The notes under the pieces are model-generated. The model did not search any database and was not told where the DNA came from. It worked only from the letters and a program-made list of their open reading frames with translations. Below, one piece after another: positions 1 to 64,000 of a stretch of 64,000 nucleotides of DNA. The stretch covers positions 2,852,001-2,916,000 of the forward strand of contig NZ_CP038266.1 in NCBI RefSeq assembly GCF_004564355.1, read 5' to 3'. Source of the stretch: Microbacterium wangchenii. Lineage in GTDB: Bacteria; Actinomycetota; Actinomycetes; Actinomycetales; Microbacteriaceae. The position numbers were made by a program, and so were the translations under genes. Each line of letters begins with the position of its first letter. The first letter of the stretch is position 1.

Positions 1-383
1 TGCGCGCCGTCGCGCAGAACGCCCCCTCCGCTGCGCTGCTCGGACTGTCCGCACCGGTGTGGCTCGCGCTCGGGTGGGCCGTCGCCGGTGCCGTCGGCGC
101 CGTCGCGGGAGTGGTGGCCGCGCCGACGCTGGGACTGTCGCCGCAGATGATGAACTTCCCGCTGCTCATGGCGCTGTCCGCCGCGACCCTGGGCGGCCTC
201 ACCAGCCGCGTCGGGGCGGTCGTGGGCGGCCTCCTGATCGGCGTGGTGACAGCGTTCGCTGGCCGCTACATCCCGTTCCTCGGCGGCGACCTCAACATCG
301 TCGTGGCGTTCGTCCTGATCGTGATCGTCCTTCTGATCAAGCCCGGCGGGCTCTTCGGAAGAGAACGGATGGTGCGCGCGTGA
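1..383 (+). CDS. branched-chain amino acid ABC transporter permease, LivH type (5' truncated by window)
   Basis: The reading frame is open from the first bases and ends at TGA 381-383, so only the C-terminal ~126 residues are present. The visible start, RAVAQN...AALLG, is the conserved cytoplasmic loop of LivH-family inner-membrane permeases that carry branched-chain amino acids, amides or urea. Two or three membrane segments follow, and the gene ends in a short basic tail (KPGGLFGRER). It is followed by the LivM-type permease with a 4-base GTGA overlap and then by a periplasmic-type lipoprotein, so the three genes form one operon. The two ATPases (LivG/LivF) are not seen and probably lie upstream, outside the window. 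The exact substrate is unknown. Confidence 0.88.
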   Translation, partial: RAVAQNAPSAALLGLSAPVWLALGWAVAGAVGAVAGVVAAPTLGLSPQMMNFPLLMALSAATLGGLTSRVGAVVGGLLIGVVTAFAGRYIPFLGGDLNIVVAFVLIVIVLLIKPGGLFGRERMVRA

Positions 384-1477
384 CCCCTCCCGTCCCCTAC
401 CCCGCCGAGCGGCCGTGGTTCCGCACGCCCCGCGGGCTGGGCACCCTCGCCCTCCTGCTCGTCGGCGTGTGCATCCCCTTCCTGGTGAGCGACTACGACC
501 TCTTCAACGCCACCCGGGTGCTCGCCATCGCCCTCGGCGTCGCCGGGCTCAACCTCCTCGTCGGCTTCTCCGGGCAGATCAGCGTCGGTCACGGCGCGAT
601 CTTCGGCATCGGCGGGTACACGACCATGCTGATGATGCTGAACCTCGACACGCCGTGGCCGCTCGCGCTCGTCAGCAGCGTCGGAGTCGGGCTGCTCGTG
701 GGCGTCGTCATCGGGATCCCCGCCCTCAAGCTCGGCGGTCTCAACCTCGGTCTGTTCACGATCGCGATCGCCGCCGTCTTCCCCCTGCTGATGAGCAGGT
801 TCAGCGACGTCACCGGCGGCACGGTCGGGCTCGCGCTGCCGACCTCTCCCTTCACGGCGACGGCCGGCCTCACCTCCGCCCAGCTCGGCTTCCTCTTCGC
901 CCTGCTGGCGCTGGCCGGCACCCTGGGGCTCCTGCGCAACCTCACCACCGGGCGGTTCGGCCGCGCCTACGCGGCCGTGCGCACGAACCGGATCCTCGCG
1001 ATGGCCAACGGCGTGCGCGTTCCTCAGCTGAAGCTCATCGCATTCGTCATCAGCGCCGCCGTGGCCGGATTCGGCGGCGGGATCCTCGTGCTCGTCCTGA
1101 CGGTGGCGACCCCCGACAGTTATCTCCTGACGTTCTCGCTGATCCTGCTCATGGCCACCACCGTCGGGGGCAACCGGTCCTGGATCGGCGCGATCGTCGG
1201 CGCCGGCATCGTCGTCTACCTGCCCGATTTCGCCAGCGACATCCTGCCCGGTCAGGCCTCCGGCCAGTTCGCGCAGCTCATCTTCGCGGTGCTGCTGGCG
1301 GTGTGCCTCATCTTCGCGCCGGGCGGTCTCGCCGGCTGGAGCTCGTCGCTGGCACGGCGTGCGCGCGGGCTCGCCGTCCGGCGAGCGCCTGCGACCGAGT
1401 CCCCCGCCGCATCCGCGCACCCGGAACCGAAACCCGAATCACCACCCGCACTCACACGAAAGGAAGCGAATCGCTGA
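380..1477 (+). CDS. branched-chain amino acid ABC transporter permease, LivM type
   Basis: 365-residue polytopic membrane protein, partner of the upstream LivH-type permease. The GTG start at 380 overlaps the preceding stop (GTGA), which fixes the start and indicates translational coupling. The family signature LLVGFSGQISVGHGAIFGIGGY lies near residues 55-75 and is followed by about eight hydrophobic helices. The C-terminal ~50 residues are basic and Pro/Ala-rich and extend past the usual domain, probably a disordered cytoplasmic tail. The stop overlaps the ATG of the next gene by one base (TGATG). The protein is expected to form the translocation pore with LivH; the substrate could be branched-chain amino acids, an amide, urea or an aromatic acid. 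Confidence 0.9.
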   Translation: MTPPVPYPAERPWFRTPRGLGTLALLLVGVCIPFLVSDYDLFNATRVLAIALGVAGLNLLVGFSGQISVGHGAIFGIGGYTTMLMMLNLDTPWPLALVSSVGVGLLVGVVIGIPALKLGGLNLGLFTIAIAAVFPLLMSRFSDVTGGTVGLALPTSPFTATAGLTSAQLGFLFALLALAGTLGLLRNLTTGRFGRAYAAVRTNRILAMANGVRVPQLKLIAFVISAAVAGFGGGILVLVLTVATPDSYLLTFSLILLMATTVGGNRSWIGAIVGAGIVVYLPDFASDILPGQASGQFAQLIFAVLLAVCLIFAPGGLAGWSSSLARRARGLAVRRAPATESPAASAHPEPKPESPPALTRKEANR

Positions 1478-2703
1478 TGAAGATGTCACGCCGAACTCGC
1501 CCCGCCCTCATCGCCGTCACCGCGGCGACCGCCCTCGCAATGCTGCTCGGGGGGTGCACCGGCCGGCAGGCCGCGACCGAGCCCGCCGAGGGCGCAGCCG
1601 ACGACAGCCCCATCGTCATCGGCGCCAGCTGGCCGCAGAGCGGACCGCTGGCCGCCGCGGCCGCGGGCCTGCACGGCTTCCAGGCCTACATCGAAGCCAC
1701 GAACGCCGACGGCGGCATCGACGGCCGGCAGATCGAGCTGGTCACCGCCGACGACGGCTACGACCCGGCCCGCCTGGCAGACAACCAGCGCAGCTTCGTC
1801 GAGAAGGACGGCGCCATCGCGGTGGTCAACTTCGGCGGCATCGCCGTCCCCGGCCGGCCGTACCTCAACGACAAGAAGGTCGCCCAGATCGCGCTGGCCG
1901 GGCAGACCCCGCTCAGCGACGTGGAGAACTTCCCGTACACGCGCGCCTTCTGGCCCGACGTGGCCTGGGAGGGCGAGCTGCACGCGCAGTGGCTGACCGA
2001 GAACGCACCCGACGCGGTCGTGGGGTTCATCGGCTTCAACAACGACCTGAGCGAGAGCCACATCGCCGGCCTGGAAGCCGGCGGCGTCACTCCGGCACAG
2101 GTCGCGACGGTTCCGCCCGGCACGGCCGACCTCAGCGCGCAGGTCAGCCAGTTCCAGGCGGCAGGCGTCGACACGGTCATCATCAACATCGGCGCGCCCA
2201 CGATCGGCGCCGTCACGGCGTACATGCACGAGATCGGGTACGAGCCGACGCTCCTGCTGGCCGGCAACATGGCGGACTTCGTCACCGTGGTCGACCCGGC
2301 AGGGGCCGAGGCCGTGCGCGACGCCTACGCGTTCCACTGGGGCAAGGACCCGGCAGACCCGAAGAACGACGAGGACGAGGCGACGCAGGCGTTCGTCGCG
2401 GCCATGACCGAGCACGGCTACGAGAGCGACATCCGCCAGGCGCTGGCGTTCAACGGCTACGGCCTGGGCGCGGCGCTGGTCGAAGCCCTGAAGTCGGCGC
2501 CGGAGATGACGGCCGACGGCCTGCTGGAGGCATGGGACTCGCTGGCGGACACCCCGAACCCGTACCTGCAGGACGGCATGACCCTGGACGCCGGCTTCGG
2601 CGGGCGCCTGATCTTCGAGGTGCAGCTCACGCAGTTCGACGGGACCAGCTGGCAGCCGCAGGGCGAGCTGATCGACCTGCGCGAAGCGGGCATCGTCGAC
2701 TGA
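1477..2703 (+). CDS. ABC transporter substrate-binding lipoprotein, LivK/Peripla_BP_6 family
   Basis: 408 residues. The N-terminus is a lipoprotein signal (basic start, hydrophobic core, lipobox LLGGC with Cys27). The mature protein begins with an acidic linker and then IVIGASWPQSGPL, the first strand of type I periplasmic binding proteins, with GGIDGRQIELVTADDGYDP further on. An AAGGA ribosome-binding site stands about 12 nt before the ATG. As the third gene after two Liv-type permeases it supplies the extracytoplasmic receptor, anchored to the outer face of the membrane. Specificity cannot be deduced; this family also binds amides and aromatic acids. A strong hairpin follows the stop codon and probably ends the operon. 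Confidence 0.9.
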   Translation: MKMSRRTRPALIAVTAATALAMLLGGCTGRQAATEPAEGAADDSPIVIGASWPQSGPLAAAAAGLHGFQAYIEATNADGGIDGRQIELVTADDGYDPARLADNQRSFVEKDGAIAVVNFGGIAVPGRPYLNDKKVAQIALAGQTPLSDVENFPYTRAFWPDVAWEGELHAQWLTENAPDAVVGFIGFNNDLSESHIAGLEAGGVTPAQVATVPPGTADLSAQVSQFQAAGVDTVIINIGAPTIGAVTAYMHEIGYEPTLLLAGNMADFVTVVDPAGAEAVRDAYAFHWGKDPADPKNDEDEATQAFVAAMTEHGYESDIRQALAFNGYGLGAALVEALKSAPEMTADGLLEAWDSLADTPNPYLQDGMTLDAGFGGRLIFEVQLTQFDGTSWQPQGELIDLREAGIVD

Positions 2704-2723
2704 GCCGCGACGCCGCCCCGCGC

Positions 2724-2759
2724 ACGAGGCGCCCCGCACACGCGTGCGGGGCGCCTCGT
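2724..2759 (+). terminator. intrinsic-type hairpin ending the liv-like operon
   Basis: Perfect 16-bp inverted repeat (ACGAGGCGCCCCGCAC at 2724-2739 and its complement at 2744-2759) with a 4-nt loop, 20 bases after the stop codon. There is no T-tract, which is common for GC-rich actinobacterial terminators. Confidence 0.7.
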
Positions 2760-2809
2760 CGTCGCGCCGATTCCGCGTCGCGGACGACGGGGTGCGGCGC
2801 GCCCGTCCT

Positions 2810-3313
2810 TCAGCTGCCGAAGTCGTCGGGGTCGACCTCGTCGAGGAACCGGCGGAGTTCATCCACCTCTTCCTCCTCGTCGACCTGGTCGGGGAGGTCG
2901 GTCACCGCTTCAGGGACACCCGCCTCGGCGAAGACCGGATCGGCGACCCAGATCGGCGCGTCCGTGCGTGAGGCCAGGGCGATGGCGTCGGAGGGCCGCG
3001 CGTCGATCACGCGGAGCCCGTGCGGTGTCGCGAGCGACACCTCCGCGTAGAAGGTGCCGCCGTCCACACGGGTCACCTCGACGCGTTCGACCGTGCCCTC
3101 CAGTGCATCCAGCAGTCGCACCATGAGGTCGTGGGCGAGCGGGCGGGGCGGGACCACGCCCTCCACGGCGACGAGGATCGCGGTGGCTTCCTGGGCTCCG
3201 ATCCACACCGGGAGGATGGTGCCCGTCAGGGCCGAGGGGCCCAGGGGCTTGAGCAGGATGACGTGCTGCTGGGCGGAGTCCAGCGCGACCCCCGCCACGC
3301 GTACGCGGACCAT
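2810..3313 (-). CDS. bifunctional nuclease family protein (BFN/DUF151)
   Basis: 167 residues in a single BFN (bifunctional nuclease, DUF151) domain over residues ~1-135. The family features VWIGAQEATAI (residues ~37-47) and the DARPSDAIALA box (~103-113) are present. Family members have been linked to RNase/DNase activity, but no catalytic triad is obvious here, so the biochemical role is uncertain. The C-terminal 30 residues are strongly acidic (DEEEEVDE), a frequent actinobacterial extension. A clear AAGGAGG site 6 nt before the ATG supports the start. In many actinobacteria this gene sits near MerR regulator genes; none is seen here. The gene reads towards the terminator of the preceding operon. 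Confidence 0.9.
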   Translation of the reverse strand: MVRVRVAGVALDSAQQHVILLKPLGPSALTGTILPVWIGAQEATAILVAVEGVVPPRPLAHDLMVRLLDALEGTVERVEVTRVDGGTFYAEVSLATPHGLRVIDARPSDAIALASRTDAPIWVADPVFAEAGVPEAVTDLPDQVDEEEEVDELRRFLDEVDPDDFGS

Positions 3314-3397
3314 GCTGCCCTCCTTGCCGTGGGTGGGATGCCCCTCAGCCTAGGGCCGGTGGCCGCATCCGTCACCGGGACCCGGCCGCGGCGGCCG

Positions 3398-4459
3398 TCA
3401 CGAGCCGGAGCTGTCGGCTTTCGCCCCGCCCGCTTCGAGCACATCGCCGGCGGGCAGCTCCTGGTGGCCGCCGAACTGCATGCGCATGGCCGAGAGCACC
3501 TGGTTGGCGAAGTGGTCCTCGCCGCGCGAGGCGAACCGCTCGAACAGCGACGCCGCCAGCACGGGCGCCGGCACACCCACGTCCACTGCCGCCTTGACCG
3601 TCCAGCGTCCCTCACCCGAGTCCGACACCCGGCCAGCGAGGCCCTCGAGCGTCGGATTGTCCTGCAGGGCGGCCGCGGCCAGATCCAGCAGCCACGAGGA
3701 GATCACCGAGCCCCGGCGCCACAGCTCGGTGACCTTGGGCGTGTCGATGTCGAACTGGTAGTACTCCGGCTCCTCCAGCGGGGCGATCTCGGCGGAGTGC
3801 GTGGTGTCACGCAGGCCGGCGTCGGCGTTGTGGAGGATGTTGAGCCCCTCCGCGATGGCGGCCATCACGCCGTACTCGATGCCGTTGTGGACCATCTTCA
3901 CGAAGTGACCGGCCCCCGACGGACCGCAGTGCAGGTAGCCCTGTTCCTCGGGAGCGATCTCTCCCGTCCGCCCGGGCGTCCGCGGCAGGTCGCCGGTGCC
4001 GGGCGAGATGGTCTGCAGCACGGGCTCGATGTGGGCGAAGGCCTCGTCCGGACCGCCGACCATGAGGCAGAACCCGCGCTCGAGGCCGAACACCCCGCCG
4101 CTGGTGCCGACGTCGACGTAGTGGATGCCGCGATCCCTCAGAGCCGCGGCACGGCGGACGTCGTCGCGATAGTTGGAGTTGCCGCCGTCGATGATGATGT
4201 CGCCCGGTTCCAGGACCGCGGCGACCTCCTCCACGACCCCTCCGGTCAGCCCCGCCGGGATCATGAGCCAGACCGTGCGCGGCGTGGTCATCTTCGCCGC
4301 GAGATCGGCGAAGTCGCCCGCGCCCACGGCGCCCTCCCCCTCGAGGGTCGCCACCGCATCCGGATTGACGTCGTACACGATGCACTCGTGCCCGTCCCGC
4401 ATCAGGCGGCGCACGATGTTCGCGCCCATCCGTCCCAGTCCCACCATGGCCAGCTGCAT
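3398..4459 (-). CDS. gnd: 6-phosphogluconate dehydrogenase, decarboxylating (short, probably NAD-type)
   Basis: 353 residues. It oxidises and decarboxylates 6-phosphogluconate to ribulose 5-phosphate in the cytosolic pentose phosphate pathway. The dinucleotide fingerprint VGLGRMG occupies residues 6-12, the substrate motif IDGGNSNYRDD follows, and the catalytic region GPSGAGHFVKMVHNGIEYG contains the expected Lys and His-Asn pair. The length matches the short GndA/YqeC-type enzymes rather than the ~470-residue NADP enzyme; a Gly/Pro-rich insert (SPGTGDLPRTPGRTGE) precedes the catalytic segment. A GGAGGAG site before the ATG supports the start. A TAGACT box about 50 bases upstream may be its promoter -10. 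Confidence 0.93.
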   Translation of the reverse strand: MQLAMVGLGRMGANIVRRLMRDGHECIVYDVNPDAVATLEGEGAVGAGDFADLAAKMTTPRTVWLMIPAGLTGGVVEEVAAVLEPGDIIIDGGNSNYRDDVRRAAALRDRGIHYVDVGTSGGVFGLERGFCLMVGGPDEAFAHIEPVLQTISPGTGDLPRTPGRTGEIAPEEQGYLHCGPSGAGHFVKMVHNGIEYGVMAAIAEGLNILHNADAGLRDTTHSAEIAPLEEPEYYQFDIDTPKVTELWRRGSVISSWLLDLAAAALQDNPTLEGLAGRVSDSGEGRWTVKAAVDVGVPAPVLAASLFERFASRGEDHFANQVLSAMRMQFGGHQELPAGDVLEAGGAKADSSGS

Positions 4460-4661
4460 ATCGTGCTCCTCCGACGCTCGCGCGGAGCCGGTCGGGCTCC
4501 TGCCGCGAGTCTAGGCACCCCCGAGGGCACCGGGACGGATGAGGCGGCGCCGCGGGAGCAGCACCGCCGCGACTCCCGTGCAGGCCACCTCCTCCCAGGT
4601 GGACGTGGCTGCCGCCGCGTGAGACGGGCACGATGGCGATACCGCCGCCGGAAGGAACGTC

Positions 4662-5006
4662 ATGCGATCGTGGTATCCCCCGGCCGCGACGGCGAGCGCC
4701 GCGGTCTACGACGAACTGCTGCGCGCGCCGTCGATGAGCGTCGGCTCCTACGTCATCCCCGCCGGGACCGCCGATCCCCAGCAGCCCCACACCGAGGACG
4801 AGGTGTACATCGTCCTGGCCGGGAGCGCGCGTCTGGAGGCGCCGGGCGGGAGCGCCGCAGCGGTGCCGGGGGCCGTGCTGTTCGTCCCGGCCGGGGAGGA
4901 GCATCGCTTCGTCGAGATCGCGGACGACCTGCACGTGATCGTCGTCTTCAGTCCCGCCGAGCACACGGGCGCGACGCCCGCGGCGGTCAGTCCACCAGCG
5001 CGATGA
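4662..5006 (+). CDS. cupin domain protein
   Basis: 114 residues forming one cupin_2 barrel. The first metal-binding motif is visible as PQQPHTEDEVYIVLAG (His and Glu ligands), and the second as PAGEEHRF. Such small cupins act as isomerases, dioxygenases or sugar-sensing proteins; nothing here identifies the substrate. Start ATG at 4662 is preceded by GGAAGGA with 5-nt spacing. The gene overlaps the convergent small membrane protein gene by 20 bases. It is transcribed divergently from gnd across a ~200-bp region in which I see the gnd promoter and ribosome-binding site but no further gene. Confidence 0.8.
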   Translation: MRSWYPPAATASAAVYDELLRAPSMSVGSYVIPAGTADPQQPHTEDEVYIVLAGSARLEAPGGSAAAVPGAVLFVPAGEEHRFVEIADDLHVIVVFSPAEHTGATPAAVSPPAR

Positions 5007-5202
5007 CGCCCGCGATCGCCGACACCAGCGCCAGGACGAGGGCGAGAGCGATGAGGACGGCGTGCACGATCAGGAATCGCGTGGGCTTGCCGGCCGCATC
5101 CCGCGCCCGCGGGTCCTTGGCGACGCGCCCGTAGAACCGCGGCCAGACCAGCACGTTGAAGGCGGCGTTGACCAGCAGCAGGATGGCGAGGGCGGTGTCC
5201 AC
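4987..5202 (-). CDS. small SCO4848-like membrane protein
   Basis: 71 residues with two hydrophobic helices (residues ~3-18 and ~43-68) separated by the loop VWPRFYGRVAKDPRARD...GKPTRFLIVH, which resembles the actinobacterial SCO4848 family of unknown function. The GTG start at 5202 lies 6 nt after a TAGGCT box, so the transcript is probably leaderless. The 3' end overlaps the convergent cupin gene by 20 bases. Confidence 0.75.
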   Translation of the reverse strand: MDTALAILLLVNAAFNVLVWPRFYGRVAKDPRARDAAGKPTRFLIVHAVLIALALVLALVSAIAGVIALVD

Positions 5203-5208
5203 CCTTCG

Positions 5209-5214
5209 AGCCTA
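5209..5214 (-). promoter_or_regulatory. leaderless -10 box of the SCO4848-like gene
   Basis: TAGGCT followed by a 6-nt spacer (CGAAGG) and then the GTG start codon at 5202. Confidence 0.6.
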
Positions 5215-5227
5215 AGCGCCGCGCCGC

Positions 5228-7732
5228 TCAGAGGCGGACCACCTCGGTGACGTGGACGACGGCCGTCCCCGACTCCTCGGACGCCGGCAGGTCGACGACG
5301 GCGCGGATGCGCCAATCGTGGTCGCCGGCGGGGTCGTCGATGGTCTGCTCGACGCGCCACACTCCCTCGGCGGCGCCGGACTCGTCCACCGTCACGAGCG
5401 CCGCCGATCGCGCGGGCCCGCCGGTGAGGATCTCGTCGTGCTCGGCGTAGTACGCATCCAGCGCCTCCGACCAGTCGGCGTCGGGGTCGAGCTCGGTGAG
5501 ATCGTCGTCGCGCTGCAGGGCGGCGAGCTGGATGCGGCGGAACATCTCGTTGCGCACGAGCACGCTGAAGGCGCGGCGGTTGGTCAGGACCGACGGCGGT
5601 GCCGGCGGCACGATCGGCGCGTCCGGGTCATCGGGCGGGGCGATGAGCGACGCCCACTCGTCCACGAGACTCGAGTCCACCTGCCGGACCAGCTCCCCGA
5701 GCCATTCGATGAGGTCGGTCAGGTCGGGCGTCTGCGCTTCGACGGGGACCGTCTGGCGGATGGCTCGGTACGCGTCGCTGAGGTAGCGCAGCACCAGCCC
5801 CTCGCTGCGGGCCAGGGAATACACCGAGACGAACTCCCCGAACGACAGCGCGCGCTCGAACATGTCGCGCACGACCGACTTCGGGGACAGCGCGAAGTCG
5901 CGGATCCACGGCTGGCTGGACGCGAACACCTCGTACGACTGGGCGAGCAGGTCGGCCAGGGGCCGAGGGTAGGTGATCTCCTCGAGGGCGTCCATGCGCT
6001 GGTCGTAGTCCAGTCCCTCGCGCTTCATCGCGGCGACCGCCTCCCCGCGGGCGAGGTACTCCTGCTGCGACAGCACCGGGCGCGGGTCATCGAGCGTCGC
6101 CTCGATCACGCTGACGACGTCGAGCGCATAGTGGCCGGTGCCCGCCGCACCCTGAGCGTCGTCGGGATCGAGCAGCTCGATGGCGGCGAGCGCGAACGGC
6201 GACAGCGGCTGGTTGAGGGCGAAGTTGGGCTGCAGGTCGACGGTGAGGCGGATCCTCCCGTCGGCCACCTCGACCACGTCGGCGGCCCGCAGCGTGCGGA
6301 AGATCGCCAGCGCGCGCCGGGCGAGCTCGAGCTGCCGGGCACGGGGCTCGTGGTTGTCGAAGACGAGGGAGCGGACGTTGCCGAACACGTCGCCGCCGCG
6401 GGCGATGACGTTGATGAGAATGGCCGCGGTGATCTGCAGATGCGGCTGCAGCGGCTCGGGTTCGGCGCCGACGAGGCGCTCGAACGTGGATTCGCTCCAG
6501 TTCACGAACCCCTGCGGCGGCTTCTTGCGGACGATCTTGCGCAGCTTCTTCGGGTCGTCCCCGGCCTTGGCGACCGCCGTGGCGTTGTCGATCTCGTGCT
6601 CGGGAGCCAGCACCACGACGGTGCCGGCGGTGTCGAATCCCGCGCGCCCGGCCCGACCGGCGATCTGGTGGAATTCGCGCGCGGACAGATGCCGCATCCG
6701 CTGCCCGTCGTATTTGGAGAGGGCCGTCAGCAGGACGGTGCGGATGGGGACGTTGATGCCGACCCCGAGGGTGTCGGTGCCGCAGATGACGCGGAGCAGG
6801 CCGCGCTGGGCGAGCGTCTCGACCAGCCGACGGTAGCGGGGCAGCATCCCGGCGTGATGCACGCCGATGCCCGACCGCACGAGGCGCGACAGCGTACGGC
6901 CGAACCCGGTCGTGAAGCGGAACCCCCCGATCGCCTCGGCGATCTCGTCGCGCTGCTCGCGCGCGATCACGCGGATGCTGGAGAGGGCCTGCGCCTGCTC
7001 CATCGCGGCGGCCTGGGAGAAGTGCACGATGTACACCGGCGCCTGGCGCGTGTCCAGAAGCTCCTGCACGGTCTCGTGCGCGGGGGTGCGGGCGTAGGAG
7101 AAGTGCAGCGGCACGGGCCGTTCGACGCCGGTGACGCGCGCGGTCGGCCTGCCGGTGCGGCGCTCCAGATCGTCGGCGATCGCGGTGACGTCGCCGAGGG
7201 TCGCCGACATCAGCAGGAACTGCGCGCGCGGCAGGAGCAGCAGGGGCACCTGCCACGCCCAGCCGCGGTCGGCGTCGCCGTAGTAGTGGAACTCGTCCAT
7301 CACGACCTGGTCGACGGCGGCGTCCGGCCCCTGGCGCAGGGCGAGGTTGGCGAGGATCTCCGCCGTGCAGCAGATGATCGGGGCGTCGGGGTTGACCGAG
7401 GAGTCGCCGGTGACCATCCCGACGTTCTCCGCGCCGAAGATTTCGGCGAGGGCAAAGAACTTCTCGCTGACGAGCGCCTTGATGGGCGCGGTGTAGTACG
7501 TGCGTCCGCCCCGGGCGAGGCTCGCCGCGTGCGCGGCGACGGCGACGAGCGACTTGCCGGTGCCGGTGGGGGTGGACAGGATGACGTTCGCGCCGGAGAC
7601 GAGCTCGATGACCGCCTCGTCCTGAGCCGGGTACAGCGTCAGGCCGCGCTCACCGGCCCACTCCACGAAGCCGGTGTACACGGCGTCGTCGTCGGCGCCG
7701 CGGGGGACGAGGTCGAGCAGAGTCGGGGGCAC
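5228..7732 (-). CDS. DEAD/DEAH-box superfamily 2 helicase with DUF3516 domain
   Basis: 834 residues, ATP-dependent RNA/DNA helicase of the Ski2/HelY-like group. Walker A (STPTGTGKS) is at residues ~53-61, motif II is DEFH, motif III SATLG, and the RecA2 half carries HHAGMLPRYR, GTDTLGVGIN and QIAGRAGRAG. The second half, rich in hydrophobic and acidic residues, fits the actinobacterial DUF3516 domain. Start: the frame stays open upstream, but the neighbouring gene ends at 7744, so I take GTG 7732, where MPPTLLDLVP...GADDD matches the family N-terminus, with GAGAGGGTGGAG upstream. A role in RNA turnover or processing is likely but not shown by context. Confidence 0.92.
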   Translation of the reverse strand: MPPTLLDLVPRGADDDAVYTGFVEWAGERGLTLYPAQDEAVIELVSGANVILSTPTGTGKSLVAVAAHAASLARGGRTYYTAPIKALVSEKFFALAEIFGAENVGMVTGDSSVNPDAPIICCTAEILANLALRQGPDAAVDQVVMDEFHYYGDADRGWAWQVPLLLLPRAQFLLMSATLGDVTAIADDLERRTGRPTARVTGVERPVPLHFSYARTPAHETVQELLDTRQAPVYIVHFSQAAAMEQAQALSSIRVIAREQRDEIAEAIGGFRFTTGFGRTLSRLVRSGIGVHHAGMLPRYRRLVETLAQRGLLRVICGTDTLGVGINVPIRTVLLTALSKYDGQRMRHLSAREFHQIAGRAGRAGFDTAGTVVVLAPEHEIDNATAVAKAGDDPKKLRKIVRKKPPQGFVNWSESTFERLVGAEPEPLQPHLQITAAILINVIARGGDVFGNVRSLVFDNHEPRARQLELARRALAIFRTLRAADVVEVADGRIRLTVDLQPNFALNQPLSPFALAAIELLDPDDAQGAAGTGHYALDVVSVIEATLDDPRPVLSQQEYLARGEAVAAMKREGLDYDQRMDALEEITYPRPLADLLAQSYEVFASSQPWIRDFALSPKSVVRDMFERALSFGEFVSVYSLARSEGLVLRYLSDAYRAIRQTVPVEAQTPDLTDLIEWLGELVRQVDSSLVDEWASLIAPPDDPDAPIVPPAPPSVLTNRRAFSVLVRNEMFRRIQLAALQRDDDLTELDPDADWSEALDAYYAEHDEILTGGPARSAALVTVDESGAAEGVWRVEQTIDDPAGDHDWRIRAVVDLPASEESGTAVVHVTEVVRL

Positions 7733-7743
7733 ACTCCACCCTC

Positions 7744-8508
7744 TCACTCCGTGGCTTCGGCGAAGACCCCCACCCGCTCCCCGTCGAAGACGAACTGCAG
7801 CGCCGTGCCGACGGGGAAGCGGTCCCGCAGACTCTCCGGCATCTGGCCGTCGACCGTCAGGGCGACGGCGGCGGGGAAGGGCCCCGCACCGCACCCCGAG
7901 TGCACCCACGTGAATCCGGTCTCGGGCTGCTTCGCCAGGTCCTCGGTCGGGATCAGCAGCAAGCACGCGCTGTCGCCGCCGGGCTGGTAAGCGCCCCGTG
8001 ACGAGGCGATCGCGGTGACCCCGAGGAAGTCCGCGAAGCCCTGGGCATCGTCGGTCGGCGGGCCGAAGAGGCCCTCGGGCCACTCGAATCCCGGATCCGG
8101 CTGCAGGGTCGTGACCTGGCTCGCGCCGGCACCGGCGTCACGGGAGACCAGTGGCATCGCCAGCGAGGTCGCGGCGGCACCCGCCGACAGCGCCGCGACC
8201 ACCGAGACCGGCCACAGCACCGCCGCCCAGCGCGGCCGGGCGCGTCGCGCCGGCGGAGACGCGGGAGGTGCGGATGCGGTGGCTTCGGGGAAGAGCTCCG
8301 TCTCCGGCGCGGCCACCGCCTCCGCGGGGGCCACCCGTTCCACCTCCGTGTTCGCGGCGCGTGCCGGCGGGCCCGCGTCGCGCTGGCGCGCGGCGGCTTC
8401 GAGCTCTTCCAGGCGCGCCACGGCGACCGCATCGGCGTGGATGTCGGGCGACGGCCCGTAGGCGCGGGCACGCAGCGTCCGCAGTTCCTCCTCGTGTTCC
8501 CCCTGCAT
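7744..8508 (-). CDS. hypothetical single-pass membrane protein
   Basis: 254 residues, not recognised. Residues 1-45 are charged and probably helical (EHEEELRTLRARAYG...), 45-92 are an Ala/Pro-rich linker, and one transmembrane helix follows (~94-118). The remaining ~135 residues would be extracytoplasmic and contain two Cys. The start at ATG 8508 is chosen because AAGGGGG lies ~8 nt upstream and the charged N-terminus begins there; a start 18 codons further upstream is possible. The gene is 11 nt upstream of the helicase gene and probably co-transcribed with it. The sequence resembles anti-sigma-factor-like or generic actinobacterial membrane proteins only in layout; no function is claimed. 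Confidence 0.7.
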   Translation of the reverse strand: MQGEHEEELRTLRARAYGPSPDIHADAVAVARLEELEAAARQRDAGPPARAANTEVERVAPAEAVAAPETELFPEATASAPPASPPARRARPRWAAVLWPVSVVAALSAGAAATSLAMPLVSRDAGAGASQVTTLQPDPGFEWPEGLFGPPTDDAQGFADFLGVTAIASSRGAYQPGGDSACLLLIPTEDLAKQPETGFTWVHSGCGAGPFPAAVALTVDGQMPESLRDRFPVGTALQFVFDGERVGVFAEATE

Positions 8509-8590
8509 GAGACCCGCCCCCTTCGCCCGGTCTGCCAGAACCCCCGCATCGCCGGCGCGCAAGTCCCTCTGCCTGCCCGCCGCCTCGTCC

Positions 8591-8596
8591 TACCGT
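8591..8596 (+). promoter_or_regulatory. leaderless -10 box of the pfkB-surE operon
   Basis: TACCGT, 7 nt before the ATG at 8604. CGAGGA within the spacer could alternatively act as a weak ribosome-binding site. Confidence 0.5.
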
Positions 8597-8603
8597 CGAG
8601 GAT

Positions 8604-9623
8604 ATGAGCGACGTGACCATCTTCGCCCCCTCCCCCCTCCTCACCGTCACGGTCGAGCAGGTCGAGGGCAGCGACGAGATCCACATCCACGCCGGCGGGC
8701 AGGGCGTGTGGCAGGCGCGGATGCTGCGCAGTCTGGGCATCGACGTGACGGTGTGCTGCGCACTGACCGGCGAGATCGGCTCCGTGCTGCGCGATCGCAT
8801 CGCGCACGAGGGCGTGACCGTGTCCGCCGTCGAACGGGCCGGTCGCGGCGCGGCCTACGTCCACGACCGTCGTGGCGGCGAGCGCGAGGAGATCGCCGAG
8901 CAGGAGGGTGATCCCCTCAACCGGCACGACCTGGACGAGCTGTACAGCCTCACGCTGCGGGACGGCCTCGAGGCGGGGCTGGTGGTGCTCAGCGGCCCCG
9001 CCGGCGAGGGCACGCTTCCCGCCGATCTCTACCGGCGCCTGGCATCCGACCTTCGCCAGGCCGGAGCGCGTGTCGTGGTGGATCTGGCCGGGGAGCGTCT
9101 CGCCGCCGCGTTGGAGGGTGGCGTGGATGTGCTCAAGGTCAGCCACGAGGAGGTCATCGACGACGGGCTCGCGGAAGACGCATCCGTCGAGCGATTGCTT
9201 CCCGCCATGCACGAGCTGCGCTCGCGGGGCGCCGGTGCGGTCATCGTGACCCGCGCGAGCGACCCGCTGCTGTTCCTCGACGACGACGGCGCGCTCCAGG
9301 TGGCCTCACCGGATGTCGTGGCCGCAGACTCCCGCGGGGCGGGCGACTCGCTCACCGCCGGCGTCGTCGCGGGCCTGGCACGAGGGGAGAGTCTCCGCGA
9401 CGCCCTGACCCTGGGGGCAGCCGCCGGCGCGCTCAACGCCACGCATCACGGGCTGGGCACCGGTGAGGGCGGCGCGATCGAGCGGCTGCGGGAGGCGGTG
9501 ACCGTCGGAGAGATCCCCCGCGGTGCGCCCTCGGACACGCCCACCGCGGGCCGCGTCAGCCCCGACGGCCTGGCCGCCCTCGCCGAACCCCCGACCGACA
9601 CCGACGAGAAGGATCCCGCATGA
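8604..9623 (+). CDS. PfkB-family sugar kinase, 1-phosphofructokinase-like
   Basis: 339 residues of the ribokinase/PfkB fold. The N-terminal HAGGQGVWQARML corresponds to PfkB signature 1, and DSRGAGDSLTAG (residues ~242-253) is signature 2, with the catalytic base Asp248. It probably phosphorylates a sugar or sugar phosphate in the cytosol; FruK/LacC-like enzymes are the nearest by pattern, but the substrate is not identifiable. After residue ~300 there is a ~40-residue hydrophilic tail not usual in the family. The ATG of surE overlaps the stop (ATGA), so the two are an operon. The TAnnnT box 7 nt upstream suggests a leaderless or nearly leaderless mRNA. Confidence 0.85.
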   Translation: MSDVTIFAPSPLLTVTVEQVEGSDEIHIHAGGQGVWQARMLRSLGIDVTVCCALTGEIGSVLRDRIAHEGVTVSAVERAGRGAAYVHDRRGGEREEIAEQEGDPLNRHDLDELYSLTLRDGLEAGLVVLSGPAGEGTLPADLYRRLASDLRQAGARVVVDLAGERLAAALEGGVDVLKVSHEEVIDDGLAEDASVERLLPAMHELRSRGAGAVIVTRASDPLLFLDDDGALQVASPDVVAADSRGAGDSLTAGVVAGLARGESLRDALTLGAAAGALNATHHGLGTGEGGAIERLREAVTVGEIPRGAPSDTPTAGRVSPDGLAALAEPPTDTDEKDPA

Positions 9624-10363
9624 CCCGCGTACTGATCACGAACGACGACGGCATCCACGCGCCGGGGCTCTCGGTGCTCGCGCGCGCCGCGGCGGCAGCG
9701 GGCCACGACGTGTTCGTCGCCGCACCCGCGCAGCAGTCCAGCGGATCCAGTGCGTCGATCATGGCCGAGGAGGACGACGGACGCATCGCGATCGAACGGC
9801 GGGAACTGGACGGACTCGAGGGCGTCGCGACGTACGCGGTGCACGGCGGACCCGGGCTCATCGCCCTCATCGCGGCGCGCGGTGCGTTCGGCGACCCGGC
9901 CGAGGTCGTGCTCTCCGGCGTCAACCACGGCGCCAACGTGGGGCGCGCCATCCTCCACTCCGGGACGGTCGGCGCCGCCCTCACCGGGGGCCTGCACGGC
10001 GCACGCGCGCTGGCGGTGTCGCTGGATGTCGGCATCCACCCGGAGGAGTACCACTGGTCCACCGCCGCCGAGGCGGCCGTGGGCTTCGTCCCCGAGCTGC
10101 TCGCCCGCCCGCGGGGAACCGTGGCGAACCTCAACGCGCCGAACAGCCGCGAGGCCCGCGGACTGGTGGAAGCGCACCTCGCTCCCTTCGGCATCGTGCA
10201 GACGACCCTGTCCGAGAGCGACGAGCACCACATCCGCCTCGCCGTGGAGGATCTGCCCAACACCCCCGAGCCCGGCAGCGACGCGGCGCTCCTGGCCGAG
10301 GGGTGGATCACGGTGACCGGGATCGAGCCGGTCACCCGCGTGCCGCTGGGCCTGGAGGGCTGA
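9620..10363 (+). CDS. surE: 5'/3'-nucleotidase SurE
   Basis: 247 residues. Metal-dependent phosphatase that removes phosphate from nucleoside 5'- and 3'-monophosphates; associated with stress survival. The N-terminal ITNDDGIHAPG holds the metal-binding Asp9-Asp10 pair; further conserved pieces are the PAQQSSGSS loop and SGVNHGANVG. It overlaps the PfkB-type kinase gene by four bases (ATGA), indicating translational coupling. It ends 6 nt before the convergent MarR gene. Confidence 0.93.
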   Translation: MTRVLITNDDGIHAPGLSVLARAAAAAGHDVFVAAPAQQSSGSSASIMAEEDDGRIAIERRELDGLEGVATYAVHGGPGLIALIAARGAFGDPAEVVLSGVNHGANVGRAILHSGTVGAALTGGLHGARALAVSLDVGIHPEEYHWSTAAEAAVGFVPELLARPRGTVANLNAPNSREARGLVEAHLAPFGIVQTTLSESDEHHIRLAVEDLPNTPEPGSDAALLAEGWITVTGIEPVTRVPLGLEG

Positions 10364-10369
10364 GGCGGG

Positions 10370-10867
10370 TCAGGCCGGATCGACGAGGCTTCTCAGGATG
10401 CGAGCGAGCGCAGCCTGATCGGCCCGGTCGAGGCCTCGCAGCGCCTCCGCCTCGCGGCGCACGAGCTCGGTCATCGCCGCATCCACGCGCCGCGCGCCTT
10501 CGGGAGTCAGGCGGACGAGGATGCTGCGGCGGTCGAGCTCGTTGGGACGCCGCTCGATGAGCCCGCGTGCAGTGAGCTTCTCCAGGCGGTTCGTCATCGC
10601 CGCGGAGCCGATCATCGTCGCCTCGATCAGCTGCGCGGGATTCATCTCGTGCGGCTCCTCGGCACGCCGCAGCGCCGCCAGCACGTCGAACTCCCAGGCC
10701 GACAGTCCCGCGCCGGCGAACGCCGCCGCGCGCAGGCGATTGAGGCGGTGCGACGCGCGCCGCAGCCGGGACATGACGTCGAGGGGGGTGAGGTCGACCT
10801 CCGGCAGGCGCCGCGACCACGCGTCGATCAGAAGATCCACCTCGTCATCGCGGTCGGAGGAAGTCAT
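10370..10867 (-). CDS. MarR-family transcriptional regulator
   Basis: 165 residues. A winged helix-turn-helix is visible over residues ~35-125: LSAWEFDVLAALRR, then the recognition region NPAQLIEATMIGSAAMTNRLEKL and the wing PNELDRRSILVRLTPEG. The pattern matches MarR regulators that respond to small ligands and dimerise through terminal helices. I take ATG 10867 because TACGGT sits exactly 6 nt upstream, giving a leaderless mRNA; a GTG six codons upstream has no better support. The gene converges on surE, so the regulated neighbour is not clear. Confidence 0.87.
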   Translation of the reverse strand: MTSSDRDDEVDLLIDAWSRRLPEVDLTPLDVMSRLRRASHRLNRLRAAAFAGAGLSAWEFDVLAALRRAEEPHEMNPAQLIEATMIGSAAMTNRLEKLTARGLIERRPNELDRRSILVRLTPEGARRVDAAMTELVRREAEALRGLDRADQAALARILRSLVDPA

Positions 10868-10873
10868 GATCCG

Positions 10874-10879
10874 ACCGTA
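10874..10879 (-). promoter_or_regulatory. leaderless -10 box of the MarR gene
   Basis: TACGGT, 6-nt spacer (CGGATC), ATG at 10867. This arrangement decides the choice of start codon. Confidence 0.55.
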
Positions 10880-10924
10880 ACGCACGCTCTCTCACCCCGA
10901 GGGTGCGTCGGGGTCTTCGTGACG

Positions 10925-11161
10925 TCAGGATGCGGGATGGCGCAGCGCGTCGACGGCGTCCGAGAAGCTGAGGGCCTGCCGCACCTCCACGGCACGGTCG
11001 TAGCGAGGGCCGGACAGCGCCACGTACACGTGGCCGACGACCTCGACGTAACCGGCCACGACGTCGTCCCACGCGATCTCGTAGAGGTCGAGGTCGACCC
11101 GCGTCCACGGCTGCGGGGCCGCCAGCGCCGTAGATTCGACGTGACGCGCCTCCATGACCAT
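10925..11161 (-). CDS. hypothetical protein, 78 aa
   Basis: Small soluble protein without membrane segments or recognised motif. It is rich in Val/Asp and looks like a compact beta-alpha fold (RVDLDLYEIAWDDVVAGYVEVVGHVYVAL...). AGGAG with 7-nt spacing before the ATG supports expression. It lies divergent from the flavodoxin gene. No function is proposed. Confidence 0.65.
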   Translation of the reverse strand: MVMEARHVESTALAAPQPWTRVDLDLYEIAWDDVVAGYVEVVGHVYVALSGPRYDRAVEVRQALSFSDAVDALRHPAS

Positions 11162-11219
11162 GACCGTGCTCCTCTCGCTCTGTCTAGAGTGCGCCCGGAA
11201 AAGAAAACCCGCGCGGGGC

Positions 11220-11248
11220 TTGACGAGTCGGGCCCCGCAGGCTAACTA
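11220..11248 (+). promoter_or_regulatory. probable promoter of the flavodoxin-like gene
   Basis: TTGACG (11220-11225), 17-nt spacer, TAACTA (11243-11248). The first nucleotide would fall near 11255, leaving a ~90-nt leader that contains a GC-rich inverted repeat, CGGCGG...CCGCCG, at about 11252-11275. Confidence 0.55.
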
Positions 11249-11343
11249 TCTCGGCGGCGAGAGATCCCGCCGCCGTGTCAATCCCCCGGTCGCCAGGCAG
11301 CCGACCCCGTAGCGTCGCAGCATCCAGCCAGGAAGGGGATCCC

Positions 11344-11943
11344 ATGGTCCGCGCTCTCGCGCTCAACTGCACCCTCAAGCCCGCTCCCGCTCCCTCCAGC
11401 ACGGAGAAGCTCCTCCGGGAGGTGGTCGCCGCCCTCGGCGACGCCGGCGTGGAGAGCGAGCTCGCCCGGGTCGTCGACTACGACGTCCGGCCGGGCGTGG
11501 AGAAGGACATGGGTGCGGGCGACCAGTGGCCGGCGCTGCGGGAGAAGGTGCTCGCCGCCGACATCCTCGTGCTGGGAACCCCCACGTGGATGGGGCACCA
11601 CTCCTCGATCGCTGCCCGCGTCCTGGAGCGCCTGGACGCCGAGCTCAGCGAGACCGACGACCAGGGCCGCCCGATCCTCTTCGGCAAGGTCGCCGTCGTC
11701 GCCGTCGTGGGCAATGAGGACGGCGCGCACAAAATCACCGCAGACCTCTTCCAGGCCCTCAACGACGTCGGGTACACCATCCCTGCCCAGGGCGTGACGT
11801 ACTGGAACGGCGAGGCGATGGGATCGACCGACTATCGCGAGCTGGAGACGACCCCCGAGAGCACTGCCGGCACGACGGCGACGGTCGCGGCGAACGCCGC
11901 GCATCTGGCGACCCTCCTGGCCGGGGCGAACTACCCCGCCTGA
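11344..11943 (+). CDS. flavodoxin / NAD(P)H-dependent oxidoreductase family protein
   Basis: 199 residues with a flavodoxin-like alpha/beta fold. The N-terminal MVRALALNCTLKPAPAPSSTEKLL gives the phosphate-binding loop for FMN after the first strand; ADILVLGTPTWMGHHSS is the second flavin loop. Such proteins are FMN-dependent quinone or nitro reductases or iron-reductase-like enzymes; the physiological acceptor is unknown. AAGGGGAT stands 5-7 nt upstream of the ATG at 11344, which is why I reject the longer frame. A TTGACG-N17-TAACTA promoter lies ~100 bp upstream. The 3' end overlaps the convergent PadR gene by 13 bases. Confidence 0.85.
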   Translation: MVRALALNCTLKPAPAPSSTEKLLREVVAALGDAGVESELARVVDYDVRPGVEKDMGAGDQWPALREKVLAADILVLGTPTWMGHHSSIAARVLERLDAELSETDDQGRPILFGKVAVVAVVGNEDGAHKITADLFQALNDVGYTIPAQGVTYWNGEAMGSTDYRELETTPESTAGTTATVAANAAHLATLLAGANYPA

Positions 11944-12497
11944 GTCGCGCCGCGCACGGGGCGGCCGCGCCGCGGCCGGTCGGAGGACAGCCCGAACGTG
12001 CGCCCCGACCCGGGCGCGGACACGAGGGGCGTGACGGCGTCCAGCCACGCGATCTCCGCCACGACGCGCGACCGCTCCGCTTCCCGCAGGATGGCGGCGG
12101 CGACCTCGAGCCCGTCGACGTCCGCGTCGATCGCCGACAGCCGCGCCTGCGCCGCGCGGCGTTCGGCCGCCACGACCGCCGCAGCATCCACGCCTGGCAG
12201 GGTCGCGGCGAGGGCGACCTTCAGCGCCTGCTCGTCGCGCCCGCTGGGGGTCTCGGCCTCGGTGAACCAGCGGTCGGTCTCTGCGCGTCCGGCCTCGGTG
12301 ATCCCCCAGTAGGTGTGCCCCGCTTCGTCGGTGCCGCGGCGCTCGACGAGCCCGTCGCGCTCGAGCCGGTCCAGCGTCGTGTAGATCTGACCGACGTTGA
12401 GCACCGCGCCGGTGCGGCGGGCGTACTCCGCGCGCAGCTGATACCCGTAACACGCGTCCTGATCGAGGATCGCCAGCAGTCCGCGGCGCACCGACAT
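11931..12497 (-). CDS. PadR-family transcriptional regulator
   Basis: 188 residues. The N-terminal winged helix (residues ~1-95) has the classic PadR layout: LLAILDQDACYGYQLRAEY, VGQIYTTLDRLERDGLVERRG and GITEAGRAE. The C-terminal half is an Ala/Arg-rich helical region as in PadR-s2 dimerisation domains, followed by an Arg/Gly tail. GGAGGGGGTCGC before the ATG is a good ribosome-binding site. A direct repeat CGAGTAT (12515 and 12530) in the upstream region may be its own operator. It is divergent from the SufR-like regulator and convergent with the flavodoxin gene, either of which could be a target. Confidence 0.9.
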   Translation of the reverse strand: MSVRRGLLAILDQDACYGYQLRAEYARRTGAVLNVGQIYTTLDRLERDGLVERRGTDEAGHTYWGITEAGRAETDRWFTEAETPSGRDEQALKVALAATLPGVDAAAVVAAERRAAQARLSAIDADVDGLEVAAAILREAERSRVVAEIAWLDAVTPLVSAPGSGRTFGLSSDRPRRGRPVRGATQAG

Positions 12498-12514
12498 GCG
12501 ACCCCCTCCAATAT

Positions 12515-12536
12515 CGAGTATGTGCCTACCGAGTAT
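12515..12536. promoter_or_regulatory. direct repeat CGAGTAT between two divergent regulators
   Basis: CGAGTAT occurs at 12515-12521 and 12530-12536, 15 bp apart, in the 69-bp gap between the PadR and SufR-like genes. On the minus strand the copies read ATACTCG and one forms TATACT, a -10-like hexamer. An operator role is inference. Confidence 0.35.
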
Positions 12537-12554
12537 ACGAAGGCGGCGACAGCG

Positions 12555-12560
12555 GATAAT
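12555..12560 (+). promoter_or_regulatory. leaderless -10 box of the SufR-like gene
   Basis: GATAAT, 6-nt spacer (GGCGGG), ATG at 12567. Confidence 0.5.
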
Positions 12561-12566
12561 GGCGGG

Positions 12567-13163
12567 ATGGGCAACGCCGGTTACAGCGCGATCTCCAGCG
12601 ACTCGCGCGTGCGCATCCTCCACCTCCTGCTGGAGCGGCCCGAGCGCACCGTGAGCGAGCTGTGCGAGGCGACGGGGCTGCATGCCAACACCGTCCGCGA
12701 ACACCTGCAGCGCCTCATGGACGGCGGGTACGTCGTGGCCGCCACGGAGCACCGCACGACCCGCGGCCGGCCCCGCGTGCTCTACACCGCGACAGGCGAG
12801 GATGCGGCCTCCAGCCCGGTGGCCCAGCGCAAGGCCCGGGAGGCCGCCATCCGAGGGGATCTCTTCCGCCGGTTGTGGCCGGCCACCTCCACGTTGGCCG
12901 AGGAGGCGGTGCACCAGCTGGACGCGCTGGTGGACGACCTGGAGGGCGCGGGATTCACCCCCGTCGTGGACGAGCAGGCGCTCACGATCGACCTCTCCCC
13001 CTGCCCTCAGGCCGCCGCCGGCGGGCGCGACGTACGGTGCACGGTGCACCTGGGACTCATGGACGGCGTGCTCACATCGGCGTGCGGACCGCTCCGCGCC
13101 CAGCGCATCCGGCCGTCCGAGCGGCCCGCCGACTGCGTCGTGCAGCTGGCCGTCATGGAGTGA
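12567..13163 (+). CDS. ArsR/DeoR-type winged-helix regulator, SufR-like (COG2345 pattern)
   Basis: 198 residues. The N-terminal winged helix (residues ~8-80) includes RVRILHLLLERPERTVSELCEATGLHANTVREHLQRLMDGGYV and the wing TTRGRPRVLYTATG. The C-terminal domain carries Cys146, Cys158 and Cys173 in DLSPCPQ, VRCTVHLGL and SACGP, plus Cys190. This spacing is like that of SufR/COG2345 regulators, in which Cys residues hold an iron-sulfur cluster that senses redox or Fe-S status. Cluster binding is inferred. The gene probably has a leaderless transcript. It is convergent with moaA and 1.2 kb from cydABDC, both of which depend on redox or Fe-S chemistry, but no regulatory link is shown. Confidence 0.8.
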   Translation: MGNAGYSAISSDSRVRILHLLLERPERTVSELCEATGLHANTVREHLQRLMDGGYVVAATEHRTTRGRPRVLYTATGEDAASSPVAQRKAREAAIRGDLFRRLWPATSTLAEEAVHQLDALVDDLEGAGFTPVVDEQALTIDLSPCPQAAAGGRDVRCTVHLGLMDGVLTSACGPLRAQRIRPSERPADCVVQLAVME

Positions 13164-13169
13164 CCCGGA

Positions 13170-14228
13170 TCAGCCACCGATCGCGTTCATTCCGCGCGGG
13201 GGCTGCAGGAATGCGGGGTCGTTGATCGCGTGACCGGGCAGCTTGCCGTGCACGCATGCCCGGAGGCGCTCGGCGATGCCTTCCGCCCGTGACGCAGTGG
13301 AGTCCGCGCGCAGGACCGGCAGCAGGTCGTACTCCGCGATCGAGAAGAGGCAGTTGCGCAGCTGGCCGTCGGCGGTCAGGCGCAGCCGGTCGCACGCGCC
13401 GCAGAAGGGCGCCGTGACCGACGCGATCACCCCGACGCGGTGCGGCCCGCCGTCCAGCAGCCACGTCTCGGCCGGCGCGCCGCCACGGCCGGGCACGGCC
13501 GTCAGCTCCCACCGTTCGGCGAGCGCCGCGAGGATCTCCTCTCGCGTGACCATCGTGGTGCGATCCCACGTGTGACCGGCATCCAGCGGCATCTGCTCGA
13601 TGAAGCGCATCTGGGCGCCCACGTCCACGGCGTACTGGACGAGGTCGACGAGCTCGTCGTCGTTGACCCCGCGCATCGCGACGGCGTTGAGCTTGAGGGG
13701 CCGGAGAGGGGATGCGGCGGCCGCCGCGATGCCGGCGAGGACGTCGTCCAGCCGGTCGCGGCGTGTGAGAGCGGCGAAGCGATCCCGGCGCACCGTGTCG
13801 ATGCTGATGTTCAGCCGCGCGAGGCCTGCGTCGACGAGGTCGGGCAGCAGCTCGGGGAGGCGGATGCCGTTCGTGGTCATCGCGACCTCGACCGGTCCGT
13901 CGGCGCCGCGGATCGTCGCGATCCGGCGCACCACATCGACGATGTCGGTGCGCAGGAGGGGCTCGCCTCCGGTGAGGCGGAAGGTGGTCACGCCGAGGGA
14001 GGCGGCGACCGTGGCGATCTCGACGATCTCGTCCACGGTGAGGATGCTCGTCTTGGCGAGCCACTCGTTGCCCTGCTCGGGCATGCAGTACGTGCACCGC
14101 AGCGAGCAGCGGTCGGTGAGGGAGATGCGCAGGTCGCGATGGATGCGGCCGTGCGTGTCGGCGAGCGCCCCGGTCTGGCCCTCGGGCGCGGCTCCGCGCA
14201 TGCGCAGGATGACGGGTGTCGCACTCAC
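13170..14228 (-). CDS. moaA: GTP 3',8-cyclase MoaA
   Basis: 352 residues. Radical-SAM enzyme converting GTP to 3',8-cyclo-GTP in the first step of molybdenum cofactor synthesis, with MoaC. The SAM cluster motif CSLRCTYC gives Cys41, Cys45 and Cys48; the second cluster is held by FCGACDRLR...LRNC near residues ~270-292. The C-terminus ends in GG, required for activity in MoaA. The GTG start at 14228 overlaps the stop of an eight-codon leaderless upstream ORF (GTGA), which decides the start. Other moa genes are 12 kb away (moaC, moaD, moaE, mogA). No moeA or mobA is in the window. Confidence 0.94.
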   Translation of the reverse strand: MSATPVILRMRGAAPEGQTGALADTHGRIHRDLRISLTDRCSLRCTYCMPEQGNEWLAKTSILTVDEIVEIATVAASLGVTTFRLTGGEPLLRTDIVDVVRRIATIRGADGPVEVAMTTNGIRLPELLPDLVDAGLARLNISIDTVRRDRFAALTRRDRLDDVLAGIAAAAASPLRPLKLNAVAMRGVNDDELVDLVQYAVDVGAQMRFIEQMPLDAGHTWDRTTMVTREEILAALAERWELTAVPGRGGAPAETWLLDGGPHRVGVIASVTAPFCGACDRLRLTADGQLRNCLFSIAEYDLLPVLRADSTASRAEGIAERLRACVHGKLPGHAINDPAFLQPPRGMNAIGG

Positions 14229-14251
14229 CCCGCGGCCGCCGTTTCACGCAT
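14225..14251 (-). CDS. eight-codon leaderless upstream ORF overlapping moaA
   Basis: The frame ATG-CGT-GAA-ACG-GCG-GCC-GCG-GGG-TGA encodes MRETAAAG. Its ATG at 14251 lies 6 nt after TAGCCT (14258-14263), the same geometry as the other leaderless genes here. Its TGA overlaps the GTG start of moaA by four bases. moaA itself has no convincing ribosome-binding site, so coupling through this mini-ORF is the simplest reading. Its existence as a translated peptide is inference. Confidence 0.45.
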   Translation of the reverse strand: MRETAAAG

Positions 14252-14257
14252 GTTCCG

Positions 14258-14263
14258 AGGCTA
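14258..14263 (-). promoter_or_regulatory. -10 box for the moaA leaderless upstream ORF
   Basis: TAGCCT, spacer CGGAAC, then ATG at 14251. Confidence 0.5.
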
Positions 14264-14346
14264 CGGGTTATTCCCGGCCCGTGGCACTGGTGAGCGATTG
14301 TTCGATGGCGAGAGACTGGCCGCCAGGTGCGGACGAACGCATGTTA

Positions 14347-14367
14347 GCGTGTGGTCCGACCACACGC
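14347..14367. promoter_or_regulatory. palindromic GntR/FadR-like operator in front of cydA
   Basis: Nine-base arms GCGTGTGGT and ACCACACGC separated by CCG, ending 24 bp before the cydA start. The core TGGTCCGACCA matches the TGGTnnnACCA type of site bound by GntR/FadR-family repressors. It overlaps TTAGCGT, a possible -10 (14344-14350), so binding would block transcription. The cognate regulator is unknown. Confidence 0.5.
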
Positions 14368-14391
14368 GCGGCCGGAAAATCGGAGGATCCC

Positions 14392-15813
14392 GTGGAGCTG
14401 CTCGACCCGCTACTTCTCGCCCGATGGCAGTTCGGGCTCACGACGCTCTACCACTACCTCTTCGTGCCGCTGACCCTCGGCCTGGCGCTGGTCACGGCGA
14501 TCTTCCAGACCGTGTGGTACCGCACCGGCGACGTGAAGTGGCTGCACCTGACGCGCTTCTTCGGCAAGATCTTCCTGATCAACTTCGCCATGGGTGTGGT
14601 CACCGGCATCGTGCAGGAGTTCCAGTTCGGGATGAACTGGTCGTCCTACTCGCGCTTCGTCGGAGACGTCTTCGGCGCCCCCCTCGCGTTCGAGGGCCTG
14701 CTGGCCTTCTTCCTCGAGGCGACCTTCATCGGTCTGTGGATCTTCGGGTGGGACAAGCTCCCCCGGCTCGCGCACCTGGCGAGCATCTGGATGGCCGCGA
14801 TCGGGGCCACTCTGTCGGCCTACTTCATCCTCGCCGCCAACGCCTTCATGCAGAACCCGGTCGGCTACGAGATGGCCGCCGACGGATCGCGGGCCGAGCT
14901 CGTGGACTTCTGGGCGCTGCTGACCAATCCGGTCGCCCTCGCCGCCTTCCCGCATACCATCACCTCGGCGTGGATGTTCGCCGCCGCCGTCCTCATCGCC
15001 GTGTCGGCGTGGCACCTGATGCGCCACCAGAACGTCGAGACCATGCGCACGTCGCTGCGCTTCGGCATGTGGTTCATGGTGATCTCCTTCGTGGGCGTGG
15101 CCATCTCCGGCGACCAGCTGAGCATCGTCATGACGGCGACGCAGCCGATGAAGATGGCCGCCGCCGAGGCGATGTACGACAGCGCGTGCGGGGCGGATGC
15201 ATCCTTCTCGTTGTTCTCCATTGGGACGCCCGACGGCTCCGAGGAGATCTGGTCGCTGCGCGTGCCGTACCTGCTGTCACTGCTGTCCACGCACTCGCTG
15301 GACGGATGCGTCGAGGGCATCAACGACCTGCAGGCGCTGTACAACGAGCAGTTCGGCCCCGGCGACTACACGCCCATCATCTGGATCACCTACTGGTCGT
15401 TCCGCTGGATGATGGGACTGGGCGGAATCGCGGCGCTGCTGTCGGTGGCCGGTCTGTGGGTCACGCGCAAGAAGTCGACGTTCCAGATGAAGCCGTGGAT
15501 GTGGCGCGTGTTCGTGTGGTCGGCGCCGCTGCCGCTGCTGGGGAGCCTCGTCGGCTGGGTCTTCACCGAGATGGGGCGTCAGCCGTGGATCGTGTTCAGT
15601 CTCATGCTGACCGAGGACGGCGTCTCCCCGAGCGTGCCGGGATGGAACGTGCTCGTCTCGCTCATCGCGTTCACCGCGATCTACGCCACCCTCGCCGTGG
15701 TGGAGCTGGGCCTCATCATCAAGTACGCGCAGAAGGGACCTGACCCGCTCCCCGATCCGGATGCGCCGGCGGAGCCCGACTCCGTCGAGAACACCCCGAC
15801 GACCGTCTACTAG
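14392..15813 (+). CDS. cydA: cytochrome bd quinol oxidase subunit I
   Basis: 473 residues, polytopic. Oxidises quinol and reduces oxygen to water at high affinity using hemes b558, b595 and d. The heme b595 ligand region LYHYLFVPLTLG gives His21; FPHTITSAW holds the second conserved His; and the quinol-oxidase signature GRQPW lies in the C-terminal third. It is shorter than E. coli CydA (522), consistent with a short quinol-binding loop. GGAGG stands 5 nt before the GTG at 14392, deciding the start against a much longer frame. First gene of cydABDC; preceded by a palindrome over the likely promoter. The C-terminal tail is Pro/Asp-rich. Confidence 0.95.
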   Translation: MELLDPLLLARWQFGLTTLYHYLFVPLTLGLALVTAIFQTVWYRTGDVKWLHLTRFFGKIFLINFAMGVVTGIVQEFQFGMNWSSYSRFVGDVFGAPLAFEGLLAFFLEATFIGLWIFGWDKLPRLAHLASIWMAAIGATLSAYFILAANAFMQNPVGYEMAADGSRAELVDFWALLTNPVALAAFPHTITSAWMFAAAVLIAVSAWHLMRHQNVETMRTSLRFGMWFMVISFVGVAISGDQLSIVMTATQPMKMAAAEAMYDSACGADASFSLFSIGTPDGSEEIWSLRVPYLLSLLSTHSLDGCVEGINDLQALYNEQFGPGDYTPIIWITYWSFRWMMGLGGIAALLSVAGLWVTRKKSTFQMKPWMWRVFVWSAPLPLLGSLVGWVFTEMGRQPWIVFSLMLTEDGVSPSVPGWNVLVSLIAFTAIYATLAVVELGLIIKYAQKGPDPLPDPDAPAEPDSVENTPTTVY

Positions 15814-15822
15814 GAGCTCATC

Positions 15823-16836
15823 ATGGACCTCGCCTACCTCTGGTTCTGGATCGTCGGGTTCCTGTTCGTCGGGTACTTCGTCCTGGACGGGTTCGACTTC
15901 GGCGTGGGGATGTCGCTGCCCTTCCTGGGCAAGGACGACATCTCGCGCCGCCAGATCATCAACACGATCGGCCCCGTGTGGGACCTCAACGAGACGTGGG
16001 TCATCGTCGCCGGGGCGTGCCTGTTCGCCGCGTTCCCCGAGTGGTACGCGACGCTGTTCAGCGGGTTCTACCTGCCGCTGCTGGTGATCCTGCTGGCCCT
16101 CATCGCCCGCGGCGTCTCGTTCGAGTACCGGCATCAGCGCGACTCGCTGCGGTGGAAGCGCAACTTCGACCGCATGATCATCGTCGGATCGGCCCTGCCG
16201 GCGTTCCTGTGGGGCGTCGCGGTGGCCAACATCGTCCAGGGCGTGCCCATCGACGCCGACTTCGAGTTCACCGGCACGGTGCTGACGCTGCTCAACCCCT
16301 ATGGGCTGCTGGGCGGGCTCACGACGCTCCTGCTGTTCTTCGTGCACGGCGTGTACTTCGTCGCGCTGAAGACCGACGGGAAGGTCCACGCCGACGCGCG
16401 GCGCCTGGCCACCAAGGCGGGGGTGCTCGCGGTCGCCGTGGCGGCGGTGTTCGTGGCGTGGACGGTGTTCGCGCACTTCTCCCTCCCCGTGCTCGCCCTC
16501 GGTGCGGTCGCCGCGGTCCTGCTGATCTCCTCGGTCCTCGCGAACCTGCGCGACCGCGAGGGATGGGCGTTCGGGTTCGGCGCGGCCACCATCCTGACCG
16601 CCGTGCTGATGCTCTGGTTCGCACTCTTCCCCAACGTCATGCCCTCCTCCACCGACCCGGCCTTCAGCCTCACGATCGAGAACGCCTCGAGCACCGACTA
16701 CACCCTCACGATCATGAGCTGGGCCGCGCTGATCTTCCTCCCGCTCGTGCTGGCCTACCAGGGGTGGACGTACTGGGTCTTCCGCAAGCGCGTCACCCGC
16801 GATCGCATCGAGAAGGCCGCGCAGCTCGCGCACTGA
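15823..16836 (+). CDS. cydB: cytochrome bd quinol oxidase subunit II
   Basis: 337 residues with about eight transmembrane helices. It pairs with CydA. The characteristic N-terminus FVGYFVLDGFDFGVGM and the loop GPVWDLNETWVIVAGACLFAAFPEWYA, typical of CydB, are visible. TAGGAG, which includes the stop codon of cydA, forms the ribosome-binding site for the ATG at 15823, so translation is tightly linked to cydA. A 52-bp gap separates it from cydD. Confidence 0.95.
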   Translation: MDLAYLWFWIVGFLFVGYFVLDGFDFGVGMSLPFLGKDDISRRQIINTIGPVWDLNETWVIVAGACLFAAFPEWYATLFSGFYLPLLVILLALIARGVSFEYRHQRDSLRWKRNFDRMIIVGSALPAFLWGVAVANIVQGVPIDADFEFTGTVLTLLNPYGLLGGLTTLLLFFVHGVYFVALKTDGKVHADARRLATKAGVLAVAVAAVFVAWTVFAHFSLPVLALGAVAAVLLISSVLANLRDREGWAFGFGAATILTAVLMLWFALFPNVMPSSTDPAFSLTIENASSTDYTLTIMSWAALIFLPLVLAYQGWTYWVFRKRVTRDRIEKAAQLAH

Positions 16837-16888
16837 CCCCGTGACCGACCGGTCCGTGCGCGAGCTGCGCGGTGAGAGGATCGAGGGG

Positions 16889-18589
16889 ATGAGCGCCACC
16901 ACCGGGACGCAGCGCCGGCGTGGTCCGGTCGACCCGCGGCTGCTCACCTATGCCCGGGCCTCCCGCGGTTTCCTCGCCGTGAGCGCGGCTCTCGTCCTGG
17001 CCCAGACCGGAGTGATCGTCGGCTTCGCGTGGACGCTCACCTCCGCCCTCGTGGGGGCGATCGAGGGGACGCCGGTGGCCGAGCTCCTGCCGCTGCTGGG
17101 CGCGGCGGCCGGCCTGGTGCTGGTGCGCGCCATCCTCGTCCTGGCCTCCGAGCGGGTGAGCGCGCGCGGCGGCGCGGCCGCGTCGCTGCAGCTGCGTCAG
17201 GCCCTCATCAACGCGGTCGGCCGCCTCGGCCCCGGCTGGCTCGGCTCCCGCAACGCCGCCGCGCTGGCCGTCACCGCCGGGCACGGACTGGAGGCGCTGG
17301 ACGCCTACTTCGGCCGGTACCTGCCGCAGCTGGTCGCCACCGCACTCACGACCCCCCTCCTCATCGGCGCGATCGCACTGGCCGATCCGCTGTCCGGGCT
17401 CACGGTCATCCTGACCATCCCGCTCATCCCCCTCTTCATGGTGCTCATCGGCCTGGCCACGCGCGCCGTGCAGCGCCGTCAGTACGACACGCTGGGCCGC
17501 CTCGCCGCCCGGTTCGCCGACACCGTCGAAGGTCTCGGCACGCTCAAGGCCTTCGGTCGCGACCGCCGCGCTGCAGACGGGATCGAGGAGGTCACGCGCC
17601 GGTACAAGCGCGAGACGATGGCGGTGCTGCGGGTGTCGTTCCTCTCCGGCTTCGCGCTGGAGTTCCTCGCGTCCATCTCCGTCGCCATCGTCGCCGTGAC
17701 GATCGGGTTCCGCCTGCTGGCGGGCGACATGGAGCTGCTGGTGGGTCTGTTCGTGCTGCTGCTGGCGCCCGAGGCGTACCTGCCGCTGCGACAGGTGGGC
17801 GTGCAGTTCCACGCCGCCTCCGAGGGCGTGGCCGCGACCGACGAGATCTTCGGGGTGCTCGACGCCGCCGCATCCGCCCCCGCTCCCGCGGCACGGCCTG
17901 CCGGCGGATCGCGGATCCGCACGCGCGGGCTCGCGGTGCGCCGAGGCGAGCGGATGCTGACACCGGTGGACCTCGCGATCGACCCGGGCCGCGTCACGTG
18001 GCTGCGCGGGGCCAGCGGCGCCGGCAAATCCAGCGTCGTCGCGGCGCTCCTGGGATTCACGCCGTACGAGGGCGAGATCCTCGTGGACGACGCGGTCCGC
18101 GCCGACGCGCGGGACTGCATCGCATGGGCCGGACAGCGGGCGGGCCTCGTCTCCGGCACGGTCGCCGCGAACGTCGGGCTCGGAGCGGACGACGTCGACG
18201 CCGCGCTCGTGCGCGCGTGCCTCGCCGACGCGCAGGCCGCCGACATCGACCCGGGCCTCCTCCTGGGTGCGGGCGGGTCGGGGCTGTCGGGCGGCCAGGC
18301 CCAGCGCGTCGCGGTCGCCCGTGCCCTGTACCGCCTGCGCTCGGGCGACGCCCGCGTCCTCGTCCTGGACGAGCCCTCCAGCGCCCTGGACGCCGGCACC
18401 GAGGCGGCGCTGTGGCGCAGCATCCGCGGTATCGCCGACGAGGGCGCCGGGGTGCTCCTGGTGTCGCACCGCGCCTCGGCCGCCTCGATCGCCGACGACG
18501 TCGTGACCCTTGCCGCTCCGCAGGACGCGGCGGGCGCGGGCATCGTGGCGGACGATCCCCGCGAGACCACCGACGGAGGCCGGTCGTGA
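16889..18589 (+). CDS. cydD: thiol reductant ABC exporter subunit CydD
   Basis: 566 residues, a fused membrane plus ATPase half-transporter. With CydC it exports cysteine/glutathione-type reductants needed to assemble cytochrome bd. Six helices occupy residues ~25-315; the ATPase domain has Walker A GASGAGKSS (~375), signature LSGGQAQR and Walker B VLVLDEPSSALD. I chose ATG 16889 because GAGAGGA lies 8 nt upstream; a GTG 16 codons earlier is possible. The stop overlaps the GTG of cydC (GTGA). Confidence 0.93.
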   Translation: MSATTGTQRRRGPVDPRLLTYARASRGFLAVSAALVLAQTGVIVGFAWTLTSALVGAIEGTPVAELLPLLGAAAGLVLVRAILVLASERVSARGGAAASLQLRQALINAVGRLGPGWLGSRNAAALAVTAGHGLEALDAYFGRYLPQLVATALTTPLLIGAIALADPLSGLTVILTIPLIPLFMVLIGLATRAVQRRQYDTLGRLAARFADTVEGLGTLKAFGRDRRAADGIEEVTRRYKRETMAVLRVSFLSGFALEFLASISVAIVAVTIGFRLLAGDMELLVGLFVLLLAPEAYLPLRQVGVQFHAASEGVAATDEIFGVLDAAASAPAPAARPAGGSRIRTRGLAVRRGERMLTPVDLAIDPGRVTWLRGASGAGKSSVVAALLGFTPYEGEILVDDAVRADARDCIAWAGQRAGLVSGTVAANVGLGADDVDAALVRACLADAQAADIDPGLLLGAGGSGLSGGQAQRVAVARALYRLRSGDARVLVLDEPSSALDAGTEAALWRSIRGIADEGAGVLLVSHRASAASIADDVVTLAAPQDAAGAGIVADDPRETTDGGRS

Positions 18590-20265
18590 ACGGGCGGGTG
18601 CGCAGCATCCTGCGGGCCGCGCAGCCCTCGCCGCGCCGGTTCGCCCCGGCGGTGCTCGCCGGGGTGGGCACCGCCGTGAGCGCCATCGCACTGCTGGCAG
18701 CCAGCGCGTGGCTCATCGCGCGCGCCGCCGAGCAGCCGCTCGTGCTGTACCTGTCGGCGGCCGTCGTCGCGGTGCGGGCGTTCGCGCTGGGTCGCGGCGT
18801 GTTCCGCTACCTCGAGCGCCTCGCCGGCCACGACGCGGCCCTCGGCCGGCTCGCCACGGTGCGCGCGGGCCTCGTGCGCGACATCGTCCCCCTCTCCCCC
18901 GACGGCCTCGGCCGCGCGCGCCGCGGGGAGATGCTCTCCAGCCTCGTCGACGACGTCGAGGAGTTGCAGAACCTGCCGCTGCGCGTCGTCCAGCCCCTCG
19001 CCGTCGCCGTGCTTGTGTCGCTGGCGAGCGTCGTCTTCGTCGCGTTCGTGTCGTGGCCCGCGGCCCTCACGCTGCTGCTGTGCCTGGCCGTCGCGTTCGC
19101 CCTCGCCGTGGGCCTGGGCTGGGCAGCCGGTGCCCGCGCCGAGCGGGCGATCGCGCCCCTGCGCGCCGCCGTGGCCGACGACGTCTTCGACCTGCTCGTC
19201 TCCCTCGACGTCCTGACGGCCTTCGGTGGGCTCGACGCCGCGCGCGCCCGCGTGCGAACCGCCGACGAGCGCCTGCGGCGCGCGGTCGTCCGGCGCGGCG
19301 TCGCGCAGGGCGCCACCTCCGCCGCGGTGTCGCTGCTGGCCGGTCTCGCCTCGCTCCTCGCGCTCGTGGTGGCCGCCCCCGGGGTCGCCGACGGGACGCT
19401 GAGCGGGCCGGGCCTTGCCGTGGTCGTGCTGCTGCCGATGGCCGTGTTCGAAGTGTTCGGCCCCGTCCCCCTGGCGCTGGCGTCGTGGCGGCAGGTGCGC
19501 GGCGCGGCCGAGCGCATCGCCGAGACGGTGCCCGACCGCATCCCCGAGGGCCTCCCGCACGACGAGCCGGCGCCCACGGGTGCGGCGCCGGCCCTCGGCG
19601 ACGGCCTCGTGCTGCGGGACGTCCGCGCGCACTGGCCCGCGCGCTCGGATGCCGACGCCGACGCCGGCCGGCTCGTCGACGTCTCGCTGCGGGTCGGCGC
19701 CGGCGAGCGCGTGCTCGTGACCGGCCCCAGCGGCGCGGGCAAGACGACCCTCGCGCACGTCCTCGTGCGCTTCCTCGACTACGCCGGGTCGTACACCGTG
19801 GGCGGCGTGGAGGCGCGCGAGCTCTCCGGCGACGACCTCCGACGCACCGTGGGGCTGTGCGAGCAGACGCCGTACCTCTTCGACGAGTCCGTGCGCCAGA
19901 ACCTCCTGTTCGCCCGCGACACCGCGACCGACGCCGACCTCCTCGCGGTCCTGGAGCGCGTGGGGCTGGGGGCGTGGGTGGCCGAACGCGGCGGGCTGGA
20001 CGCGCGCGTGGGCGACCGCGGCGCGCTCGTCTCCGGCGGCCAGGCGCAGCGCCTCGCCCTCGCGCGCGCCCTGCTGCGCGGTTTCCCCGTGCTCGTGCTG
20101 GACGAGCCGACCGCCGGCGTCGACCCCGCCGCATCCGACGCCCTGCTGCGCGACCTGCTCGGGGCGGTCCGTCCGGATCAGGCGGTCGTGCTCATCTCGC
20201 ACATCGACGTGCCACCCGACCTCATCGACCGTTCCGTGCGTCTGGAGTCCGGCCGCCTGGCCTGA
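18586..20265 (+). CDS. cydC: thiol reductant ABC exporter subunit CydC
   Basis: 559 residues, second half of the CydDC exporter. The start RSILRAAQPSPRRFAPAVLAGVGTAVSAIALLAASAWLI is typical of CydC, and the membrane domain runs to residue ~310. The ATPase carries Walker A GPSGAGKTT, signature SGGQAQR and Walker B VLVLDEPTAGVD. GGAGG lies 7 nt before the GTG start, which overlaps the cydD stop. Heterodimer formation with CydD is the family norm. A complex hairpin follows the gene at 20293-20328. Confidence 0.93.
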   Translation: MNGRVRSILRAAQPSPRRFAPAVLAGVGTAVSAIALLAASAWLIARAAEQPLVLYLSAAVVAVRAFALGRGVFRYLERLAGHDAALGRLATVRAGLVRDIVPLSPDGLGRARRGEMLSSLVDDVEELQNLPLRVVQPLAVAVLVSLASVVFVAFVSWPAALTLLLCLAVAFALAVGLGWAAGARAERAIAPLRAAVADDVFDLLVSLDVLTAFGGLDAARARVRTADERLRRAVVRRGVAQGATSAAVSLLAGLASLLALVVAAPGVADGTLSGPGLAVVVLLPMAVFEVFGPVPLALASWRQVRGAAERIAETVPDRIPEGLPHDEPAPTGAAPALGDGLVLRDVRAHWPARSDADADAGRLVDVSLRVGAGERVLVTGPSGAGKTTLAHVLVRFLDYAGSYTVGGVEARELSGDDLRRTVGLCEQTPYLFDESVRQNLLFARDTATDADLLAVLERVGLGAWVAERGGLDARVGDRGALVSGGQAQRLALARALLRGFPVLVLDEPTAGVDPAASDALLRDLLGAVRPDQAVVLISHIDVPPDLIDRSVRLESGRLA

Positions 20266-20273
20266 CCCGCCCC

Positions 20274-20336
20274 CGCCGAAAGTGCATCACCTCGGCGAAT
20301 CCGCACCGGATCCGGTGCACTCTCGCCGGGAGGATG
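20274..20336. repeat. nested repeat/hairpin element after cydC
   Basis: Three related ~16-bp words built on CGGCGAnnnnGCAC occur in tandem: two direct copies (about 20275-20289 and 20294-20307) and one inverted copy (about 20313-20330). The outer arms CGGCGA (20293-20298) and TCGCCG (20323-20328) enclose a perfect 16-bp palindrome, GCACCGGATCCGGTGC, at 20303-20318. It may end cydABDC transcription or be a dispersed intergenic repeat; no second copy was seen in the window. Confidence 0.55.
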
Positions 20337-20456
20337 CCGCCACAACATCGCCGCCGGGTTCCGGCTCCCGCATCGCCGAGCACAGCACCGCGGCGATGGT
20401 GCTCGGGGAGAAGCTCAGCACCATCGACCTGGTCGCCTACTTCGGTCTTGGAAGAA

Positions 20457-20481
20457 CGCCCGCCGACTGAGTCGGCGGGCG
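20457..20481. terminator. hairpin CGCCCGCCGA / TCGGCGGGCG
   Basis: Ten-bp perfect stem with the 5-nt loop CTGAG, followed by ATTCCGT on the plus strand. It could stop transcription leaving cydC or, from the other side, the small membrane protein operon. Between cydC and this hairpin (20266-20456) I see no convincing gene, only the repeat element. Confidence 0.6.
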
Positions 20482-20494
20482 ATTCCGTGTATGG

Positions 20495-20731
20495 CTACCG
20501 TTGTAGCGACGAGCGTGGGGCGGTGGACGCTTCCCGCTTCTGCTTGTCAGTGCCGTGCCAGATGTACGCGATGACGCCGAGCACCGCAGCCGGTGCGATG
20601 GCGCACAAGCCCATGAACCCCAGCCCTGCTCCGAACCCGTCGTTGGCGAACACGGGACCCGCGGCCGTCCCGATGACCAGAATGGTGACGGTGGCAGCGA
20701 TCAACAGTCGGTTGCGATGCTTGAGGGTCAT
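20495..20731 (-). CDS. small hypothetical membrane protein
   Basis: 78 residues with two hydrophobic helices (residues ~8-28 and ~36-58) and a short charged tail. GGAGGTGG, embedded in the last codons of the upstream secreted-protein gene, is its ribosome-binding site, and only three bases separate the two genes, so they form an operon. The base composition is somewhat less GC-rich than the surroundings. Not recognised. Confidence 0.65.
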   Translation of the reverse strand: MTLKHRNRLLIAATVTILVIGTAAGPVFANDGFGAGLGFMGLCAIAPAAVLGVIAYIWHGTDKQKREASTAPRSSLQR

Positions 20732-20734
20732 GTC

Positions 20735-21351
20735 TTATCCACCTCCGGGGTGAGAGACCGGTCGGCAGACTACCTGGGTGTAGTTCGGCCCGGTGGGCCC
20801 GTCGGTGAAGTACACCCACAGCTCGTCGTTGCTGGGGCAGAACCCGTTGCCGGCGATGTACTCGTTGGCGACGGAGACGGCCAGTCCGGCTGCAGCCCCA
20901 ACGATGGGGTTGAGCGCGGTGATGGCGATGACGAGCGCACCGGTGGCGCCGGTCTTGATGGCGCGCTGGTCGGTGTTGTTGAAGGAATGTACGTCCCCTC
21001 GCTGTCACCACCGACCGCCAGGTTCGGGGTCACCGTTCCCGGTGCCGTCGGCTCCGGCGGCACAGCCAGGGCGAAGTCGCCCTCGGGGAAGTGGTACAGG
21101 TTCGAGGTGCCGGACTCGGTCTGAATCACCTCGAACGGGATACCCGCGGCTTGGAAGTCCGCGTGCGCTTGACGGGCCTGCTCCGCGGTGATCGTGGGAG
21201 CTTCCTGCTCCACGACGGCCGGTGCTGGTTCCGCCGCCGAAGCCGGCGCCGGGGCCCACAGGAACGGTGCGGTCAGGGCTGCGGCTGCTGTCGCGACCGC
21301 CAGCGCCAGCCGGGGCCGGCGTACTCGTGATCTTCCTGCTGATTCGTGCAT
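20735..21351 (-). pseudogene. secreted hypothetical protein, frameshifted
   Basis: The first ~118 codons give a signal peptide (RPRLALAVATAAAALTAPFLW...ASA) and a plausible mature protein, then at the C4 run 20995-20998 (G4 on the coding strand) the frame turns into a Ser/Pro/Thr-rich low-complexity reading. The third frame continues sensibly to TAA 20735-20737: SFNNTDQRAIKTGATGALVI, a hydrophobic segment, and a Cys-containing end (GFCPSNDELWVYFTDGPTG). Adding one G joins both parts into ~205 residues. GAGG 8 nt before the ATG supports the start. It may be a true pseudogene, a phase-variable gene or an assembly error. Function unknown. Confidence 0.7.
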
Positions 21352-21499
21352 GGTGCTTACCTCGCTCTCATCAGTCAGTGCGTCACGAGCGCCACGTTGC
21401 TCCCGTCAGGGGAGCATCGACGGTCGGGGCTGGACCGCGGATGGGGAGATGGACCCAGTGATCCAGGTGATGGCGCTCATGTTTCATGGGCATGCGCGG

Positions 21500-21859
21500 T
21501 CAGGGTCGGGGCAGTGACCCGATCTCGGTTCCATCCCGGTCGAACAGGACGAGCCGGTCGCCCTGCACCTTCGCAGATCCTGCCGCGCCCAGCCAGGCTT
21601 CCTCCTGCCCGGCGCACGCCATCAGGGTCATCGCGACGTCGTCGAATGTCACGGTGTCGGGGCTCTCGGCGCGCCAGTGCCCGCCGAGGGAGTTGCACCC
21701 GTCGTTGCCGAACAGCTGCCCGTCGCTGGCGAGTTCGAGGTAGGGGCCGGAGTCGGAGGCGCTCCCCCACCGCCCGGTCGCTGCGGCCGGCTCCTGGGAG
21801 CATGCGGCCAGCGCGAGGACGCCGGCGACGGCGAGCGCGAAGGCGATGCGGCGGAACAT
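21500..21859 (-). CDS. META-domain lipoprotein
   Basis: 119 residues. A lipoprotein signal with lipobox LAAC (Cys near residue 20) is followed by a short linker and a META/HslJ-like domain: GRWGS...YLELASDGQLFGNDGCNSLGGHW...VTFDDVAMTLMAC. META proteins are small beta-rich envelope proteins linked to heat or antibiotic tolerance, but their mechanism is unknown. There is no ribosome-binding site before ATG 21859; TACGTT exactly 6 nt upstream suggests a leaderless mRNA. The 148 bp between this gene and 21352 hold nothing I can name. Confidence 0.8.
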   Translation of the reverse strand: MFRRIAFALAVAGVLALAACSQEPAAATGRWGSASDSGPYLELASDGQLFGNDGCNSLGGHWRAESPDTVTFDDVAMTLMACAGQEEAWLGAAGSAKVQGDRLVLFDRDGTEIGSLPRP

Positions 21860-21865
21860 GGGGCG

Positions 21866-21871
21866 AACGTA
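21866..21871 (-). promoter_or_regulatory. leaderless -10 box of the META lipoprotein
   Basis: TACGTT, spacer CGCCCC, ATG at 21859. Confidence 0.5.
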
Positions 21872-21987
21872 GCAGGGGTTCTCACCGACGGGAAGCTCGG
21901 TGCCGTCCTCGTCCAGGGGGAGCAGCTGGCCTCCGTCCCAGCCGAGCTGAACGAGGTCGGGCTGGCAGTTCTCGTCACTTTCGCGGA

Positions 21988-22590
21988 TCAGGGGGCGGGC
22001 AGAGTGCGGGCGAAGGCCTGGTCGCCCTCGGGTGAGGGCAGCTCGGTGAATCCGAGCCGGCGGTAGAACGCGACGGCGCCGGTGTTGGCGGCCGACGCCA
22101 CGAGGTGCACGCCCGGCACCCCCGCGTCCGTCAGCGCCCCCATGAGCGTGTCGATGAGGCGCCGCCCCCAGCCCTGCCCCTGCGCCTCGGGCAGCAGGTC
22201 GATGTGCAGGTGGGCGGGGTGGGTGTCGGCGAAGGGTGCGACGTCGGTGCCGCGCGCGCTCGCATAGCGGATGAGGCCGTCCTGGCGCGTCCGCACCTCG
22301 GCCGGCGCCGGCCAGCGCCCGGCGAAACGCGGCCACCACTGCTCGCGGAACCAGCTCTCGAACGCGCGTGTGTCGGGGGCGCCCACGACGTAGCCGACGA
22401 CGCGGCCCTCGGATTCGACGACGAACGCGAACTCGGGGTGACGGGCGACGTACGGCAGCACGAAGATCGCCGCCCACAGGTCGTCGTCCTCGAGCACGCC
22501 GGTCGCGTCGCCGCCGGCGTCGGCGGTGCGCAGGCACACCTGCGCCAGAGCGGCCTCGTCGCCGGCGCGGAATCTGCGGATGCCGCTCAC
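21988..22590 (-). CDS. GNAT-family N-acetyltransferase
   Basis: 200 residues. The GNAT core is visible: FAFVVESEGRVVGYVVG (strand beta3-beta4), LHIDLLPEAQGQGWGRRLIDTLM, where QGQGWG is the acetyl-CoA pyrophosphate loop, and the final FYRRLGFTELP. It transfers an acetyl group to an unidentified amine. Its GTG start at 22590 overlaps the modC stop (GTGA), making it the last gene of the molybdate transport operon; a role in molybdenum metabolism is not known for this family, so read-through co-expression is equally likely. Confidence 0.87.
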   Translation of the reverse strand: MSGIRRFRAGDEAALAQVCLRTADAGGDATGVLEDDDLWAAIFVLPYVARHPEFAFVVESEGRVVGYVVGAPDTRAFESWFREQWWPRFAGRWPAPAEVRTRQDGLIRYASARGTDVAPFADTHPAHLHIDLLPEAQGQGWGRRLIDTLMGALTDAGVPGVHLVASAANTGAVAFYRRLGFTELPSPEGDQAFARTLPAP

Positions 22591-23660
22591 GCGCCGAGCC
22601 TAGCCGGGCCGGCGTCCGCAGGGAGGAAACGGACGTCGGCGGGGTCCAGCGACATCGGCACGGATGCCCCGGGGCGAAGGCCGGCCGCCGCTGCAGCGTC
22701 GACGTCGGCGACGCACCATCCGGCGTGCACGCGCACCCCGGCGGGGGTGGGCTCCAGTCGCTCGACGCGGGCGGTCCAGCCGCCGGGAGCCGCGGCGCCG
22801 CCCACCCGCACCGCCGCGGGCCGGAAGACCGCCGCGAGCGCACGACCGTCGGCCGACGCGAGCCGGCGGGATGCCGCATCCGCCGCCGTCAGCCGCACGC
22901 CCTCGCGTGCCCACGCGCCCCGGTCGGCGACCCCCTCCACGCGGTTGAGCCCGGCGATGGCGGCGACGAACGGCGTCGCCGGGTGGCTCAGCACGTCGGC
23001 CACCGCCCCCGCCTGCCGCACCCGGCCGGCTTCGATGACGACCAGCCGGTCGGCCAGGGCCGCGGCATCCACGGCGTCGTGCGTGACGGCGACGACCGTC
23101 GTCCGCGCCAGCTGCTCGGCGAGCATCGCGCGGATGTCGGCCGCGGTCACGGCGTCCAGCGCGACGAGCGGTTCGTCCAGGAGCACTGCGCGCGGCGAGG
23201 CGGCGAGGGCGCGCGCCACCGCGACCCGCTGCTGCTGTCCGCCGGACAGGTGGGCCGGGCGCCGGTCGCCGACATCGGCCAGGCCCACCCGCGCCAGCCA
23301 CACATCGGCCTGCGCGCGGGCGGCGGCGCGGGCCATCCCGCCCGCCCTCGGCCCGAAGGCGACGTTCTCGCGCGCGGACAGGTGCGGGAACAGCCGCGGA
23401 TCCTGTCCGAGGAGCACGACCCCGCGATGCATCGGGGCGAGGCGGATGCGGGGGTCCGCGGTCCGCTCGACGACCTGTCCGCCGACGACGACCTGCCCCT
23501 CCGTCAGCGGGACGAGCCCGGCGAGGGCTCCCAGCAGCGTGGACTTGCCGGCGCCACTGGGCCCCATGACCGCGAGGGTCTCGCCCTCCGCCACGTCGAT
23601 CCCGACCTCGAGGCTGAGCTCCGGCCGGTGCACCACGACGTGCGCGGACAGGCCGCTCAC
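22587..23660 (-). CDS. modC: molybdate ABC transporter ATP-binding protein
   Basis: 357 residues. ATPase energising ModB. Walker A GPSGAGKST (~residue 35), Q-loop, signature LSGGQQQR, Walker B VLLDEPLVALD and the His loop VTHDAVDA are all present. The C-terminal ~100 residues (VRVGGAAAPGGWTARVERLEPTPAGVRVHAG) fit the TOBE/Mop oxyanion-binding domain of ModC. Both ends overlap neighbours by GTGA: modB upstream and the GNAT gene downstream. It could also carry tungstate. Confidence 0.9.
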   Translation of the reverse strand: MSGLSAHVVVHRPELSLEVGIDVAEGETLAVMGPSGAGKSTLLGALAGLVPLTEGQVVVGGQVVERTADPRIRLAPMHRGVVLLGQDPRLFPHLSARENVAFGPRAGGMARAAARAQADVWLARVGLADVGDRRPAHLSGGQQQRVAVARALAASPRAVLLDEPLVALDAVTAADIRAMLAEQLARTTVVAVTHDAVDAAALADRLVVIEAGRVRQAGAVADVLSHPATPFVAAIAGLNRVEGVADRGAWAREGVRLTAADAASRRLASADGRALAAVFRPAAVRVGGAAAPGGWTARVERLEPTPAGVRVHAGWCVADVDAAAAAGLRPGASVPMSLDPADVRFLPADAGPARLGA

Positions 23661-24433
23661 CGGGCGGCCCCGGGCCGCCAGCCGCGCACCAGCAGCAGCA
23701 CCGCGATGGCGGTGACAAGGAGCAGCAGCGAGAGCGCGACGGCCGTCCCCTGCGATACGCCGGCACCGTTGAAGGCCGTGTAGATCGCCAGCGGCATGGT
23801 CTGCGTGATGCCGGGGGCGTTGCCGGCGAACAGGGCGGTGGCCCCGAATTCCCCGACGGCCCGCGCGAAGCACAGGACGACGCCCGCCACGATTCCCGGC
23901 CCCGCCAGCGGCAGGGTCACCCGCCGCAGGATCGTCCACCGTCCGGCCCCCAGCGCCGCCGCCGTGCGCTCGAACTCCACGCCCGCGGTGCGCAGCGCAC
24001 CCTCGGCCGCCAGGACGAGGAAGGGCAGCGCGACGAAGGCCTGCGCGAGCACGACGGCGGTGGTGGTGAAGGGCAGACCGAGCCCGCCGAGCCATCCGCT
24101 GCGGCCGAACAGGTAGAGCAGGGCGACGCCGCCGACCATGGGCGGCAGCACGAGCGGCACCGTCACGACCGCTCGCAGCACCGCGGCGGTGCGCCGGCTC
24201 GAGCGCGCGATCAGGAGCGCGAGCGGCACGCCGGCGGCGATGCACAGCGCGGTCGCGGCCAGGCCCGTCTGCAGCGACAGGGCGAGAGCCGACAGCGCCG
24301 CCGGGGAGGTGACGTCGATCCACAGCGTGTCCCACTGCACGCGCGCGACGAGCGCGACGAGGGGAAGGAGGAGGAACACCAGCCCGGCGGAGGCGGGCAC
24401 CACCAGCCACCGAGGGACGTAGCCGCCGCTCAC
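23657..24433 (-). CDS. modB: molybdate ABC transporter permease
   Basis: 258 residues with five to six helices and the EAA-loop typical of BPD permeases: AAALGAGRWTILRRVTLPLAGPGIVAG. The stretch FARAVGEFGATALFAGN is characteristic of ModB/CysT-type permeases. The GTG start at 24433 overlaps the modA stop. It forms the membrane pore for molybdate with ModC. Confidence 0.92.
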   Translation of the reverse strand: MSGGYVPRWLVVPASAGLVFLLLPLVALVARVQWDTLWIDVTSPAALSALALSLQTGLAATALCIAAGVPLALLIARSSRRTAAVLRAVVTVPLVLPPMVGGVALLYLFGRSGWLGGLGLPFTTTAVVLAQAFVALPFLVLAAEGALRTAGVEFERTAAALGAGRWTILRRVTLPLAGPGIVAGVVLCFARAVGEFGATALFAGNAPGITQTMPLAIYTAFNGAGVSQGTAVALSLLLLVTAIAVLLLVRGWRPGAAR

Positions 24434-25176
24434 GGGGCGCCGAACCCGAAGTCGGCGAGGATGCTGCGCCCCTGCGCCGAGCGGACGAAGCCGACGAACG
24501 CGGCGGCGGCCTCCGGATCGCCCGCGTCCGGCAGCACCGCGATGGGGTAGTGGCTCACCACTTCCGCCGCCAGGGCGGGCACGATCGCGCGCACGTCGTC
24601 GTTGCCCCGCACATCGGTGGCGTAGACCAGACCCGCGTCGGCCTCGCCGGCGGCGACCTTCGTCAGGACGGCCGTCACGTTCTGCTCGACGCTGGCGGGG
24701 GTCACTTCGACGTCGGCCCGCCGCAGGAGCTCGGCGGAGGCGGCGCCGCACGGCACCTCCGGTGCGCACAGCACGACGGTGGCCCCGGGCAGATCGGCGA
24801 GGCCGGTGATCCCGGCGGGGTTGGCCGCGGGGACGGCGAGCACGAGCCTGTTGGTGGCGAACACCTGCCCGCGCAGAGCGGGTCCGGCCAGGCGGAGCGC
24901 TGCTTCATCCGCGGCGGCGAAGACGTCGGCGGGTGCCCCCTCCGCGATCTGCCGCGCCAGGGTGGTCGAGCCGTCCGAGACGACGGACACTCCCACGTCG
25001 GGGTGAGCCTGGGCGAACTCCTCGGCGATGCGGTCGAAGGCGGCGGCGAGGGATGCGGCAGCGTACACCCGCACGGTGGCCGCCTCCCCCCGTGCGGTGC
25101 CGTTCGCGCACCCCGACACCGTGACCGCCAGCCCGAGGAGGGCCGCGGCCGCGGCACAGCGCAGCGCCCGGTGCAC
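24430..25176 (-). CDS. modA: molybdate-binding lipoprotein
   Basis: 248 residues. Lipoprotein signal with lipobox VSGC (Cys23). The mature protein has the ModA features VYAAASLAAAFDRIAEEF, SDGSTTLARQIAEGAPADVFAAAD (Ser-rich oxyanion site) and VLTKVAAGEADAGLVYATDV. It captures molybdate outside the membrane for ModBC. GTG start 25176 lies 2 bases after the stop of the Mop-like gene. Confidence 0.93.
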   Translation of the reverse strand: MHRALRCAAAAALLGLAVTVSGCANGTARGEAATVRVYAAASLAAAFDRIAEEFAQAHPDVGVSVVSDGSTTLARQIAEGAPADVFAAADEAALRLAGPALRGQVFATNRLVLAVPAANPAGITGLADLPGATVVLCAPEVPCGAASAELLRRADVEVTPASVEQNVTAVLTKVAAGEADAGLVYATDVRGNDDVRAIVPALAAEVVSHYPIAVLPDAGDPEAAAAFVGFVRSAQGRSILADFGFGAP

Positions 25177-25177
25177 G

Positions 25178-25570
25178 TCAGGGCCTCGGGATCTCGACGA
25201 CGACGTTCGTCGCTTTGACGGAGGCGACGGCGACGGCGCCGACCTCGAGCCCGAGCTCCCGCACGGCCTCGGCCGACAGCAGCGACACGACGCGGTGCGG
25301 CCCGCTCTGGATGTCGACCTGGGCCATCACGCCGTCGGCCTGGATGCGCGTCACGATCCCGGTGAAGCGGTTGCGGGCGCTGGAGAGCACGTCGGCGGGA
25401 TCGCCGGGCTCTGCGGCGAGGGCCAGGGCGTGCGCGGCGAGCGCCGCGCCGGGGATCTCGGCGGGCGTGGCGCCGGTGACGGGGAGCGTCCCCTGATCGA
25501 CCCATCGCCGCACGGTGTCGTCGCTGACCCCGAGCAGGCGCGCGGCCTGGGCGATGCGGAAGCTTGTCAT
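25178..25570 (-). CDS. MerR-type HTH protein with TOBE (Mop) molybdate-binding domain
   Basis: 130 residues. Residues ~1-50 are a helix-turn-helix (FRIAQAARLLGVSDDTVRRWVDQGTLP), residues ~62-130 a TOBE/Mop domain (RNRFTGIVTRIQADGVMAQVDIQSGPHRVVSLLSAEAVRELGLEVGAVAVASVKATNVVVEI). This fusion is known at the head of actinobacterial mod operons and may sense molybdate and control or buffer uptake. It is the first gene of the operon, with TACGGT 6 nt before its ATG (leaderless). Confidence 0.87.
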   Translation of the reverse strand: MTSFRIAQAARLLGVSDDTVRRWVDQGTLPVTGATPAEIPGAALAAHALALAAEPGDPADVLSSARNRFTGIVTRIQADGVMAQVDIQSGPHRVVSLLSAEAVRELGLEVGAVAVASVKATNVVVEIPRP

Positions 25571-25576
25571 CGCGCC

Positions 25577-25582
25577 ACCGTA
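25577..25582 (-). promoter_or_regulatory. leaderless -10 box of the mod operon
   Basis: TACGGT, spacer GGCGCG, ATG at 25570. The divergent moeB-like gene has its own box 68 bp away. Confidence 0.55.
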
Positions 25583-25649
25583 CCGCAGGTGCGGATCTTT
25601 CCGCCCTTTCGGTCCGCGCATGCGGATCCACGCGACGCGGACAACGCCG

Positions 25650-25655
25650 TAGCCT
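25650..25655 (+). promoter_or_regulatory. leaderless -10 box of the moeB-like gene
   Basis: TAGCCT, spacer GAAGGC, ATG at 25662. Confidence 0.55.
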
Positions 25656-25661
25656 GAAGGC

Positions 25662-26435
25662 ATGAAGCCGCTGGTCGCACCCGTCGACGCCCTGGCACCG
25701 ACCGAGCTCATCCGCACCGCCCGCTCCGCGGTGCTCGCCGGCATCGGCGAGGAGGGGCAGCGCCGGCTCGCCGCTGCGCGCGTGGCGGTCATCGGCGCCG
25801 GCGGGCTCGGCTCCCCCGCGATCCTCGCCCTCGCCGCGGCGGGGGTGGGAGAGCTCATCGTCATCGACGACGACGTCGTGGAACTGACCAACCTGCAGCG
25901 GCAGATCATCCACCGGGTCCAGGACATCGGCGAGCCCAAGACCGCCTCGGCGGTGCGGGCAGCCGGCGACCTCGCCCCGCACACCACCGTCGTCCCCGTT
26001 CCCGAGCGGCTGACACCGGGAAACGCCGTCGCACTGCTGGGCGGGGCCGATGTCGTCGTCGACGGCAGCGACGTCTTCTCCACGCGGCGCGCCGTCGCCG
26101 AGGCCGCCGAGACGCTCGGTATTCCGCTCGTGTGGGGTGCGGTGCAGGAGTGGCACGGCCAGGTGACGGTGTTCTGGTCGCATCCGCCCGCGGGCGTCGC
26201 GCCGGTGCGCCTGGCCGACCTGTTCCCCGCCGGCACCGAAGGCGAGCCGCCCACGTGCGCGCAGGTCGGGGTGCTGGGCGCACTGTGCGTGCAGGTCGGC
26301 GGGATGCTGGCGACGGAGGTCGTGAAGCTCGTGACCGGCGCGGGCGAACCGCTGCTGGGCCGTCTCGCGATGGTCGACGCCCTGCACGCCCGCACGACGG
26401 AGGTGCCGCTTCGGGCCGGAGTCGCGGCGGAGTGA
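25662..26435 (+). CDS. moeB: ThiF/MoeB-family adenylyltransferase
   Basis: 257 residues. E1-like enzyme expected to adenylate the C-terminal Gly of MoaD before sulfur transfer. The ATP-binding fingerprint VIGAGGLGSPAIL is at residues ~43-55; the metal/adenylate residues are in IDDDVVELTNLQRQIIH; CAQVGVLGALCVQVGGMLATEVVKL is the crossover helix. The two CxxC zinc pairs of E. coli MoeB are missing and there is no rhodanese domain, so sulfur must come from another protein. It is followed 42 bp later by moaC and moaD, which supports MoeB rather than ThiF. Confidence 0.85.
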   Translation: MKPLVAPVDALAPTELIRTARSAVLAGIGEEGQRRLAAARVAVIGAGGLGSPAILALAAAGVGELIVIDDDVVELTNLQRQIIHRVQDIGEPKTASAVRAAGDLAPHTTVVPVPERLTPGNAVALLGGADVVVDGSDVFSTRRAVAEAAETLGIPLVWGAVQEWHGQVTVFWSHPPAGVAPVRLADLFPAGTEGEPPTCAQVGVLGALCVQVGGMLATEVVKLVTGAGEPLLGRLAMVDALHARTTEVPLRAGVAAE

Positions 26436-26477
26436 CGCTCCGCGCCGAGGGCTCGCGGCGGATGTCATGCTGGAGGC

Positions 26478-26960
26478 ATGAGCTTCCCGCACCTGGACAC
26501 CGCCGGACGCGCGCACATGGTCGACGTCACGGCGAAGCAGCCCACCGTCCGCTCGGCCACCGCCCGGGGGTTCGTGCGGTGCTCGCCGGAGGTCGTCGCG
26601 GCCCTCGTGGACGGGACCGCGCCCAAGGGCGACGTGCTGGCCGTCGCCCGGATCGCCGGCATCCAGGGCGCCAAGTCGGCCTCCTCCCTGCTGCCCCTGG
26701 CCCACGTGATCGGAGTGCACCGCGCCGCCGTCGAGCTCGAGGTGACCGCCGAGGGCGTGCAGATCGAGGCGACCGTGGGCACCGCCGACCGCACGGGCGT
26801 GGAGATGGAGGCCCTCACCGCCGTATCGGTGGCCGCCCTCGCGATCGTCGACATGATCAAGGGACTGGACCGCGGAGCGCTCATCGAGAACGTCCGGATC
26901 GTGGCGAAGTCGGGCGGTCGCTCGGGCGACTGGACGCGACCGGGCGAGGAGTCGGCCTGA
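26478..26960 (+). CDS. moaC: cyclic pyranopterin monophosphate synthase MoaC
   Basis: 160 residues. Converts 3',8-cyclo-GTP from MoaA to cyclic pyranopterin monophosphate. Key motifs are present: MVDVTAKQPTVR, PKGDVLAVARIAGIQGAK, TGVEMEALTAVSVAALAIVDMIKG and the KSGGRSGDW end. The usual PLCH reads PLAH here, a Cys to Ala change that the catalytic His tolerates. CATGCT followed by GGAGG precedes the ATG. The stop overlaps the moaD start (TGATG). Confidence 0.95.
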   Translation: MSFPHLDTAGRAHMVDVTAKQPTVRSATARGFVRCSPEVVAALVDGTAPKGDVLAVARIAGIQGAKSASSLLPLAHVIGVHRAAVELEVTAEGVQIEATVGTADRTGVEMEALTAVSVAALAIVDMIKGLDRGALIENVRIVAKSGGRSGDWTRPGEESA

Positions 26961-27190
26961 TGCGCGTGCGCTTCTTCGCCGCCGCCGCCGAAGCCGCCGG
27001 GACGGATGCCGCCGATCGATCCGAACCGACGCTCGACGCCCTGCGCGCCGCGCTCGTGCACGACCACCCGGATCTGGGGACCGTGCTCCCGCGCTGCGCC
27101 GTGCTCGTGGACGGGGTGCGCGCCGACGCGGACGTCCCGCTCAGCGCAGCGTCGGTCGTCGACGTCCTGCCGCCGTTCGCCGGCGGCTGA
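26960..27190 (+). CDS. moaD: molybdopterin synthase sulfur carrier subunit MoaD
   Basis: 76 residues, ubiquitin-like. Begins MRVRFFAAAAEAAG and ends VVDVLPPFAGG; the terminal Gly-Gly is thiocarboxylated and donates sulfur to the dithiolene of molybdopterin. Start ATG shares one base with the moaC stop. Its stop codon abuts head-on the moaE stop in a shared palindrome. Confidence 0.93.
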   Translation: MRVRFFAAAAEAAGTDAADRSEPTLDALRAALVHDHPDLGTVLPRCAVLVDGVRADADVPLSAASVVDVLPPFAGG

Positions 27191-27199
27191 TCAGCCGCC
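27182..27199. repeat. 18-bp perfect palindrome made of the Gly-Gly-stop ends of moaD and moaE
   Basis: GGCGGCTGATCAGCCGCC: moaD ends GGC-GGC-TGA on the plus strand and moaE ends with the identical codons on the minus strand, abutting without a gap. It may add a short hairpin to both mRNAs. Confidence 0.8.
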
Positions 27200-27619
27200 C
27201 ATGCCCTTCCACGCCGTGGTCCCGTCGGCCTCGACCTGACGCTTCCACACCGGCAGTTCGCGCTTGATCGCCTCGATCACGGCGCGGCACACCTCGAACG
27301 CGGCGGCGCGGTGCCCCGAGGCGACGGCGATGACCACGGCGGCATCCCCCACCTGCAGGCGCCCGATGCGATGGCTGACCGCCACCACCGCGTCGGTGCC
27401 CTCCGCGGCGTCCGCGGCCAGGCGGAGAAGCGTCGCGGCGGCGTCGGGATGCGCGCTGTACTCCAGGGCGATGACCGTGCCCGCGGCATCCGGATCGTTG
27501 TCCCTTACGCGTCCGACGAAGCTCGTCACGGCGCCGAGGGTGGCATCGTCGACGGCGTCCAGGTGACCGGTGATATCGAGCGCGTCCTCGGTGATGACCG
27601 CGATCCGAACGGCGCTCAT
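27191..27619 (-). CDS. moaE: molybdopterin synthase catalytic subunit MoaE
   Basis: 142 residues. Pairs with MoaD to insert two sulfurs into precursor Z. Motifs: GAVTSFVGRVRDND, VIALEYSAHPDAA, HRIGRLQVGDAAVVIAVASGHRAAAFEVC and the active-site Lys region IKRELPVWKRQ. Start ATG overlaps the mogA stop (ATGA), so mogA-moaE are co-translated on the minus strand, opposite moaC-moaD. Confidence 0.94.
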   Translation of the reverse strand: MSAVRIAVITEDALDITGHLDAVDDATLGAVTSFVGRVRDNDPDAAGTVIALEYSAHPDAAATLLRLAADAAEGTDAVVAVSHRIGRLQVGDAAVVIAVASGHRAAAFEVCRAVIEAIKRELPVWKRQVEADGTTAWKGMGG

Positions 27620-28101
27620 GCGTGATCTCCCCCGGACAGCTGATCGAGAACGTGTGCGGCGACGGAGAGCACCACGGGAACCCCGGCGGCCACCGCACGC
27701 GGCGAACCGGGCAGATTCACCACGAAGGCTCCCGCGGGATCGACGACACCGGCGAGGCCCCGCGACACGAGGGCGAAGGGCGTGTCGGCCAGGCCCTGGC
27801 GACGCAGCTCCTCGGCGACGCCGGGAAGCTCCCGCGTGAGCACGCGCGCCGTGCCCTCCGGGGTCTCATCCCGCGGCCCCGCCCCCGTTCCGCCGGTGGT
27901 GAGGATGAGGGCGGGAGCATCCGCGACGGCCCGACGCAGAGCCGCTTCGACGGAGTCGGCGCCGTCGGGGACGATCTCCGCCTCACCGCACTGCCAGCCC
28001 GCGTCGCGGAGGAGGCCCACCGCGAGCGGACCGCCGCGGTCTTCGCGCACGCCCGCAGCGGAGCGGTCGGACACCGTGATCACCCGGGCGATGCGCTGCA
28101 T
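27616..28101 (-). CDS. mogA: molybdopterin adenylyltransferase, MogA/MoaB family
   Basis: 161 residues. Adenylates molybdopterin before metal insertion. The MPT-binding motifs ILTTGGTGAGPRDETPEGT and FVVNLPGSPRAVAAG are present, as is the start ITVSDRSAAGVREDRGG. TAGGCT 6 nt before the ATG marks a leaderless start; the first three bases of this box are the stop codon of the upstream gene. First gene of a two-gene operon with moaE. No MoeA (metal insertion) is seen in the window. Confidence 0.92.
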   Translation of the reverse strand: MQRIARVITVSDRSAAGVREDRGGPLAVGLLRDAGWQCGEAEIVPDGADSVEAALRRAVADAPALILTTGGTGAGPRDETPEGTARVLTRELPGVAEELRRQGLADTPFALVSRGLAGVVDPAGAFVVNLPGSPRAVAAGVPVVLSVAAHVLDQLSGGDHA

Positions 28102-28107
28102 CCGCCC

Positions 28108-28113
28108 AGCCTA
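28108..28113 (-). promoter_or_regulatory. leaderless -10 box of mogA, built on a stop codon
   Basis: TAGGCT: TAG (28113-28111) is the stop of the upstream SDR gene and begins the hexamer; spacer GGGCGG, then ATG at 28101. Confidence 0.55.
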
Positions 28114-29640
28114 CGAGGCGCGCGCCGCCGCCGCGGTGATGCGGTTGGCCATGCCTCGGAAGATGAAGCCGTGGAAGGGCAGCACCGCCAGCCAGTACAG
28201 CCGGCCGGCCAGCCCCTGCGGGAAGAACACCGCACGCTGGTCGTAGCGCGCTCCGGTGCCCTCGGGTGCCACCCGGAGCTCCAGCCACGCCAGCCCCGGC
28301 ACCTTCATCTCCGCACGCAGGCGCAGGAGCCGGCCCGGCTCCACCGCCTCCACGCGCCAGAAATCCAGCGCATCCCCCACGGCGAGCCGGCGGCGGCTGC
28401 GGCGACCGCGCGCGAGCCCCACGCCACCCACGATCCGGTCCATCCAGCCGCGCAGCGCCCACAGCACCGGCGAGGAGTACCAGCCGTTCTCCCCGCCGAT
28501 CCCCTCGACCACCGCCCACAGCCGATCCGGCGGCGCCGGCGTGCGCGCCGAGCGGGCGTCGGTGAACACCGCGCGGCCGGCCCAGTCGGGGTCGCTCGGC
28601 AGCGGGTCGCTGGGCACGCCCGACAGCTCGGCGTCCCGCCAGCTCGTCTCGACGTCGTCGGCCTCCACGCGGCCGAGCGCCAGCGCGACGGCCCGACGGT
28701 ACGGCGTGAGGCCCGCGGCCGGCGGCGGGATGAGGGCATCGACGTCGTCGTCCTTGACGACGCAGTCGTTCTGGAGCGACTCCACGAGCGGGCGGGCGAT
28801 CGAGCGCGGGATCGGGGTGACGAGGTTCACCCAGTGCGAGGCCAGGCGCGGTGTCAGCACCGGCAGGGCCGCGATGGCACGTTGACGCAGGCCCGCCACC
28901 ACGGCGTACCCGTTCATCATCTGCCCGTACCGCAGCACGTCGGGCCCGCCGATGTCCACGGCACGATTGACGGCGGGATCGACCCGGGCGGCTCCCAGCA
29001 GGTAGTGCAGCACGTCGCGCACGGCGATCGGCTGGATGCGGTTGCGCACCCATCGCGGGGCGGGCATGTAGGGCAGCACGTCGGTGAGGTGGCGCACCAT
29101 CTCGAACGACGCCGAACCCGACCCGATCACGACGCCGGCCTGCAGCACGAGAGTGGGCACGCCGCTGTCCAGGAGGATCTGCCCCACCTCCACGCGCGAG
29201 CGCAGGTGCGGCGAGAGCGGGACGTCGTCGGGATGCAGCCCGCCGAGGTAGACGATGCGGCCTACTCCCGCCGCGGCAGCGGCATCCGCCACCGTTTGAG
29301 CGGCCCGGCGATCGGCCTCCTCGAATCCCGTGCCGGCGGCCATCGAATGCACGAGGTAGTAGACCACGTCCACATCGGCGACGGCACGGCGCACCGCTGC
29401 CGCCTCCGCCGCGGCACCCTCCACGACCTCCACGTCGTCGCCCCACTGGAAGGCGCGCACCCGCTCGGGCGCCCGCGCGAGGACGCGCACGGCGTAGCCG
29501 GCGGCCAGCAGGCGCGGCACGAGGCGGCCGCCGAGGTACCCGGTCGCCCCGATCACGAGGGCTCGCGGCATCGTGCCGTCCGGCCGCGGCACCGCCCGCA
29601 GCCCGGGCTCGCGGCCGGTGGGTGCGCTCAGCTCGGCCAT
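28111..29640 (-). CDS. NAD(P)-binding SDR/NmrA-like protein with DUF2867 domain
   Basis: 509 residues. Residues ~25-320 form an atypical SDR Rossmann domain (ALVIGATGYLGGRLVPRLLAAGYAVRVLAR, GLHPDDVPLSPHLRSR). Residues ~330-505 match the DUF2867 extension seen in actinobacterial two-domain proteins (PPDRLWAVVEGIGGENGWYSS, LGFWR-like LDFWRVEAVEPGRLLRLRAEMKVPGLAWLE). Reaction and substrate are unknown; an epimerase or quinone-related role has been guessed for relatives. TAGCGT 6 nt upstream of the ATG indicates a leaderless mRNA. Confidence 0.87.
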   Translation of the reverse strand: MAELSAPTGREPGLRAVPRPDGTMPRALVIGATGYLGGRLVPRLLAAGYAVRVLARAPERVRAFQWGDDVEVVEGAAAEAAAVRRAVADVDVVYYLVHSMAAGTGFEEADRRAAQTVADAAAAAGVGRIVYLGGLHPDDVPLSPHLRSRVEVGQILLDSGVPTLVLQAGVVIGSGSASFEMVRHLTDVLPYMPAPRWVRNRIQPIAVRDVLHYLLGAARVDPAVNRAVDIGGPDVLRYGQMMNGYAVVAGLRQRAIAALPVLTPRLASHWVNLVTPIPRSIARPLVESLQNDCVVKDDDVDALIPPPAAGLTPYRRAVALALGRVEADDVETSWRDAELSGVPSDPLPSDPDWAGRAVFTDARSARTPAPPDRLWAVVEGIGGENGWYSSPVLWALRGWMDRIVGGVGLARGRRSRRRLAVGDALDFWRVEAVEPGRLLRLRAEMKVPGLAWLELRVAPEGTGARYDQRAVFFPQGLAGRLYWLAVLPFHGFIFRGMANRITAAAARAS

Positions 29641-29646
29641 GCCCCG

Positions 29647-29652
29647 ACGCTA
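29647..29652 (-). promoter_or_regulatory. leaderless -10 box of the SDR/DUF2867 gene
   Basis: TAGCGT, spacer CGGGGC, ATG at 29640. Confidence 0.5.
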
Positions 29653-29665
29653 TGCGTCGCGGCGG

Positions 29666-30337
29666 TCACCGCCCAGGGCCCTGCACCTCGGCGCCGGCCC
29701 GCCGCGGAGCGGAGAAGGCCGCGGCCTCCCGGGCGAGGGGTACCGTGAACACCGCCGCCATCGCCAGGGCAGCCCCCGCCCCCAGAAGCGCCCCGCCCGC
29801 GGTGTCGCTCAACCAATGCGCGTGCAGATACGTACGGCTGAAGGCCATCAGCAGGGTCCAGACGACCCCCGCCACCACCACCCACGCTCGCGGGAAGAGG
29901 ATCGCCGCGATCACGGCGAGAGTCGCCGCGTTGGCGGCGTGCCCGGAGGGGAACGACCCGTGATCGCTCATGACGAGGATCTCCTCCGGCCGCGCCCGGC
30001 CGAACACCTGTTTGAGGATCTGGACGAGCGCCGCGCTGACCGCCTCGGCCGACAGGAAGTACGCCGCCGCCCATCGGTGACGTGTCAGCATGAGCACGAT
30101 CGCCACGCCGAGCGGGATGATGAGCACACCGATCCACCCGCCGCCCAGGACGTTCATCACCTGCGAGAAGCCGACCAGCACCGGCGAGGGCCAGTCCACG
30201 AGCGCGCTGTTCCACGCGGTGTCCACCGCGAACGGCGCGTTGCCCTGCAGGAAGATCCAGAGGCCGATGAGGCATGCCAGGGCGATCGCGGTCAGACCGA
30301 TCACGAGCCGGCGCGTGCGGGTGGGGTTCGCCTTCAT
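29666..30337 (-). CDS. PAP2-family membrane phosphatase
   Basis: 223 residues with about six helices. The three phosphatase motifs of the PAP2 superfamily are visible: KQVFGRARP, PSGHAANA and SRTYLHAHWLSD. Members dephosphorylate phosphatidic acid, undecaprenyl or other lipid phosphates at the outer face of the membrane. The start ATG is only 27 bp from the divergent reductase gene; the gap is a palindrome that supplies CACAAT to both strands, and no ribosome-binding site is present. Confidence 0.9.
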   Translation of the reverse strand: MKANPTRTRRLVIGLTAIALACLIGLWIFLQGNAPFAVDTAWNSALVDWPSPVLVGFSQVMNVLGGGWIGVLIIPLGVAIVLMLTRHRWAAAYFLSAEAVSAALVQILKQVFGRARPEEILVMSDHGSFPSGHAANAATLAVIAAILFPRAWVVVAGVVWTLLMAFSRTYLHAHWLSDTAGGALLGAGAALAMAAVFTVPLAREAAAFSAPRRAGAEVQGPGR

Positions 30338-30342
30338 CGCCT

Positions 30343-30358
30343 CATTGTGGTCACAATG
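30343..30358. promoter_or_regulatory. symmetrical bidirectional promoter/operator palindrome
   Basis: CATTGTG-GT-CACAATG. Read on either strand it presents CACAAT, 6 nt before ATG 30337 (minus) and 7 nt before ATG 30365 (plus). It may be two overlapping leaderless -10 boxes, an operator, or both. Confidence 0.5.
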
Positions 30359-30364
30359 GGCGCC

Positions 30365-30859
30365 ATGGCTCAGACCGTTGACATCGTCCGCCGTCTCGTG
30401 GCACCGCTCACCCGCACCCGGTGGTTCCGCCGGCTGGGACCGCGGGTGCTGCCGCCGGTGGAACGCGTCCTCGCCCGCGCCACGGGGGGCCGCGTGCAGA
30501 TCAGTGCGCTGCTGGTCCCCTCGCTCGTCCTGCACACCGTGGGCGCGCAGTCTGGCCGGCCGAGGGACGTCCCGCTGATGTACACCCCCGACGGGTCGGG
30601 CCGGGCGATCGTTGCCGGGACGAACTTCGCCGGATCGCGGCATCCGGCGTGGACGGCGAACCTCCTCGCGCACCCCGATGCGGAGATCACGGTGCGCGGC
30701 CGGCGGATGCCCGTGCATGCGACGCCCATCGGCGATGACGAGCGTGACGCGGCGTGGGCGCGCATCGAAGCGCAGTGGCCCGGTTACCGCAGCTACGAGC
30801 GCGACTCCGGGCGCACGGTGCGCCTGTTCCGGCTGCAGCCGGTCCGCCGGGAGCGGTGA
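30365..30859 (+). CDS. F420-type (deazaflavin-dependent) nitroreductase-family protein
   Basis: 164 residues with the split-barrel fold of DDN/FDOR enzymes. SALLVPSLVLHTVGAQSGRPRDVPLMYTPDG and GTNFAGSRHPAWTANLLAHPDAEI are the family signatures. Such enzymes use reduced F420 (or flavin) to reduce quinones or unsaturated substrates in actinobacteria. I take ATG 30365; an ATG three codons earlier lies inside the palindrome. It is divergent from the PAP2 gene and convergent with the exporter gene. Confidence 0.87.
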   Translation: MAQTVDIVRRLVAPLTRTRWFRRLGPRVLPPVERVLARATGGRVQISALLVPSLVLHTVGAQSGRPRDVPLMYTPDGSGRAIVAGTNFAGSRHPAWTANLLAHPDAEITVRGRRMPVHATPIGDDERDAAWARIEAQWPGYRSYERDSGRTVRLFRLQPVRRER

Positions 30860-30891
30860 CCGCGCCCCCGGCCGACGAGCCCGCGGGCAGG

Positions 30892-32235
30892 TCAGGGCGC
30901 CAGCAGCCCCACGGTGCGCGGGCGCACGAGCAGCCACAGCGCCGCCACCCCGATCACGGCGCATCCGACCATGACGGCGGCCATCGTGGTCGCCGAGATG
31001 CCGGCCGAACCGGCCACCCATCCCACGACGGGTGAGACCAGGCCCGCCACGCCGAAGTTGGTCGCGCCGATGATCGACTGCGCGGTGCCGGCGGCCTTGC
31101 CGTGACGATCCAGCGCCAGCACCTGGACGCACGGGAAGGTGAAGCCGCACCCGGTCATGAAGACGAACAGCGGCACCACCGTCCCCCACATGCCGAGCCC
31201 GAGCTGGTCGGTGATCACGATGGCGGTGCTTGCCACGAGCAGGGTCGCGGTCGACCAGGCCATGACCCACTGCGGACCGAAGCGCGCGGCCAGGCGCGAG
31301 GCGGCCTGCACGCCGAGCACGACCCCGAGGGAGTTCGCGGCGAACAGCAGCCCGTACTGCTGCGCGTCCAGGCCGTACGCGCCCTGGAAGAGGAACGACG
31401 AGGACGACAGATAGGAGAACAGCCCACTGAAGGTCATGCCGCCGATCACGAGCACGCCCAGGAAGACGCGGTCGCTGAGGACGCTCCGATACCGCTGCCA
31501 GATCGTCGTCCCCGCCTGCTCGGCGCGGCGCTCGCGCGGGAGCGTCTCGGGGAGGAGGAAGAGGGCGGCGATGAGCATGATCGCGCCGTAGACGGCGAGG
31601 ACGACGAAGATGCCGCGCCACGGCATCACCAGCAGCAGGCCGGAGCCCACCAGCGGCGCCAGCACAGGCGCCACCCCCGACACCAGCGCAAGACGGGAGA
31701 GCATCACCACGAGGCGGCGGCCGCCGAACAGGTCGCGGACGATCGCGGCGGCCACGACACCGCCGGCGGCGGCACCGGCGCCCATCAGGACGCGCGTCAG
31801 CGAGAGCAGCTCCAGCGTGGGTGCCAGCGCCGCGGCCGTGCTGGCGAGCACGTGCAGCGCCGTGACGGCGAGGAGCGGGACGCGCCGGCCGACCTTGTCG
31901 CTGAGCGGCCCGACGACGAGCTGGCCGAGCGCGAACCCGATCATGGTTCCGGTGAGGGTCAGCTGGATCGCGGCCTCGGTCGTGCGGAAGTCGCTCTCCA
32001 GCACAGGGAACGCCGGCAGGTAGAGGTCGATCGTGAACGGGCCGAGGGCCGTGAGCGCCCCCAGCAGGATGATGTAGACGACACGTCGTGCCGTCGACAG
32101 CGAGTCGCCGGGGTGGAGCATGATCGGCGCGGTGGCCGGGTTGCTCCCCAGTGTGCGGATGGCGCCCGTCGTCGCCGGGCGGGGCCGGCCGCCGCGGGGC
32201 GGGGAGACGATCGGATGGGAATCGGTGTCGACCAC
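30892..32235 (-). CDS. MFS drug exporter, Bcr/CflA family
   Basis: 447 residues, twelve predicted helices. LGALTALGPFTIDLYLPAFPVL at helix 1 and GQLVVGPLSDKVGRRVPLL between helices 2 and 3 are the hallmarks of Bcr/CflA drug:proton antiporters. I chose GTG 32235, which has AAGG 6 nt upstream; an ATG 38 codons further in has no ribosome-binding site. The extra N-terminus is Pro/Gly-rich. The 251-bp gap to the divergent DUF3105 gene contains a CGAATCGATTCG palindrome (32311-32322) and no gene. Substrate unknown. Confidence 0.88.
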   Translation of the reverse strand: MVDTDSHPIVSPPRGGRPRPATTGAIRTLGSNPATAPIMLHPGDSLSTARRVVYIILLGALTALGPFTIDLYLPAFPVLESDFRTTEAAIQLTLTGTMIGFALGQLVVGPLSDKVGRRVPLLAVTALHVLASTAAALAPTLELLSLTRVLMGAGAAAGGVVAAAIVRDLFGGRRLVVMLSRLALVSGVAPVLAPLVGSGLLLVMPWRGIFVVLAVYGAIMLIAALFLLPETLPRERRAEQAGTTIWQRYRSVLSDRVFLGVLVIGGMTFSGLFSYLSSSSFLFQGAYGLDAQQYGLLFAANSLGVVLGVQAASRLAARFGPQWVMAWSTATLLVASTAIVITDQLGLGMWGTVVPLFVFMTGCGFTFPCVQVLALDRHGKAAGTAQSIIGATNFGVAGLVSPVVGWVAGSAGISATTMAAVMVGCAVIGVAALWLLVRPRTVGLLAP

Positions 32236-32310
32236 GGAGCCTTCGTTTCGGAGCGTCAGCAAGAGGACCCGGGATTCCGGGTCTGAAGAGGGTGGGGTGA
32301 GGTGTGCGCC

Positions 32311-32322
32311 CGAATCGATTCG
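32311..32322. promoter_or_regulatory. 12-bp palindrome between exporter and DUF3105 gene
   Basis: CGAATCGATTCG, perfect, 76 bp upstream of the exporter start and 165 bp from the DUF3105 start. A role as regulator site is only inferred from its position. Confidence 0.3.
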
Positions 32323-32486
32323 AGCACCCGCACCATGATAGCGGCGTCCGGGCGACGCGCCCCCGGGGACGCACGCGCGGGGAGGGCGCCTTCTCAGCCG
32401 TCTCACCGATGCATACGAATAGGCTGGGGCCGTCGGCGCCGTGCCGATGTGTCCTCGCTCACGACCGGAACCCGCACACGCCGCAT

Positions 32487-33203
32487 ATGACTCCTCCGTC
32501 ACGCCCCGCCGACCGCCGCGAGAGCGGGAACCCGGCCACTCAGGCGCACATCAACCAGACCGTCAAGCAGCAGCGCGAGCAGAAGCGCCAGGAGAAGCTC
32601 GCTGAATACCAGCGCCAGCTCGCCAAGCGCCGCCGCGGCAAGATCGTGTGGTGGGTCGTCGGGTCCACCGCCGCGCTGGCCATCGTCGCCCTCGTCGTGG
32701 CGTCCTTCGTGTTCGCCCCCCGCAGCGCCCCCACGTACGGCGCGCTGGACAGCGCCGGCACCGAGATCGAGGGGGTCGAGACCTTCGAGAACGACACCAC
32801 GCACGTGGAGGAGCCCGTCGACTACCCCCAGACGCCTCCCGCGGGCGGCCCGCACAGCTCCGCGTGGCTGAACTGCGGCGTCTACACCGAGCCGCAGATC
32901 AACGAGAACGCGGTGCACTCGCTCGAGCACGGCGCGATCTGGGTCACCTACGACGCCGCCGCCCTGTCGGACGACGAGCTGGCAACCCTGAAGTCGCACC
33001 TGCCCTCCACCTACGTCATCCTCTCGCCGTACGAGGGCCTGGGCTCCCCCATCGTGCTCAGCGCGTGGAACAACCAGCTCTCGCTCGACTCGGCGTCGGA
33101 CGAGCGCATCCCGGAGTTCTTCGAGGAGTACTGGCGCAGCCAGAACGTCCCCGAGCCCAACGCGAGCTGCTCCGGCGCCCTCGACGGCCCCGGCAAGCTC
33201 TGA
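32487..33203 (+). CDS. DUF3105 membrane-anchored protein
   Basis: 238 residues. A basic coiled-coil stretch (QTVKQQREQKRQEKLAEYQRQLAKRRRGK, ~residues 20-50) precedes one transmembrane helix (~52-72). The outside domain matches DUF3105: YPQTPPAGGPHSSAWLNCGVYTEPQ, AVHSLEHGAIWVTY and a Cys close to the C-terminus. His and Cys in CG and LEHG resemble a metal site, but this is inference. ATG 32487 lacks a clear ribosome-binding site. It is 7 bp upstream of the DUF305 gene, a pairing common in actinobacteria. Confidence 0.87.
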   Translation: MTPPSRPADRRESGNPATQAHINQTVKQQREQKRQEKLAEYQRQLAKRRRGKIVWWVVGSTAALAIVALVVASFVFAPRSAPTYGALDSAGTEIEGVETFENDTTHVEEPVDYPQTPPAGGPHSSAWLNCGVYTEPQINENAVHSLEHGAIWVTYDAAALSDDELATLKSHLPSTYVILSPYEGLGSPIVLSAWNNQLSLDSASDERIPEFFEEYWRSQNVPEPNASCSGALDGPGKL

Positions 33204-33210
33204 CCCGACG

Positions 33211-33879
33211 ATGACCGATCGCGCACCCACGGCGCCGCGCGGACGCGCGGCGCCGTGGGTGATGGTGCTGCTGGTCGCCGTGGCGGTCGCGGCCGTCGCC
33301 TTCGCGATCGGCCGCTTCACCGCGTTCGGCGCCACCGCCGCGACGGAGCATCCGTCCACGACGTCCGCCGAGGCCGGCTTCGCCCGTGACATGCAGGTGC
33401 ACCACGGGCAGGCGGTGGAGATGGCGATGGAGATCCACCGCAAGACCGAGGACCCGCAGTTGCGGGTGCTCGCCTACGACATGGCCACCGCGCAGGCCGG
33501 GCAGCGCGGCGAGATGTACGGGTGGCTGGTGAGCTGGGGTCTGCCCCAGGCCGGCGGTCCGCTCATGGCGTGGATGGCGGACTCCTCCGCCCACGACCAT
33601 GCCGGCGCGGCGGATGCGGCCGACCCCGAATCGCAGATGGGCATGGCCACGCCCGAGCAGCTCGCGCAGCTGCGGGAGGCCACCGGGACGGAGGCGGACT
33701 GCCTCTTCCTGGAACTGATGATCCGCCACCACCAGGGCGCGATCCCGATGGCGGAAGCCGTCGTGGAGCTGGGCTCCGACGCGCGCGTCGACACCGTCGC
33801 GGAAGGGATGATCGCCGCCCAGACCGGAGAGATCGACGCGATGGAGGCGATCGCGTCGCGGCTGGGATGCGCCGGGTAG
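33211..33879 (+). CDS. DUF305 exported protein (ferritin-like, possible copper binding)
   Basis: 222 residues: one N-terminal transmembrane helix or uncleaved signal (~15-35), then two repeats of the DUF305 helical hairpin with the His motifs DMQVHHGQAVEMA and MIRHHQGAIPMAE. Met/His-rich stretches (SQMGMATPEQ, MAWMADSSAHDHAG) and the known copper-binding of some DUF305 proteins (CopM) suggest metal handling outside the cell; this is not proven. Operon with the DUF3105 gene. Confidence 0.87.
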   Translation: MTDRAPTAPRGRAAPWVMVLLVAVAVAAVAFAIGRFTAFGATAATEHPSTTSAEAGFARDMQVHHGQAVEMAMEIHRKTEDPQLRVLAYDMATAQAGQRGEMYGWLVSWGLPQAGGPLMAWMADSSAHDHAGAADAADPESQMGMATPEQLAQLREATGTEADCLFLELMIRHHQGAIPMAEAVVELGSDARVDTVAEGMIAAQTGEIDAMEAIASRLGCAG

Positions 33880-33908
33880 CGACCCTGGGGCGCCACCGCG
33901 CGGCCCGT

Positions 33909-33914
33909 TACAGT
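33909..33914 (+). promoter_or_regulatory. leaderless -10 box of the 134-aa membrane protein
   Basis: TACAGT, spacer GGTCGC, GTG at 33921. Confidence 0.5.
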
Positions 33915-33920
33915 GGTCGC

Positions 33921-34325
33921 GTGACGGCCCCCGCGAATCCGCGCCGACCCGTCGTCATCTGGATAGCCGTGGCGCTGGTGTACGTCAGCGCTCTCGGCAA
34001 CGTCGCCGTCGGCGTCCTCGTCCTGCTCAGCCGCTACCGCGTCCGCGCCGACGCCGTGCTCGCCGTCTCGCTCCTGGGCTCGGCCATCATCCTCACGGGG
34101 CTGCTCCTCCTGGCCGTCGCCTCCGGACTTGCCCTGGGCAGCCGCCTCTCGCGCGGCCTCAGCACGGGGTATCTCGGCGTGCTCGTCGCGCTGAACGCCA
34201 CGACCCTGGTCGCCACCGACCCGTGGGACGGCGTGGTCGTGGCGCAGGTCGTCGTGCAGTCCCTGGTGGCCCTCGCCGTGTGGGTGCCGCCCGGCTCCCG
34301 CGTCTTCGCCGCGGCTCAGCCCTGA
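33921..34325 (+). CDS. hypothetical four-helix membrane protein
   Basis: 134 residues with four hydrophobic segments (residues ~12-33, 42-66, 74-92 and 103-122) and short loops. No family was recognised. GTG start deduced from the TAnnnT-N6 arrangement. It converges with the P-type ATPase gene, with one base between the stops. Confidence 0.7.
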   Translation: MTAPANPRRPVVIWIAVALVYVSALGNVAVGVLVLLSRYRVRADAVLAVSLLGSAIILTGLLLLAVASGLALGSRLSRGLSTGYLGVLVALNATTLVATDPWDGVVVAQVVVQSLVALAVWVPPGSRVFAAAQP

Positions 34326-34326
34326 C

Positions 34327-36744
34327 TCACGCAGCGCCGCCGAGCTCGCGTGCGAGGTGGCGGCGGTGGAAGAAGCGCACCACCTCGATCGCGAGCACGG
34401 TGGCGATGGTCGTGACCACGACGACCCTGGCGCCCTCCTCCCCCGGGTCGACGAGCTCGAAGAACTCCGTCGAGACCGGCAGCGTGAAGACGGCGACCAG
34501 GGCGACGAACATGGCTCCCACGACCGCTGCCTTGAACGGCGTGATCGGACGTGCCAGCACCGCGAGGACCCAGATCCCCACCACGGCGAGGATGATCGTC
34601 GCGCCGCTGCGCACGGCGGCCTCGTCCAGCCCGAGCCCGCTCGCGCAGAGGGCGTATCCCAGGAGCGCCAGCGCGATCGCGAGCCCGGCGGGAACCGCGA
34701 ACGACAGCGAGCGTTTGAGGAGTCCAGGGGTGTAGCGTCGCGCGTTCGGCAGCAGCGCGAGGAAGAACGCCGGGATGCCGATCGTCAGTCCGTCGGTGAT
34801 CGACAGCTGGCGCGGCAGGAAGGGGAAGGGCAGCACCAGCACGCCGAACAGCACAGCCAGCGTGGTCGCGTACGCCGTCTTGGTGAAGAACAGCATCGAC
34901 ACGCGCTCGATGTTGGCGATGACCCGACGTCCTTCGGCCACGACGCCGGGCAGGTGGGAGAAGCGGCCGTCCAACAGCACGATGCGCGCGACGGCTTTCG
35001 TGGCGGCCGCGCCCGAGCTCATCGCGATCCCCAGGTCCGCGGCCTTGATCGCGAGCGCGTCGTTGACGCCGTCGCCCGTCATCGCCACGGTGTGCCCGCG
35101 CGACTGCAGCGCGAGCACCATCCGCTTCTTCTGCTCGGGCGTGACGCGCCCGAAGACGGTGTGGTGCTCCATGACGTCGGCGAGCAGCCGGTCATCGTCG
35201 GGAAGCATCCGCGCGTCGTACCCCTCGCCGACGTCCATCCCCACCTCGCGGGCCACCGCCGCGACGGTCCGGGGGCTGTCGCCGGAGATCACCCGGATCG
35301 TCACGCCCTGGTCGCCGAAATAGCGCAGAGTCTGGGCGGCGTCGGGACGGATCCGTTCGCGGAAGGTGAGAACCGCGGCCGGGCGGAGACCGGCCGGGAG
35401 CCGTTCGGCGGCGATCTCGGCTGCGGTGAGGGCGTGCGGGGAGCGGGCCAGCACGACCGTCCGCCGGCCGCTCGCCGCCAGCGTCGTCACGAGACGACCG
35501 ACCTCCGTCTCCTCACCGTCGGTTCCCAGGACGATCTCGGGTGCGCCGAGCACCCACGTCCCGCCCGCGTCGTCCGAGAACGACACCGCACTCCACTTGC
35601 GGGCGGAGGAGAACCCGATCTCCCTGGCCGGGTGGCGCGGCGCCCCCACGGGGAAGGACTCCCGCAGGCTCCGCGCCGTGGCGTTGGCGCCGGGAGCGGC
35701 CCCGTACCAGGCGAGCGTCTCCCGCACGCCGTCGGGAGCATCCGCCACCGTGTGGAGGGCGTCGAAGGCGATGTCGCCGGCGGTGAGGGTCCCGGTCTTG
35801 TCCAGGCAGACGACGTCGACCCGGGCCAGCACTTCCACGGCGGGCAGTTCGTTGACGAGCACCTGCTGGCGGGCGAGCCTGGCCGCGCCGACCGCGAAGG
35901 CGATCGAGGTCATCAGGACCAGGCCGAGCGGGATCATGGCGGTGATGGCCGCGACGGTGCTGACCACGGCATCCGCCCACCGCCCGCTGCGCCATGCCGG
36001 ACCCCACCCGCCGGCGACCACCATCTGCGCATTGAGGACGAGCAGGCCGACGGGGCCGATGATCCACGCCATCCACACGAGCACCCGGTTCACCGCGGCA
36101 CGCACTTCGGATCTGACGAGGGAGAATCGTTTCGCCTCGCCGGCGAACCGGTTGGCGTACGAGTCGGCGCCCACGCGCGTGACGCGGGCCAGCCCGTCTC
36201 CGGCGATCACGACCGACCCCGAGAGCGCCTCGTCGCCCACCCGCTTGTCGATGGCGTCGGCCTCCCCCGTCAGCATCGACTCGTCGATCTGCAGGGCCTG
36301 CACCTGCGTCACGACCGCGTCGGCGGGCACCTGATCGCCCGGGCGCAGCACGAGGAGGTCGTCGAGGACGACGGCCGCGGGGGCGATCTCGGCCTCGACG
36401 GCGTTCCGGCGGATGCGCGCGCGGGGCGCGTTCAGCAGGGCGAGCCGGTCCAGGGCCGCCTTCGCGCGGAACTCCTGCACGCACCCGATGACCGAGTTGG
36501 ACAGCGCGATGGCCCCGAACAGCGCGTCCTGCCAGCGCCCGAGCACGAGCAGCACGAAGAAGCAGCCGAAGATGATGCCGTTGAACAACGTGAAGACGTT
36601 GGCCCGGACGATGTTCCAGACGCTGCGGCTGGTGTCCGGGGTGAAGGCGTTCGTCCGCCCCGCCGCGGTGCGTTCGGCGACGGCGTCAGCGTCGAGCCCC
36701 GGATCCGTCCGGTCCGCCGCGACGGGTCCGGAGGCGCCATCCAT
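34327..36744 (-). CDS. P-type ATPase, CtpE/PacL-like (cation transporting)
   Basis: 805 residues. Actuator motif LTGEAD at ~158-163, phosphorylation site DKTGTLT with Asp315, hinge TGDGVNDALAIKAADLGIAM in the P domain and eight to ten transmembrane helices. The layout resembles mycobacterial CtpE, described as a calcium-responsive pump, but the helix-4 motif reads IPLGLVLMTS rather than the PEGL of most P2 pumps, so the transported ion is uncertain. TAGCCT 6 nt before the ATG implies a leaderless mRNA. Confidence 0.88.
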   Translation of the reverse strand: MDGASGPVAADRTDPGLDADAVAERTAAGRTNAFTPDTSRSVWNIVRANVFTLFNGIIFGCFFVLLVLGRWQDALFGAIALSNSVIGCVQEFRAKAALDRLALLNAPRARIRRNAVEAEIAPAAVVLDDLLVLRPGDQVPADAVVTQVQALQIDESMLTGEADAIDKRVGDEALSGSVVIAGDGLARVTRVGADSYANRFAGEAKRFSLVRSEVRAAVNRVLVWMAWIIGPVGLLVLNAQMVVAGGWGPAWRSGRWADAVVSTVAAITAMIPLGLVLMTSIAFAVGAARLARQQVLVNELPAVEVLARVDVVCLDKTGTLTAGDIAFDALHTVADAPDGVRETLAWYGAAPGANATARSLRESFPVGAPRHPAREIGFSSARKWSAVSFSDDAGGTWVLGAPEIVLGTDGEETEVGRLVTTLAASGRRTVVLARSPHALTAAEIAAERLPAGLRPAAVLTFRERIRPDAAQTLRYFGDQGVTIRVISGDSPRTVAAVAREVGMDVGEGYDARMLPDDDRLLADVMEHHTVFGRVTPEQKKRMVLALQSRGHTVAMTGDGVNDALAIKAADLGIAMSSGAAATKAVARIVLLDGRFSHLPGVVAEGRRVIANIERVSMLFFTKTAYATTLAVLFGVLVLPFPFLPRQLSITDGLTIGIPAFFLALLPNARRYTPGLLKRSLSFAVPAGLAIALALLGYALCASGLGLDEAAVRSGATIILAVVGIWVLAVLARPITPFKAAVVGAMFVALVAVFTLPVSTEFFELVDPGEEGARVVVVTTIATVLAIEVVRFFHRRHLARELGGAA

Positions 36745-36750
36745 GCCGTC

Positions 36751-36756
36751 AGGCTA
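36751..36756 (-). promoter_or_regulatory. leaderless -10 box of the P-type ATPase
   Basis: TAGCCT, spacer GACGGC, ATG at 36744. Confidence 0.55.
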
Positions 36757-36791
36757 CGCCGTCGTGGGTCCGAAACCCTCTGCCCGAGGGG

Positions 36792-37775
36792 TCACCCCTT
36801 GGTGCTGCCGGCCAGCAGGCCGCGCACGAAGTAGCGCTGCAGGGAGAAGAACACGATCAGCGGCACGATCAGCGAGACGAACGCGCCGGCGGTCAGACGC
36901 TGCCAGTCCTGCCCGCGCGAGCCGACCATCTCGGCCAGGCGCTGGGTGAGCGGGGCCACGTCCTGCGTGCCGCCCGAGAAGATGAGGGCGACCAGCAGGT
37001 CGTTCCACACCCACAGGAACTGGAAGATCGCCACCGACGCGATCGCGGGCGTCGCCAGCGGGATCACGACGCGGAAGAAGATCTGGGTGTGGCTGGCACC
37101 GTCCACGCGGGCAGCCTCGATGACGTCACCGGGGATCTCGGAGATGAAGTTGTGCAGCAGGAAGATCGTCAGCGGCAGCGCGAAGATCGTGTGCGCGATC
37201 CACAGCGGCAGATAGTTCTGCTCGGGAATGAAGGGGATGAGATCGTGCAACCACTGCTGACCCGGCCGGAGCCACACCGAGAACGTCTGCAGGAGCGGGA
37301 CGAGCGCCATCTGGATGGGCACGATCTGCAGCGCGAAGATGAAGATGAACAGGCCGTTGGAGAAGCGGAACCGCATCCACGCGAAGGCGTAGGCCGCCAT
37401 CGAGGCGAACACGAGGGGGAAGATCGTCGCCGGAATCGCGATCGCGAGGGAGTTCACGAAGTACGCGCCCAGCTGCGGTGAGGACTGCGACGGCGACAGG
37501 AGCACGTCGCGGTAGTTGTCGAGCGTGAAACCGGGGTTCTGGAAGATCGTCCACCAGCCGGTCTCCTGGATCAGCTCGGCCGGGCGGAAGGACGAGACGA
37601 GCAGGCCGAACGTGGGGATCGTCCACAGGATGGCGATGATGAGGGCCGCCACCGTGGCGCCGCGGGAGGTCAGCCGCCGCTTGGTCCGCGACGTCGCGGT
37701 GCCGGCGATGGCGAGCCGGTACTCATCCTTCCCGCCGGGGGTGGGGAGGTCGACGGGGGCGACACTGCTGCTCAT
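36792..37775 (-). CDS. alpha-glucoside-type ABC transporter permease (AglG/MalG-like)
   Basis: 327 residues, six helices. The EAA loop is EAARVDGASHTQIFFRVVIPLATPAIAS. The sequence TGWWTIFQNPGFTLDNYRDVL after helix 1 resembles AglG of rhizobial alpha-glucoside systems. ATG overlaps the stop of the companion permease gene (ATGA). No ATPase is encoded nearby; as in other actinobacteria a shared MsiK-type ATPase probably serves it. Last gene of the operon. Confidence 0.87.
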   Translation of the reverse strand: MSSSVAPVDLPTPGGKDEYRLAIAGTATSRTKRRLTSRGATVAALIIAILWTIPTFGLLVSSFRPAELIQETGWWTIFQNPGFTLDNYRDVLLSPSQSSPQLGAYFVNSLAIAIPATIFPLVFASMAAYAFAWMRFRFSNGLFIFIFALQIVPIQMALVPLLQTFSVWLRPGQQWLHDLIPFIPEQNYLPLWIAHTIFALPLTIFLLHNFISEIPGDVIEAARVDGASHTQIFFRVVIPLATPAIASVAIFQFLWVWNDLLVALIFSGGTQDVAPLTQRLAEMVGSRGQDWQRLTAGAFVSLIVPLIVFFSLQRYFVRGLLAGSTKG

Positions 37776-38740
37776 CGGATCTCCCTCTGCTTGCGAAGCA
37801 CGTTCACGTTGTAGATGACGATGGGGAGCACGAGCACGAAGAGGATGACCGCCAGCGCAGAGCCGCGGCCCACTTCGCTCGCGCGGAACGCCTGCACGTA
37901 CATCTCGTTGGCGACGACGCTCGTGTTGAAGTTGCCGCCGGTCATCGTGCGGACGATGTCGAAGACCTTGAGGGTCGCGATGGAGATGGTCGTGAGCACC
38001 ACCACGAGAGACCCGCGGATGCCGGGGACGGTGACGTTCAAGAACCGCTGCCACGCGTTGGTGCCGTCCAGCTGCGCAGCCTCGATCTGCTCCGTCGGGA
38101 TGCCCTTGATCGCGGCACTGAGGACGACCATCGCGAACCCGGTCTGGATCCAGATCATCACGACGATGAGCAGGACCGTGTTGATGGGGTCGGTCTGCAG
38201 CCACTGCACCGGCTCGCCGCCGAACGCCACCGCGAACGCGTTGAGCAAGCCGATCTGCTCGCGGCCCGCAGAGCGGTATTCATAGACGAAGCGCCAGATG
38301 ATGCCGGCACCCACGAACGAGATCGCCATCGGCATGAAGACGAGCGCCTTGTAGATCTTCTCTCCGCGGGACTTGTCGATGAACACCGCGTACGCGAGTC
38401 CGAGAGCCGTGGCGAAGGTGGGCACCAGGAGCACCCAGACGACCGTGTTGATGAGCGTGCGGATGGCCGCGGGCTGCGTGAACATCCACACGAAGTTGTT
38501 CCAGCTGAAGTTGCCGCTGTTGTCCTGGAACGCCAGCAGAGTGGTACGGATCGCGGGCCACACGAGCCCCACCGCCAGCAGGAGGAGCGCGGGCAGGAGG
38601 AACCACAGCAGCTGCCACGCGTTGCGCCCGCGACGAGGGGCACGGCCCATGAGGAGGACGATGATGCCCACGATGGCGGCGAATGCCACGAGGCCGAGCA
38701 CCACCTGAAGGATCTTCCCGATGAGATCAGCGGTTGTCAT
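37772..38740 (-). CDS. alpha-glucoside-type ABC transporter permease (AglF/MalF-like)
   Basis: 322 residues with about eight helices; two extra N-terminal helices as in AglF. The stretch KALVFMPMAISFVGAGIIWRFVYEYR is the best reason for an AglF assignment; the EAA loop reads EAAQLDGTNAWQRFLNVTVPGIRGS. AAAGGG stands 5 nt before the ATG. It lies 112 bp downstream of the binding-protein gene across a strong hairpin. Confidence 0.87.
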   Translation of the reverse strand: MTTADLIGKILQVVLGLVAFAAIVGIIVLLMGRAPRRGRNAWQLLWFLLPALLLLAVGLVWPAIRTTLLAFQDNSGNFSWNNFVWMFTQPAAIRTLINTVVWVLLVPTFATALGLAYAVFIDKSRGEKIYKALVFMPMAISFVGAGIIWRFVYEYRSAGREQIGLLNAFAVAFGGEPVQWLQTDPINTVLLIVVMIWIQTGFAMVVLSAAIKGIPTEQIEAAQLDGTNAWQRFLNVTVPGIRGSLVVVLTTISIATLKVFDIVRTMTGGNFNTSVVANEMYVQAFRASEVGRGSALAVILFVLVLPIVIYNVNVLRKQREIR

Positions 38741-38811
38741 CGTTGCCCTTTCTCGCCTCGTCTGCCGAGGGAAACCTCAGATCCGGTCCCGCCGCGCACA
38801 CGGGACGGGAG

Positions 38812-38848
38812 GAGCGGGCCGGGACGGATCATCCGCCCCGGCCCGCTC
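38812..38848 (-). other. intercistronic hairpin between binding-protein and permease genes
   Basis: Arms GAGCGGGCCGG (38812-38822) and CCGGCCCGCTC (38838-38848) with further partial pairing inside. Hairpins at this place often protect the 3' end of the abundant binding-protein mRNA or partly terminate transcription. Confidence 0.6.
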
Positions 38849-38852
38849 ACGG

Positions 38853-40208
38853 TCAGCTGGTGGGCCAGCTGGCCTCGATCTCATCGACCACCGTCTGCGT
38901 GCTCTGTCCGCCGATCCACTCGACGATGCCCCGCCAGAAGGACGCCGAGCCGACGGCGCCGGGCATCAGGTCGGAACCGTCGAAGCGGAACTCGGTGTCG
39001 GGGCTCTGCAGGATCTCGATGGACTGCTCCAGCAGCGGGCTGGAGGCGTTGGCCGGGTCGAGGCCCTTGTTGGCGCTGATGACGCCGCCCAGGCTCACGC
39101 GGTTGTTCGCCCACAGGGCGCTGGAGAGGTAGGTGCGAACGGCCTCGACCTCTTCGGCGTCGCGGAACGCCACCGGGAATTCGCCACCACCGGTGACCGC
39201 CTGCGGGTCGTCGGCACTGACGGGGGGCATCAGGAACGCGAAGACGTCGCCGTCGGGCGCGACGGTGATGTCATCCCCGCCGTCCGGGTTCCAGAACGTC
39301 TCGTAGAACGAGGCCTGGTGGTGCAGCGAGCACTCGTCGTCGAGGATGGGCAGGCCCGCCTCCTGGAACGGCGTGCTGATCTGAGTGGAGACGTCGCCGA
39401 ATCCGCCGTTGACCATCTCGTCGCTCTTGAGGTACTCCCCGACCGAGTCGAACGCCGTGACGACCTCGGGCGAATTGAACGGGACGCCGTGCGTGACCCA
39501 CTGGTCGTAGAAGTCCGCACCGGCCTGACGGATCACGAAGTCCTCGATCCAGTCGGTGCCCGGCCAGCCGGTCGCCTCACCGGATTCCAGGCCCACGCAC
39601 CACGGCTGGTGCCCGGAGTCGGAGGCGATCGTCTCGGACAGCTCCATCATCTCGTCGAGCGTCGTCGGGACCTCCCAGCCGTTGTCCTCGAACTGGGTCG
39701 GCGAGTACCAGATGTACCCCTTGATGCTCGCCATCAGCGGCGCGGCGTACGTCGTGCCGTCGATCGTGGCGTATTCCTTCCAGATCGGGTCCCAGCCCTC
39801 GTCGATGTTGTCGATCACCGGCTGGGATGCCGGGACGATCCAGCCGCCGGCAGCGAGGCGGGCCAGCAGGCCAGGCTGCGGGACGATGCCGATGTCGGGG
39901 GCGTTACCACCCTCGGCGAGGACGGCGATCTGCGCCTCGAACTCGCTCGAGCCCTGGTAGTCGATCTCGATACCGGTGCACGAGGCGAAGTCGCTCCACG
40001 ACTCCACGAGGCGGTCGGCCTCCAAGTCGAGGATCGTTCCGCTGATGGTGACGGTGGCGTCCTCGAAGGTGCCGTAGTCCTCGTAGTCGGAGCAGTCGAC
40101 GTCGTCGCCTCCGGCCTCGATGTCGCCGGTGCAACCGGCAAGCGCCAGGCCGGCGACGCCGACGAGTGCGAGCGGCGCCCAAAGGCGACGGTGCTGTGAC
40201 ATGCCCAT
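38853..40208 (-). CDS. alpha-glucoside-type ABC transporter binding lipoprotein (AglE-like)
   Basis: 451 residues. Lipobox LAGC with Cys26. The mature protein is a family 1 extracellular solute-binding protein; GEATGWPGTDWIEDFVIRQAGADFYDQWVTHGVPFNSPEV and the downstream STPFQEAG region are like AglE, the alpha-glucoside receptor. Trehalose, maltose or sucrose are plausible ligands, not proven. AAGGAGGAGG before ATG 40208 is one of the strongest ribosome-binding sites in the window. The promoter TTGTGC-N17-TACCGT lies at 40268-40296 with a LacI-like site over its start point. Confidence 0.88.
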   Translation of the reverse strand: MGMSQHRRLWAPLALVGVAGLALAGCTGDIEAGGDDVDCSDYEDYGTFEDATVTISGTILDLEADRLVESWSDFASCTGIEIDYQGSSEFEAQIAVLAEGGNAPDIGIVPQPGLLARLAAGGWIVPASQPVIDNIDEGWDPIWKEYATIDGTTYAAPLMASIKGYIWYSPTQFEDNGWEVPTTLDEMMELSETIASDSGHQPWCVGLESGEATGWPGTDWIEDFVIRQAGADFYDQWVTHGVPFNSPEVVTAFDSVGEYLKSDEMVNGGFGDVSTQISTPFQEAGLPILDDECSLHHQASFYETFWNPDGGDDITVAPDGDVFAFLMPPVSADDPQAVTGGGEFPVAFRDAEEVEAVRTYLSSALWANNRVSLGGVISANKGLDPANASSPLLEQSIEILQSPDTEFRFDGSDLMPGAVGSASFWRGIVEWIGGQSTQTVVDEIEASWPTS

Positions 40209-40250
40209 GTGGTTCCTCCTCCTTGAGAGCTCTGGGTGCGGCCCCTGTGA

Positions 40251-40262
40251 GGAACCGATTCC
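40251..40262. promoter_or_regulatory. LacI-type operator at the transporter transcription start
   Basis: GGAACCGATTCC, a 10/12 imperfect palindrome overlapping the predicted start point of the transporter promoter. Confidence 0.45.
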
Positions 40263-40267
40263 ACGCC

Positions 40268-40296
40268 ACGGTATGCGACTTCCGGGCACGGCACAA
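40268..40296 (-). promoter_or_regulatory. promoter of the alpha-glucoside transporter operon
   Basis: On the minus strand: TTGTGC (40296-40291), 17-nt spacer, TACCGT (40273-40268). Transcription would begin near 40261, inside the neighbouring operator. Confidence 0.55.
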
Positions 40297-40327
40297 CAAC
40301 CATTCATCACGACTGCATAACCGCCCA

Positions 40328-40341
40328 TGGGAGCGCTCTCA
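40328..40341. promoter_or_regulatory. CebR-type LacI operator
   Basis: TGGGAGCGCTCTCA differs in one base from TGGGAGCGCTCCCA, the box recognised by CebR/CelR regulators of oligosaccharide use in actinobacteria. Confidence 0.6.
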
Positions 40342-40349
40342 GCACACCT

Positions 40350-40392
40350 GGAAGCGGTTGCGCGAGGGCCGCGGGTGGTCGCAACCGGTTCC
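40350..40392. promoter_or_regulatory. pair of inverted LacI-like half-elements before the LacI gene
   Basis: GGAAGCGGTTGC (40350-40361) and GCAACCGGTTCC (40381-40392) are inverted copies with one mismatch, 31 bp apart, i.e. about three helical turns. The second reaches the region of the lacI promoter; TTAGCCT near 40410 is the probable -10. Confidence 0.5.
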
Positions 40393-40459
40393 ATTTCCTC
40401 CGGGCCGCGGTTAGCCTTTCTGCGGCGAGGACGGTGCGACGGCGCAGCGAGGAGGCACC

Positions 40460-41500
40460 ATGAGCGGGATCTCCGACGTCGCGCGCCTCGCCGGCGTCTC
40501 CAAGTCCACCGCCAGCCGCGCGCTCACGGGCAGCGGGTACGTCTCCGACCAGACACGTCGCCGCGTGGTCGAGGTGGCCGCATCCCTGGGATACGTGCCC
40601 TCCACCAGTGCCGTGAGCCTGGCCACGGGTCGCCTGCGTTCCGTCGGCGTGCTCGTTCCCACCGTGGCCCGCTGGTTCTTCGCCGAGGTGCTGGGAGGCG
40701 TCCAGTCCGCGCTGCTGGAGCGCGACCTCGACCTCACCCTGTACGAGGCACCGCCGGGGACAGCGGAGCGCCGTCGCATCCTGGCGGACTTCCTGCCCCG
40801 CCGGCGGTTCGACGGACTCATCGCGGTCGGGTTGGAGCCGGCCGAAGGAGAACTCGAGCATCTCCAGCGGATCGGACGCCCCGTCGTCAGCGTCGTGGGC
40901 GGGACGGGCTCGTCGAGCCTCGTCACCGTCGACGACGTGCACGCCGCGCGGCGCGCCACGGAGCACCTCATCGCCCTCGGGCACCGCAGGATCGTCTTCC
41001 TCGGCGGCGACACGGATGACCACTTCGCGCACGTGGACCGGCTCCGCCTGCACGGCTATCAGGCGGCCATGGCCGATGCGGGGCTCGCGGACCTCGTCCG
41101 CCACGTGGGCTCGGGCGTGAGCATCCCCGAGGGCTACGCCGCGGCGGTCGATCTGCTCGGCGAGACGCGCGCGCGTCCGACGGCGCTCGTCGCGGCCTGC
41201 GACGAAGTGGCCATCGGGGCGATCATCGCCTCTCGCCGTCTGGCGATCGCGGTACCCGGCGACCTCAGCGTCGTCGGCATCGACGACCACGAGTACGCGG
41301 AGATGTTCTCGCTCACGACGCTGCGCCAGCTCCCACGCGAACAGGGCCGCGCCGCCGTCGACCTGCTGCTGCGCACTATCGACGACCCGGCCCGCGCCCG
41401 GGAGGAGCTGCGCCTGCAGGCCCAGCTCGTCGTGCGCAGTTCGACGGCACCGGCAGACCCGGCTCTGGCCGTCGCCGTCTCGGACACCCGCCCGCGCTGA
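40460..41500 (+). CDS. LacI-family transcriptional repressor
   Basis: 346 residues. Residues ~1-55 are the LacI helix-turn-helix (ISDVARLAGVSKSTASRALTGSGYVSDQTRRRV) and hinge; the rest is a periplasmic-binding-protein-like sensor ending with DLSVVGIDDHEYAEMFSLTTLRQ. GAGGAGG before the ATG is a strong ribosome-binding site. It is divergent from the alpha-glucoside transporter, whose control region holds several LacI-type sites, so it very likely represses that operon and itself. Its 3' end shares a bidirectional terminator with rplL. Confidence 0.92.
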   Translation: MSGISDVARLAGVSKSTASRALTGSGYVSDQTRRRVVEVAASLGYVPSTSAVSLATGRLRSVGVLVPTVARWFFAEVLGGVQSALLERDLDLTLYEAPPGTAERRRILADFLPRRRFDGLIAVGLEPAEGELEHLQRIGRPVVSVVGGTGSSSLVTVDDVHAARRATEHLIALGHRRIVFLGGDTDDHFAHVDRLRLHGYQAAMADAGLADLVRHVGSGVSIPEGYAAAVDLLGETRARPTALVAACDEVAIGAIIASRRLAIAVPGDLSVVGIDDHEYAEMFSLTTLRQLPREQGRAAVDLLLRTIDDPARAREELRLQAQLVVRSSTAPADPALAVAVSDTRPR

Positions 41501-41517
41501 CACGCCGACGGAACGGA

Positions 41518-41550
41518 AAAGGCCCCGGATGCGTCGCATCCGGGGCCTTT
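41518..41550. terminator. bidirectional terminator between lacI-type gene and rplL
   Basis: 15-bp perfect stem (AAAGGCCCCGGATGC, 41518-41532, with its complement 41536-41550). It is followed by TTT on the plus strand and TTTT on the minus strand, so it serves both convergent genes. Confidence 0.85.
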
Positions 41551-41561
41551 CACAGAGGGTG

Positions 41562-41951
41562 TTACTTGAGGGTCACCGAAGCGCCGGCCTCCTCGAGGGC
41601 AGCCTTGGCCTTCTCGGCGGTCTCCTTGTTGGCACCTTCGAGAACGGGCTTGGGCGCACCGTCGACGACGGCCTTGGCCTCGCCGAGGCCGAGCGAGGTG
41701 AGCTCGCGGACGACCTTGATGACCTGGATCTTCTTGTCGCCGACCGACTCGAGGACGACGTCGAAGGAGTCCTTGACCTCTTCCTCCTCGGCGGGGGCAC
41801 CACCGGCGGGAGCGCCGGCAGCGGCGACCGCGACGGGCGCGGCGGCGGTGACGTCGAAGGTCTCCTCGAACGCCTTCACGAACTCGCTGAGCTCGATGAG
41901 GGTGAGCTCCTTGAACGCGTCGAGCAGCTCCTCAGTGCTGAGCTTTGCCAT
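41562..41951 (-). CDS. rplL: 50S ribosomal protein L7/L12
   Basis: 129 residues. N-terminal dimerisation helix ([31 protein letters not shown]), Ala/Gly/Pro hinge, and the C-terminal domain EKTEFDVVL-like [41 protein letters not shown], which binds translation factors. Forms the ribosomal stalk with L10. 44 bp downstream of rplJ, with which it shares a promoter. Confidence 0.97.
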
Positions 41952-41995
41952 GATGTTTCTCCTTGATTGGGGTTTCGCTGTGCCGGGGCCCGGTG

Positions 41996-42511
41996 TCAGG
42001 CCGCGGACTCCTGCTTCTCGCGCAGCGCGTCGACCGTGCGGACGGCCTTCGACGGGAGCGCATTGAAGACGTACGCCGCCTTGGTCATCGTCGCCTTCAT
42101 CGCACCGGCGAGCTTCGCCAGCAGGACTTCACGGCTCTCGAGATCGGCGAGCTTGTTGACCTCATCCGCGGTCAGGGCTGCTCCGTCGAAGAAGCCGCCC
42201 TTGATCACGAGGTGAGGGTGTGCCTTGGCGAAGGCACGCAGACCCTTCGCGACGGTGACCGGGTCACCGTGCACGAACGCGATGGCCGACGGACCCTTGA
42301 GGTCGTCGTCCAGTCCCGTGACCCCCGCATTGCCTGCGGCGATCTTGGTCAGCGTGTTCTTCACCACGGCGTATTCCGCGTCCTGACGGATGCTGTTGCG
42401 GAGCTCCTTGAGCTCGGCAACCGTCAGCCCGCGGTACTCGGTCAGCAGAACGGCGGTCGAGTCCTCGAAATGCTTCGTGAGCTCGGCGACCGATGCTTCC
42501 TTCTGCGCCAT
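41996..42511 (-). CDS. rplJ: 50S ribosomal protein L10
   Basis: 171 residues. Anchors L7/L12 dimers to the ribosome and, in many bacteria, represses its own mRNA by binding the leader. The N-terminus [34 protein letters not shown] and the KGGFFDG segment are typical. AAGGAG 6 nt before ATG 42511 decides the start. The unusually clear upstream region contains a promoter (42726-42754), a ~200-nt leader and an attenuator-like hairpin. Confidence 0.96.
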
Positions 42512-42584
42512 GGCCACTCCTTGTGTGTACGAGGCGCTCCGCGGAGGCGGGGCGCCGGCCGGGGACCATCGCGATGCAGGCAAC

Positions 42585-42614
42585 AAAAAAGCTCCGGCGC
42601 AGGCGCACGGAGCT
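42585..42614 (-). terminator. attenuator-like terminator in the rplJ leader
   Basis: On the minus strand: AGCTCCG, 11-nt loop, CGGAGCT and then TTTTTTG. This Rho-independent structure lies between the promoter and rplJ, about 73 nt before the start codon, so it would stop part of the transcripts before the genes. Confidence 0.7.
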
Positions 42615-42725
42615 GGATTCAGGAGAATCGTTCTGTGTCACCTGCGTGGGCCCCTGCTGTGCAGAGCTTCGATCGGGTTGCACTTGCGCGCACACCGATG
42701 ACCGACGGTCTTTGGCTTGCTCACC

Positions 42726-42754
42726 AGCATACGTGCCGGAGTTGCGTGCGGCAA
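42726..42754 (-). promoter_or_regulatory. promoter of rplJ-rplL
   Basis: On the minus strand TTGCCG (42754-42749), 17-nt spacer, TATGCT (42731-42726). Predicted start near 42719, giving a ~208-nt leader. Confidence 0.7.
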
Positions 42755-42804
42755 ATCCCGCATGGGCACAATGGGTGCCAGCACACTCACCCGGGGGGAT
42801 GACG

Positions 42805-43557
42805 ATGGCGTTGCGGATGGTTCTACCCGAATCCGAGCATTGGATCGAGGTCGCCGAGCGCGCCCGGGCGTTCGAACGCGCAACCGGCGAGGTCGCACCG
42901 CAGGACGTCGCGGCCTCAGCGGATGCTCCGGATGCCGAGCGCGCACTGTACGGCGACTATCGCCGTTACTCGCGGCTGGCGTGGGGCGCGCTGGCCACGG
43001 CGCTCTGGCTGGCCGCCGGCCTCACCTCCGCGCTGATCCCGAACGGATTCACCGAGACCCTCGAGCGCGAGCAGGGCACCGCGTGGGCGATCACCGCCAC
43101 CGGCCTTCTCCTCACCATCGCACTGGCCGCCTTCTCCGTCCGGCTGCTGCGGTCGCTGCGACGGGCGGGACGGGCGCTGACGGAGGCGCTGGCCTACTGG
43201 GTGCGCCTGCCCTACCGGCGCGGCGAGCGGCCGCGAGCCGACCCCCGCTCCGGCCGCGCGCGCCGCACGCACACCGACCCGGCTCTCGCGCTGCGCATGG
43301 CGGGGGCGGGGATCTCGTGCTGCCTCGCCCTCCTCGGCGCGGGCCTGGCGGTGTTCGCCCTGCAGCGCGGCGAAGCGGGCGCGGCGCTTTCCGCCGCCCT
43401 GGTGGCAGCCGGGATGCTGCCGATCTCGGTCGGCGCGTTCGCCGACATCCGCCGCGCCGCCTTCGCCGTCTTCGCTCCGCCGACATCGGCGAGGGAGATG
43501 TTCGGAGTGGTCCCGGCCGACCAACCGTTTCCGCCCGCGCGCACCGGAGGGGCCTGA
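42805..43557 (+). CDS. hypothetical membrane protein (tandem paralogue A)
   Basis: 250 residues, four predicted helices in two pairs: residues ~55-75 and 90-112, then ~165-190 and 198-220. Between the pairs lies RALTEALAYWVRLPYRRGERP, which is clearly related to RRLARAAGFWAALPYLAGVRQP in the next gene. Start: of three possible ATGs I take 42805, which has GGGGGG about 7 nt upstream. Function unknown. It is co-directional with its paralogue and the YqaJ-like gene. Confidence 0.72.
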   Translation: MALRMVLPESEHWIEVAERARAFERATGEVAPQDVAASADAPDAERALYGDYRRYSRLAWGALATALWLAAGLTSALIPNGFTETLEREQGTAWAITATGLLLTIALAAFSVRLLRSLRRAGRALTEALAYWVRLPYRRGERPRADPRSGRARRTHTDPALALRMAGAGISCCLALLGAGLAVFALQRGEAGAALSAALVAAGMLPISVGAFADIRRAAFAVFAPPTSAREMFGVVPADQPFPPARTGGA

Positions 43558-43558
43558 C

Positions 43559-44302
43559 GTGTTCGTCTACATCCGCCCGGCGTCGCTCCCCCTGGTCGAA
43601 GCCGCCGAAGAGGCTCTCGCCGCCGGGCAGCGCGCGCCCTTCCCACCCGGGATGAACGCCACGCGGGCCGAGCGCGCGGCGACGACGGTGCGCGCCGACT
43701 ACACGCGCGTGTCACGCTGGCTGCTGGGCCTGCTGGCGACGGCGGGCGCGGCCTTCGCCTCCCTCGGCGTGATGGCCGCCGTCGCGGCGCTGGCTCCCGG
43801 ACTGGCGGGGCCGGTCATCGTCCTCGAGCTCCTCCTCGGCGGGGTCGCGATCGCGGCCGCCGCCGGCATCCCCTCCGTGCTCCTGCTGTGGAAGCTGCAT
43901 ACCAGCGGGCGCCGCCTCGCGAGGGCGGCCGGATTCTGGGCTGCGCTGCCCTACCTCGCGGGCGTGCGGCAGCCGGTGACGCGGGAGTTCATCCCCGTAC
44001 GACTGCCGCACCGTTCCGCCGACATGCTGCTGCGGTTGATCACCGTGTCGCTGGGCATGCTCGCGGCGGTGTTCTCCGTCTCCATGATCTTCTACGCCAC
44101 GCTCGTCACCCCGAACGCGGCACTGTGGGTGACCGCGATGCTGTGGTCAGCGCTGTTCGTCGCCGTCACGCTGGGCCAGTGCGGGGGGATCGTGCGGATC
44201 GAACGGGGGTACGGGTATCGCGATCCGAGCATCTACGACCGGCGGATGCGACGCTCGCGTGCGGCCGCGCGCCGTGTCGAAGACGTCGGCGCGCCGGGTT
44301 AG
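43559..44302 (+). CDS. hypothetical membrane protein (tandem paralogue B)
   Basis: 247 residues with the same two-plus-two helix arrangement as the preceding gene and the matching central motif FWAALPYLAGVRQP. GGAGG lies 7 nt before the GTG start, one base after the preceding stop, so the two genes are an operon and probably a duplication. The C-terminus is basic. Not recognised. Its TAG stop forms the first half of the -10 box of the next gene. Confidence 0.72.
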   Translation: MFVYIRPASLPLVEAAEEALAAGQRAPFPPGMNATRAERAATTVRADYTRVSRWLLGLLATAGAAFASLGVMAAVAALAPGLAGPVIVLELLLGGVAIAAAAGIPSVLLLWKLHTSGRRLARAAGFWAALPYLAGVRQPVTREFIPVRLPHRSADMLLRLITVSLGMLAAVFSVSMIFYATLVTPNAALWVTAMLWSALFVAVTLGQCGGIVRIERGYGYRDPSIYDRRMRRSRAAARRVEDVGAPG

Positions 44303-44305
44303 CCT
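44300..44305 (+). promoter_or_regulatory. leaderless -10 box of the YqaJ-like gene, built on a stop codon
   Basis: TAGCCT begins with the TAG stop of paralogue B; spacer CGAGGG, GTG at 44312. Confidence 0.55.
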
Positions 44306-44311
44306 CGAGGG

Positions 44312-44965
44312 GTGACCCCCGAACTCGCCGCCCGGATAGTCGCGGATTCCCGCGACCGCGTGGCGTGGATCCGGGCCCGCTCGCGGGGCATCACCGCGAC
44401 GGACGTCGCCGCACTGACCAGTGAGCGCGCCATTGCGAAGGCCGCGGATCAGAAGCTGGGCGGCGGTGCCCGCTTCTCCGGCAACGCCTACACGGCACAC
44501 GGACGCCTGCGAGAGCCGGAGATCGCCGCGTGGGTCGCCGCGACGCACGGCATCCAGCCCTCCTCCGCGCTGTTCCACGCGGTCGTGGAGAAGCGGCATC
44601 TGGCCACCCCCGACGGGGTAGGAGTGGACGCGGCGGGCCGCGTGGTGCTCGCGGAGATCAAGACGACGAACAAGGCCTGGCGCAGCATCCCGCGCTCCTA
44701 CCTGCGACAGGTGTGGTGGCAGCAGCACGTCCTGGGAGCCGAGCGGACGCTCGTCACGTGGGAGGTGCACGACGGGTTCGTGCCGGTGGACGATGAGCCG
44801 CGGTGCCAGTGGGTCGACCGCGACGAACGGGAGATCGACGCGCTCGTGGGGCTGGCCACTGCCCTCATCGACGAACTGCACCGCCGGACGATGCACGCCC
44901 GTCAGGGCGCTGCGCCCGCACCCGCGCCCAGGGAGGCGTTCCGCGCTCTCGCGCTTGCGGAGTGA
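44312..44965 (+). CDS. YqaJ-family (lambda exonuclease-like) nuclease
   Basis: 217 residues of the PD-(D/E)XK YqaJ/lambda-exo fold. Active-site elements are visible: GRLREPEIAAW (Glu), DGVGVDAAGRVVLAEIKTT (Asp, Glu-x-Lys) and YLRQVWWQQHVLG. Phage relatives resect DNA ends for recombination with a RecT-type annealing protein. Here no RecT, terminase or other phage gene is nearby, so it looks like a domesticated chromosomal copy. GTG start deduced from the leaderless promoter geometry. Confidence 0.8.
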   Translation: MTPELAARIVADSRDRVAWIRARSRGITATDVAALTSERAIAKAADQKLGGGARFSGNAYTAHGRLREPEIAAWVAATHGIQPSSALFHAVVEKRHLATPDGVGVDAAGRVVLAEIKTTNKAWRSIPRSYLRQVWWQQHVLGAERTLVTWEVHDGFVPVDDEPRCQWVDRDEREIDALVGLATALIDELHRRTMHARQGAAPAPAPREAFRALALAE

Positions 44966-44972
44966 CCAGTCT

Positions 44973-45015
44973 TTGACGCAAGTCAACCAATCGGCGTATC
45001 GTTGATGTAGATCAA
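44973..45015 (+). promoter_or_regulatory. promoter with twin MarR operators for the efflux operon
   Basis: Two copies of TTGAYnnnnRTCAA: TTGAC-GCAA-GTCAA (44973-44986) and TTGAT-GTAG-ATCAA (45002-45015), 29 bp between centres. The first supplies TTGACG as -35; TATCGT (44997-45002) follows after 18 nt as -10; the second covers the start point. This layout is that of a MarR-repressed promoter. Confidence 0.7.
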
Positions 45016-45064
45016 CTATCGCGCCGATGCCGTCGCGGAACCGTCACCTGCACGAAAGGGCCCC

Positions 45065-46753
45065 ATGGCTCTCGATTCCTCCGCTGCGCCCGCCCGCCGT
45101 CGCGTCCTGCCCGCCCTGCTCGGACTGCTGATGGGCATGTTCGTGTCCATGCTGGCCTCGACCGTGGTCTCCACCTCTCTCCCGGTGATCGTCCACGATC
45201 TCAACGGCGACCAGGCCGTCTACACGTGGGTCGTCACGTCGACCCTGCTCACGACGGCGATCTCGACCCCCATCTGGGGCAAGCTGGCCGACTTGTTCAA
45301 CCGCAAGCTGCTCATCCAGATCGCGATCACGCTGTTCGTGCTCGCCACGGCAGCTGCCGGGTTCTCCCAGAACCCCGAGATGCTCATCACCTTCCGCGCG
45401 ATCCAGGGCATCGGCGCCGGTGGCCTCGCGGCCCTCAGCCAGGTCATCATGGCCGACATCATCAGCCCGCGTGAGCGAGGCCGCTACATGGGCCTGTTCG
45501 GCGCCGTCATGGCCGTCGCCACGGTGGGCGGCCCGCTCCTGGGCGGTCTCATCACCGACGCGTTCGGGTGGCGCTGGAACTTCTTCGTCGCCCTGCCCTT
45601 CGCCGTGGCGGCGCTGATCATCCAGCAGCGCACGCTGCACCTGCCGAAGCATCCGCCCCGCAAGGTCCGCATCGACTACCTGGGCATCGTGTTCCTCGCC
45701 GTGGCCGTGTCCCTCCTGCTGATCTGGATCACCAACGCCGGCCAGACCTACGAGTGGGCCAGCACCGAAACGGCCCTCATGGTCGGCGGCGCCGCGCTGG
45801 CGACGGTGCTGTTCATCATCAGCGAGCTGAAGGTGTCCGAGCCCCTGGTCCCGCTGAACCTGTTCCGCAACGCGACCTTCACCCTCTCCGTGGTGGCCTC
45901 GATCGCGACCGGCCTGGCCATGTTCGGCACGTCGGTGTACCTCAGCCAGTACATGCAGCTCGCCCGCGGCGCCTCGCCGACCGAGGCAGGGCTCCTCACC
46001 ATCCCGATGATCGCGGGCCTGCTGATCGCCTCGATCGTGGTGGGCGCCCTCATCACGCGATACGGGCGCTGGAAGGCCTACCTCGTCCTGGGCGCCGTCC
46101 TGCTGATCGCCGGCTCGTTCCTGCTGTCCACGATCCACTACGACACCTCGCTCGTGCTCGTGGGCGTCTATATGTTCCTCCTCGGCGCGGGCGTCGGAAT
46201 GACGATGCAGAACCTCGTCCTGATCGTCCAGAACACCGCGGACCCGGCCACTCTCGGCACCTCCAGCGCGGCGGTGGCGTTCTTCCGCAGCCTCGGCGGC
46301 ACCGTCGGCGTCTCCGTGATGGGCGCCACGGTCGCCGCCTCCGTGACCTCGTTGCTGGCCGAACGCCAGGCCGAGCTGGCGACCGCCATCGCGGGCCTCG
46401 GCCCGGCAGGGGCGGGCGTGGCCGACCAGCTGCAGTCCGGCTCGCTCCCCCAGGTGTCGGCGCTGCCCGAGGCCGTACGGGTGATCTTCGAACAGGTCTA
46501 CGCGATCTCCATCTCCCACGCGTTCCTCATCGCCGTCCCCCTCGCCGTCATCAGTCTCCTGGCCATCGTCTTCCTGCCGAACCACCCGCTGACGCGCATG
46601 ACCACCGCCGAGCGCATCGCCGCCAGCGAGGCCGACCTGGCGACGGTGTCGACCGCCGAGGGCATGGCCGCGCTCGGTGCCACCGGTGCTGTCGAGACCC
46701 TCCCGGAGAACGACCGGCAGCACGCGGGCCGGCGCTCGGGGAAGGATGACTGA
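45065..46753 (+). CDS. MFS multidrug efflux transporter, DHA2/EmrB-like (14 helices)
   Basis: 562 residues. Helix 1 has the ALLGLLMGMFVSMLASTVVSTSLPVI antiporter start, followed by IWGKLADLFNRKLL and, in helix 5, GAVMAVATVGGPLLGGLITDAFGWRWNFFVALP (motif C-like), both hallmarks of DHA2 drug:proton antiporters. It extends past residue 500 with a hydrophilic tail. AAAGGGG lies 4 nt before the ATG. The MarR gene overlaps its 3' end by eight bases, and two MarR-type operators cover the promoter; exposure to an exported drug would relieve repression. Confidence 0.92.
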   Translation: MALDSSAAPARRRVLPALLGLLMGMFVSMLASTVVSTSLPVIVHDLNGDQAVYTWVVTSTLLTTAISTPIWGKLADLFNRKLLIQIAITLFVLATAAAGFSQNPEMLITFRAIQGIGAGGLAALSQVIMADIISPRERGRYMGLFGAVMAVATVGGPLLGGLITDAFGWRWNFFVALPFAVAALIIQQRTLHLPKHPPRKVRIDYLGIVFLAVAVSLLLIWITNAGQTYEWASTETALMVGGAALATVLFIISELKVSEPLVPLNLFRNATFTLSVVASIATGLAMFGTSVYLSQYMQLARGASPTEAGLLTIPMIAGLLIASIVVGALITRYGRWKAYLVLGAVLLIAGSFLLSTIHYDTSLVLVGVYMFLLGAGVGMTMQNLVLIVQNTADPATLGTSSAAVAFFRSLGGTVGVSVMGATVAASVTSLLAERQAELATAIAGLGPAGAGVADQLQSGSLPQVSALPEAVRVIFEQVYAISISHAFLIAVPLAVISLLAIVFLPNHPLTRMTTAERIAASEADLATVSTAEGMAALGATGAVETLPENDRQHAGRRSGKDD

Positions 46754-47243
46754 CGTGACCGGTGATCCCGCCCCGATCCCCACCCCCGACGACGGACGCC
46801 GGGAGGCCATCGACGCGCTCGAAGGGTCCTTCTCCGAGCTCGTGACGGTGTTCCGCCGGCTCATCGCCGAGGCGGCGGAGACGGCGAGCCCCGGCATGCT
46901 GCCGGGGACGTTCAAGGTGCTCTCCGCCATCAACCGGATGGGCCCGGTCACCCTCTCCGCGCTGGCGGAGCGACTGACCGCGGACAAGGGGCTGACCAGC
47001 CGCAGCGTCAGCGAGCTGGAAGAGCTCGGGCTCGTCGAGCGCACTCCCGATCCACTGGACCGCCGCTCGCGTCTGATCGCCGTCACGCCGCTGGGCACCG
47101 AACGCCTCACGGCCGCACGCGCTCCCCACAGTGGCCGCCTGGCCACAGCTCTCGCCGATTGGTCGGTGGAGGACATCCGCCACGCCGCCGTCCTGCTGTC
47201 GGCCCTCGCGACGGGGCGCGCACCCGCCGACGACGCACGGTAG
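46746..47243 (+). CDS. MarR-family repressor of the efflux operon
   Basis: 165 residues. Winged helix over residues ~45-130: GTFKVLSAINRMGPVTLSALAERLTADKGLTSRSVSELEELGLVERTPDPLDRRSRLIAVTPLG. It overlaps the efflux gene by eight bases, so it is co-expressed with its likely target and would act at the TTGAYnnnnRTCAA pair. Start uncertain: ATG 46746 has GGAAGG directly adjacent, whereas GTG 46755 has the same site at 9-nt spacing and may be the true start. Confidence 0.88.
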   Translation: MTDVTGDPAPIPTPDDGRREAIDALEGSFSELVTVFRRLIAEAAETASPGMLPGTFKVLSAINRMGPVTLSALAERLTADKGLTSRSVSELEELGLVERTPDPLDRRSRLIAVTPLGTERLTAARAPHSGRLATALADWSVEDIRHAAVLLSALATGRAPADDAR

Positions 47244-47305
47244 CGGCCGCGGGAGCTTCTCCGGGCAGTGACCGCCGCGTAACACCGGCGAGACATTGCT
47301 CGGCT

Positions 47306-47327
47306 TGACTGGACATCGTCCCAGTCA
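47306..47327. promoter_or_regulatory. palindrome before the quinone-oxidoreductase-like gene
   Basis: TGACTGG (47306-47312), 8-nt spacer, CCAGTCA (47321-47327). The left arm includes TTGACT, a -35-like hexamer, so a regulator binding here would compete with RNA polymerase. Confidence 0.4.
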
Positions 47328-47366
47328 CCTGTGCTGCCGACGCCGACCGCACGGAAGGAGCGACGG

Positions 47367-48401
47367 ATGAGATTCCGCCCGCTGCGCCCCGAGTCCGCTC
47401 CCACGGGCGCCCTCCTCACCCCGCCCGCCCCACCTCCCGCGAGGATGCGCGCCCAGGTGCTGGACTCCGTCGGAGACGCCGCGGCGCTGCGCCCGGCCGA
47501 GGTCGAGGTCCCCACCCCCGCGCTCAGCGAAGTGCTCGTGCGCGTCGTGGCCGCCGGGGTCAACCAGATCGACTCGAAGACGCGGGCCGGCGCCGGGGTG
47601 TCGGAACAGATCTGCCACTACCCCGCGACGCTCGGGTACGACTTCAGCGGTGTCGTGGTGCAGGCGCCCTTCGAGGCGTACCCCTTCCCGCCCGGCACCG
47701 AGGTGTTCGGGATGTCAGCCTTCCCCCGCAGTCCTGGAAGCTACGCCGAATACGTCGTCGCCCCCGCGCTGTCCCTCGCGCGCAAGCCCGCATCCCTCTC
47801 GTACGTCGAGGCGGCCGGGGTGCCCCTGGCCGCACTGACGGCGTGGGGCATCGTGGTGGAGACCGCGCTCGCACACGAGGGCCAGCGCATCCTCATCCAC
47901 GCCGGCAGCGGCGGGGTCGGTCACTTCGCGGTCCAGTTCGCCGCCTACTTCGGGGCTCATGTCGTGGCGACCGGCTCCGCCCGCAATGCCGGCTGGCTCC
48001 GGGATCTGGGCGCCGCGGTCGTGGTGGACCACTCGACGCAGCGCTTCGAGGAGGTCGCCACCGACATCGACGTCGTGATCGACCTCGTCGGCAACGACTC
48101 CGCACACACCGGGAGGCGCTCGCTCGCCGTCCTGCGCCCCGGCGGCCTGCTGATCGAGGTGCCCCGCGGCACGTGGCCGGGCTTCGCCGAGGACGCGGCG
48201 GCCGCCGGCGTGCGAGCCACCGGCTACACCGTCATCCCCGATGGCGGCGTGCTCGCCACGATCGCGCGCCTGCTGGACTCGGGCGCCGTGCAGGTCTACG
48301 TCGACAGTGTCTTCGATCTGGCCGATGCCGCCGGCGCGCACGCCGAGCTGGAGCGGGGCCACGCGCGCGGCAAGGTCGTCCTACGCGTCAGCGACGACTA
48401 G
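47367..48401 (+). CDS. zinc-type medium-chain dehydrogenase / quinone oxidoreductase family protein
   Basis: 344 residues. GroES-like N-terminal domain (LVRVVAAGVNQIDSKTRAG...YPATLGYDFSGVVV) and a Rossmann domain with HAGSGGVGHFAVQFAAYFGAHVVAT. The catalytic zinc ligands of alcohol dehydrogenases are missing, as usual for quinone oxidoreductases; NADPH is the likely cofactor. GGAAGGAG stands ~8 nt before ATG 47367, deciding the start. A TGACTGG/CCAGTCA palindrome lies 40 bp upstream. Convergent with the aldolase-SDR gene. Confidence 0.88.
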   Translation: MRFRPLRPESAPTGALLTPPAPPPARMRAQVLDSVGDAAALRPAEVEVPTPALSEVLVRVVAAGVNQIDSKTRAGAGVSEQICHYPATLGYDFSGVVVQAPFEAYPFPPGTEVFGMSAFPRSPGSYAEYVVAPALSLARKPASLSYVEAAGVPLAALTAWGIVVETALAHEGQRILIHAGSGGVGHFAVQFAAYFGAHVVATGSARNAGWLRDLGAAVVVDHSTQRFEEVATDIDVVIDLVGNDSAHTGRRSLAVLRPGGLLIEVPRGTWPGFAEDAAAAGVRATGYTVIPDGGVLATIARLLDSGAVQVYVDSVFDLADAAGAHAELERGHARGKVVLRVSDD

Positions 48402-48412
48402 AAGCCCGCGCT

Positions 48413-50338
48413 TCAGATCACGCGGTCGTTGCCGCCGTCAACGCTCACATGCGCGCCGGTGGTCGCCGGAAAGGACGTGCACAGGGCGACGACCGCTTCG
48501 GCGACCGTGGCGCTGCGCACCTCGACGCCGAGGAGGTTCCGCGTGCGGTACTCCGCCACCGTGAGACCGTAGTGAGCGGCGCGGGCCTCGAGCAGTTCCG
48601 GGGTCCAGATCGCCGTGTCGAAGACGGCATCCGGTTCCACCTGGTTGACCCGGACGCGGTCGGCCGCCCACTCCAGCGCGGCCACGCGTGCCAACTGCGC
48701 CGCCGCCGTCTTACTGGCCGAGTACGCCGCCGCGCCCGGACCGGGCGCCGCGACGTTCTTCGTGGAGACCAGCACGACCCGCCCCCCGCGGGGCGCTCGC
48801 GCCAGGACGGGGTGCACCGCGCGCAGGAGCCGCATGGGAGCGGTGACGTTGACGCGGAGGGCACGGTCCCATACCTCGTCGGCCACCTCGGCCACCGCCT
48901 GCGAGGGCGGGAAGATCCCCGCCGCGATCACGACGATGTCCACGCCGCCGAACTCGCGCACGGCGGTGTCCACCGCCGCGTCCAGCACGGCAGGATCGCT
49001 CACGTCACCCACGATGCTGCGCCAGGCGTCGCCGGAGCCGACCTCGGCCACGGCGTCGGAGAGGTCGACGCCCACGACCGCCGCACCATCGGCGATCAGC
49101 CGCTCGGCCACGGCGCGGCCGATCCCGGATGCCGCGCCCGTCACGATCGCGACCTCGCCGGTGAGCGGCCGGCGCGTGCGGCCGGCCAGTTTCGCCTGCT
49201 CGAGCGACCAGTATTCGATGTCGAACGTGTCGGACTCGTCCAGCGAGCGGTATCCGCCCAGGCGGTCGGCGGCGTCGATGACGTCCATGGTGTGAAGTGC
49301 CACATCGGCGGCCACCCGCAGGTCCGAGACCGACCCTCCCGCGAAGAGGCAGCCCAGCTCCGGATCGAAGATGACGCGGGGCGCCGGGTCGAGCTCGGTG
49401 ATCTCCGTCGTTGCCCGCGTGCGATGCCGCGCGACGTAGTCGCGATACCGCGCCGCGTACGCGGCGACGTCGAGACCCACGAGCGGTTCCCGCTTGGTGT
49501 ACAGCACGTGCTCGGGGGTCGCCGTCCCGCGGCCGGACACTGCCGCCACGTCGGGGCGCCGCGCGAATTCGTCCGCACGACCGGATGACGACTGCCGCAC
49601 GAGCATCGGACGCCCGGCCGCGGTGGACACCGCCTCGCGCAGCTGCGCGATCGCCGCGACAGAGCCCGAGCGGTCGATCTCCGCCCCAGGATCGCCCCAC
49701 ACCGGCACGCCGGCGGCGGCGGACGCGCGGGCCACGAGGTCGCGGTGCCGGGCCAACGTCGCGTCCGGATCGTCGCCGAAGGTGAAGAGTCCGTGGTTGC
49801 TGAGCACGACCGCATCCACGCCGGAGACGTCCGTCCCGGCGACCAGCCGCGCGAGGCCGAAGCCCGGTTTGACGTAGGGCAGCACGACTACCCGGTCGCC
49901 GAGCACCTCCGTGATGGCGGCGGGGGCGACGTCGCGGTTGGTGAGCGCGACGATCGCGTCGGCATGCGAGTGCAGCACGACCCGTCCGGGGAGGTAGGCG
50001 TGCAGCAGCGCCTCGATCGACGCGGTGGGTGCGGAGGCGTCGAGCGAGGCCTGACGCAGTTCGTTCACCATGGCGGCGTCGTCCAGCTGCTCCAGCTGCA
50101 GCAGATCGTGCAGGCGCGCGCGGCGCAGCGGTGCGAAGCCCGCGGCCTGGATCGTGGCGAGGTTCCACCCGCTGCCCTTCACCAGGACGAGCTCGACCGC
50201 TTCACCGGTGACGTCGACACCCGTGGTCTTGATCGAGGTGTTGCCCCCGCCGTGCAGGACATAGGCGGGGTCGGAGCCGAGGGCGCGGCTGACCCGCACG
50301 ATCTCGGCCAGCGCGTCGGGCGACGAGGCGACGCTCAC
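48413..50338 (-). CDS. bifunctional class II aldolase / short-chain dehydrogenase (RhaD-SDR fusion)
   Basis: 641 residues. Residues ~1-385 are a class II (RhaD/FucA-like) aldolase: YVLHGGGNTSIK at 26-37, the zinc ligands in VVLHSHADAIVALTNRD and SNHGLFTFGDD. Residues ~395-641 are an SDR: VTGAASGIGRAV cofactor loop, catalytic Ser in VLVSTKN and YSASK. Similar fusions (B. subtilis RhaEW/YuxG) cleave rhamnulose 1-phosphate and oxidise the lactaldehyde formed. GTG start overlaps the kinase stop (GTGA). Last gene of the operon. In this setting without a rhamnose isomerase the natural ketose phosphate may be a different one. Confidence 0.9.
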   Translation of the reverse strand: MSVASSPDALAEIVRVSRALGSDPAYVLHGGGNTSIKTTGVDVTGEAVELVLVKGSGWNLATIQAAGFAPLRRARLHDLLQLEQLDDAAMVNELRQASLDASAPTASIEALLHAYLPGRVVLHSHADAIVALTNRDVAPAAITEVLGDRVVVLPYVKPGFGLARLVAGTDVSGVDAVVLSNHGLFTFGDDPDATLARHRDLVARASAAAGVPVWGDPGAEIDRSGSVAAIAQLREAVSTAAGRPMLVRQSSSGRADEFARRPDVAAVSGRGTATPEHVLYTKREPLVGLDVAAYAARYRDYVARHRTRATTEITELDPAPRVIFDPELGCLFAGGSVSDLRVAADVALHTMDVIDAADRLGGYRSLDESDTFDIEYWSLEQAKLAGRTRRPLTGEVAIVTGAASGIGRAVAERLIADGAAVVGVDLSDAVAEVGSGDAWRSIVGDVSDPAVLDAAVDTAVREFGGVDIVVIAAGIFPPSQAVAEVADEVWDRALRVNVTAPMRLLRAVHPVLARAPRGGRVVLVSTKNVAAPGPGAAAYSASKTAAAQLARVAALEWAADRVRVNQVEPDAVFDTAIWTPELLEARAAHYGLTVAEYRTRNLLGVEVRSATVAEAVVALCTSFPATTGAHVSVDGGNDRVI

Positions 50339-51825
50339 GCCGTGGCCTCCCATACCGCGCGCATGGCGCTGAGGGCGCGGTCGAACGTCGCTGACTGCCG
50401 CGCGTAATCCGCGGCGCATTCCCCCGGCTCGACCACGAGGCGCGGGTCCGGCTCCGCGTGCCACGCCGCGGTGTCCATGCCCACGCCCCGCGCGGCGAGC
50501 CACGCCACGCCACGGGCACCCAGCTCGGTGCCCAGCTGACGCCGCATGGGGTGCCCGACGACGTCGGCGAACATCTGCGCCCACACGGGGTTCTTCGCCC
50601 CGCCGCCGGCGAGCGTCCACGGTCCGGCGGAGACCTCCGCCCCGCTGGAGCGGACCTTGCCCAGCTGCACGCGGTGATACTGCGTGATCCCTTCGGCCAC
50701 GGCGCGGGCCACGTGCGGATAGCCGTGATTCCCCTTGACGCCGAGGAAGGTGCCCGAGGCACCCAGGTGCTCGGGCGCCCCGTGGATGAAGGGCAGGAAC
50801 AGCAGGCCGTCGGCCAGCGGCGGCGCGCTCTGCCCCGCGGTCAGCAGGTCGCGCGGCGTGACGGGGATCGTGGCTCGCGCGCCGAGGAGACCGGCAGCCC
50901 ATTCGATGCTGGCCGCGGACGTCGGGGCGACCTCCATGGCGAGCATCGCGGCCGGATCGGGCAGCAGCGCGTTGATCGTGACGCGCGGCGGATCGGTGTC
51001 GGCCGGCACCACGACACTGTTGATCGCCCACGTGCCGACGATCACCGTGACATCGCCCAGTGCGGTCGCACCCGCACCCAGCGGGCTGGCGACGCAGTCC
51101 ATGCATCCGGCGACGACCGGGGTGCCCAGCGGCAACCCGGTGCGCGCGGAGGCGTCGGCGGTCACGGCGCCGACGACCTCATCCGATGCGCGCAGCGGAG
51201 GGAACAGCCGAGACGTGTCCGCGGGAAGGCCCAGCAGCTCGAGCACGGCCGGCTCGTAGTCCCGGGTCGCCAGGTTCACCAGTCCGCAGCCGGACGAATC
51301 CGACAGGTCCGCCTGCGCCGAACCGGCCAGGCACGCGGCGATCCAGTCCTTGCACGTGAGCGCCCAGCGGGAGCGCTGGAGCACGTCGGGCTCGTGGTCG
51401 TGCAGCCAGCGCAGCAGCACGCCCGGCTGCGCGGCCCACGGCATCGACCCCGTGACGCGGCGCACGCGCTCCACCTCCGCGGCGTCCAAGGACGCCACGA
51501 TCGCCTCGGCGCGATGATCCGTCGACGCGATGGCCGTGCGCACCGGGCGCAGGTCCTCATCCACGAGGTAGAGCCCGTTGCCGTGACCGGTGGCGGCGAC
51601 CGCCGCGATCGTCCAGCCGTCTCGTGCGAGGTCGGCGGTGAGATCGCGCAGCACGTCGGCGACGACGTCCCACAGCGCGTCCATATCCACCTCCTGCCGC
51701 TCGCGCGAGACGGCGACGCGCGGGTTGGGGGCGGAGACGGTGCGGATCTCGTTGCCCGCCTCGTCGAAGGCGGCCGCCTTCGCCGAGGTCAGGCCCACGT
51801 CGATCCCGATGACACAGGTGCTCAT
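50335..51825 (-). CDS. FGGY-family carbohydrate/polyol kinase
   Basis: 496 residues. N-terminal phosphate-binding strand VIGIDVGLTSAKAAAFDEAGNEI; catalytic Asp in GCMDCVASPLGAGATALGD; adenosine motif WTLAGGGAKNPVWAQMFADVVGHPM. It phosphorylates a sugar or alditol taken up by the ABC transporter of the same operon. The sequence is closer in pattern to xylulose/erythritol-type kinases than to LsrK. ATG 51825 has only a distant AGGAG (~17 nt). 22 bp follow the dehydrogenase gene; its stop overlaps the aldolase start. Confidence 0.9.
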   Translation of the reverse strand: MSTCVIGIDVGLTSAKAAAFDEAGNEIRTVSAPNPRVAVSRERQEVDMDALWDVVADVLRDLTADLARDGWTIAAVAATGHGNGLYLVDEDLRPVRTAIASTDHRAEAIVASLDAAEVERVRRVTGSMPWAAQPGVLLRWLHDHEPDVLQRSRWALTCKDWIAACLAGSAQADLSDSSGCGLVNLATRDYEPAVLELLGLPADTSRLFPPLRASDEVVGAVTADASARTGLPLGTPVVAGCMDCVASPLGAGATALGDVTVIVGTWAINSVVVPADTDPPRVTINALLPDPAAMLAMEVAPTSAASIEWAAGLLGARATIPVTPRDLLTAGQSAPPLADGLLFLPFIHGAPEHLGASGTFLGVKGNHGYPHVARAVAEGITQYHRVQLGKVRSSGAEVSAGPWTLAGGGAKNPVWAQMFADVVGHPMRRQLGTELGARGVAWLAARGVGMDTAAWHAEPDPRLVVEPGECAADYARQSATFDRALSAMRAVWEATA

Positions 51826-51847
51826 GATGGTGTCCGCTCTCCTGTCC

Positions 51848-53500
51848 TCACGGGGTCTGCTCAAGACCGGGGGCGTCCCGCAGCGCTCTGGGCACGAAGC
51901 GCCGAACCGATACACGGTAGCGCGCGATCTCCGCGTCGGCGTGCTCCTCGCTCCAGCCGGCGTACGCCACCAGGACCGCCGCTGCGCGCGGTGCGCACGA
52001 GAGCCCCACATCGCTGTTCAACGCGATGACGGTGCGTCGCAGCAGCACGTCCTCGAGCGTCACAGCGCCTTCCTCCCGGACCGCGTGGAGGATCTCGGCC
52101 GCGATCGCGCCCGTCTCCTCGTCGACGATCTCGGCGAGGGCGGGGTCGGTCGCGGCGAGCATCTCGATCTCCCGCGCGAGCGTGCCGTACACGTCGGCGA
52201 GGCGAGCGGCGGTGCGCTCGGGCAGCGAGCTGCGCTCCACGAACGAGGCACGGAACTGCGCCACGTCCTCGGCGGGGGCGCCGGGGAAGCGCGCGTCGCG
52301 CGTCGGCGAGGTCTGTCTCCGGAGCCCCAGCAGCTTCTCGATCTTTCGCAGCGTCTGCTCGCCGAGCGCGCGATGCGTGGTGTACTTGCCGCCGATGATC
52401 GTCACGAGACCGGCGGAGTCCCCGTCGTGCACCACGATCTCGCTGTCCCGGCTGACCGAGGAGGGGTCGGTCAGATCTGCGACGTAGGGCAGCGGGCGCA
52501 CCCCCGAGTAGGACCACAGCACGTCGTCGGGGGTGAGGCCGGCCTCGGGGATGATCGTGTTGACCGACGTCAGCAGATAGTCCACTTCGTCCCCGTCGAT
52601 CGCGATGTCCTCGATCGACCCGTCGTAGGGCAGATCGGTCGTGCCCAGCATGAAGCGCCCGTCCCACCAGGGCAGGACGAACATGGGGCGACCGTCCTGC
52701 GGAGAGTCGAAGAAGACGCACGTGGCGGGGGCGCCGGGGAAGGTGTCCACCACGAGGTGGCTGCCCTTGGTGGGACCGATCCGCCGGGGGTGGGTTCCGG
52801 CGAGGGCGAGGACCTCGTCCGCCCAGGGGCCGGCGGAGTTCACGACGACGGGGGCGCGCAGTTCCTGCTCCTGGCCGCTCTCCCGGTCGCGGTAGACCAC
52901 GCCGGCGATCCGCCCGCCTTCACGCAGCAGCGCCGTGACGGGAGTGTGCGTGAGCACCGTGGCACCGTTGCGCGACGCGTCGATCGCCAGTTCGGTGGCG
53001 AAACGCTCGGTCACCGGCACGTGCGCGTCCTGGAACAGGCCGCCCCACTTGACACCGGCCTTCGCCACCGACGGCCACTCCCGCGAGAGGCGGCCGCCGA
53101 ACACGATGCGGTTCAGCGGCAGGCGCTTGCCGATCGCGAGCACGTCGTGCACGATGAGGCCGCACGACATCAGCCAGCCCGGCGTCTTGTTCCACTTCGC
53201 GAACGGGATCAGCATCGGATAGGGCAGCACCAGGTGCGGCGCCGCCTTCAGCAGGATGTCGCGCTCGCGGATCGACTCGAAGACCAGCGGGATCTCGAAC
53301 CGCGGCAGGTACTTCAGTCCCCCGTGGATGAGGCGGGTCGAGATCGCCGACGTGCGTGCGGCGATGTCGTCACGGTCGATCATGACGACGTGGAGTCCGC
53401 GGGCGGCCGCTTCACGCGTGATGGCGAGGCCGTTGATGCCGGCGCCGATCACGACGACGTCGGCCGAGTGGGGCGCGCTGTGGGTGCGCAGAGTGGGCAT
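51848..53500 (-). CDS. FAD-dependent glycerol-3-phosphate dehydrogenase-like enzyme (GlpD/EryB family)
   Basis: 550 residues. FAD fingerprint VVVIGAGINGLAITREAAARGL (residues ~14-35), then SAISTRLIHGGLKYLPRFE, typical of GlpD; IGGKYTTHRALGEQTL and a C-terminal helical cap (~400-550). GlpD relatives oxidise phosphorylated polyols (glycerol 3-phosphate, erythritol 4-phosphate) and pass electrons to quinones at the membrane. Start: ATG 53500 with GAAGG upstream; the longer frame includes a hairpin and is rejected. Located between kinase and LsrF-like genes, so the substrate is probably the kinase product. Confidence 0.9.
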   Translation of the reverse strand: MPTLRTHSAPHSADVVVIGAGINGLAITREAAARGLHVVMIDRDDIAARTSAISTRLIHGGLKYLPRFEIPLVFESIRERDILLKAAPHLVLPYPMLIPFAKWNKTPGWLMSCGLIVHDVLAIGKRLPLNRIVFGGRLSREWPSVAKAGVKWGGLFQDAHVPVTERFATELAIDASRNGATVLTHTPVTALLREGGRIAGVVYRDRESGQEQELRAPVVVNSAGPWADEVLALAGTHPRRIGPTKGSHLVVDTFPGAPATCVFFDSPQDGRPMFVLPWWDGRFMLGTTDLPYDGSIEDIAIDGDEVDYLLTSVNTIIPEAGLTPDDVLWSYSGVRPLPYVADLTDPSSVSRDSEIVVHDGDSAGLVTIIGGKYTTHRALGEQTLRKIEKLLGLRRQTSPTRDARFPGAPAEDVAQFRASFVERSSLPERTAARLADVYGTLAREIEMLAATDPALAEIVDEETGAIAAEILHAVREEGAVTLEDVLLRRTVIALNSDVGLSCAPRAAAVLVAYAGWSEEHADAEIARYRVSVRRFVPRALRDAPGLEQTP

Positions 53501-53517
53501 GGGATTGTGTCCTTCGG

Positions 53518-53550
53518 GCGTGCGGGCGCCCGGGTGGGGCGCCCGCACGC
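53518..53550 (-). other. strong intra-operon hairpin between lsrF-like and glpD-like genes
   Basis: 14-bp perfect stem (GCGTGCGGGCGCCC at 53518-53531, complement at 53537-53550) with a 5-nt loop and no T-tract. It may lower transcription of, or stabilise the mRNA in front of, the catabolic genes. Confidence 0.7.
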
Positions 53551-53555
53551 CGGTG

Positions 53556-54428
53556 TCAGTGGGAGAGGGACTGGAAGAGCTCGAACGCGTCGGCCGGGTT
53601 CAGGCCGTCGTGGACGACACCGCGGACGGCGGCGAGCATGGCGGCCGGGTGCTCGGACTGGAACACGTTCCGGCCCATGTCGACGCCCGCGGCGCCCTCC
53701 TGCATGGCCTGGTACGCCACGCGCAGGGCCTCCTGCTCCTCGACCTTCTTGCCGCCGGCGATCACGATCGGCACGGGGCACGCGCTCGTGATGGTCTCGA
53801 AGCCCTCCTCGACGTAGTACGTCTTCACGAAGGCGGCGCCCAGCTCGGCGCTGATGCGGGTGGCGAGACGGAAGTACCGCGCGTCGCGCACCATGTCGCG
53901 ACCGACGGCGGTGACCGCGAGCACCGGGATCCCCGTCGCCTGACCCTGGTCGACGAGCGTGGTGAGGTTCTTGATCGACTTGGTCTCGTTCTCACCGCCG
54001 ACGAACACCTGCACCGCCAGAGCGGCGGCGTCCAGGCGCACGGCGTCATCGATGGAGACCGCGAGCTCTTCGTCGGACAGCTCCTTCAGGACGCTCGGTC
54101 CCCCCGAGGCGCGCAGGACGATGCCCTTGCCGTTGTCGGCGGGGATCGTGGTGCGGAGAGCTCCGCGCGTGCACATGAGGGCATCGGCCTGCGGGACCAG
54201 CGGCAGGATGGAGCGCTCGAGGTTCTCCAGCCCGGAGGTGGGGCCCTGGAAGTAGCCGTGATCGAACGCGAGCATGACGGTCTTGCCATCGCTCGGGTCG
54301 AACACGCGCGACAGACGCGCGCGCAGGCCCCAGTCCTGGCCGGACTGGCCCTTCAGGTGGAAAGCGCCGGGGGCCGTGCGGGCGGCGGAGAAGTCCGTGC
54401 CGTCGCGGAGGTCGTCGAGGTCAGCCAT
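53556..54428 (-). CDS. LsrF-like class I aldolase/thiolase
   Basis: 290 residues, a DeoC/LsrF-type TIM barrel that matches E. coli LsrF over its length by eye: [64 protein letters not shown] and [11 protein letters not shown], where Lys202 aligns with the Schiff-base Lys203 of LsrF. LsrF transfers an acetyl group from a phosphorylated AI-2 derivative to CoA; other relatives are aldolases. It overlaps the upstream permease gene by 8 bases, placing it directly after the transporter genes as in lsr operons. Confidence 0.88.
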
Positions 54429-55473
54429 GGATGGGCTCCTTCTGTGTTGTGGTGGTGGACGCTGCCTGCGGCGCGCCCGGGGTCAGGGAGGCACGCAGCC
54501 GCCGGATGCTGGTGCGACCGGTGCCGGTGGCGGCGGAGGCGACGATGACGACCAGGACGACCAGGACGCCCTTCAGCACGTTCTGGGCGCCGACGGACCA
54601 GCCGACGAGGTTCAGCAGCCCCGACAGCAGCACGAAGAAGAGGGCACCGGTCCAGGCACCGGTCGCGACCGGGCGTCCGCCGGAGATGAGGGTGCCGCCG
54701 ATCACGACGACCGCGATCGAATCGAGCATGTAGGACGTACCCAGCTGCGTGCTGGGCGAGATGAACGCGGCCAGCAGGCCGCCCACCAGCCCGGCGAAAC
54801 CGGCGCTGACGAGGTAGGCGGTCGCGGTGACGGCGACGACCTTGAGCCCCGCCCGCTCGGCGGCACGCTCGCTCTGGCCCACCGCGATGATCGACAGCCC
54901 GAGCCGGGTGTGGCGCAGCAGGAACCAGATGACCACGGTGACCAGCACGACGAGGAGGGCGATGAGGGGGATGCCGAGCACCTTGGCATTGACGAACGAG
55001 CGCAGCGCCGGATCCGCACCGCCCCGTGCGGCATCGGCGAGCAGCAGTGTCGCGCTGGTGACGACCAGACTCGTTGCGAGGGTGGCGATGATCGGGGGGA
55101 CCCGCAGCAGCAGGATGGCTGCGACGCTGACGGCGCCCGCGGCGACTCCGGCGCCCGCGGCGGCGGCGAGGCCCACGACCGGTCCCGCCGTCGCTCCCAC
55201 GGCCACCGAGACGTACGAGGTCATCGAGACGATCGTGCCGACGGACACATCGATGTTGCCGGGGCCGAGGGTGATGACGAGCATCTGCCCCAGTGCGACC
55301 AGCACGAGGAACGGCGCCAGCGAGAGCGCCTGGGTCAGCGGGTCGAGCGGCGCGCCGGGGCGCACCGCGACGATGACGGCCCACACCGCGAGCACGCCGA
55401 TGAGGGACCACCCCCACGCGGGCCACGTGAGGCGGCGGCGCTCGGTCGGTACGGCGTTGTCGATGGCGCTCAT
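54421..55473 (-). CDS. sugar ABC transporter permease (RbsC/LsrD-like)
   Basis: 350 residues with about nine helices. [27 protein letters not shown] is the RbsC-family signature after helix 3, and [32 protein letters not shown] the C-terminal one. Second of two permeases, starting four bases inside the first (ATGA). Together they would form the heterodimeric pore used by ribose/AI-2-type importers. The C-terminal tail is hydrophilic and Thr-rich. Confidence 0.9.
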
Positions 55474-56441
55474 CGGACGAACCTCTCGGTGATGATGCGG
55501 CCGGCCAGCACAGCGATGACGATGAGTCCCTGTGCGGCCGACTGCAGGCTGGAGGGCAGGTTGATGAGGCTCAGCAGGACGGTGATGAGCCCGAGGGTGA
55601 CCGCCCCGAGCGTGGTGCCGATCGGCATTGCACGACCTCCGGCGAAGGTGCCGCCGCCGAGGATCACGGCGGCGATCGTCATGAGCGTGTACTCGCTGGC
55701 CGCGTTGATGTCACCCGACCAGGTCTGGGAGGCGAGCATGAGGCCGGCGAGGATCATGAGGATCGCGGCGATCACGTACGCGGCGATGCGGGTGGCGGCG
55801 AGCGATACGCCTGCCTTCTCGAGCGTCGGGGCCTGTGAGCCGAGCGCACGCATGCGCGTGCCGATGCGCGCACGACGCGTGACGTACCAGCCGATCAGCG
55901 TCGCGGCGATGATGAAGATCACGGGGGCCGGGAACCACGTGGGTCGCCACGTCGAGATGACCGACAGCCACGCGGGCGTCTCGCCTCCCGGCGTCGGGCG
56001 GATCTGCAGGCCGATGCCCAGCCACACGAACGACATGCCGAGCGTGATGATGATGGAGGGCACACCGCGCTGCTGCACGACGTACGCGATGACGGCGTAG
56101 GCGACGACGATCCCGACGATCGAGGCGAGCGCGAGCAGCGGCGCGTCCACGAAGAGCGTCGCGGCGATGACGGTGACCAGACCCACCAGGAACCCGATCC
56201 CGAGGTCGATGTCGCCGACGCTCATGATGATCATCTGCGCCTGCGCGGCGAGCACGAGGGGCACCGACGACATGAGCATGAGCGTCAGACCGGGAACGCT
56301 CAGGATGCCCGGCTGCAGCGTCGCGGTGATCGCGAAGATCGCCACCAGTGCCACGAGCGCGAGCAGAGCGGGCGATCCGTTCACGGCGTCGGCGCGCAGG
56401 CGCTGACCCGTGGAGGGGAACGAGACGGTGGCGGTGCTCAT
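55470..56441 (-). CDS. sugar ABC transporter permease (RbsC/LsrC-like)
   Basis: 323 residues, about nine helices. AQAQMIIMSVGDIDLGIGFLVGLVTV and ILGGGTFAGGRAMPIGTTLGAVTLGLITVLLSLINLPSSLQ are the family blocks. Its start overlaps the ATPase stop (ATGA) and its stop the next permease start. Paralogue of the following permease. Confidence 0.9.
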   Translation of the reverse strand: MSTATVSFPSTGQRLRADAVNGSPALLALVALVAIFAITATLQPGILSVPGLTLMLMSSVPLVLAAQAQMIIMSVGDIDLGIGFLVGLVTVIAATLFVDAPLLALASIVGIVVAYAVIAYVVQQRGVPSIIITLGMSFVWLGIGLQIRPTPGGETPAWLSVISTWRPTWFPAPVIFIIAATLIGWYVTRRARIGTRMRALGSQAPTLEKAGVSLAATRIAAYVIAAILMILAGLMLASQTWSGDINAASEYTLMTIAAVILGGGTFAGGRAMPIGTTLGAVTLGLITVLLSLINLPSSLQSAAQGLIVIAVLAGRIITERFVR

Positions 56442-57934
56442 CGAGCGTCCTCCTGCGTGCGGTCGTCGCCGCCGAACGAGTCGGCGATGATGCGGTCTTC
56501 CGTGATGTCGTCGTCGGCGAGCTGGCTCACGATGCGGCCGGAGCGGAACACGTAGACGCGGTCGCAGTGCGCCATCTCGCCGTTCTCCGTCGAGTACCAG
56601 ACGATCGAGCGGCCCCGGGAGGCTTCCACGCGCATGAGGGCGTAGAGCTCGTTCTTGGTGGCGACGTCCACGCCTCGGAAGGGGTCGTCCAGCAGCACCA
56701 GGGCCGCGTCCGTGGCGAAGGCGCGGGCGACGAGCACCTTCTGCTGGTTGCCGCCCGAGAGCGAGGTGATCGGCGCGCGGGCGCCGCCCTTGACGCTTAG
56801 GCGCTGCACCCATTCGTCCGCGAGCGCGCGCTTGCGGCCCGAGCGGATGACGCCGCCGGAGGAGAGCTGCCGGGAGGCCGAGACGGTGAGGTTCTCCGCG
56901 ACGCTCCACAGCGGGAAGATGCCGCTGGTCTGACGGTCGCCGGGCACGTAGGCGCGGCGCTTGGCGACGGTGACCCCCCGCGCGCTGGTCCACAGCCGCC
57001 GCAGGAGCACGTCCTGTCCATGGCCGGCGAGCCCGGCCAGGCCGACGATCTCGCCCGGCTGCACGACGAAGGGCACGCCCTCCCCGGTGATGCGCGCGAC
57101 CGTTCCGCCCTGGCGGATGTCGGCGCGCTCGGTGGCGCTGACCCGGCGGACGGTGGCCGTGTCGGCATGCACTTCGCCGCCCATCGTGGACAGCAGAGCC
57201 TGTTCGGAGGTGGCACGTGCCGCGACGGTGTCCACGATCCGGCCGTCCTTCATCACGGCGATGCGGTCCGCGTTCGCCAGGACCTCCTGCATCCGGTGCG
57301 AGATGAGCACCATGGCGACACCGGATGCGGCGAGCTCGCGCAGGTGCGCATACAACTGGGCGGTGGCGTCGACGCTGAGCGACTCGGTCGGCTCGTCGAG
57401 GATGAGCATGGCGAGATCAGGCGTGCAGAGAGCGCGGGCGATCTCGACCATCTGCCGCTGCGCCATCGTCAGATCGCTCGTGCGGCGCACGATCGCGATG
57501 CCGTGCCCCGGGAAGACGTGATCGAGCTTCTCGGCGACGTGCCGTTCGGCGGTGCGCCGCCACGCCAGGCCGCGGGCGCCGCGATCGGAGAGGGCGATGT
57601 TCTCCGCGACCGTCAGGTCAGGGCACAGCGCCAGCTCCTGGTAGACCATGCGGACGCCGGCGCGAGCGGCCGCGGACTGGTTCCACGCCGCGCCGCCGCG
57701 CCAGCTCACGCTGCCGGCATCGGGCTGCTCGCGCCCGGCCAGCACGCGCATGAGGGTGCTCTTGCCGGCGCCGTTGTGGCCGACCAGTCCGAGGATCTCG
57801 CCCGCCCGCACGGTGACGTCGATCCCGGCGAGGGCCGTCGTGCTGCCGTACCGCTTGGACACGTCCTGCGCCGTCAGCACGACCTGCGTCGCCTCGGGCG
57901 AAGCAGAGGGGGGACTCTGCGTCACGGATGCCAT
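56438..57934 (-). CDS. sugar ABC transporter ATP-binding protein, two fused ATPase domains (RbsA/LsrA-like)
   Basis: 498 residues. Domain 1 has Walker A GHNGAGKST and LILDEPTESLS; domain 2 (~260-498) lacks a standard Walker A, as usual for this family, but has LSGGNQQKVLVARAFATDAALVLLDDPFRGVD. In domain 1 the signature is LTMAQRQMVEIARAL. I chose ATG 57934 because GAAGGAG lies 7 nt upstream; a GTG 12 codons earlier overlaps the binding-protein stop. Energises the two permeases. Confidence 0.9.
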   Translation of the reverse strand: MASVTQSPPSASPEATQVVLTAQDVSKRYGSTTALAGIDVTVRAGEILGLVGHNGAGKSTLMRVLAGREQPDAGSVSWRGGAAWNQSAAARAGVRMVYQELALCPDLTVAENIALSDRGARGLAWRRTAERHVAEKLDHVFPGHGIAIVRRTSDLTMAQRQMVEIARALCTPDLAMLILDEPTESLSVDATAQLYAHLRELAASGVAMVLISHRMQEVLANADRIAVMKDGRIVDTVAARATSEQALLSTMGGEVHADTATVRRVSATERADIRQGGTVARITGEGVPFVVQPGEIVGLAGLAGHGQDVLLRRLWTSARGVTVAKRRAYVPGDRQTSGIFPLWSVAENLTVSASRQLSSGGVIRSGRKRALADEWVQRLSVKGGARAPITSLSGGNQQKVLVARAFATDAALVLLDDPFRGVDVATKNELYALMRVEASRGRSIVWYSTENGEMAHCDRVYVFRSGRIVSQLADDDITEDRIIADSFGGDDRTQEDAR

Positions 57935-57966
57935 CGGGTGCTCCTTCGAACTGGTCGGCCGGTCGG

Positions 57967-59055
57967 TCACTTCTGCAGCGCCGGTGCCTGCACGTCTTCG
58001 CCGTTCTCGAGCGCCTCGAGGGCGGCCTCGATCGACTCGTCATCCCACGCGATGGCGGCGTACTCGTCGGTGCCCAGCTCGGACACCCAGTAGTCGAGGT
58101 CCTCCTGCGCGATCTTCACCAGCGGCAGCACGACCTCGGCCGGCACGTCGTCACCGCGCTCCTTGGCGAGGGCGACGTAGATGGCGGCGACGACCTGGCC
58201 GGGGTCGGTGAGGGCGGCGAAGGAGCCGTTGTCGATGCCGCTGTCCTGCCAGAACTTCAGCGACTTGCCGTCGGTGTCGAAGACGACCACGGGTGCCTCA
58301 CGACCGGCGGACTCGAACGCCTGCACGATGCCCATGCCGCCGATGCAGCCGGGCACCGCCGCGATCTCGGGGAGCGATCCGAGGATTCCGACGATCTCCT
58401 TCTGCGCGGTCGCCGAGTCGCAGAAGCCGTTGATCTCGGCGGCGACCTTCACATCCGGGTAGTCGGCGAGGATCTCCAGCTGACGCGCGTGGAACGCCTC
58501 CTCGGGCTGAGAACCCACGACGCCGCGGTTGATGACGATGTCGCCCTTGCCGCCGATCGCCTCGAGGGCGGGTTCAAGGGAGTCCGCACCCCACTGGCCG
58601 TACTCGTTGCGCACCACGGTGCCGCAGCTGGTCTCCATGTCGGCGTCGAGAATGATGACGTTGATGCCGGCGGTGCAGGCCTCTTCGATGACGGGCTTGA
58701 GCGCGCTGGAGGACGCCGGGATGACCATGAGGACGTCGGGGTTCTGCAGCATGAGGCTGCGGATCTGCGACGCCTGTTCGGTGGCGCTGTTCTCGCCCGG
58801 GGCGTTCACCACCGAGTAGTCCGACACGACGCCTTCGGCCTTGAGCTTGTCCGCCTCGGTCTCGAACTTGTCGATGAGCGTGAGGCGCCATCCGTTGACG
58901 AAGCCGTTGGACAGCGCGATCTTCAGCCCTTCGGGCTCGCCGCCCTCCGTGCCGTTTCCGGCGTCGGCGGTGCCGCCGCAGCCGGCGAGGAGCAGGGTCG
59001 CCGCGACGGTCGCGGCGACCGCGGCGCCGGCACGTCGGATGTGGGGGAACTTCAT
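57967..59055 (-). CDS. sugar-binding lipoprotein of the polyol/sugar ABC importer (Peripla_BP_4)
   Basis: 362 residues. Basic N-terminus, hydrophobic core and lipobox LAGC (Cys near residue 25), followed by a Gly/Glu linker. The ligand domain begins LKIALSNGFVNGWRLTLIDKFETEAD, similar to RbsB/LsrB-type receptors; VMVIPASSSALKPVIEEACTAGINVIILDAD fits the hinge region. Two in-frame ATGs exist; the second (59055) has AGGAGG at 8-nt spacing, the first only at 2 nt. First gene of the operon, with CATAAT at 59126-59131 as probable -10. Confidence 0.9.
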   Translation of the reverse strand: MKFPHIRRAGAAVAATVAATLLLAGCGGTADAGNGTEGGEPEGLKIALSNGFVNGWRLTLIDKFETEADKLKAEGVVSDYSVVNAPGENSATEQASQIRSLMLQNPDVLMVIPASSSALKPVIEEACTAGINVIILDADMETSCGTVVRNEYGQWGADSLEPALEAIGGKGDIVINRGVVGSQPEEAFHARQLEILADYPDVKVAAEINGFCDSATAQKEIVGILGSLPEIAAVPGCIGGMGIVQAFESAGREAPVVVFDTDGKSLKFWQDSGIDNGSFAALTDPGQVVAAIYVALAKERGDDVPAEVVLPLVKIAQEDLDYWVSELGTDEYAAIAWDDESIEAALEALENGEDVQAPALQK

Positions 59056-59125
59056 TGTCATTGCCTCCTGGTTCGCTTCGTCGCGAAGTGACGAACGCTG
59101 AGCGGTCGGGCACCGCTCGGGACCT

Positions 59126-59155
59126 ATTATGACCAACATGTCATGATGAGTTGGT
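59126..59155. promoter_or_regulatory. promoter and operators of the sugar/polyol operon
   Basis: On the minus strand CATAAT (59131-59126) is a good -10 without a clear -35. Overlapping it are ATGAC-N6-GTCAT (59129-59144) and ACCAAC-N12-GTTGGT (59132-59155), candidate sites for the divergent GntR/UTRA regulator. The surrounding 59150-59170 bases are strikingly AT-rich for this genome. Confidence 0.5.
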
Positions 59156-59262
59156 AATGACTAAGATAGGCATGCGTCGCGGCGCTGTCAATCGCGGCGA
59201 CTCCGGCCCGCCGAGCACGCGCGATACGCTCTGAGCACTGGCGCCGGACCGAAGGAGCCGCC

Positions 59263-60012
59263 ATGTCCACACCCGCGTCGTACCCCGTCCTCGACCGCGA
59301 GGCGGATGCGCCGCTGTGGCAGCAACTGGCCAGGGTGCTGCGTCAGGAGATCGAATCCGGGCTGCTCCGCGCCGATCAGGCGCTCCCCTCCGAATCCGAG
59401 CTCATCGACCGCTACAGCGTCTCGCGGACCGTCGTGCGGGAGGCCCTGGCCGAACTGGTGCGCGCCGGCCTCATCTACAAGGTGCGTGCGCGCGGGTCTT
59501 TCGTGGCGCCCCAGCGGCCGGATCTGAAGTTCATCGGCTCGATGGCGGGTTCCTCCGACGATCTGTCCACGACCGGGCGCAACGTCACCACGCGCGTCCT
59601 CGATTTCGAGGTGGGCCCGGCCAGCCCCGACGACGCCCAGGCGCTCCGCCTCCCCTCCGGCTCCCAGGTCGTACGCCTGCGTCGCCTGCGCCGCGTGGAC
59701 GGCACGCCCTGGCTTCTCGTGGACACGGTTCTCCCCTATGACCGCTTCCCGACCCTGGGCAGGGCGAACCTGGAGAACCGGTCCCTGTACGAGCATCTGC
59801 GCCGGCACTTCGGCGTCCACCCCAGCGGGGCGGACCGCTGGATCAGCGCCGTCGTACCGGGGGAAGAGGACGCCCGGTTGCTGGAGCTCAAGCCCGGCCA
59901 GCCCGTGCTGGCCATCGAGTCGCTGGCGTGGGACGACGACGGAGTGCCGTTCGAGCGCTACAACGCCCTGCACCGCAGCGACGAGTCGCGCTTCCACGTC
60001 GGCATCCGCTGA
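59263..60012 (+). CDS. GntR-family regulator, HutC/UTRA type
   Basis: 249 residues. GntR winged helix at ~12-80 (PLWQQLARVLRQEIESGLLRADQALPSESELIDRYSVSRTVVREALAELVRAGLIYKVRARGSFV) and a UTRA effector domain at ~90-245. AAGGAG 5 nt before the ATG. It is divergent from the nine-gene sugar/polyol operon and likely represses it, with a phosphorylated pathway intermediate or the substrate as inducer. TACGCT at 59225-59230 may be its own -10. Confidence 0.92.
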   Translation: MSTPASYPVLDREADAPLWQQLARVLRQEIESGLLRADQALPSESELIDRYSVSRTVVREALAELVRAGLIYKVRARGSFVAPQRPDLKFIGSMAGSSDDLSTTGRNVTTRVLDFEVGPASPDDAQALRLPSGSQVVRLRRLRRVDGTPWLLVDTVLPYDRFPTLGRANLENRSLYEHLRRHFGVHPSGADRWISAVVPGEEDARLLELKPGQPVLAIESLAWDDDGVPFERYNALHRSDESRFHVGIR

Positions 60013-60042
60013 CCAGGCGGAGCCCGACCGGCGAGCGGGCGC

Positions 60043-60927
60043 TCACGCGGCGGCCAGCACCCGCGCGCCCTCCTGCACGACCTCGTCGGCGATCTCGTCG
60101 AGGAGCGGGGAGGTGAGGTTCCACTGCTGCCAGAACAGGGGGACGTCCACGGGCGCGCCGCCCAGGAGGACGAGCTCGCCCGAGCGCACGTGCTCCTCCG
60201 ACTGGAACGGCGGAAGCAGCCCCCACCCGAGGCCCAGCCGGATCGCCGTGGCGAAGTCGTGCGAGGCGGGGACGAGATGACGCGGAGGCGAACCGGCCGG
60301 CGCCTGATCGGCGAGCCAGCGCGACTGCAGGTCGTCACGGCGGTCGAAGTCCACCACCGGAGCCTGCGCGAGGGCGTCGCCGTCGACGCCGTCCGGGAAC
60401 CAGCGCCGCGCGAACTCGGCGCTGGCGACCGCCTCGTACCGCAGCACGCCGACCGCGCGCACGCGACATCCGGCCACCGGCGCCTCCCGGGAGGTGATCG
60501 CCCCCATCACCGTCCCCGATTCCAGCAGGCCCGCCGTGAAGTCCTGATCGTCGCGGTGGAGCTGGAAGACCACCCGGTGACGCTCCGCCACCCGGGCCAG
60601 CGGCGGCAGGAACCACGTCGCCAGGGAGTCGGCGTTGACGGCGAGGGGCACGACGGCGGTCGCGGCCTCATCGGAGCCGATGCCGGCCAGGGCGTCGTGC
60701 TCGAGGAGGTCGAGCTGGCGGGCGAGGCGGACGACGGCCTGTCCCGCCTCCGTGGCGCGGACCGGCTTGGTGCGCACGAGCACGACGCGCCCCAGCCGGG
60801 CCTCCAGCGCCCGTACTCGCTGACTCACGGCGGAGGGGGTCACGTGCAGACGCCGGGCGGCGGCCTCCAGGGTGCCCTCATCGAGGATGACCGCGAGCGT
60901 GCGGGCCAGATCGACGGGGATGGACAT
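60043..60927 (-). CDS. LysR-family regulator, LysG/ArgP type
   Basis: 294 residues. N-terminal helix-turn-helix DLARTLAVILDEGTLEAAARRLHVTPSAVSQRVRALEARLGRVVLVRTKPVRATEAGQAV, then a two-lobe effector domain. It activates the divergent LysE-type exporter in response to basic amino acids in Corynebacterium, and the arrangement is the same here. TAGCCT 6 nt before the ATG gives a leaderless mRNA. Confidence 0.93.
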   Translation of the reverse strand: MSIPVDLARTLAVILDEGTLEAAARRLHVTPSAVSQRVRALEARLGRVVLVRTKPVRATEAGQAVVRLARQLDLLEHDALAGIGSDEAATAVVPLAVNADSLATWFLPPLARVAERHRVVFQLHRDDQDFTAGLLESGTVMGAITSREAPVAGCRVRAVGVLRYEAVASAEFARRWFPDGVDGDALAQAPVVDFDRRDDLQSRWLADQAPAGSPPRHLVPASHDFATAIRLGLGWGLLPPFQSEEHVRSGELVLLGGAPVDVPLFWQQWNLTSPLLDEIADEVVQEGARVLAAA

Positions 60928-60933
60928 GAAGAC

Positions 60934-60939
60934 AGGCTA
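60934..60939 (-). promoter_or_regulatory. leaderless -10 box of the LysG-like gene
   Basis: TAGCCT, spacer GTCTTC, ATG at 60927. Confidence 0.55.
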
Positions 60940-60942
60940 ATG

Positions 60943-60961
60943 GTTCGGAAGAATCTTGAAC
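60943..60961. promoter_or_regulatory. dyad for the LysG-like regulator
   Basis: GTTC...GAAG-ATT/CTT...GAAC symmetry (GTTCGGAAGAATCTTGAAC) in the 69-bp gap between regulator and exporter genes, upstream of both -10 boxes. Confidence 0.45.
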
Positions 60962-60984
60962 TGGACGCTCCTCCGCGACCCGCC

Positions 60985-60990
60985 TAACGT
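60985..60990 (+). promoter_or_regulatory. leaderless -10 box of the LysE-type exporter
   Basis: TAACGT, spacer CGACGT, GTG at 60997. Confidence 0.55.
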
Positions 60991-60996
60991 CGACGT

Positions 60997-61647
60997 GTGC
61001 TCCCCTCCTTCCTCGCGGGCCTCGGCCTCGGTCTGACCCTCATCATCGCCATCGGCGCGCAGAACCTCTTCGTGCTGCGGCAGGGGCTGCGCCGCGAGCA
61101 CGTGTTCGCCGTCGCCGCCGTGTGCGCCGCCTCGGATGCGGCGCTCATCGCGCTGGGGGTCTCCGGGCTGGGGCTGGCCCTCACGGCGCTTCCCTGGCTC
61201 GTGGAGGTGATCCGGTGGGCTGGCGCGCTGTTCCTGCTGGGGTACGGACTCCTCGCCGCGCGCCGGGCGATCCGCCCGAGCGGTCACGCGCTCGCGCCCT
61301 CCCCCGAAACCGAGCCGGCTCCCGGGTCGGCCGGCCGCGCCGGCACCGCCGTGCGCAGCCGCCTGGCGCCCGTGCTGCTGACGTGCCTCGCCCTGACCTG
61401 GCTGAACCCGCACGTGTACCTGGACACCGTGTTCTTCCTGGGGCTCGTGGCCAGCGGTCATGGGGAGGCACGCTGGGTGTTCGCCGCAGGCGCGATGCTG
61501 GGCAGCATCCTGTGGTTCTTCGGGCTCGCCTTCGGCGCACGCTACCTCAGCCGGTGGCTCGCCACGCCACGGGCCTGGCGCATCCTCGACGCTATCATCG
61601 CGGTCGTCATGATCGCACTCGCCGTCAGCCTCGTGCTGGTGCCGTGA
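60997..61647 (+). CDS. LysE/ArgO-family amino acid exporter
   Basis: 216 residues with six helices. The start FLAGLGLGLTLIIAIGAQNLFVLRQGLRREHVFAVAAVCAASDAALI and the LTWLNPHVYLDTVFFLG box (with conserved Asn-Pro-His) are signatures of LysE/ArgO. Exports excess lysine or arginine. Divergent from its LysG-like activator. GTG start supported by the leaderless -10 box. Confidence 0.93.
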   Translation: MLPSFLAGLGLGLTLIIAIGAQNLFVLRQGLRREHVFAVAAVCAASDAALIALGVSGLGLALTALPWLVEVIRWAGALFLLGYGLLAARRAIRPSGHALAPSPETEPAPGSAGRAGTAVRSRLAPVLLTCLALTWLNPHVYLDTVFFLGLVASGHGEARWVFAAGAMLGSILWFFGLAFGARYLSRWLATPRAWRILDAIIAVVMIALAVSLVLVP

Positions 61648-61676
61648 GCGGCGGCGTGCGTCACGATGGGGAGATG

Positions 61677-61949
61677 ATGCGCGTGCACGTGATCGTCCGA
61701 GGCGAGGTCCAGGGCGTCGGCTACCGCTACACCGCCCGCCTGGAGGCCGACGCCCGGGGCGTGCGCGGCTGGGTGCGCAACCGTCGCGACGGCACGGTGG
61801 AGGCCGAGGTGGAGGGCGCGCCCGCCGCCGTCGAGGAGATGCTGGGCTGGATGCGACAGGGGCCACCCGGATCGCGCGTCGACGAGGTGACGACGACCGA
61901 GACCGCGCCGGTGGGCGACGCCTCTTTCGAGGTGCACAGCACCGCCTGA
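61677..61949 (+). CDS. acyP: acylphosphatase
   Basis: 90 residues. Hydrolyses acyl phosphates. Active-site Arg in VRGEVQGVGYRYTAR and Asn in GWVRNRRDGTVEAEVEG are both present. Start chosen at the second of two adjacent ATGs, where GGGGAG has acceptable spacing; 61674 is equally possible. It ends 10 bp from the convergent ABC gene inside TGACCG-CAGC-CGGTCA, a small palindrome containing both stop codons. Confidence 0.93.
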   Translation: MRVHVIVRGEVQGVGYRYTARLEADARGVRGWVRNRRDGTVEAEVEGAPAAVEEMLGWMRQGPPGSRVDEVTTTETAPVGDASFEVHSTA

Positions 61950-61959
61950 CCGCAGCCGG

Positions 61960-62778
61960 TCAGTCCTCCAGGGGCCGCAGGATGCTGTCGACGAACCGCC
62001 TCGTGCGTTCGTGCTGCGGGCGGGTGAACAGCTCGCCGGGCGTCCCGCGCTCCACGATGGCGCCGCGGTCGAAGAACAGCACCTCGTCGGCCACCTTCCG
62101 CGCGAAGGAGAGCTCGTGCGTGACGATCACCATCGTCCACCCCTCCTCGGCGAGCTCTTTGAGCACCGCCAGCACCTCCCCCACGAGCTCGGGGTCCAGG
62201 GCGCTGGTCGGCTCGTCGAAGAGCAGCAGGTCGGGTTGCAGCGCGAGCGCACGCACGATGCCCAAGCGCTGCTGCTGGCCGCCGGACAGCTCGAAGGGGT
62301 AGGCGTTGCGCTTCTCACCCAGGCCCACGCGCGCCAGCAGCGCCTCGGCGCGGGCCACCGCCTCGCCTCGCCCAACGCCGTGGGCGTGCACGGGACCCTC
62401 GACGACGTTCTGCAGCACCGTGCGGTGCGGGAACAGGTTGTGGTGCTGAAAGACCATCGCGGAGCGGTCGCGCAGGGCGCGCCGGTCGGCCTTCGACACG
62501 CGCCGGCCGAAGTCGATCGCCGGGCCGCCGTCGAAGGCTACCCGGCCGGCGTCGGCGATCTCCAGCCCGTTGAGACAGCGCAGCACGGTGGTCTTCCCCG
62601 AGCCGCTCGGGCCGATGAGGACGACCACTTCTCCGCGGCGCACCTCGAAGTCGACGCCGTCGACGACGCGGTTCGTCCCGAAGTTCTTCTCCAGTCCGCC
62701 GACGGTGAGGAGCACCCGATCATCGGCGGCGGCGGGCGGGGCCAGCGGATCGCCGCCGGCGGGCTCATCGTGCGACAT
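61960..62778 (-). CDS. polar amino acid ABC transporter ATP-binding protein
   Basis: 272 residues. Walker A GPSGSGKTT, Q-loop MVFQHHNLFPHRTVL, signature LSGGQQQRLGIVRAL, Walker B LLLFDEPTSALDPE and His loop VTHELSFA. The pattern (VVEGPVHAHGV, ELVGEVLAVLKELAEEGWTMVIVTHE) is of GlnQ/TcyC-like ATPases. It starts 14 bases inside the permease gene. Probable cargo: cystine, glutamine or another polar amino acid. Confidence 0.92.
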   Translation of the reverse strand: MSHDEPAGGDPLAPPAAADDRVLLTVGGLEKNFGTNRVVDGVDFEVRRGEVVVLIGPSGSGKTTVLRCLNGLEIADAGRVAFDGGPAIDFGRRVSKADRRALRDRSAMVFQHHNLFPHRTVLQNVVEGPVHAHGVGRGEAVARAEALLARVGLGEKRNAYPFELSGGQQQRLGIVRALALQPDLLLFDEPTSALDPELVGEVLAVLKELAEEGWTMVIVTHELSFARKVADEVLFFDRGAIVERGTPGELFTRPQHERTRRFVDSILRPLED

Positions 62779-63430
62779 AGCGGTCGAGCCTCCTCTCGAT
62801 CGCGCCCTGCCCCGTGGCCAGCACGAGGCAGAACACCCAGTAGATGAACGCCGCCTCGAGATAGATGATCATGAACTCGTACGTGAACGCGGCGATGTTC
62901 TCCGCGCGCCGGAACAGCTCGGTGACCAGGATGAGCGAGGCCAGCGAAGTGTCTTTGACCAGCGAGATGAAGGTGTTCGACAGCGGCGGGACGGACACGC
63001 GCGCCGCCTGCGGCAGCACGATGCGGGTGAGGGTCTTCGTCGGCGACAGGCCCACGGTGTGGGCGGCCTCCCACTGACCCTTCGGCACCGAGAGGATCGC
63101 CGCGCGGATGACCTCCGCGGCGTACCCACCGACGTTGAGGGAGAACGCGATGACCGCCGCCGGCCACGGGTCGATCAGCACGCCCACCGAGGGCAGGCCG
63201 TAGAAGATCACGAAGAGCTGAACCAGGAGCGGGGTCCCCCGGATCACCGAGATGTAGAAGCGGGCGATGCCCGACAGCACGGGATTGCGGGCGAGGCGCA
63301 GCAGGGCGACGCCGAGCGCGAGGACCAGCCCGATCGCGAAGGACGCCAGCGCCAGCGGGATCGTCCCGGTGAGCCCGGCTAGCAGGAGGGGCCAGAACGA
63401 GTCGACGATGAGGGGCCACGCCTCCTCCAT
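62765..63430 (-). CDS. polar amino acid ABC transporter permease
   Basis: 221 residues, five helices, HisM/GlnP/TcyB family. SVIRGTPLLVQLFVIFYGLP and the EAA loop WEAAHTVGLSPTKTLTRIVLPQAARVSVPPLSN are typical; FISLVKDTSLASLI resembles cystine permeases. An AAGGAGTG-like site precedes the ATG. Second gene of the operon after the binding protein. Confidence 0.92.
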   Translation of the reverse strand: MEEAWPLIVDSFWPLLLAGLTGTIPLALASFAIGLVLALGVALLRLARNPVLSGIARFYISVIRGTPLLVQLFVIFYGLPSVGVLIDPWPAAVIAFSLNVGGYAAEVIRAAILSVPKGQWEAAHTVGLSPTKTLTRIVLPQAARVSVPPLSNTFISLVKDTSLASLILVTELFRRAENIAAFTYEFMIIYLEAAFIYWVFCLVLATGQGAIERRLDRYVAR

Positions 63431-63462
63431 GACACTCCTTCCCGTCAGCAGGACGCCACGCG

Positions 63463-63506
63463 CTGCGTGACGCCTCTACTGCGTGACGTCTCTACTGGGT
63501 GACGTC
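63463..63506. repeat. 16-bp tandem repeat over the stop codon of the binding-protein gene
   Basis: CTGCGTGACGCCTCTA (63463-63478) and CTGCGTGACGTCTCTA (63479-63494) differ in one base, and a third partial unit CTGGGTGACGTC (63495-63506) forms the last codons of the coding sequence. Confidence 0.85.
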
Positions 63507-64000
63507 GGCCCCGAAGTACTTCTCGCTGATCTCGGCGAGCACGCCCTCTTCGCGCAGCTCGGCGAGGGCCTCATCCACCGCCGCGACCAGCGCGTCCTTG
63601 TCCTGGGTGAAGGCGAAGGCGTTGTACGCGGGATCGTCCGTCTCGGCGGCGATCTTCAGCCCCGTCGGGCCCTCGCTGTTCTCGTAGTCCAGGAACGTGA
63701 GGCTGTCGTTGATGGTGGCGTCCACACGCCCCTGCTGAAGGAGGCTCACCGCCTGGGCCCACCCCTCGACGGGCTCGACGTTCGCGCCGCTGTCGGTGGC
63801 GAGTTCGTACCAGTTGCTCGTGAGGGACTGGGCGGTGGTCTTTCCGGCGAGGTCCTCGAAGCCGGCGATCGAGTCGTCGTCCTCTGTGACGACGATGACC
63901 CCGGGCGAGACCGTGTACGGCTCGCTGAAGAGGTACTTCTCCTCACGCTCGGGGTTGATCGACACCTGGTTAGCGATGACGTCGAAGCGACCCGCATCCA
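63492..64000 (-). CDS. polar amino acid ABC transporter substrate-binding protein (5' truncated by window)
   Basis: The last ~169 residues of a family 3 solute-binding protein; the frame is open to the window edge (GRFDVIANQVSINPEREEKYLFSEPY). DLAGKTTAQSLTSNWYELA and DATINDSLTFLDYE are typical of the second lobe of cystine/polar amino acid receptors. The end, FGADVTQ, lies in a 16-bp tandem repeat. The N-terminus, and any signal peptide, lie outside the window. First gene of the three-gene importer. Confidence 0.9.
   Translation of the reverse strand, partial: DAGRFDVIANQVSINPEREEKYLFSEPYTVSPGVIVVTEDDDSIAGFEDLAGKTTAQSLTSNWYELATDSGANVEPVEGWAQAVSLLQQGRVDATINDSLTFLDYENSEGPTGLKIAAETDDPAYNAFAFTQDKDALVAAVDEALAELREEGVLAEISEKYFGADVTQ

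Follow-up and report, generated by a model that had tools for sequence, protein, structure and literature searches.

GlpD oxidises glycerol-3-phosphate at the carbon adjoining the CH2OP group, and both GlpD and EryB act on an L-configured carbon. The substrate after which LsrF is named, 3-hydroxy-5-phosphonooxypentane-2,4-dione, is the C4-oxidised form of 5-deoxypentulose-1-phosphate. Deoxy-C5 compounds are by-products of S-adenosylmethionine enzymes, isoprenoid or AI-2 chemistry, and to our knowledge free deoxypentitols and deoxypentuloses are not common nutrients. The DHAP shunt (mtnK, mtnA, ald2) handles 5-deoxyribose and methylthioribose (PMC12632272, the accessible part of which has zero occurrences of 'LsrF'), and LsrF is described as a thiolase (2014 work, as cited in the accessible part of PMC7828210). 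The pathway proposed below was not found in the accessible parts of the literature on LsrF in connection with FGGY/GlpD, 1-deoxyxylulose catabolism, actinobacteria or methylthioribose.

The window analysed here, i.e., the whole stretch of 64,000 nucleotides from Microbacterium wangchenii, carries a nine-gene locus at positions 48413-60012 that is neither of the lsr nor of the rhamnose type by curated cut-offs. We give an even chance to the reading that it is a catabolic operon for one substrate, a deoxy-C5 polyol or ketose, which would be phosphorylated, oxidised and cleaved to DHAP and a C2 product.

Gene Content and Organization of the Locus

All nine genes listed in the sequence-only reading of this DNA were found in place and their families were correctly named. 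The features are as follows:

59263-60012, + strand, divergent GntR/UTRA regulator (Pfam GntR 1e-16, UTRA 1.5e-41)
59163-59191, - strand, promoter-like site TTGACA-17-TATCTT directed towards the SBP gene (sigma-70-like match)
59133-59154, strand not applicable, palindromic operator-like site immediately 3' of the -10 (conserved 14-mer)
57967-59061, - strand, lipoprotein SBP (substrate-binding; Peripla_BP_4)
56438-57970, - strand, CUT2 sugar ABC ATPase with two nucleotide-binding domains (alternative start ATG 57934)
55470-56441, - strand, CUT2 permease 1 (Pfam BPD_transp_2)
54421-55473, - strand, CUT2 permease 2 (Pfam BPD_transp_2)
53556-54428, - strand, LsrF family, 3-hydroxy-5-phosphonooxypentane-2,4-dione thiolase (NF006081, identity to E. 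coli LsrF, residues)
51848-53500, - strand, GlpD-type FAD dehydrogenase, specialised paralogue (Pfam DAO, DAO_C)
50335-51825, - strand, FGGY carbohydrate kinase (Pfam FGGY_N 9.1e-49)
48413-50338, - strand, class II aldolase-SDR fusion (Aldolase_II 1.7e-15, adh_short 3.1e-40)

Start-stop overlaps, earlier said to join nearly all genes, do exist, but at four of the seven junctions, or five with GTG 57970 as the ATPase start (the ribosome-binding site is better at ATG 57934); true gaps separate LsrF from the GlpD-like gene (55 nt) and the latter from the kinase gene (22 nt).

The Peripla_BP_4 SBP, the two-domain ATPase and the two BPD_transp_2 permeases (Pfam) make up a CUT2 importer. The predicted SBP model (mean pLDDT 77.2) yields fold neighbours only, 4RS3, 4RSM and 5HKO among them. 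The solved ortholog of the SBP is 4PE6 from Thermobispora bispora, and the solved relatives ranking after it are M. smegmatis proteins, binders of ordinary polyols.

With both strands of positions 48200-60100 scanned, the promoter-like site is the only sigma-70-like match; shuffled sequences gave a mean of 0.5 (sd 0.8). Together with the operator-like site it occupies the stretch that separates the GntR/UTRA gene from the importer, a layout that recurs in most of the aligned intergenic regions; the operator 14-mer is present, with up to three mismatches, in 19 of 23 orthologous intergenic regions. Genome-wide (3.83 Mb, up to two mismatches) the operator has one site, and the reversed control gave 0. 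Since the only promoter-like site and the genome-unique operator-like site are both located between regulator and importer, it is well supported by these sequence signals that the nine genes form one unit. Different transcripts and inducers for LsrF and the aldolase had been named as the outcome that would speak against a common pathway; the single promoter-like and operator sites point the opposite way.

LsrF and the Polyol-Type Enzymes

The LsrF protein scores 456.1 bits, above the cut-off of 297 (NF006081), and is 59% identical to E. coli LsrF records. Residues D57, H58, K203, D251 and R254 of the E. coli enzyme (numbering as in the accessible part of PMC2728841) correspond to D56, H57, K202, D250 and R253 here, each kept in at least 97% of 94 sequences, so that the catalytic Lys, the Asp pair and the phosphate residues are all present. 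The locus LsrF may perform CoA-dependent cleavage of the phosphorylated dione.

The matches of the two other enzymes to curated models stay below the cut-offs: the GlpD-like enzyme scores 334.2 against 360 for the GlpD model NF008899, and the top model for the FGGY kinase, XylB, gives 203.2 against 380.25. A separate GlpD-type frame of 609 aa, 32% identical to the locus enzyme, is encoded elsewhere in the genome. Among the best 120 of 2044 GlpD-like homologues, the variable position of the HGGL-R/K-Y motif is Lys in 118 and Arg in 1, and the motif was not found in 1. We dropped the Arg-to-Lys exchange as a GlpD signature, as the Sagittula module enzyme carries Arg. The preference of GlpD and EryB for the L-configuration would exclude 1-deoxy-D-xylulose itself as the substrate, unless the specificity has changed.

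It is rather unlikely that the substrate is an ordinary C5/C6 polyol. In that case the FGGY kinase and then the GlpD-like enzyme would turn it, by phosphorylation and oxidation, into a ketose-1-phosphate, LsrF would act as a plain class I aldolase yielding DHAP and glycolaldehyde or glyceraldehyde, and the aldolase-SDR would serve other diastereomers and oxidise the aldehyde. Against this route, LsrF is well above its cut-off and has the LsrF-type Asp where the aldolase has Tyr, and the neighbourhoods of the aldolase-SDR clade point to MtnA/MtnK (see below) and not to pentitol or hexitol genes. The ligands of the M. smegmatis SBP relatives, for their part, count against a deoxy-C5 compound.

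Conservation and Distribution

Comparison of gene neighbourhoods in Microbacteriaceae, proposed in the sequence-only reading, showed that the nine-gene order is retained in all 11 other loci read around close LsrF genes (L018-L028), including the divergent GntR/UTRA gene; the last gene is truncated at the contig end in L022 and lies in two pieces in L023. Close homologues of LsrF (at least 76% identity), the GlpD-like enzyme (at least 61%) and the aldolase-SDR (at least 62%) occur in the identical 12 of 299 Microbacteriaceae genomes. In one of the genomes studied, G271, an in-frame stop interrupts the aldolase-SDR gene.

Streptosporangiaceae and a Streptomyces retain GntR, importer, LsrF, GlpD-like enzyme and kinase without the aldolase-SDR. 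In these nine loci (L041-L045 and L120-L123, at least eight distinct genomes) the gene set stops at the kinase, and in the one-contig genome G454 an aldolase-SDR was not found at E<=1e-40. On plasmids of Shinella and Sagittula (Alphaproteobacteria) the enzyme set is found again, its GlpD being of another lineage; the Sagittula module has an aldolase of 397 aa without the SDR domain and an LsrR-type regulator.

Because Streptosporangiaceae and Streptomyces keep the kinase, the GlpD-like enzyme and LsrF without the aldolase-SDR, these three are, judged by gene content, the core of the system, and the aldolase-SDR, which at least eight genomes with the remaining genes lack, more probably constitutes a parallel route or an accessory one. 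The recurring set with its three-enzyme core bears out the earlier view of one system with one substrate-specific operon, taking a polyol or deoxysugar in phosphorylated form through an oxidation and a subsequent cleavage that gives a DHAP-type product; the two successive cleavages that had also been postulated find no support, given the loci devoid of the aldolase-SDR. That the enzymes serve separate substrates and share one importer by chance is scarcely credible: the lineage lacking the aldolase-SDR and the broken G271 copy could be read in this way, but the single promoter-like and operator sites, the identical 12-genome distribution and the same set on unrelated plasmids oppose it.

The Aldolase-SDR Fusion and the MtnA/MtnK Link

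Residues E109, H123, H125 and H182 of the aldolase domain and Y539 and K543 of the SDR domain are present in the fusion. Its score with the RhaD-SDR model TIGR02632 (381.6) is below the cut-off of 567.75, whereas a second aldolase-SDR of the same genome, 32% identical to the locus copy, passes with 1017.2; the suggested rhamnose layout is thus a weak likeness, and a rhamnose locus was ruled out. We also regard as improbable a 6-deoxyhexitol substrate (rhamnitol- or fucitol-like) split into DHAP and lactaldehyde, with the SDR producing lactate as in the rhamnose pathway. The fusion has the RhaD-SDR architecture with TIGR02632 among its better models, and a deoxy compound would suit the methyl side of LsrF, but the distance from the genome's own bona fide RhaD-SDR, the lack of an isomerase and the rhamnulokinase match of 36.1 against 527.95 argue otherwise.

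In the aldolase-SDR tree the locus copy belongs to a 20-row clade (100/99) with 12 rows from other contexts: five with MtnA, five with LsrF and no MtnA seen, and two with neither. The rows closest to the locus clade are MtnA-linked (89/75). Of the five rows with MtnA, L139 and L137 each have it together with MtnK in one operon, L136 is divergent, and L062 and L070 have the arrangement MtnA-aldolase/SDR-LsrF; L138, a close aldolase-SDR relative, adjoins a xylose-type SBP without MtnA. MtnA above the cut-off was found in none of the 16 locus genomes, with weaker matches in G271 and G093, versus three of four comparison genomes. The link to LsrF was read outward from LsrF in the best 80 of 559 loci (from the aldolase-SDR, in Microbacteriaceae only); 31 of 66 non-locus LsrF loci, several of them lsr operons, have no aldolase-SDR within 3 kb, which counts against the deoxy-C5 reading. 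The gene neighbourhoods thus link the aldolase-SDR clade to MtnA/MtnK, and the fusion may be a class II aldolase of the 5-deoxypentulose-1-phosphate type.

Proposed Pathway

Gene set, families, catalytic residues, single promoter, conservation and three-enzyme core can be read from the sequences; the order of steps, the regiochemistry and the substrate we infer from them, with the deoxy-C5 class drawn from genomic context. The GntR/UTRA protein would repress its own operon and the CUT2 importer would take up a small sugar-like compound, most likely a deoxy polyol or deoxy ketose with five carbon atoms. The FGGY kinase may then phosphorylate the terminal CH2OH, the GlpD-type flavoenzyme oxidise the carbon beside CH2OP to a 2-keto-1-phosphate, and LsrF form a Schiff base with the keto group and split the chain with release of DHAP. 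For a deoxy-C5 compound the node would be 5-deoxypentulose-1-phosphate or its C4-oxidised form, the dione. With a 1-deoxypentulose as starting compound, the core trio would suffice to give the dione and then DHAP and acetyl-CoA. A 5-deoxypentitol would lead to 5-deoxypentulose-1-phosphate, cut by the aldolase domain into DHAP and acetaldehyde; alternatively, the SDR domain might oxidise C4 and feed LsrF, a step that would not be general, since the Sagittula aldolase lacks the SDR and the Streptosporangiaceae/Streptomyces version has neither domain.

A broader proposal, possible although doubtful, is that LsrF serves mainly as thiolase in an oxidative DHAP shunt of wide occurrence and that lsr AI-2 processing is a later special use. 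5-Deoxypentulose-1-phosphate from MtnK/MtnA, DhaK-type kinases, or, as in this locus, an FGGY kinase and GlpD-like enzyme would first be converted by oxidation to the phosphorylated 2,4-dione; cleavage with CoA would then give DHAP and acetyl-CoA without free acetaldehyde. If the deoxy-C5 reading is true, it would provide a substrate class for a family of orphan importers of which one structure (4PE6) is solved, account for LsrF far outside AI-2 users, and define a way for cells to dispose of deoxy-C5 compounds and to grow on them, which could be tested directly with four enzymes in purified form.

Comparison with Known Systems

The locus shares the CUT2 importer, the FGGY kinase and LsrF with the enteric lsr (AI-2) operon, a likeness noted earlier from importer and LsrF while overlooking that LsrK, too, belongs to the FGGY kinases; yet the LsrK (150.5 against 528) and LsrB (19.1 against 384) models fall far short, the regulator is GntR/UTRA and not LsrR, and a GlpD-like enzyme and an aldolase-SDR are added. 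AI-2 (DPD) scavenging, with import, FGGY phosphorylation, SDR and GlpD-like redox steps replacing LsrG, and final LsrF cleavage, was accordingly not our first choice and appears highly improbable. The set does equal that of lsr minus LsrG, none being found among the nine genes, the Sagittula regulator is LsrR-type, and M. wangchenii is one of the two carriers (of 16) encoding LuxS, which counts against rejection; LuxS is rare among carriers, although scavenging requires none.

Erythritol eryABC (Marinovum pMaD5) likewise combines a CUT2 importer with an FGGY kinase and, next in order, a GlpD-type polyol-phosphate dehydrogenase; the kinase is 29% and the dehydrogenase 36% identical to those of the locus. 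The erythritol pathway was ruled out, as an EryC-type gene is absent among the nine locus genes, which have LsrF cleavage instead. The rhamnose RhaD-SDR locus shares the class II aldolase-SDR fusion, a kinase and a CUT2 importer and differs in its fusion, of which the true counterpart lies elsewhere in the genome.

Compared with the DHAP shunt, the locus is devoid of MtnK and MtnA and has an FGGY kinase, a GlpD-like enzyme, LsrF, its own importer and GntR/UTRA control. Both would obtain DHAP and a C2 piece from 5-deoxypentulose-1-phosphate with a class II aldolase, and the nearest other-context relatives of the aldolase-SDR reside in MtnA/MtnK operons. In the deoxy-C5 operon proposed here, the kinase and the GlpD-like enzyme would take the place of MtnK and MtnA.

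Organization and Regulation of the Locus

All nine genes of the sugar/polyol locus at 48413..60012 were found where the sequence-only reading had placed them, and they belong to the families it had named. Eight form a minus-strand series in the order substrate-binding lipoprotein (SBP), ATPase, permease, permease, LsrF, GlpD-like enzyme, FGGY kinase and class II aldolase-SDR fusion (aldolase-SDR), and the GntR/UTRA gene is divergent from them. The start-stop overlaps said to join nearly all genes hold for four of seven junctions, or five if the ATPase starts at GTG; the larger intergenic gaps are 55 and 22 nt. The source genome is one contig of 3.83 Mb.

Scanning of both strands of 48200-60100 returned a single sigma-70-like site (mean of 0.5 in shuffles), located between the regulator and SBP genes and directed into the latter, and a single terminator-like site (mean of 1.6), within the second permease gene. 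A palindromic operator-like site, common to the orthologous intergenic regions, lies immediately 3' of the -10; a 14-mer taken from it was recovered, at three mismatches or fewer, from 19 of 23 such regions (the alignment comprises 22, one region without TTGAC being excluded). With up to two mismatches the 14-mer matches one place genome-wide, and a reversed 14-mer gave no match across the genome at the same tolerance. Since the site occurs once, the regulator appears dedicated to the operon; these calls are consensus matches, which do not by themselves prove function. The earlier provision that the LsrF and aldolase genes might belong to separate transcripts was not borne out, as one promoter-like and one operator-like site were found instead. 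There is good support for reading the locus as a single regulated pathway whose core is the kinase, the GlpD-like enzyme and LsrF.

Conservation and Recurrence

Among 299 Microbacteriaceae genomes, LsrF was detected in 16 (E<=1e-60), the GlpD-like protein in 21 and the aldolase-SDR in 17 (both E<=1e-110). Each search has 12 genomes with high identity (at least 76%, 61% and 62%, respectively), and these sets are identical in membership, the aldolase-SDR set including G271 (two pieces, stop), G284 (cut by a contig end) and G093 (partial). Gene order is retained in all 11 other loci read out, and six more named family loci match (L033-L036, L039 and L040; the L033 contig stops before the regulator, and the repeats L037 and L038 are uncounted). 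The window's GlpD-like protein shares 94% identity with a protein from Microbacterium lushaniae. The distribution is patchy, since the locus is absent from all five other listed genomes of the genus. In L023 (G271:C1:24591-26488) an in-frame stop splits the aldolase-SDR in two and the remaining operon is intact.

Comparable sets occur on a Shinella plasmid (LsrF, aldolase-SDR, SBP, ATPase, permease, FGGY kinase, GlpD) and a Sagittula plasmid (SBP, ATPase, permease, sugar-binding regulator, GlpD, FGGY kinase, LsrF and a class II aldolase without an SDR domain). Their GlpD proteins group with a housekeeping-type protein and are split from the actinobacterial ones by a 100/100 branch, in a tree with long branches in some rows. 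This leaves two histories, a double assembly of the set or an exchange of its GlpD gene, and under both the combination of functions is selected for. GlpD-like relatives in Rubrobacter (L130:1756-12053, 46% identity) and Shinella (L131:5590-17590, 42%) neighbour an FGGY or glycerol-kinase-like gene, class II FBA and acetoin-dehydrogenase-type TPP-dependent E1/E2 genes.

LsrF and the Three-Enzyme Core

LsrF scores 456.1 against a curated profile cut-off of 297 and shares 59% identity with copies from E. coli. E. coli Asp57, His58, Lys203, Asp251 and Arg254, as numbered in passages of PMC2728841, align with D56, H57, K202, D250 and R253; of 94 sequences, 97% or more retain each residue. Those passages describe LsrF without the aldolase Tyr/Glu, with Asp251 in place, and propose a Schiff base at the carbonyl adjoining CH2OP, with loss of DHAP. 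The profile names 3-hydroxy-5-phosphonooxypentane-2,4-dione as substrate, and the AI-2 end products given in part of PMC7828210 are DHAP and acetyl-CoA. Processing of AI-2 by the locus is improbable; in its favour, the window's genome encodes LuxS (G000:C1:1662715-1663149), and 14 of 16 carriers tested are without LuxS.

Elsewhere, an LsrF gene adjoins a ribulose-phosphate-3-epimerase-like gene and an aldolase-SDR in L053, L055, L059, L065, L074, L075 and other loci (Acidobacteriota, Planctomycetota, Fibrobacterota and others; epimerase-like family in 15 loci). DhaK-/DhaL-like kinase subunits lie immediately 5' of LsrF in L082, L084, L087 and L105, with an aldolase-SDR or SDR close by.

The set GntR, SBP, ATPase, two permeases, LsrF, GlpD-like enzyme and kinase recurs in L041-L045 (three Microbispora, one Nonomuraea, one Streptomyces) and in L120-L123 (four genomes of one family, one repeating L044), with the kinase as last operon gene. 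No aldolase-SDR was detected at E<=1e-40 in two of the latter four genomes, one of them single-contig; the other two carry a copy elsewhere (35-36% identity). Because these operons stop at the kinase, the kinase, GlpD-like enzyme and LsrF would suffice as a pathway, to which the aldolase-SDR is a putative accessory. In Mycobacterium sp. 236(2023) (L048) the same regulator type is divergent from LsrF and the GlpD-like gene only. A DeoR/LsrR-type regulator adjoins this pair (L048:1613-8350), as do genes for phosphofuranose-lactonase-like and 3-keto-gulonate-6-phosphate-decarboxylase-like proteins and for part of an aldolase-SDR-like aldolase.

The Aldolase-SDR and Its Link to MtnA/MtnK

The aldolase-SDR scores below the RhaD-SDR cut-off, which a second genomic copy passes; the window's protein keeps H123, H125 and H182 as zinc ligands, E109 as the acidic residue, and both the Tyr and the Lys of the SDR domain. 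In a 39-row tree it falls within a 20-row clade (support 100/99) with 12 non-locus rows, five near MtnA, five with LsrF and two (L138, L143) with neither nearby. No MtnA was seen near these five LsrF-linked rows (Shinella, L082, L054, L049, L096), the L054 contig beginning at the gene. The rows adjoining the locus clade are the MtnA-linked L137 and L136 (89/75). L137 and L139 have the operon MtnA-SBP-ATPase-permease-MtnK-class II aldolase-aldolase/SDR, in L136 MtnA is divergent from the aldolase-SDR, and MtnA-aldolase/SDR-LsrF is contiguous in a SAR324 bin (L062:6879-10882) and a deltaproteobacterial bin (L070:6887-10882). MtnA and MtnK of these clade neighbours exceed profile cut-offs. Outward from LsrF, in the best 80 of 559 loci, a near full-length aldolase-SDR lies within 3 kb in 26 of 66 non-locus loci, a partial one in nine and none in 31. 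In L100 (Bacillota bin) MtnA, MtnK, aldolase-SDR and importer genes are close to LsrF.

Numbered from its phosphate end, the LsrF dione would be a 5-deoxypentulose-1-phosphate oxidised at C4, and a GlpD-type enzyme would create the keto group adjoining CH2OP. A 1-deoxypentulose could pass through its 5-phosphate and the dione to DHAP and acetyl-CoA with the three core enzymes only; a 5-deoxypentitol could give 5-deoxypentulose-1-phosphate by the same three enzymes, and the aldolase-SDR would then have an obvious role. For the dehydroxylated R group a methyl end is favoured, because with R = CH2OH the phosphorylated pentulose would itself be a pentose-phosphate intermediate and make GlpD and LsrF superfluous. 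On two lines of support, the LsrF substrate and the company of the aldolase-SDR, we give a deoxy-C5 node an even chance. The main rival is an ordinary polyol as substrate, with LsrF acting as an aldolase.

In the DHAP shunt (mtnK, mtnA, ald2), as outlined in part of PMC12632272, 5-deoxyribose yields DHAP and an aldehyde. MtnA exceeded its cut-off in three of four comparison genomes and in none of 16 locus genomes tested. Given this and the MtnA-linked clade, our reading is that the kinase and GlpD-like enzyme stand in for MtnK and MtnA en route to the same ketose phosphate: where the shunt uses mtnK and mtnA, the locus would use an FGGY kinase and a GlpD-like enzyme.
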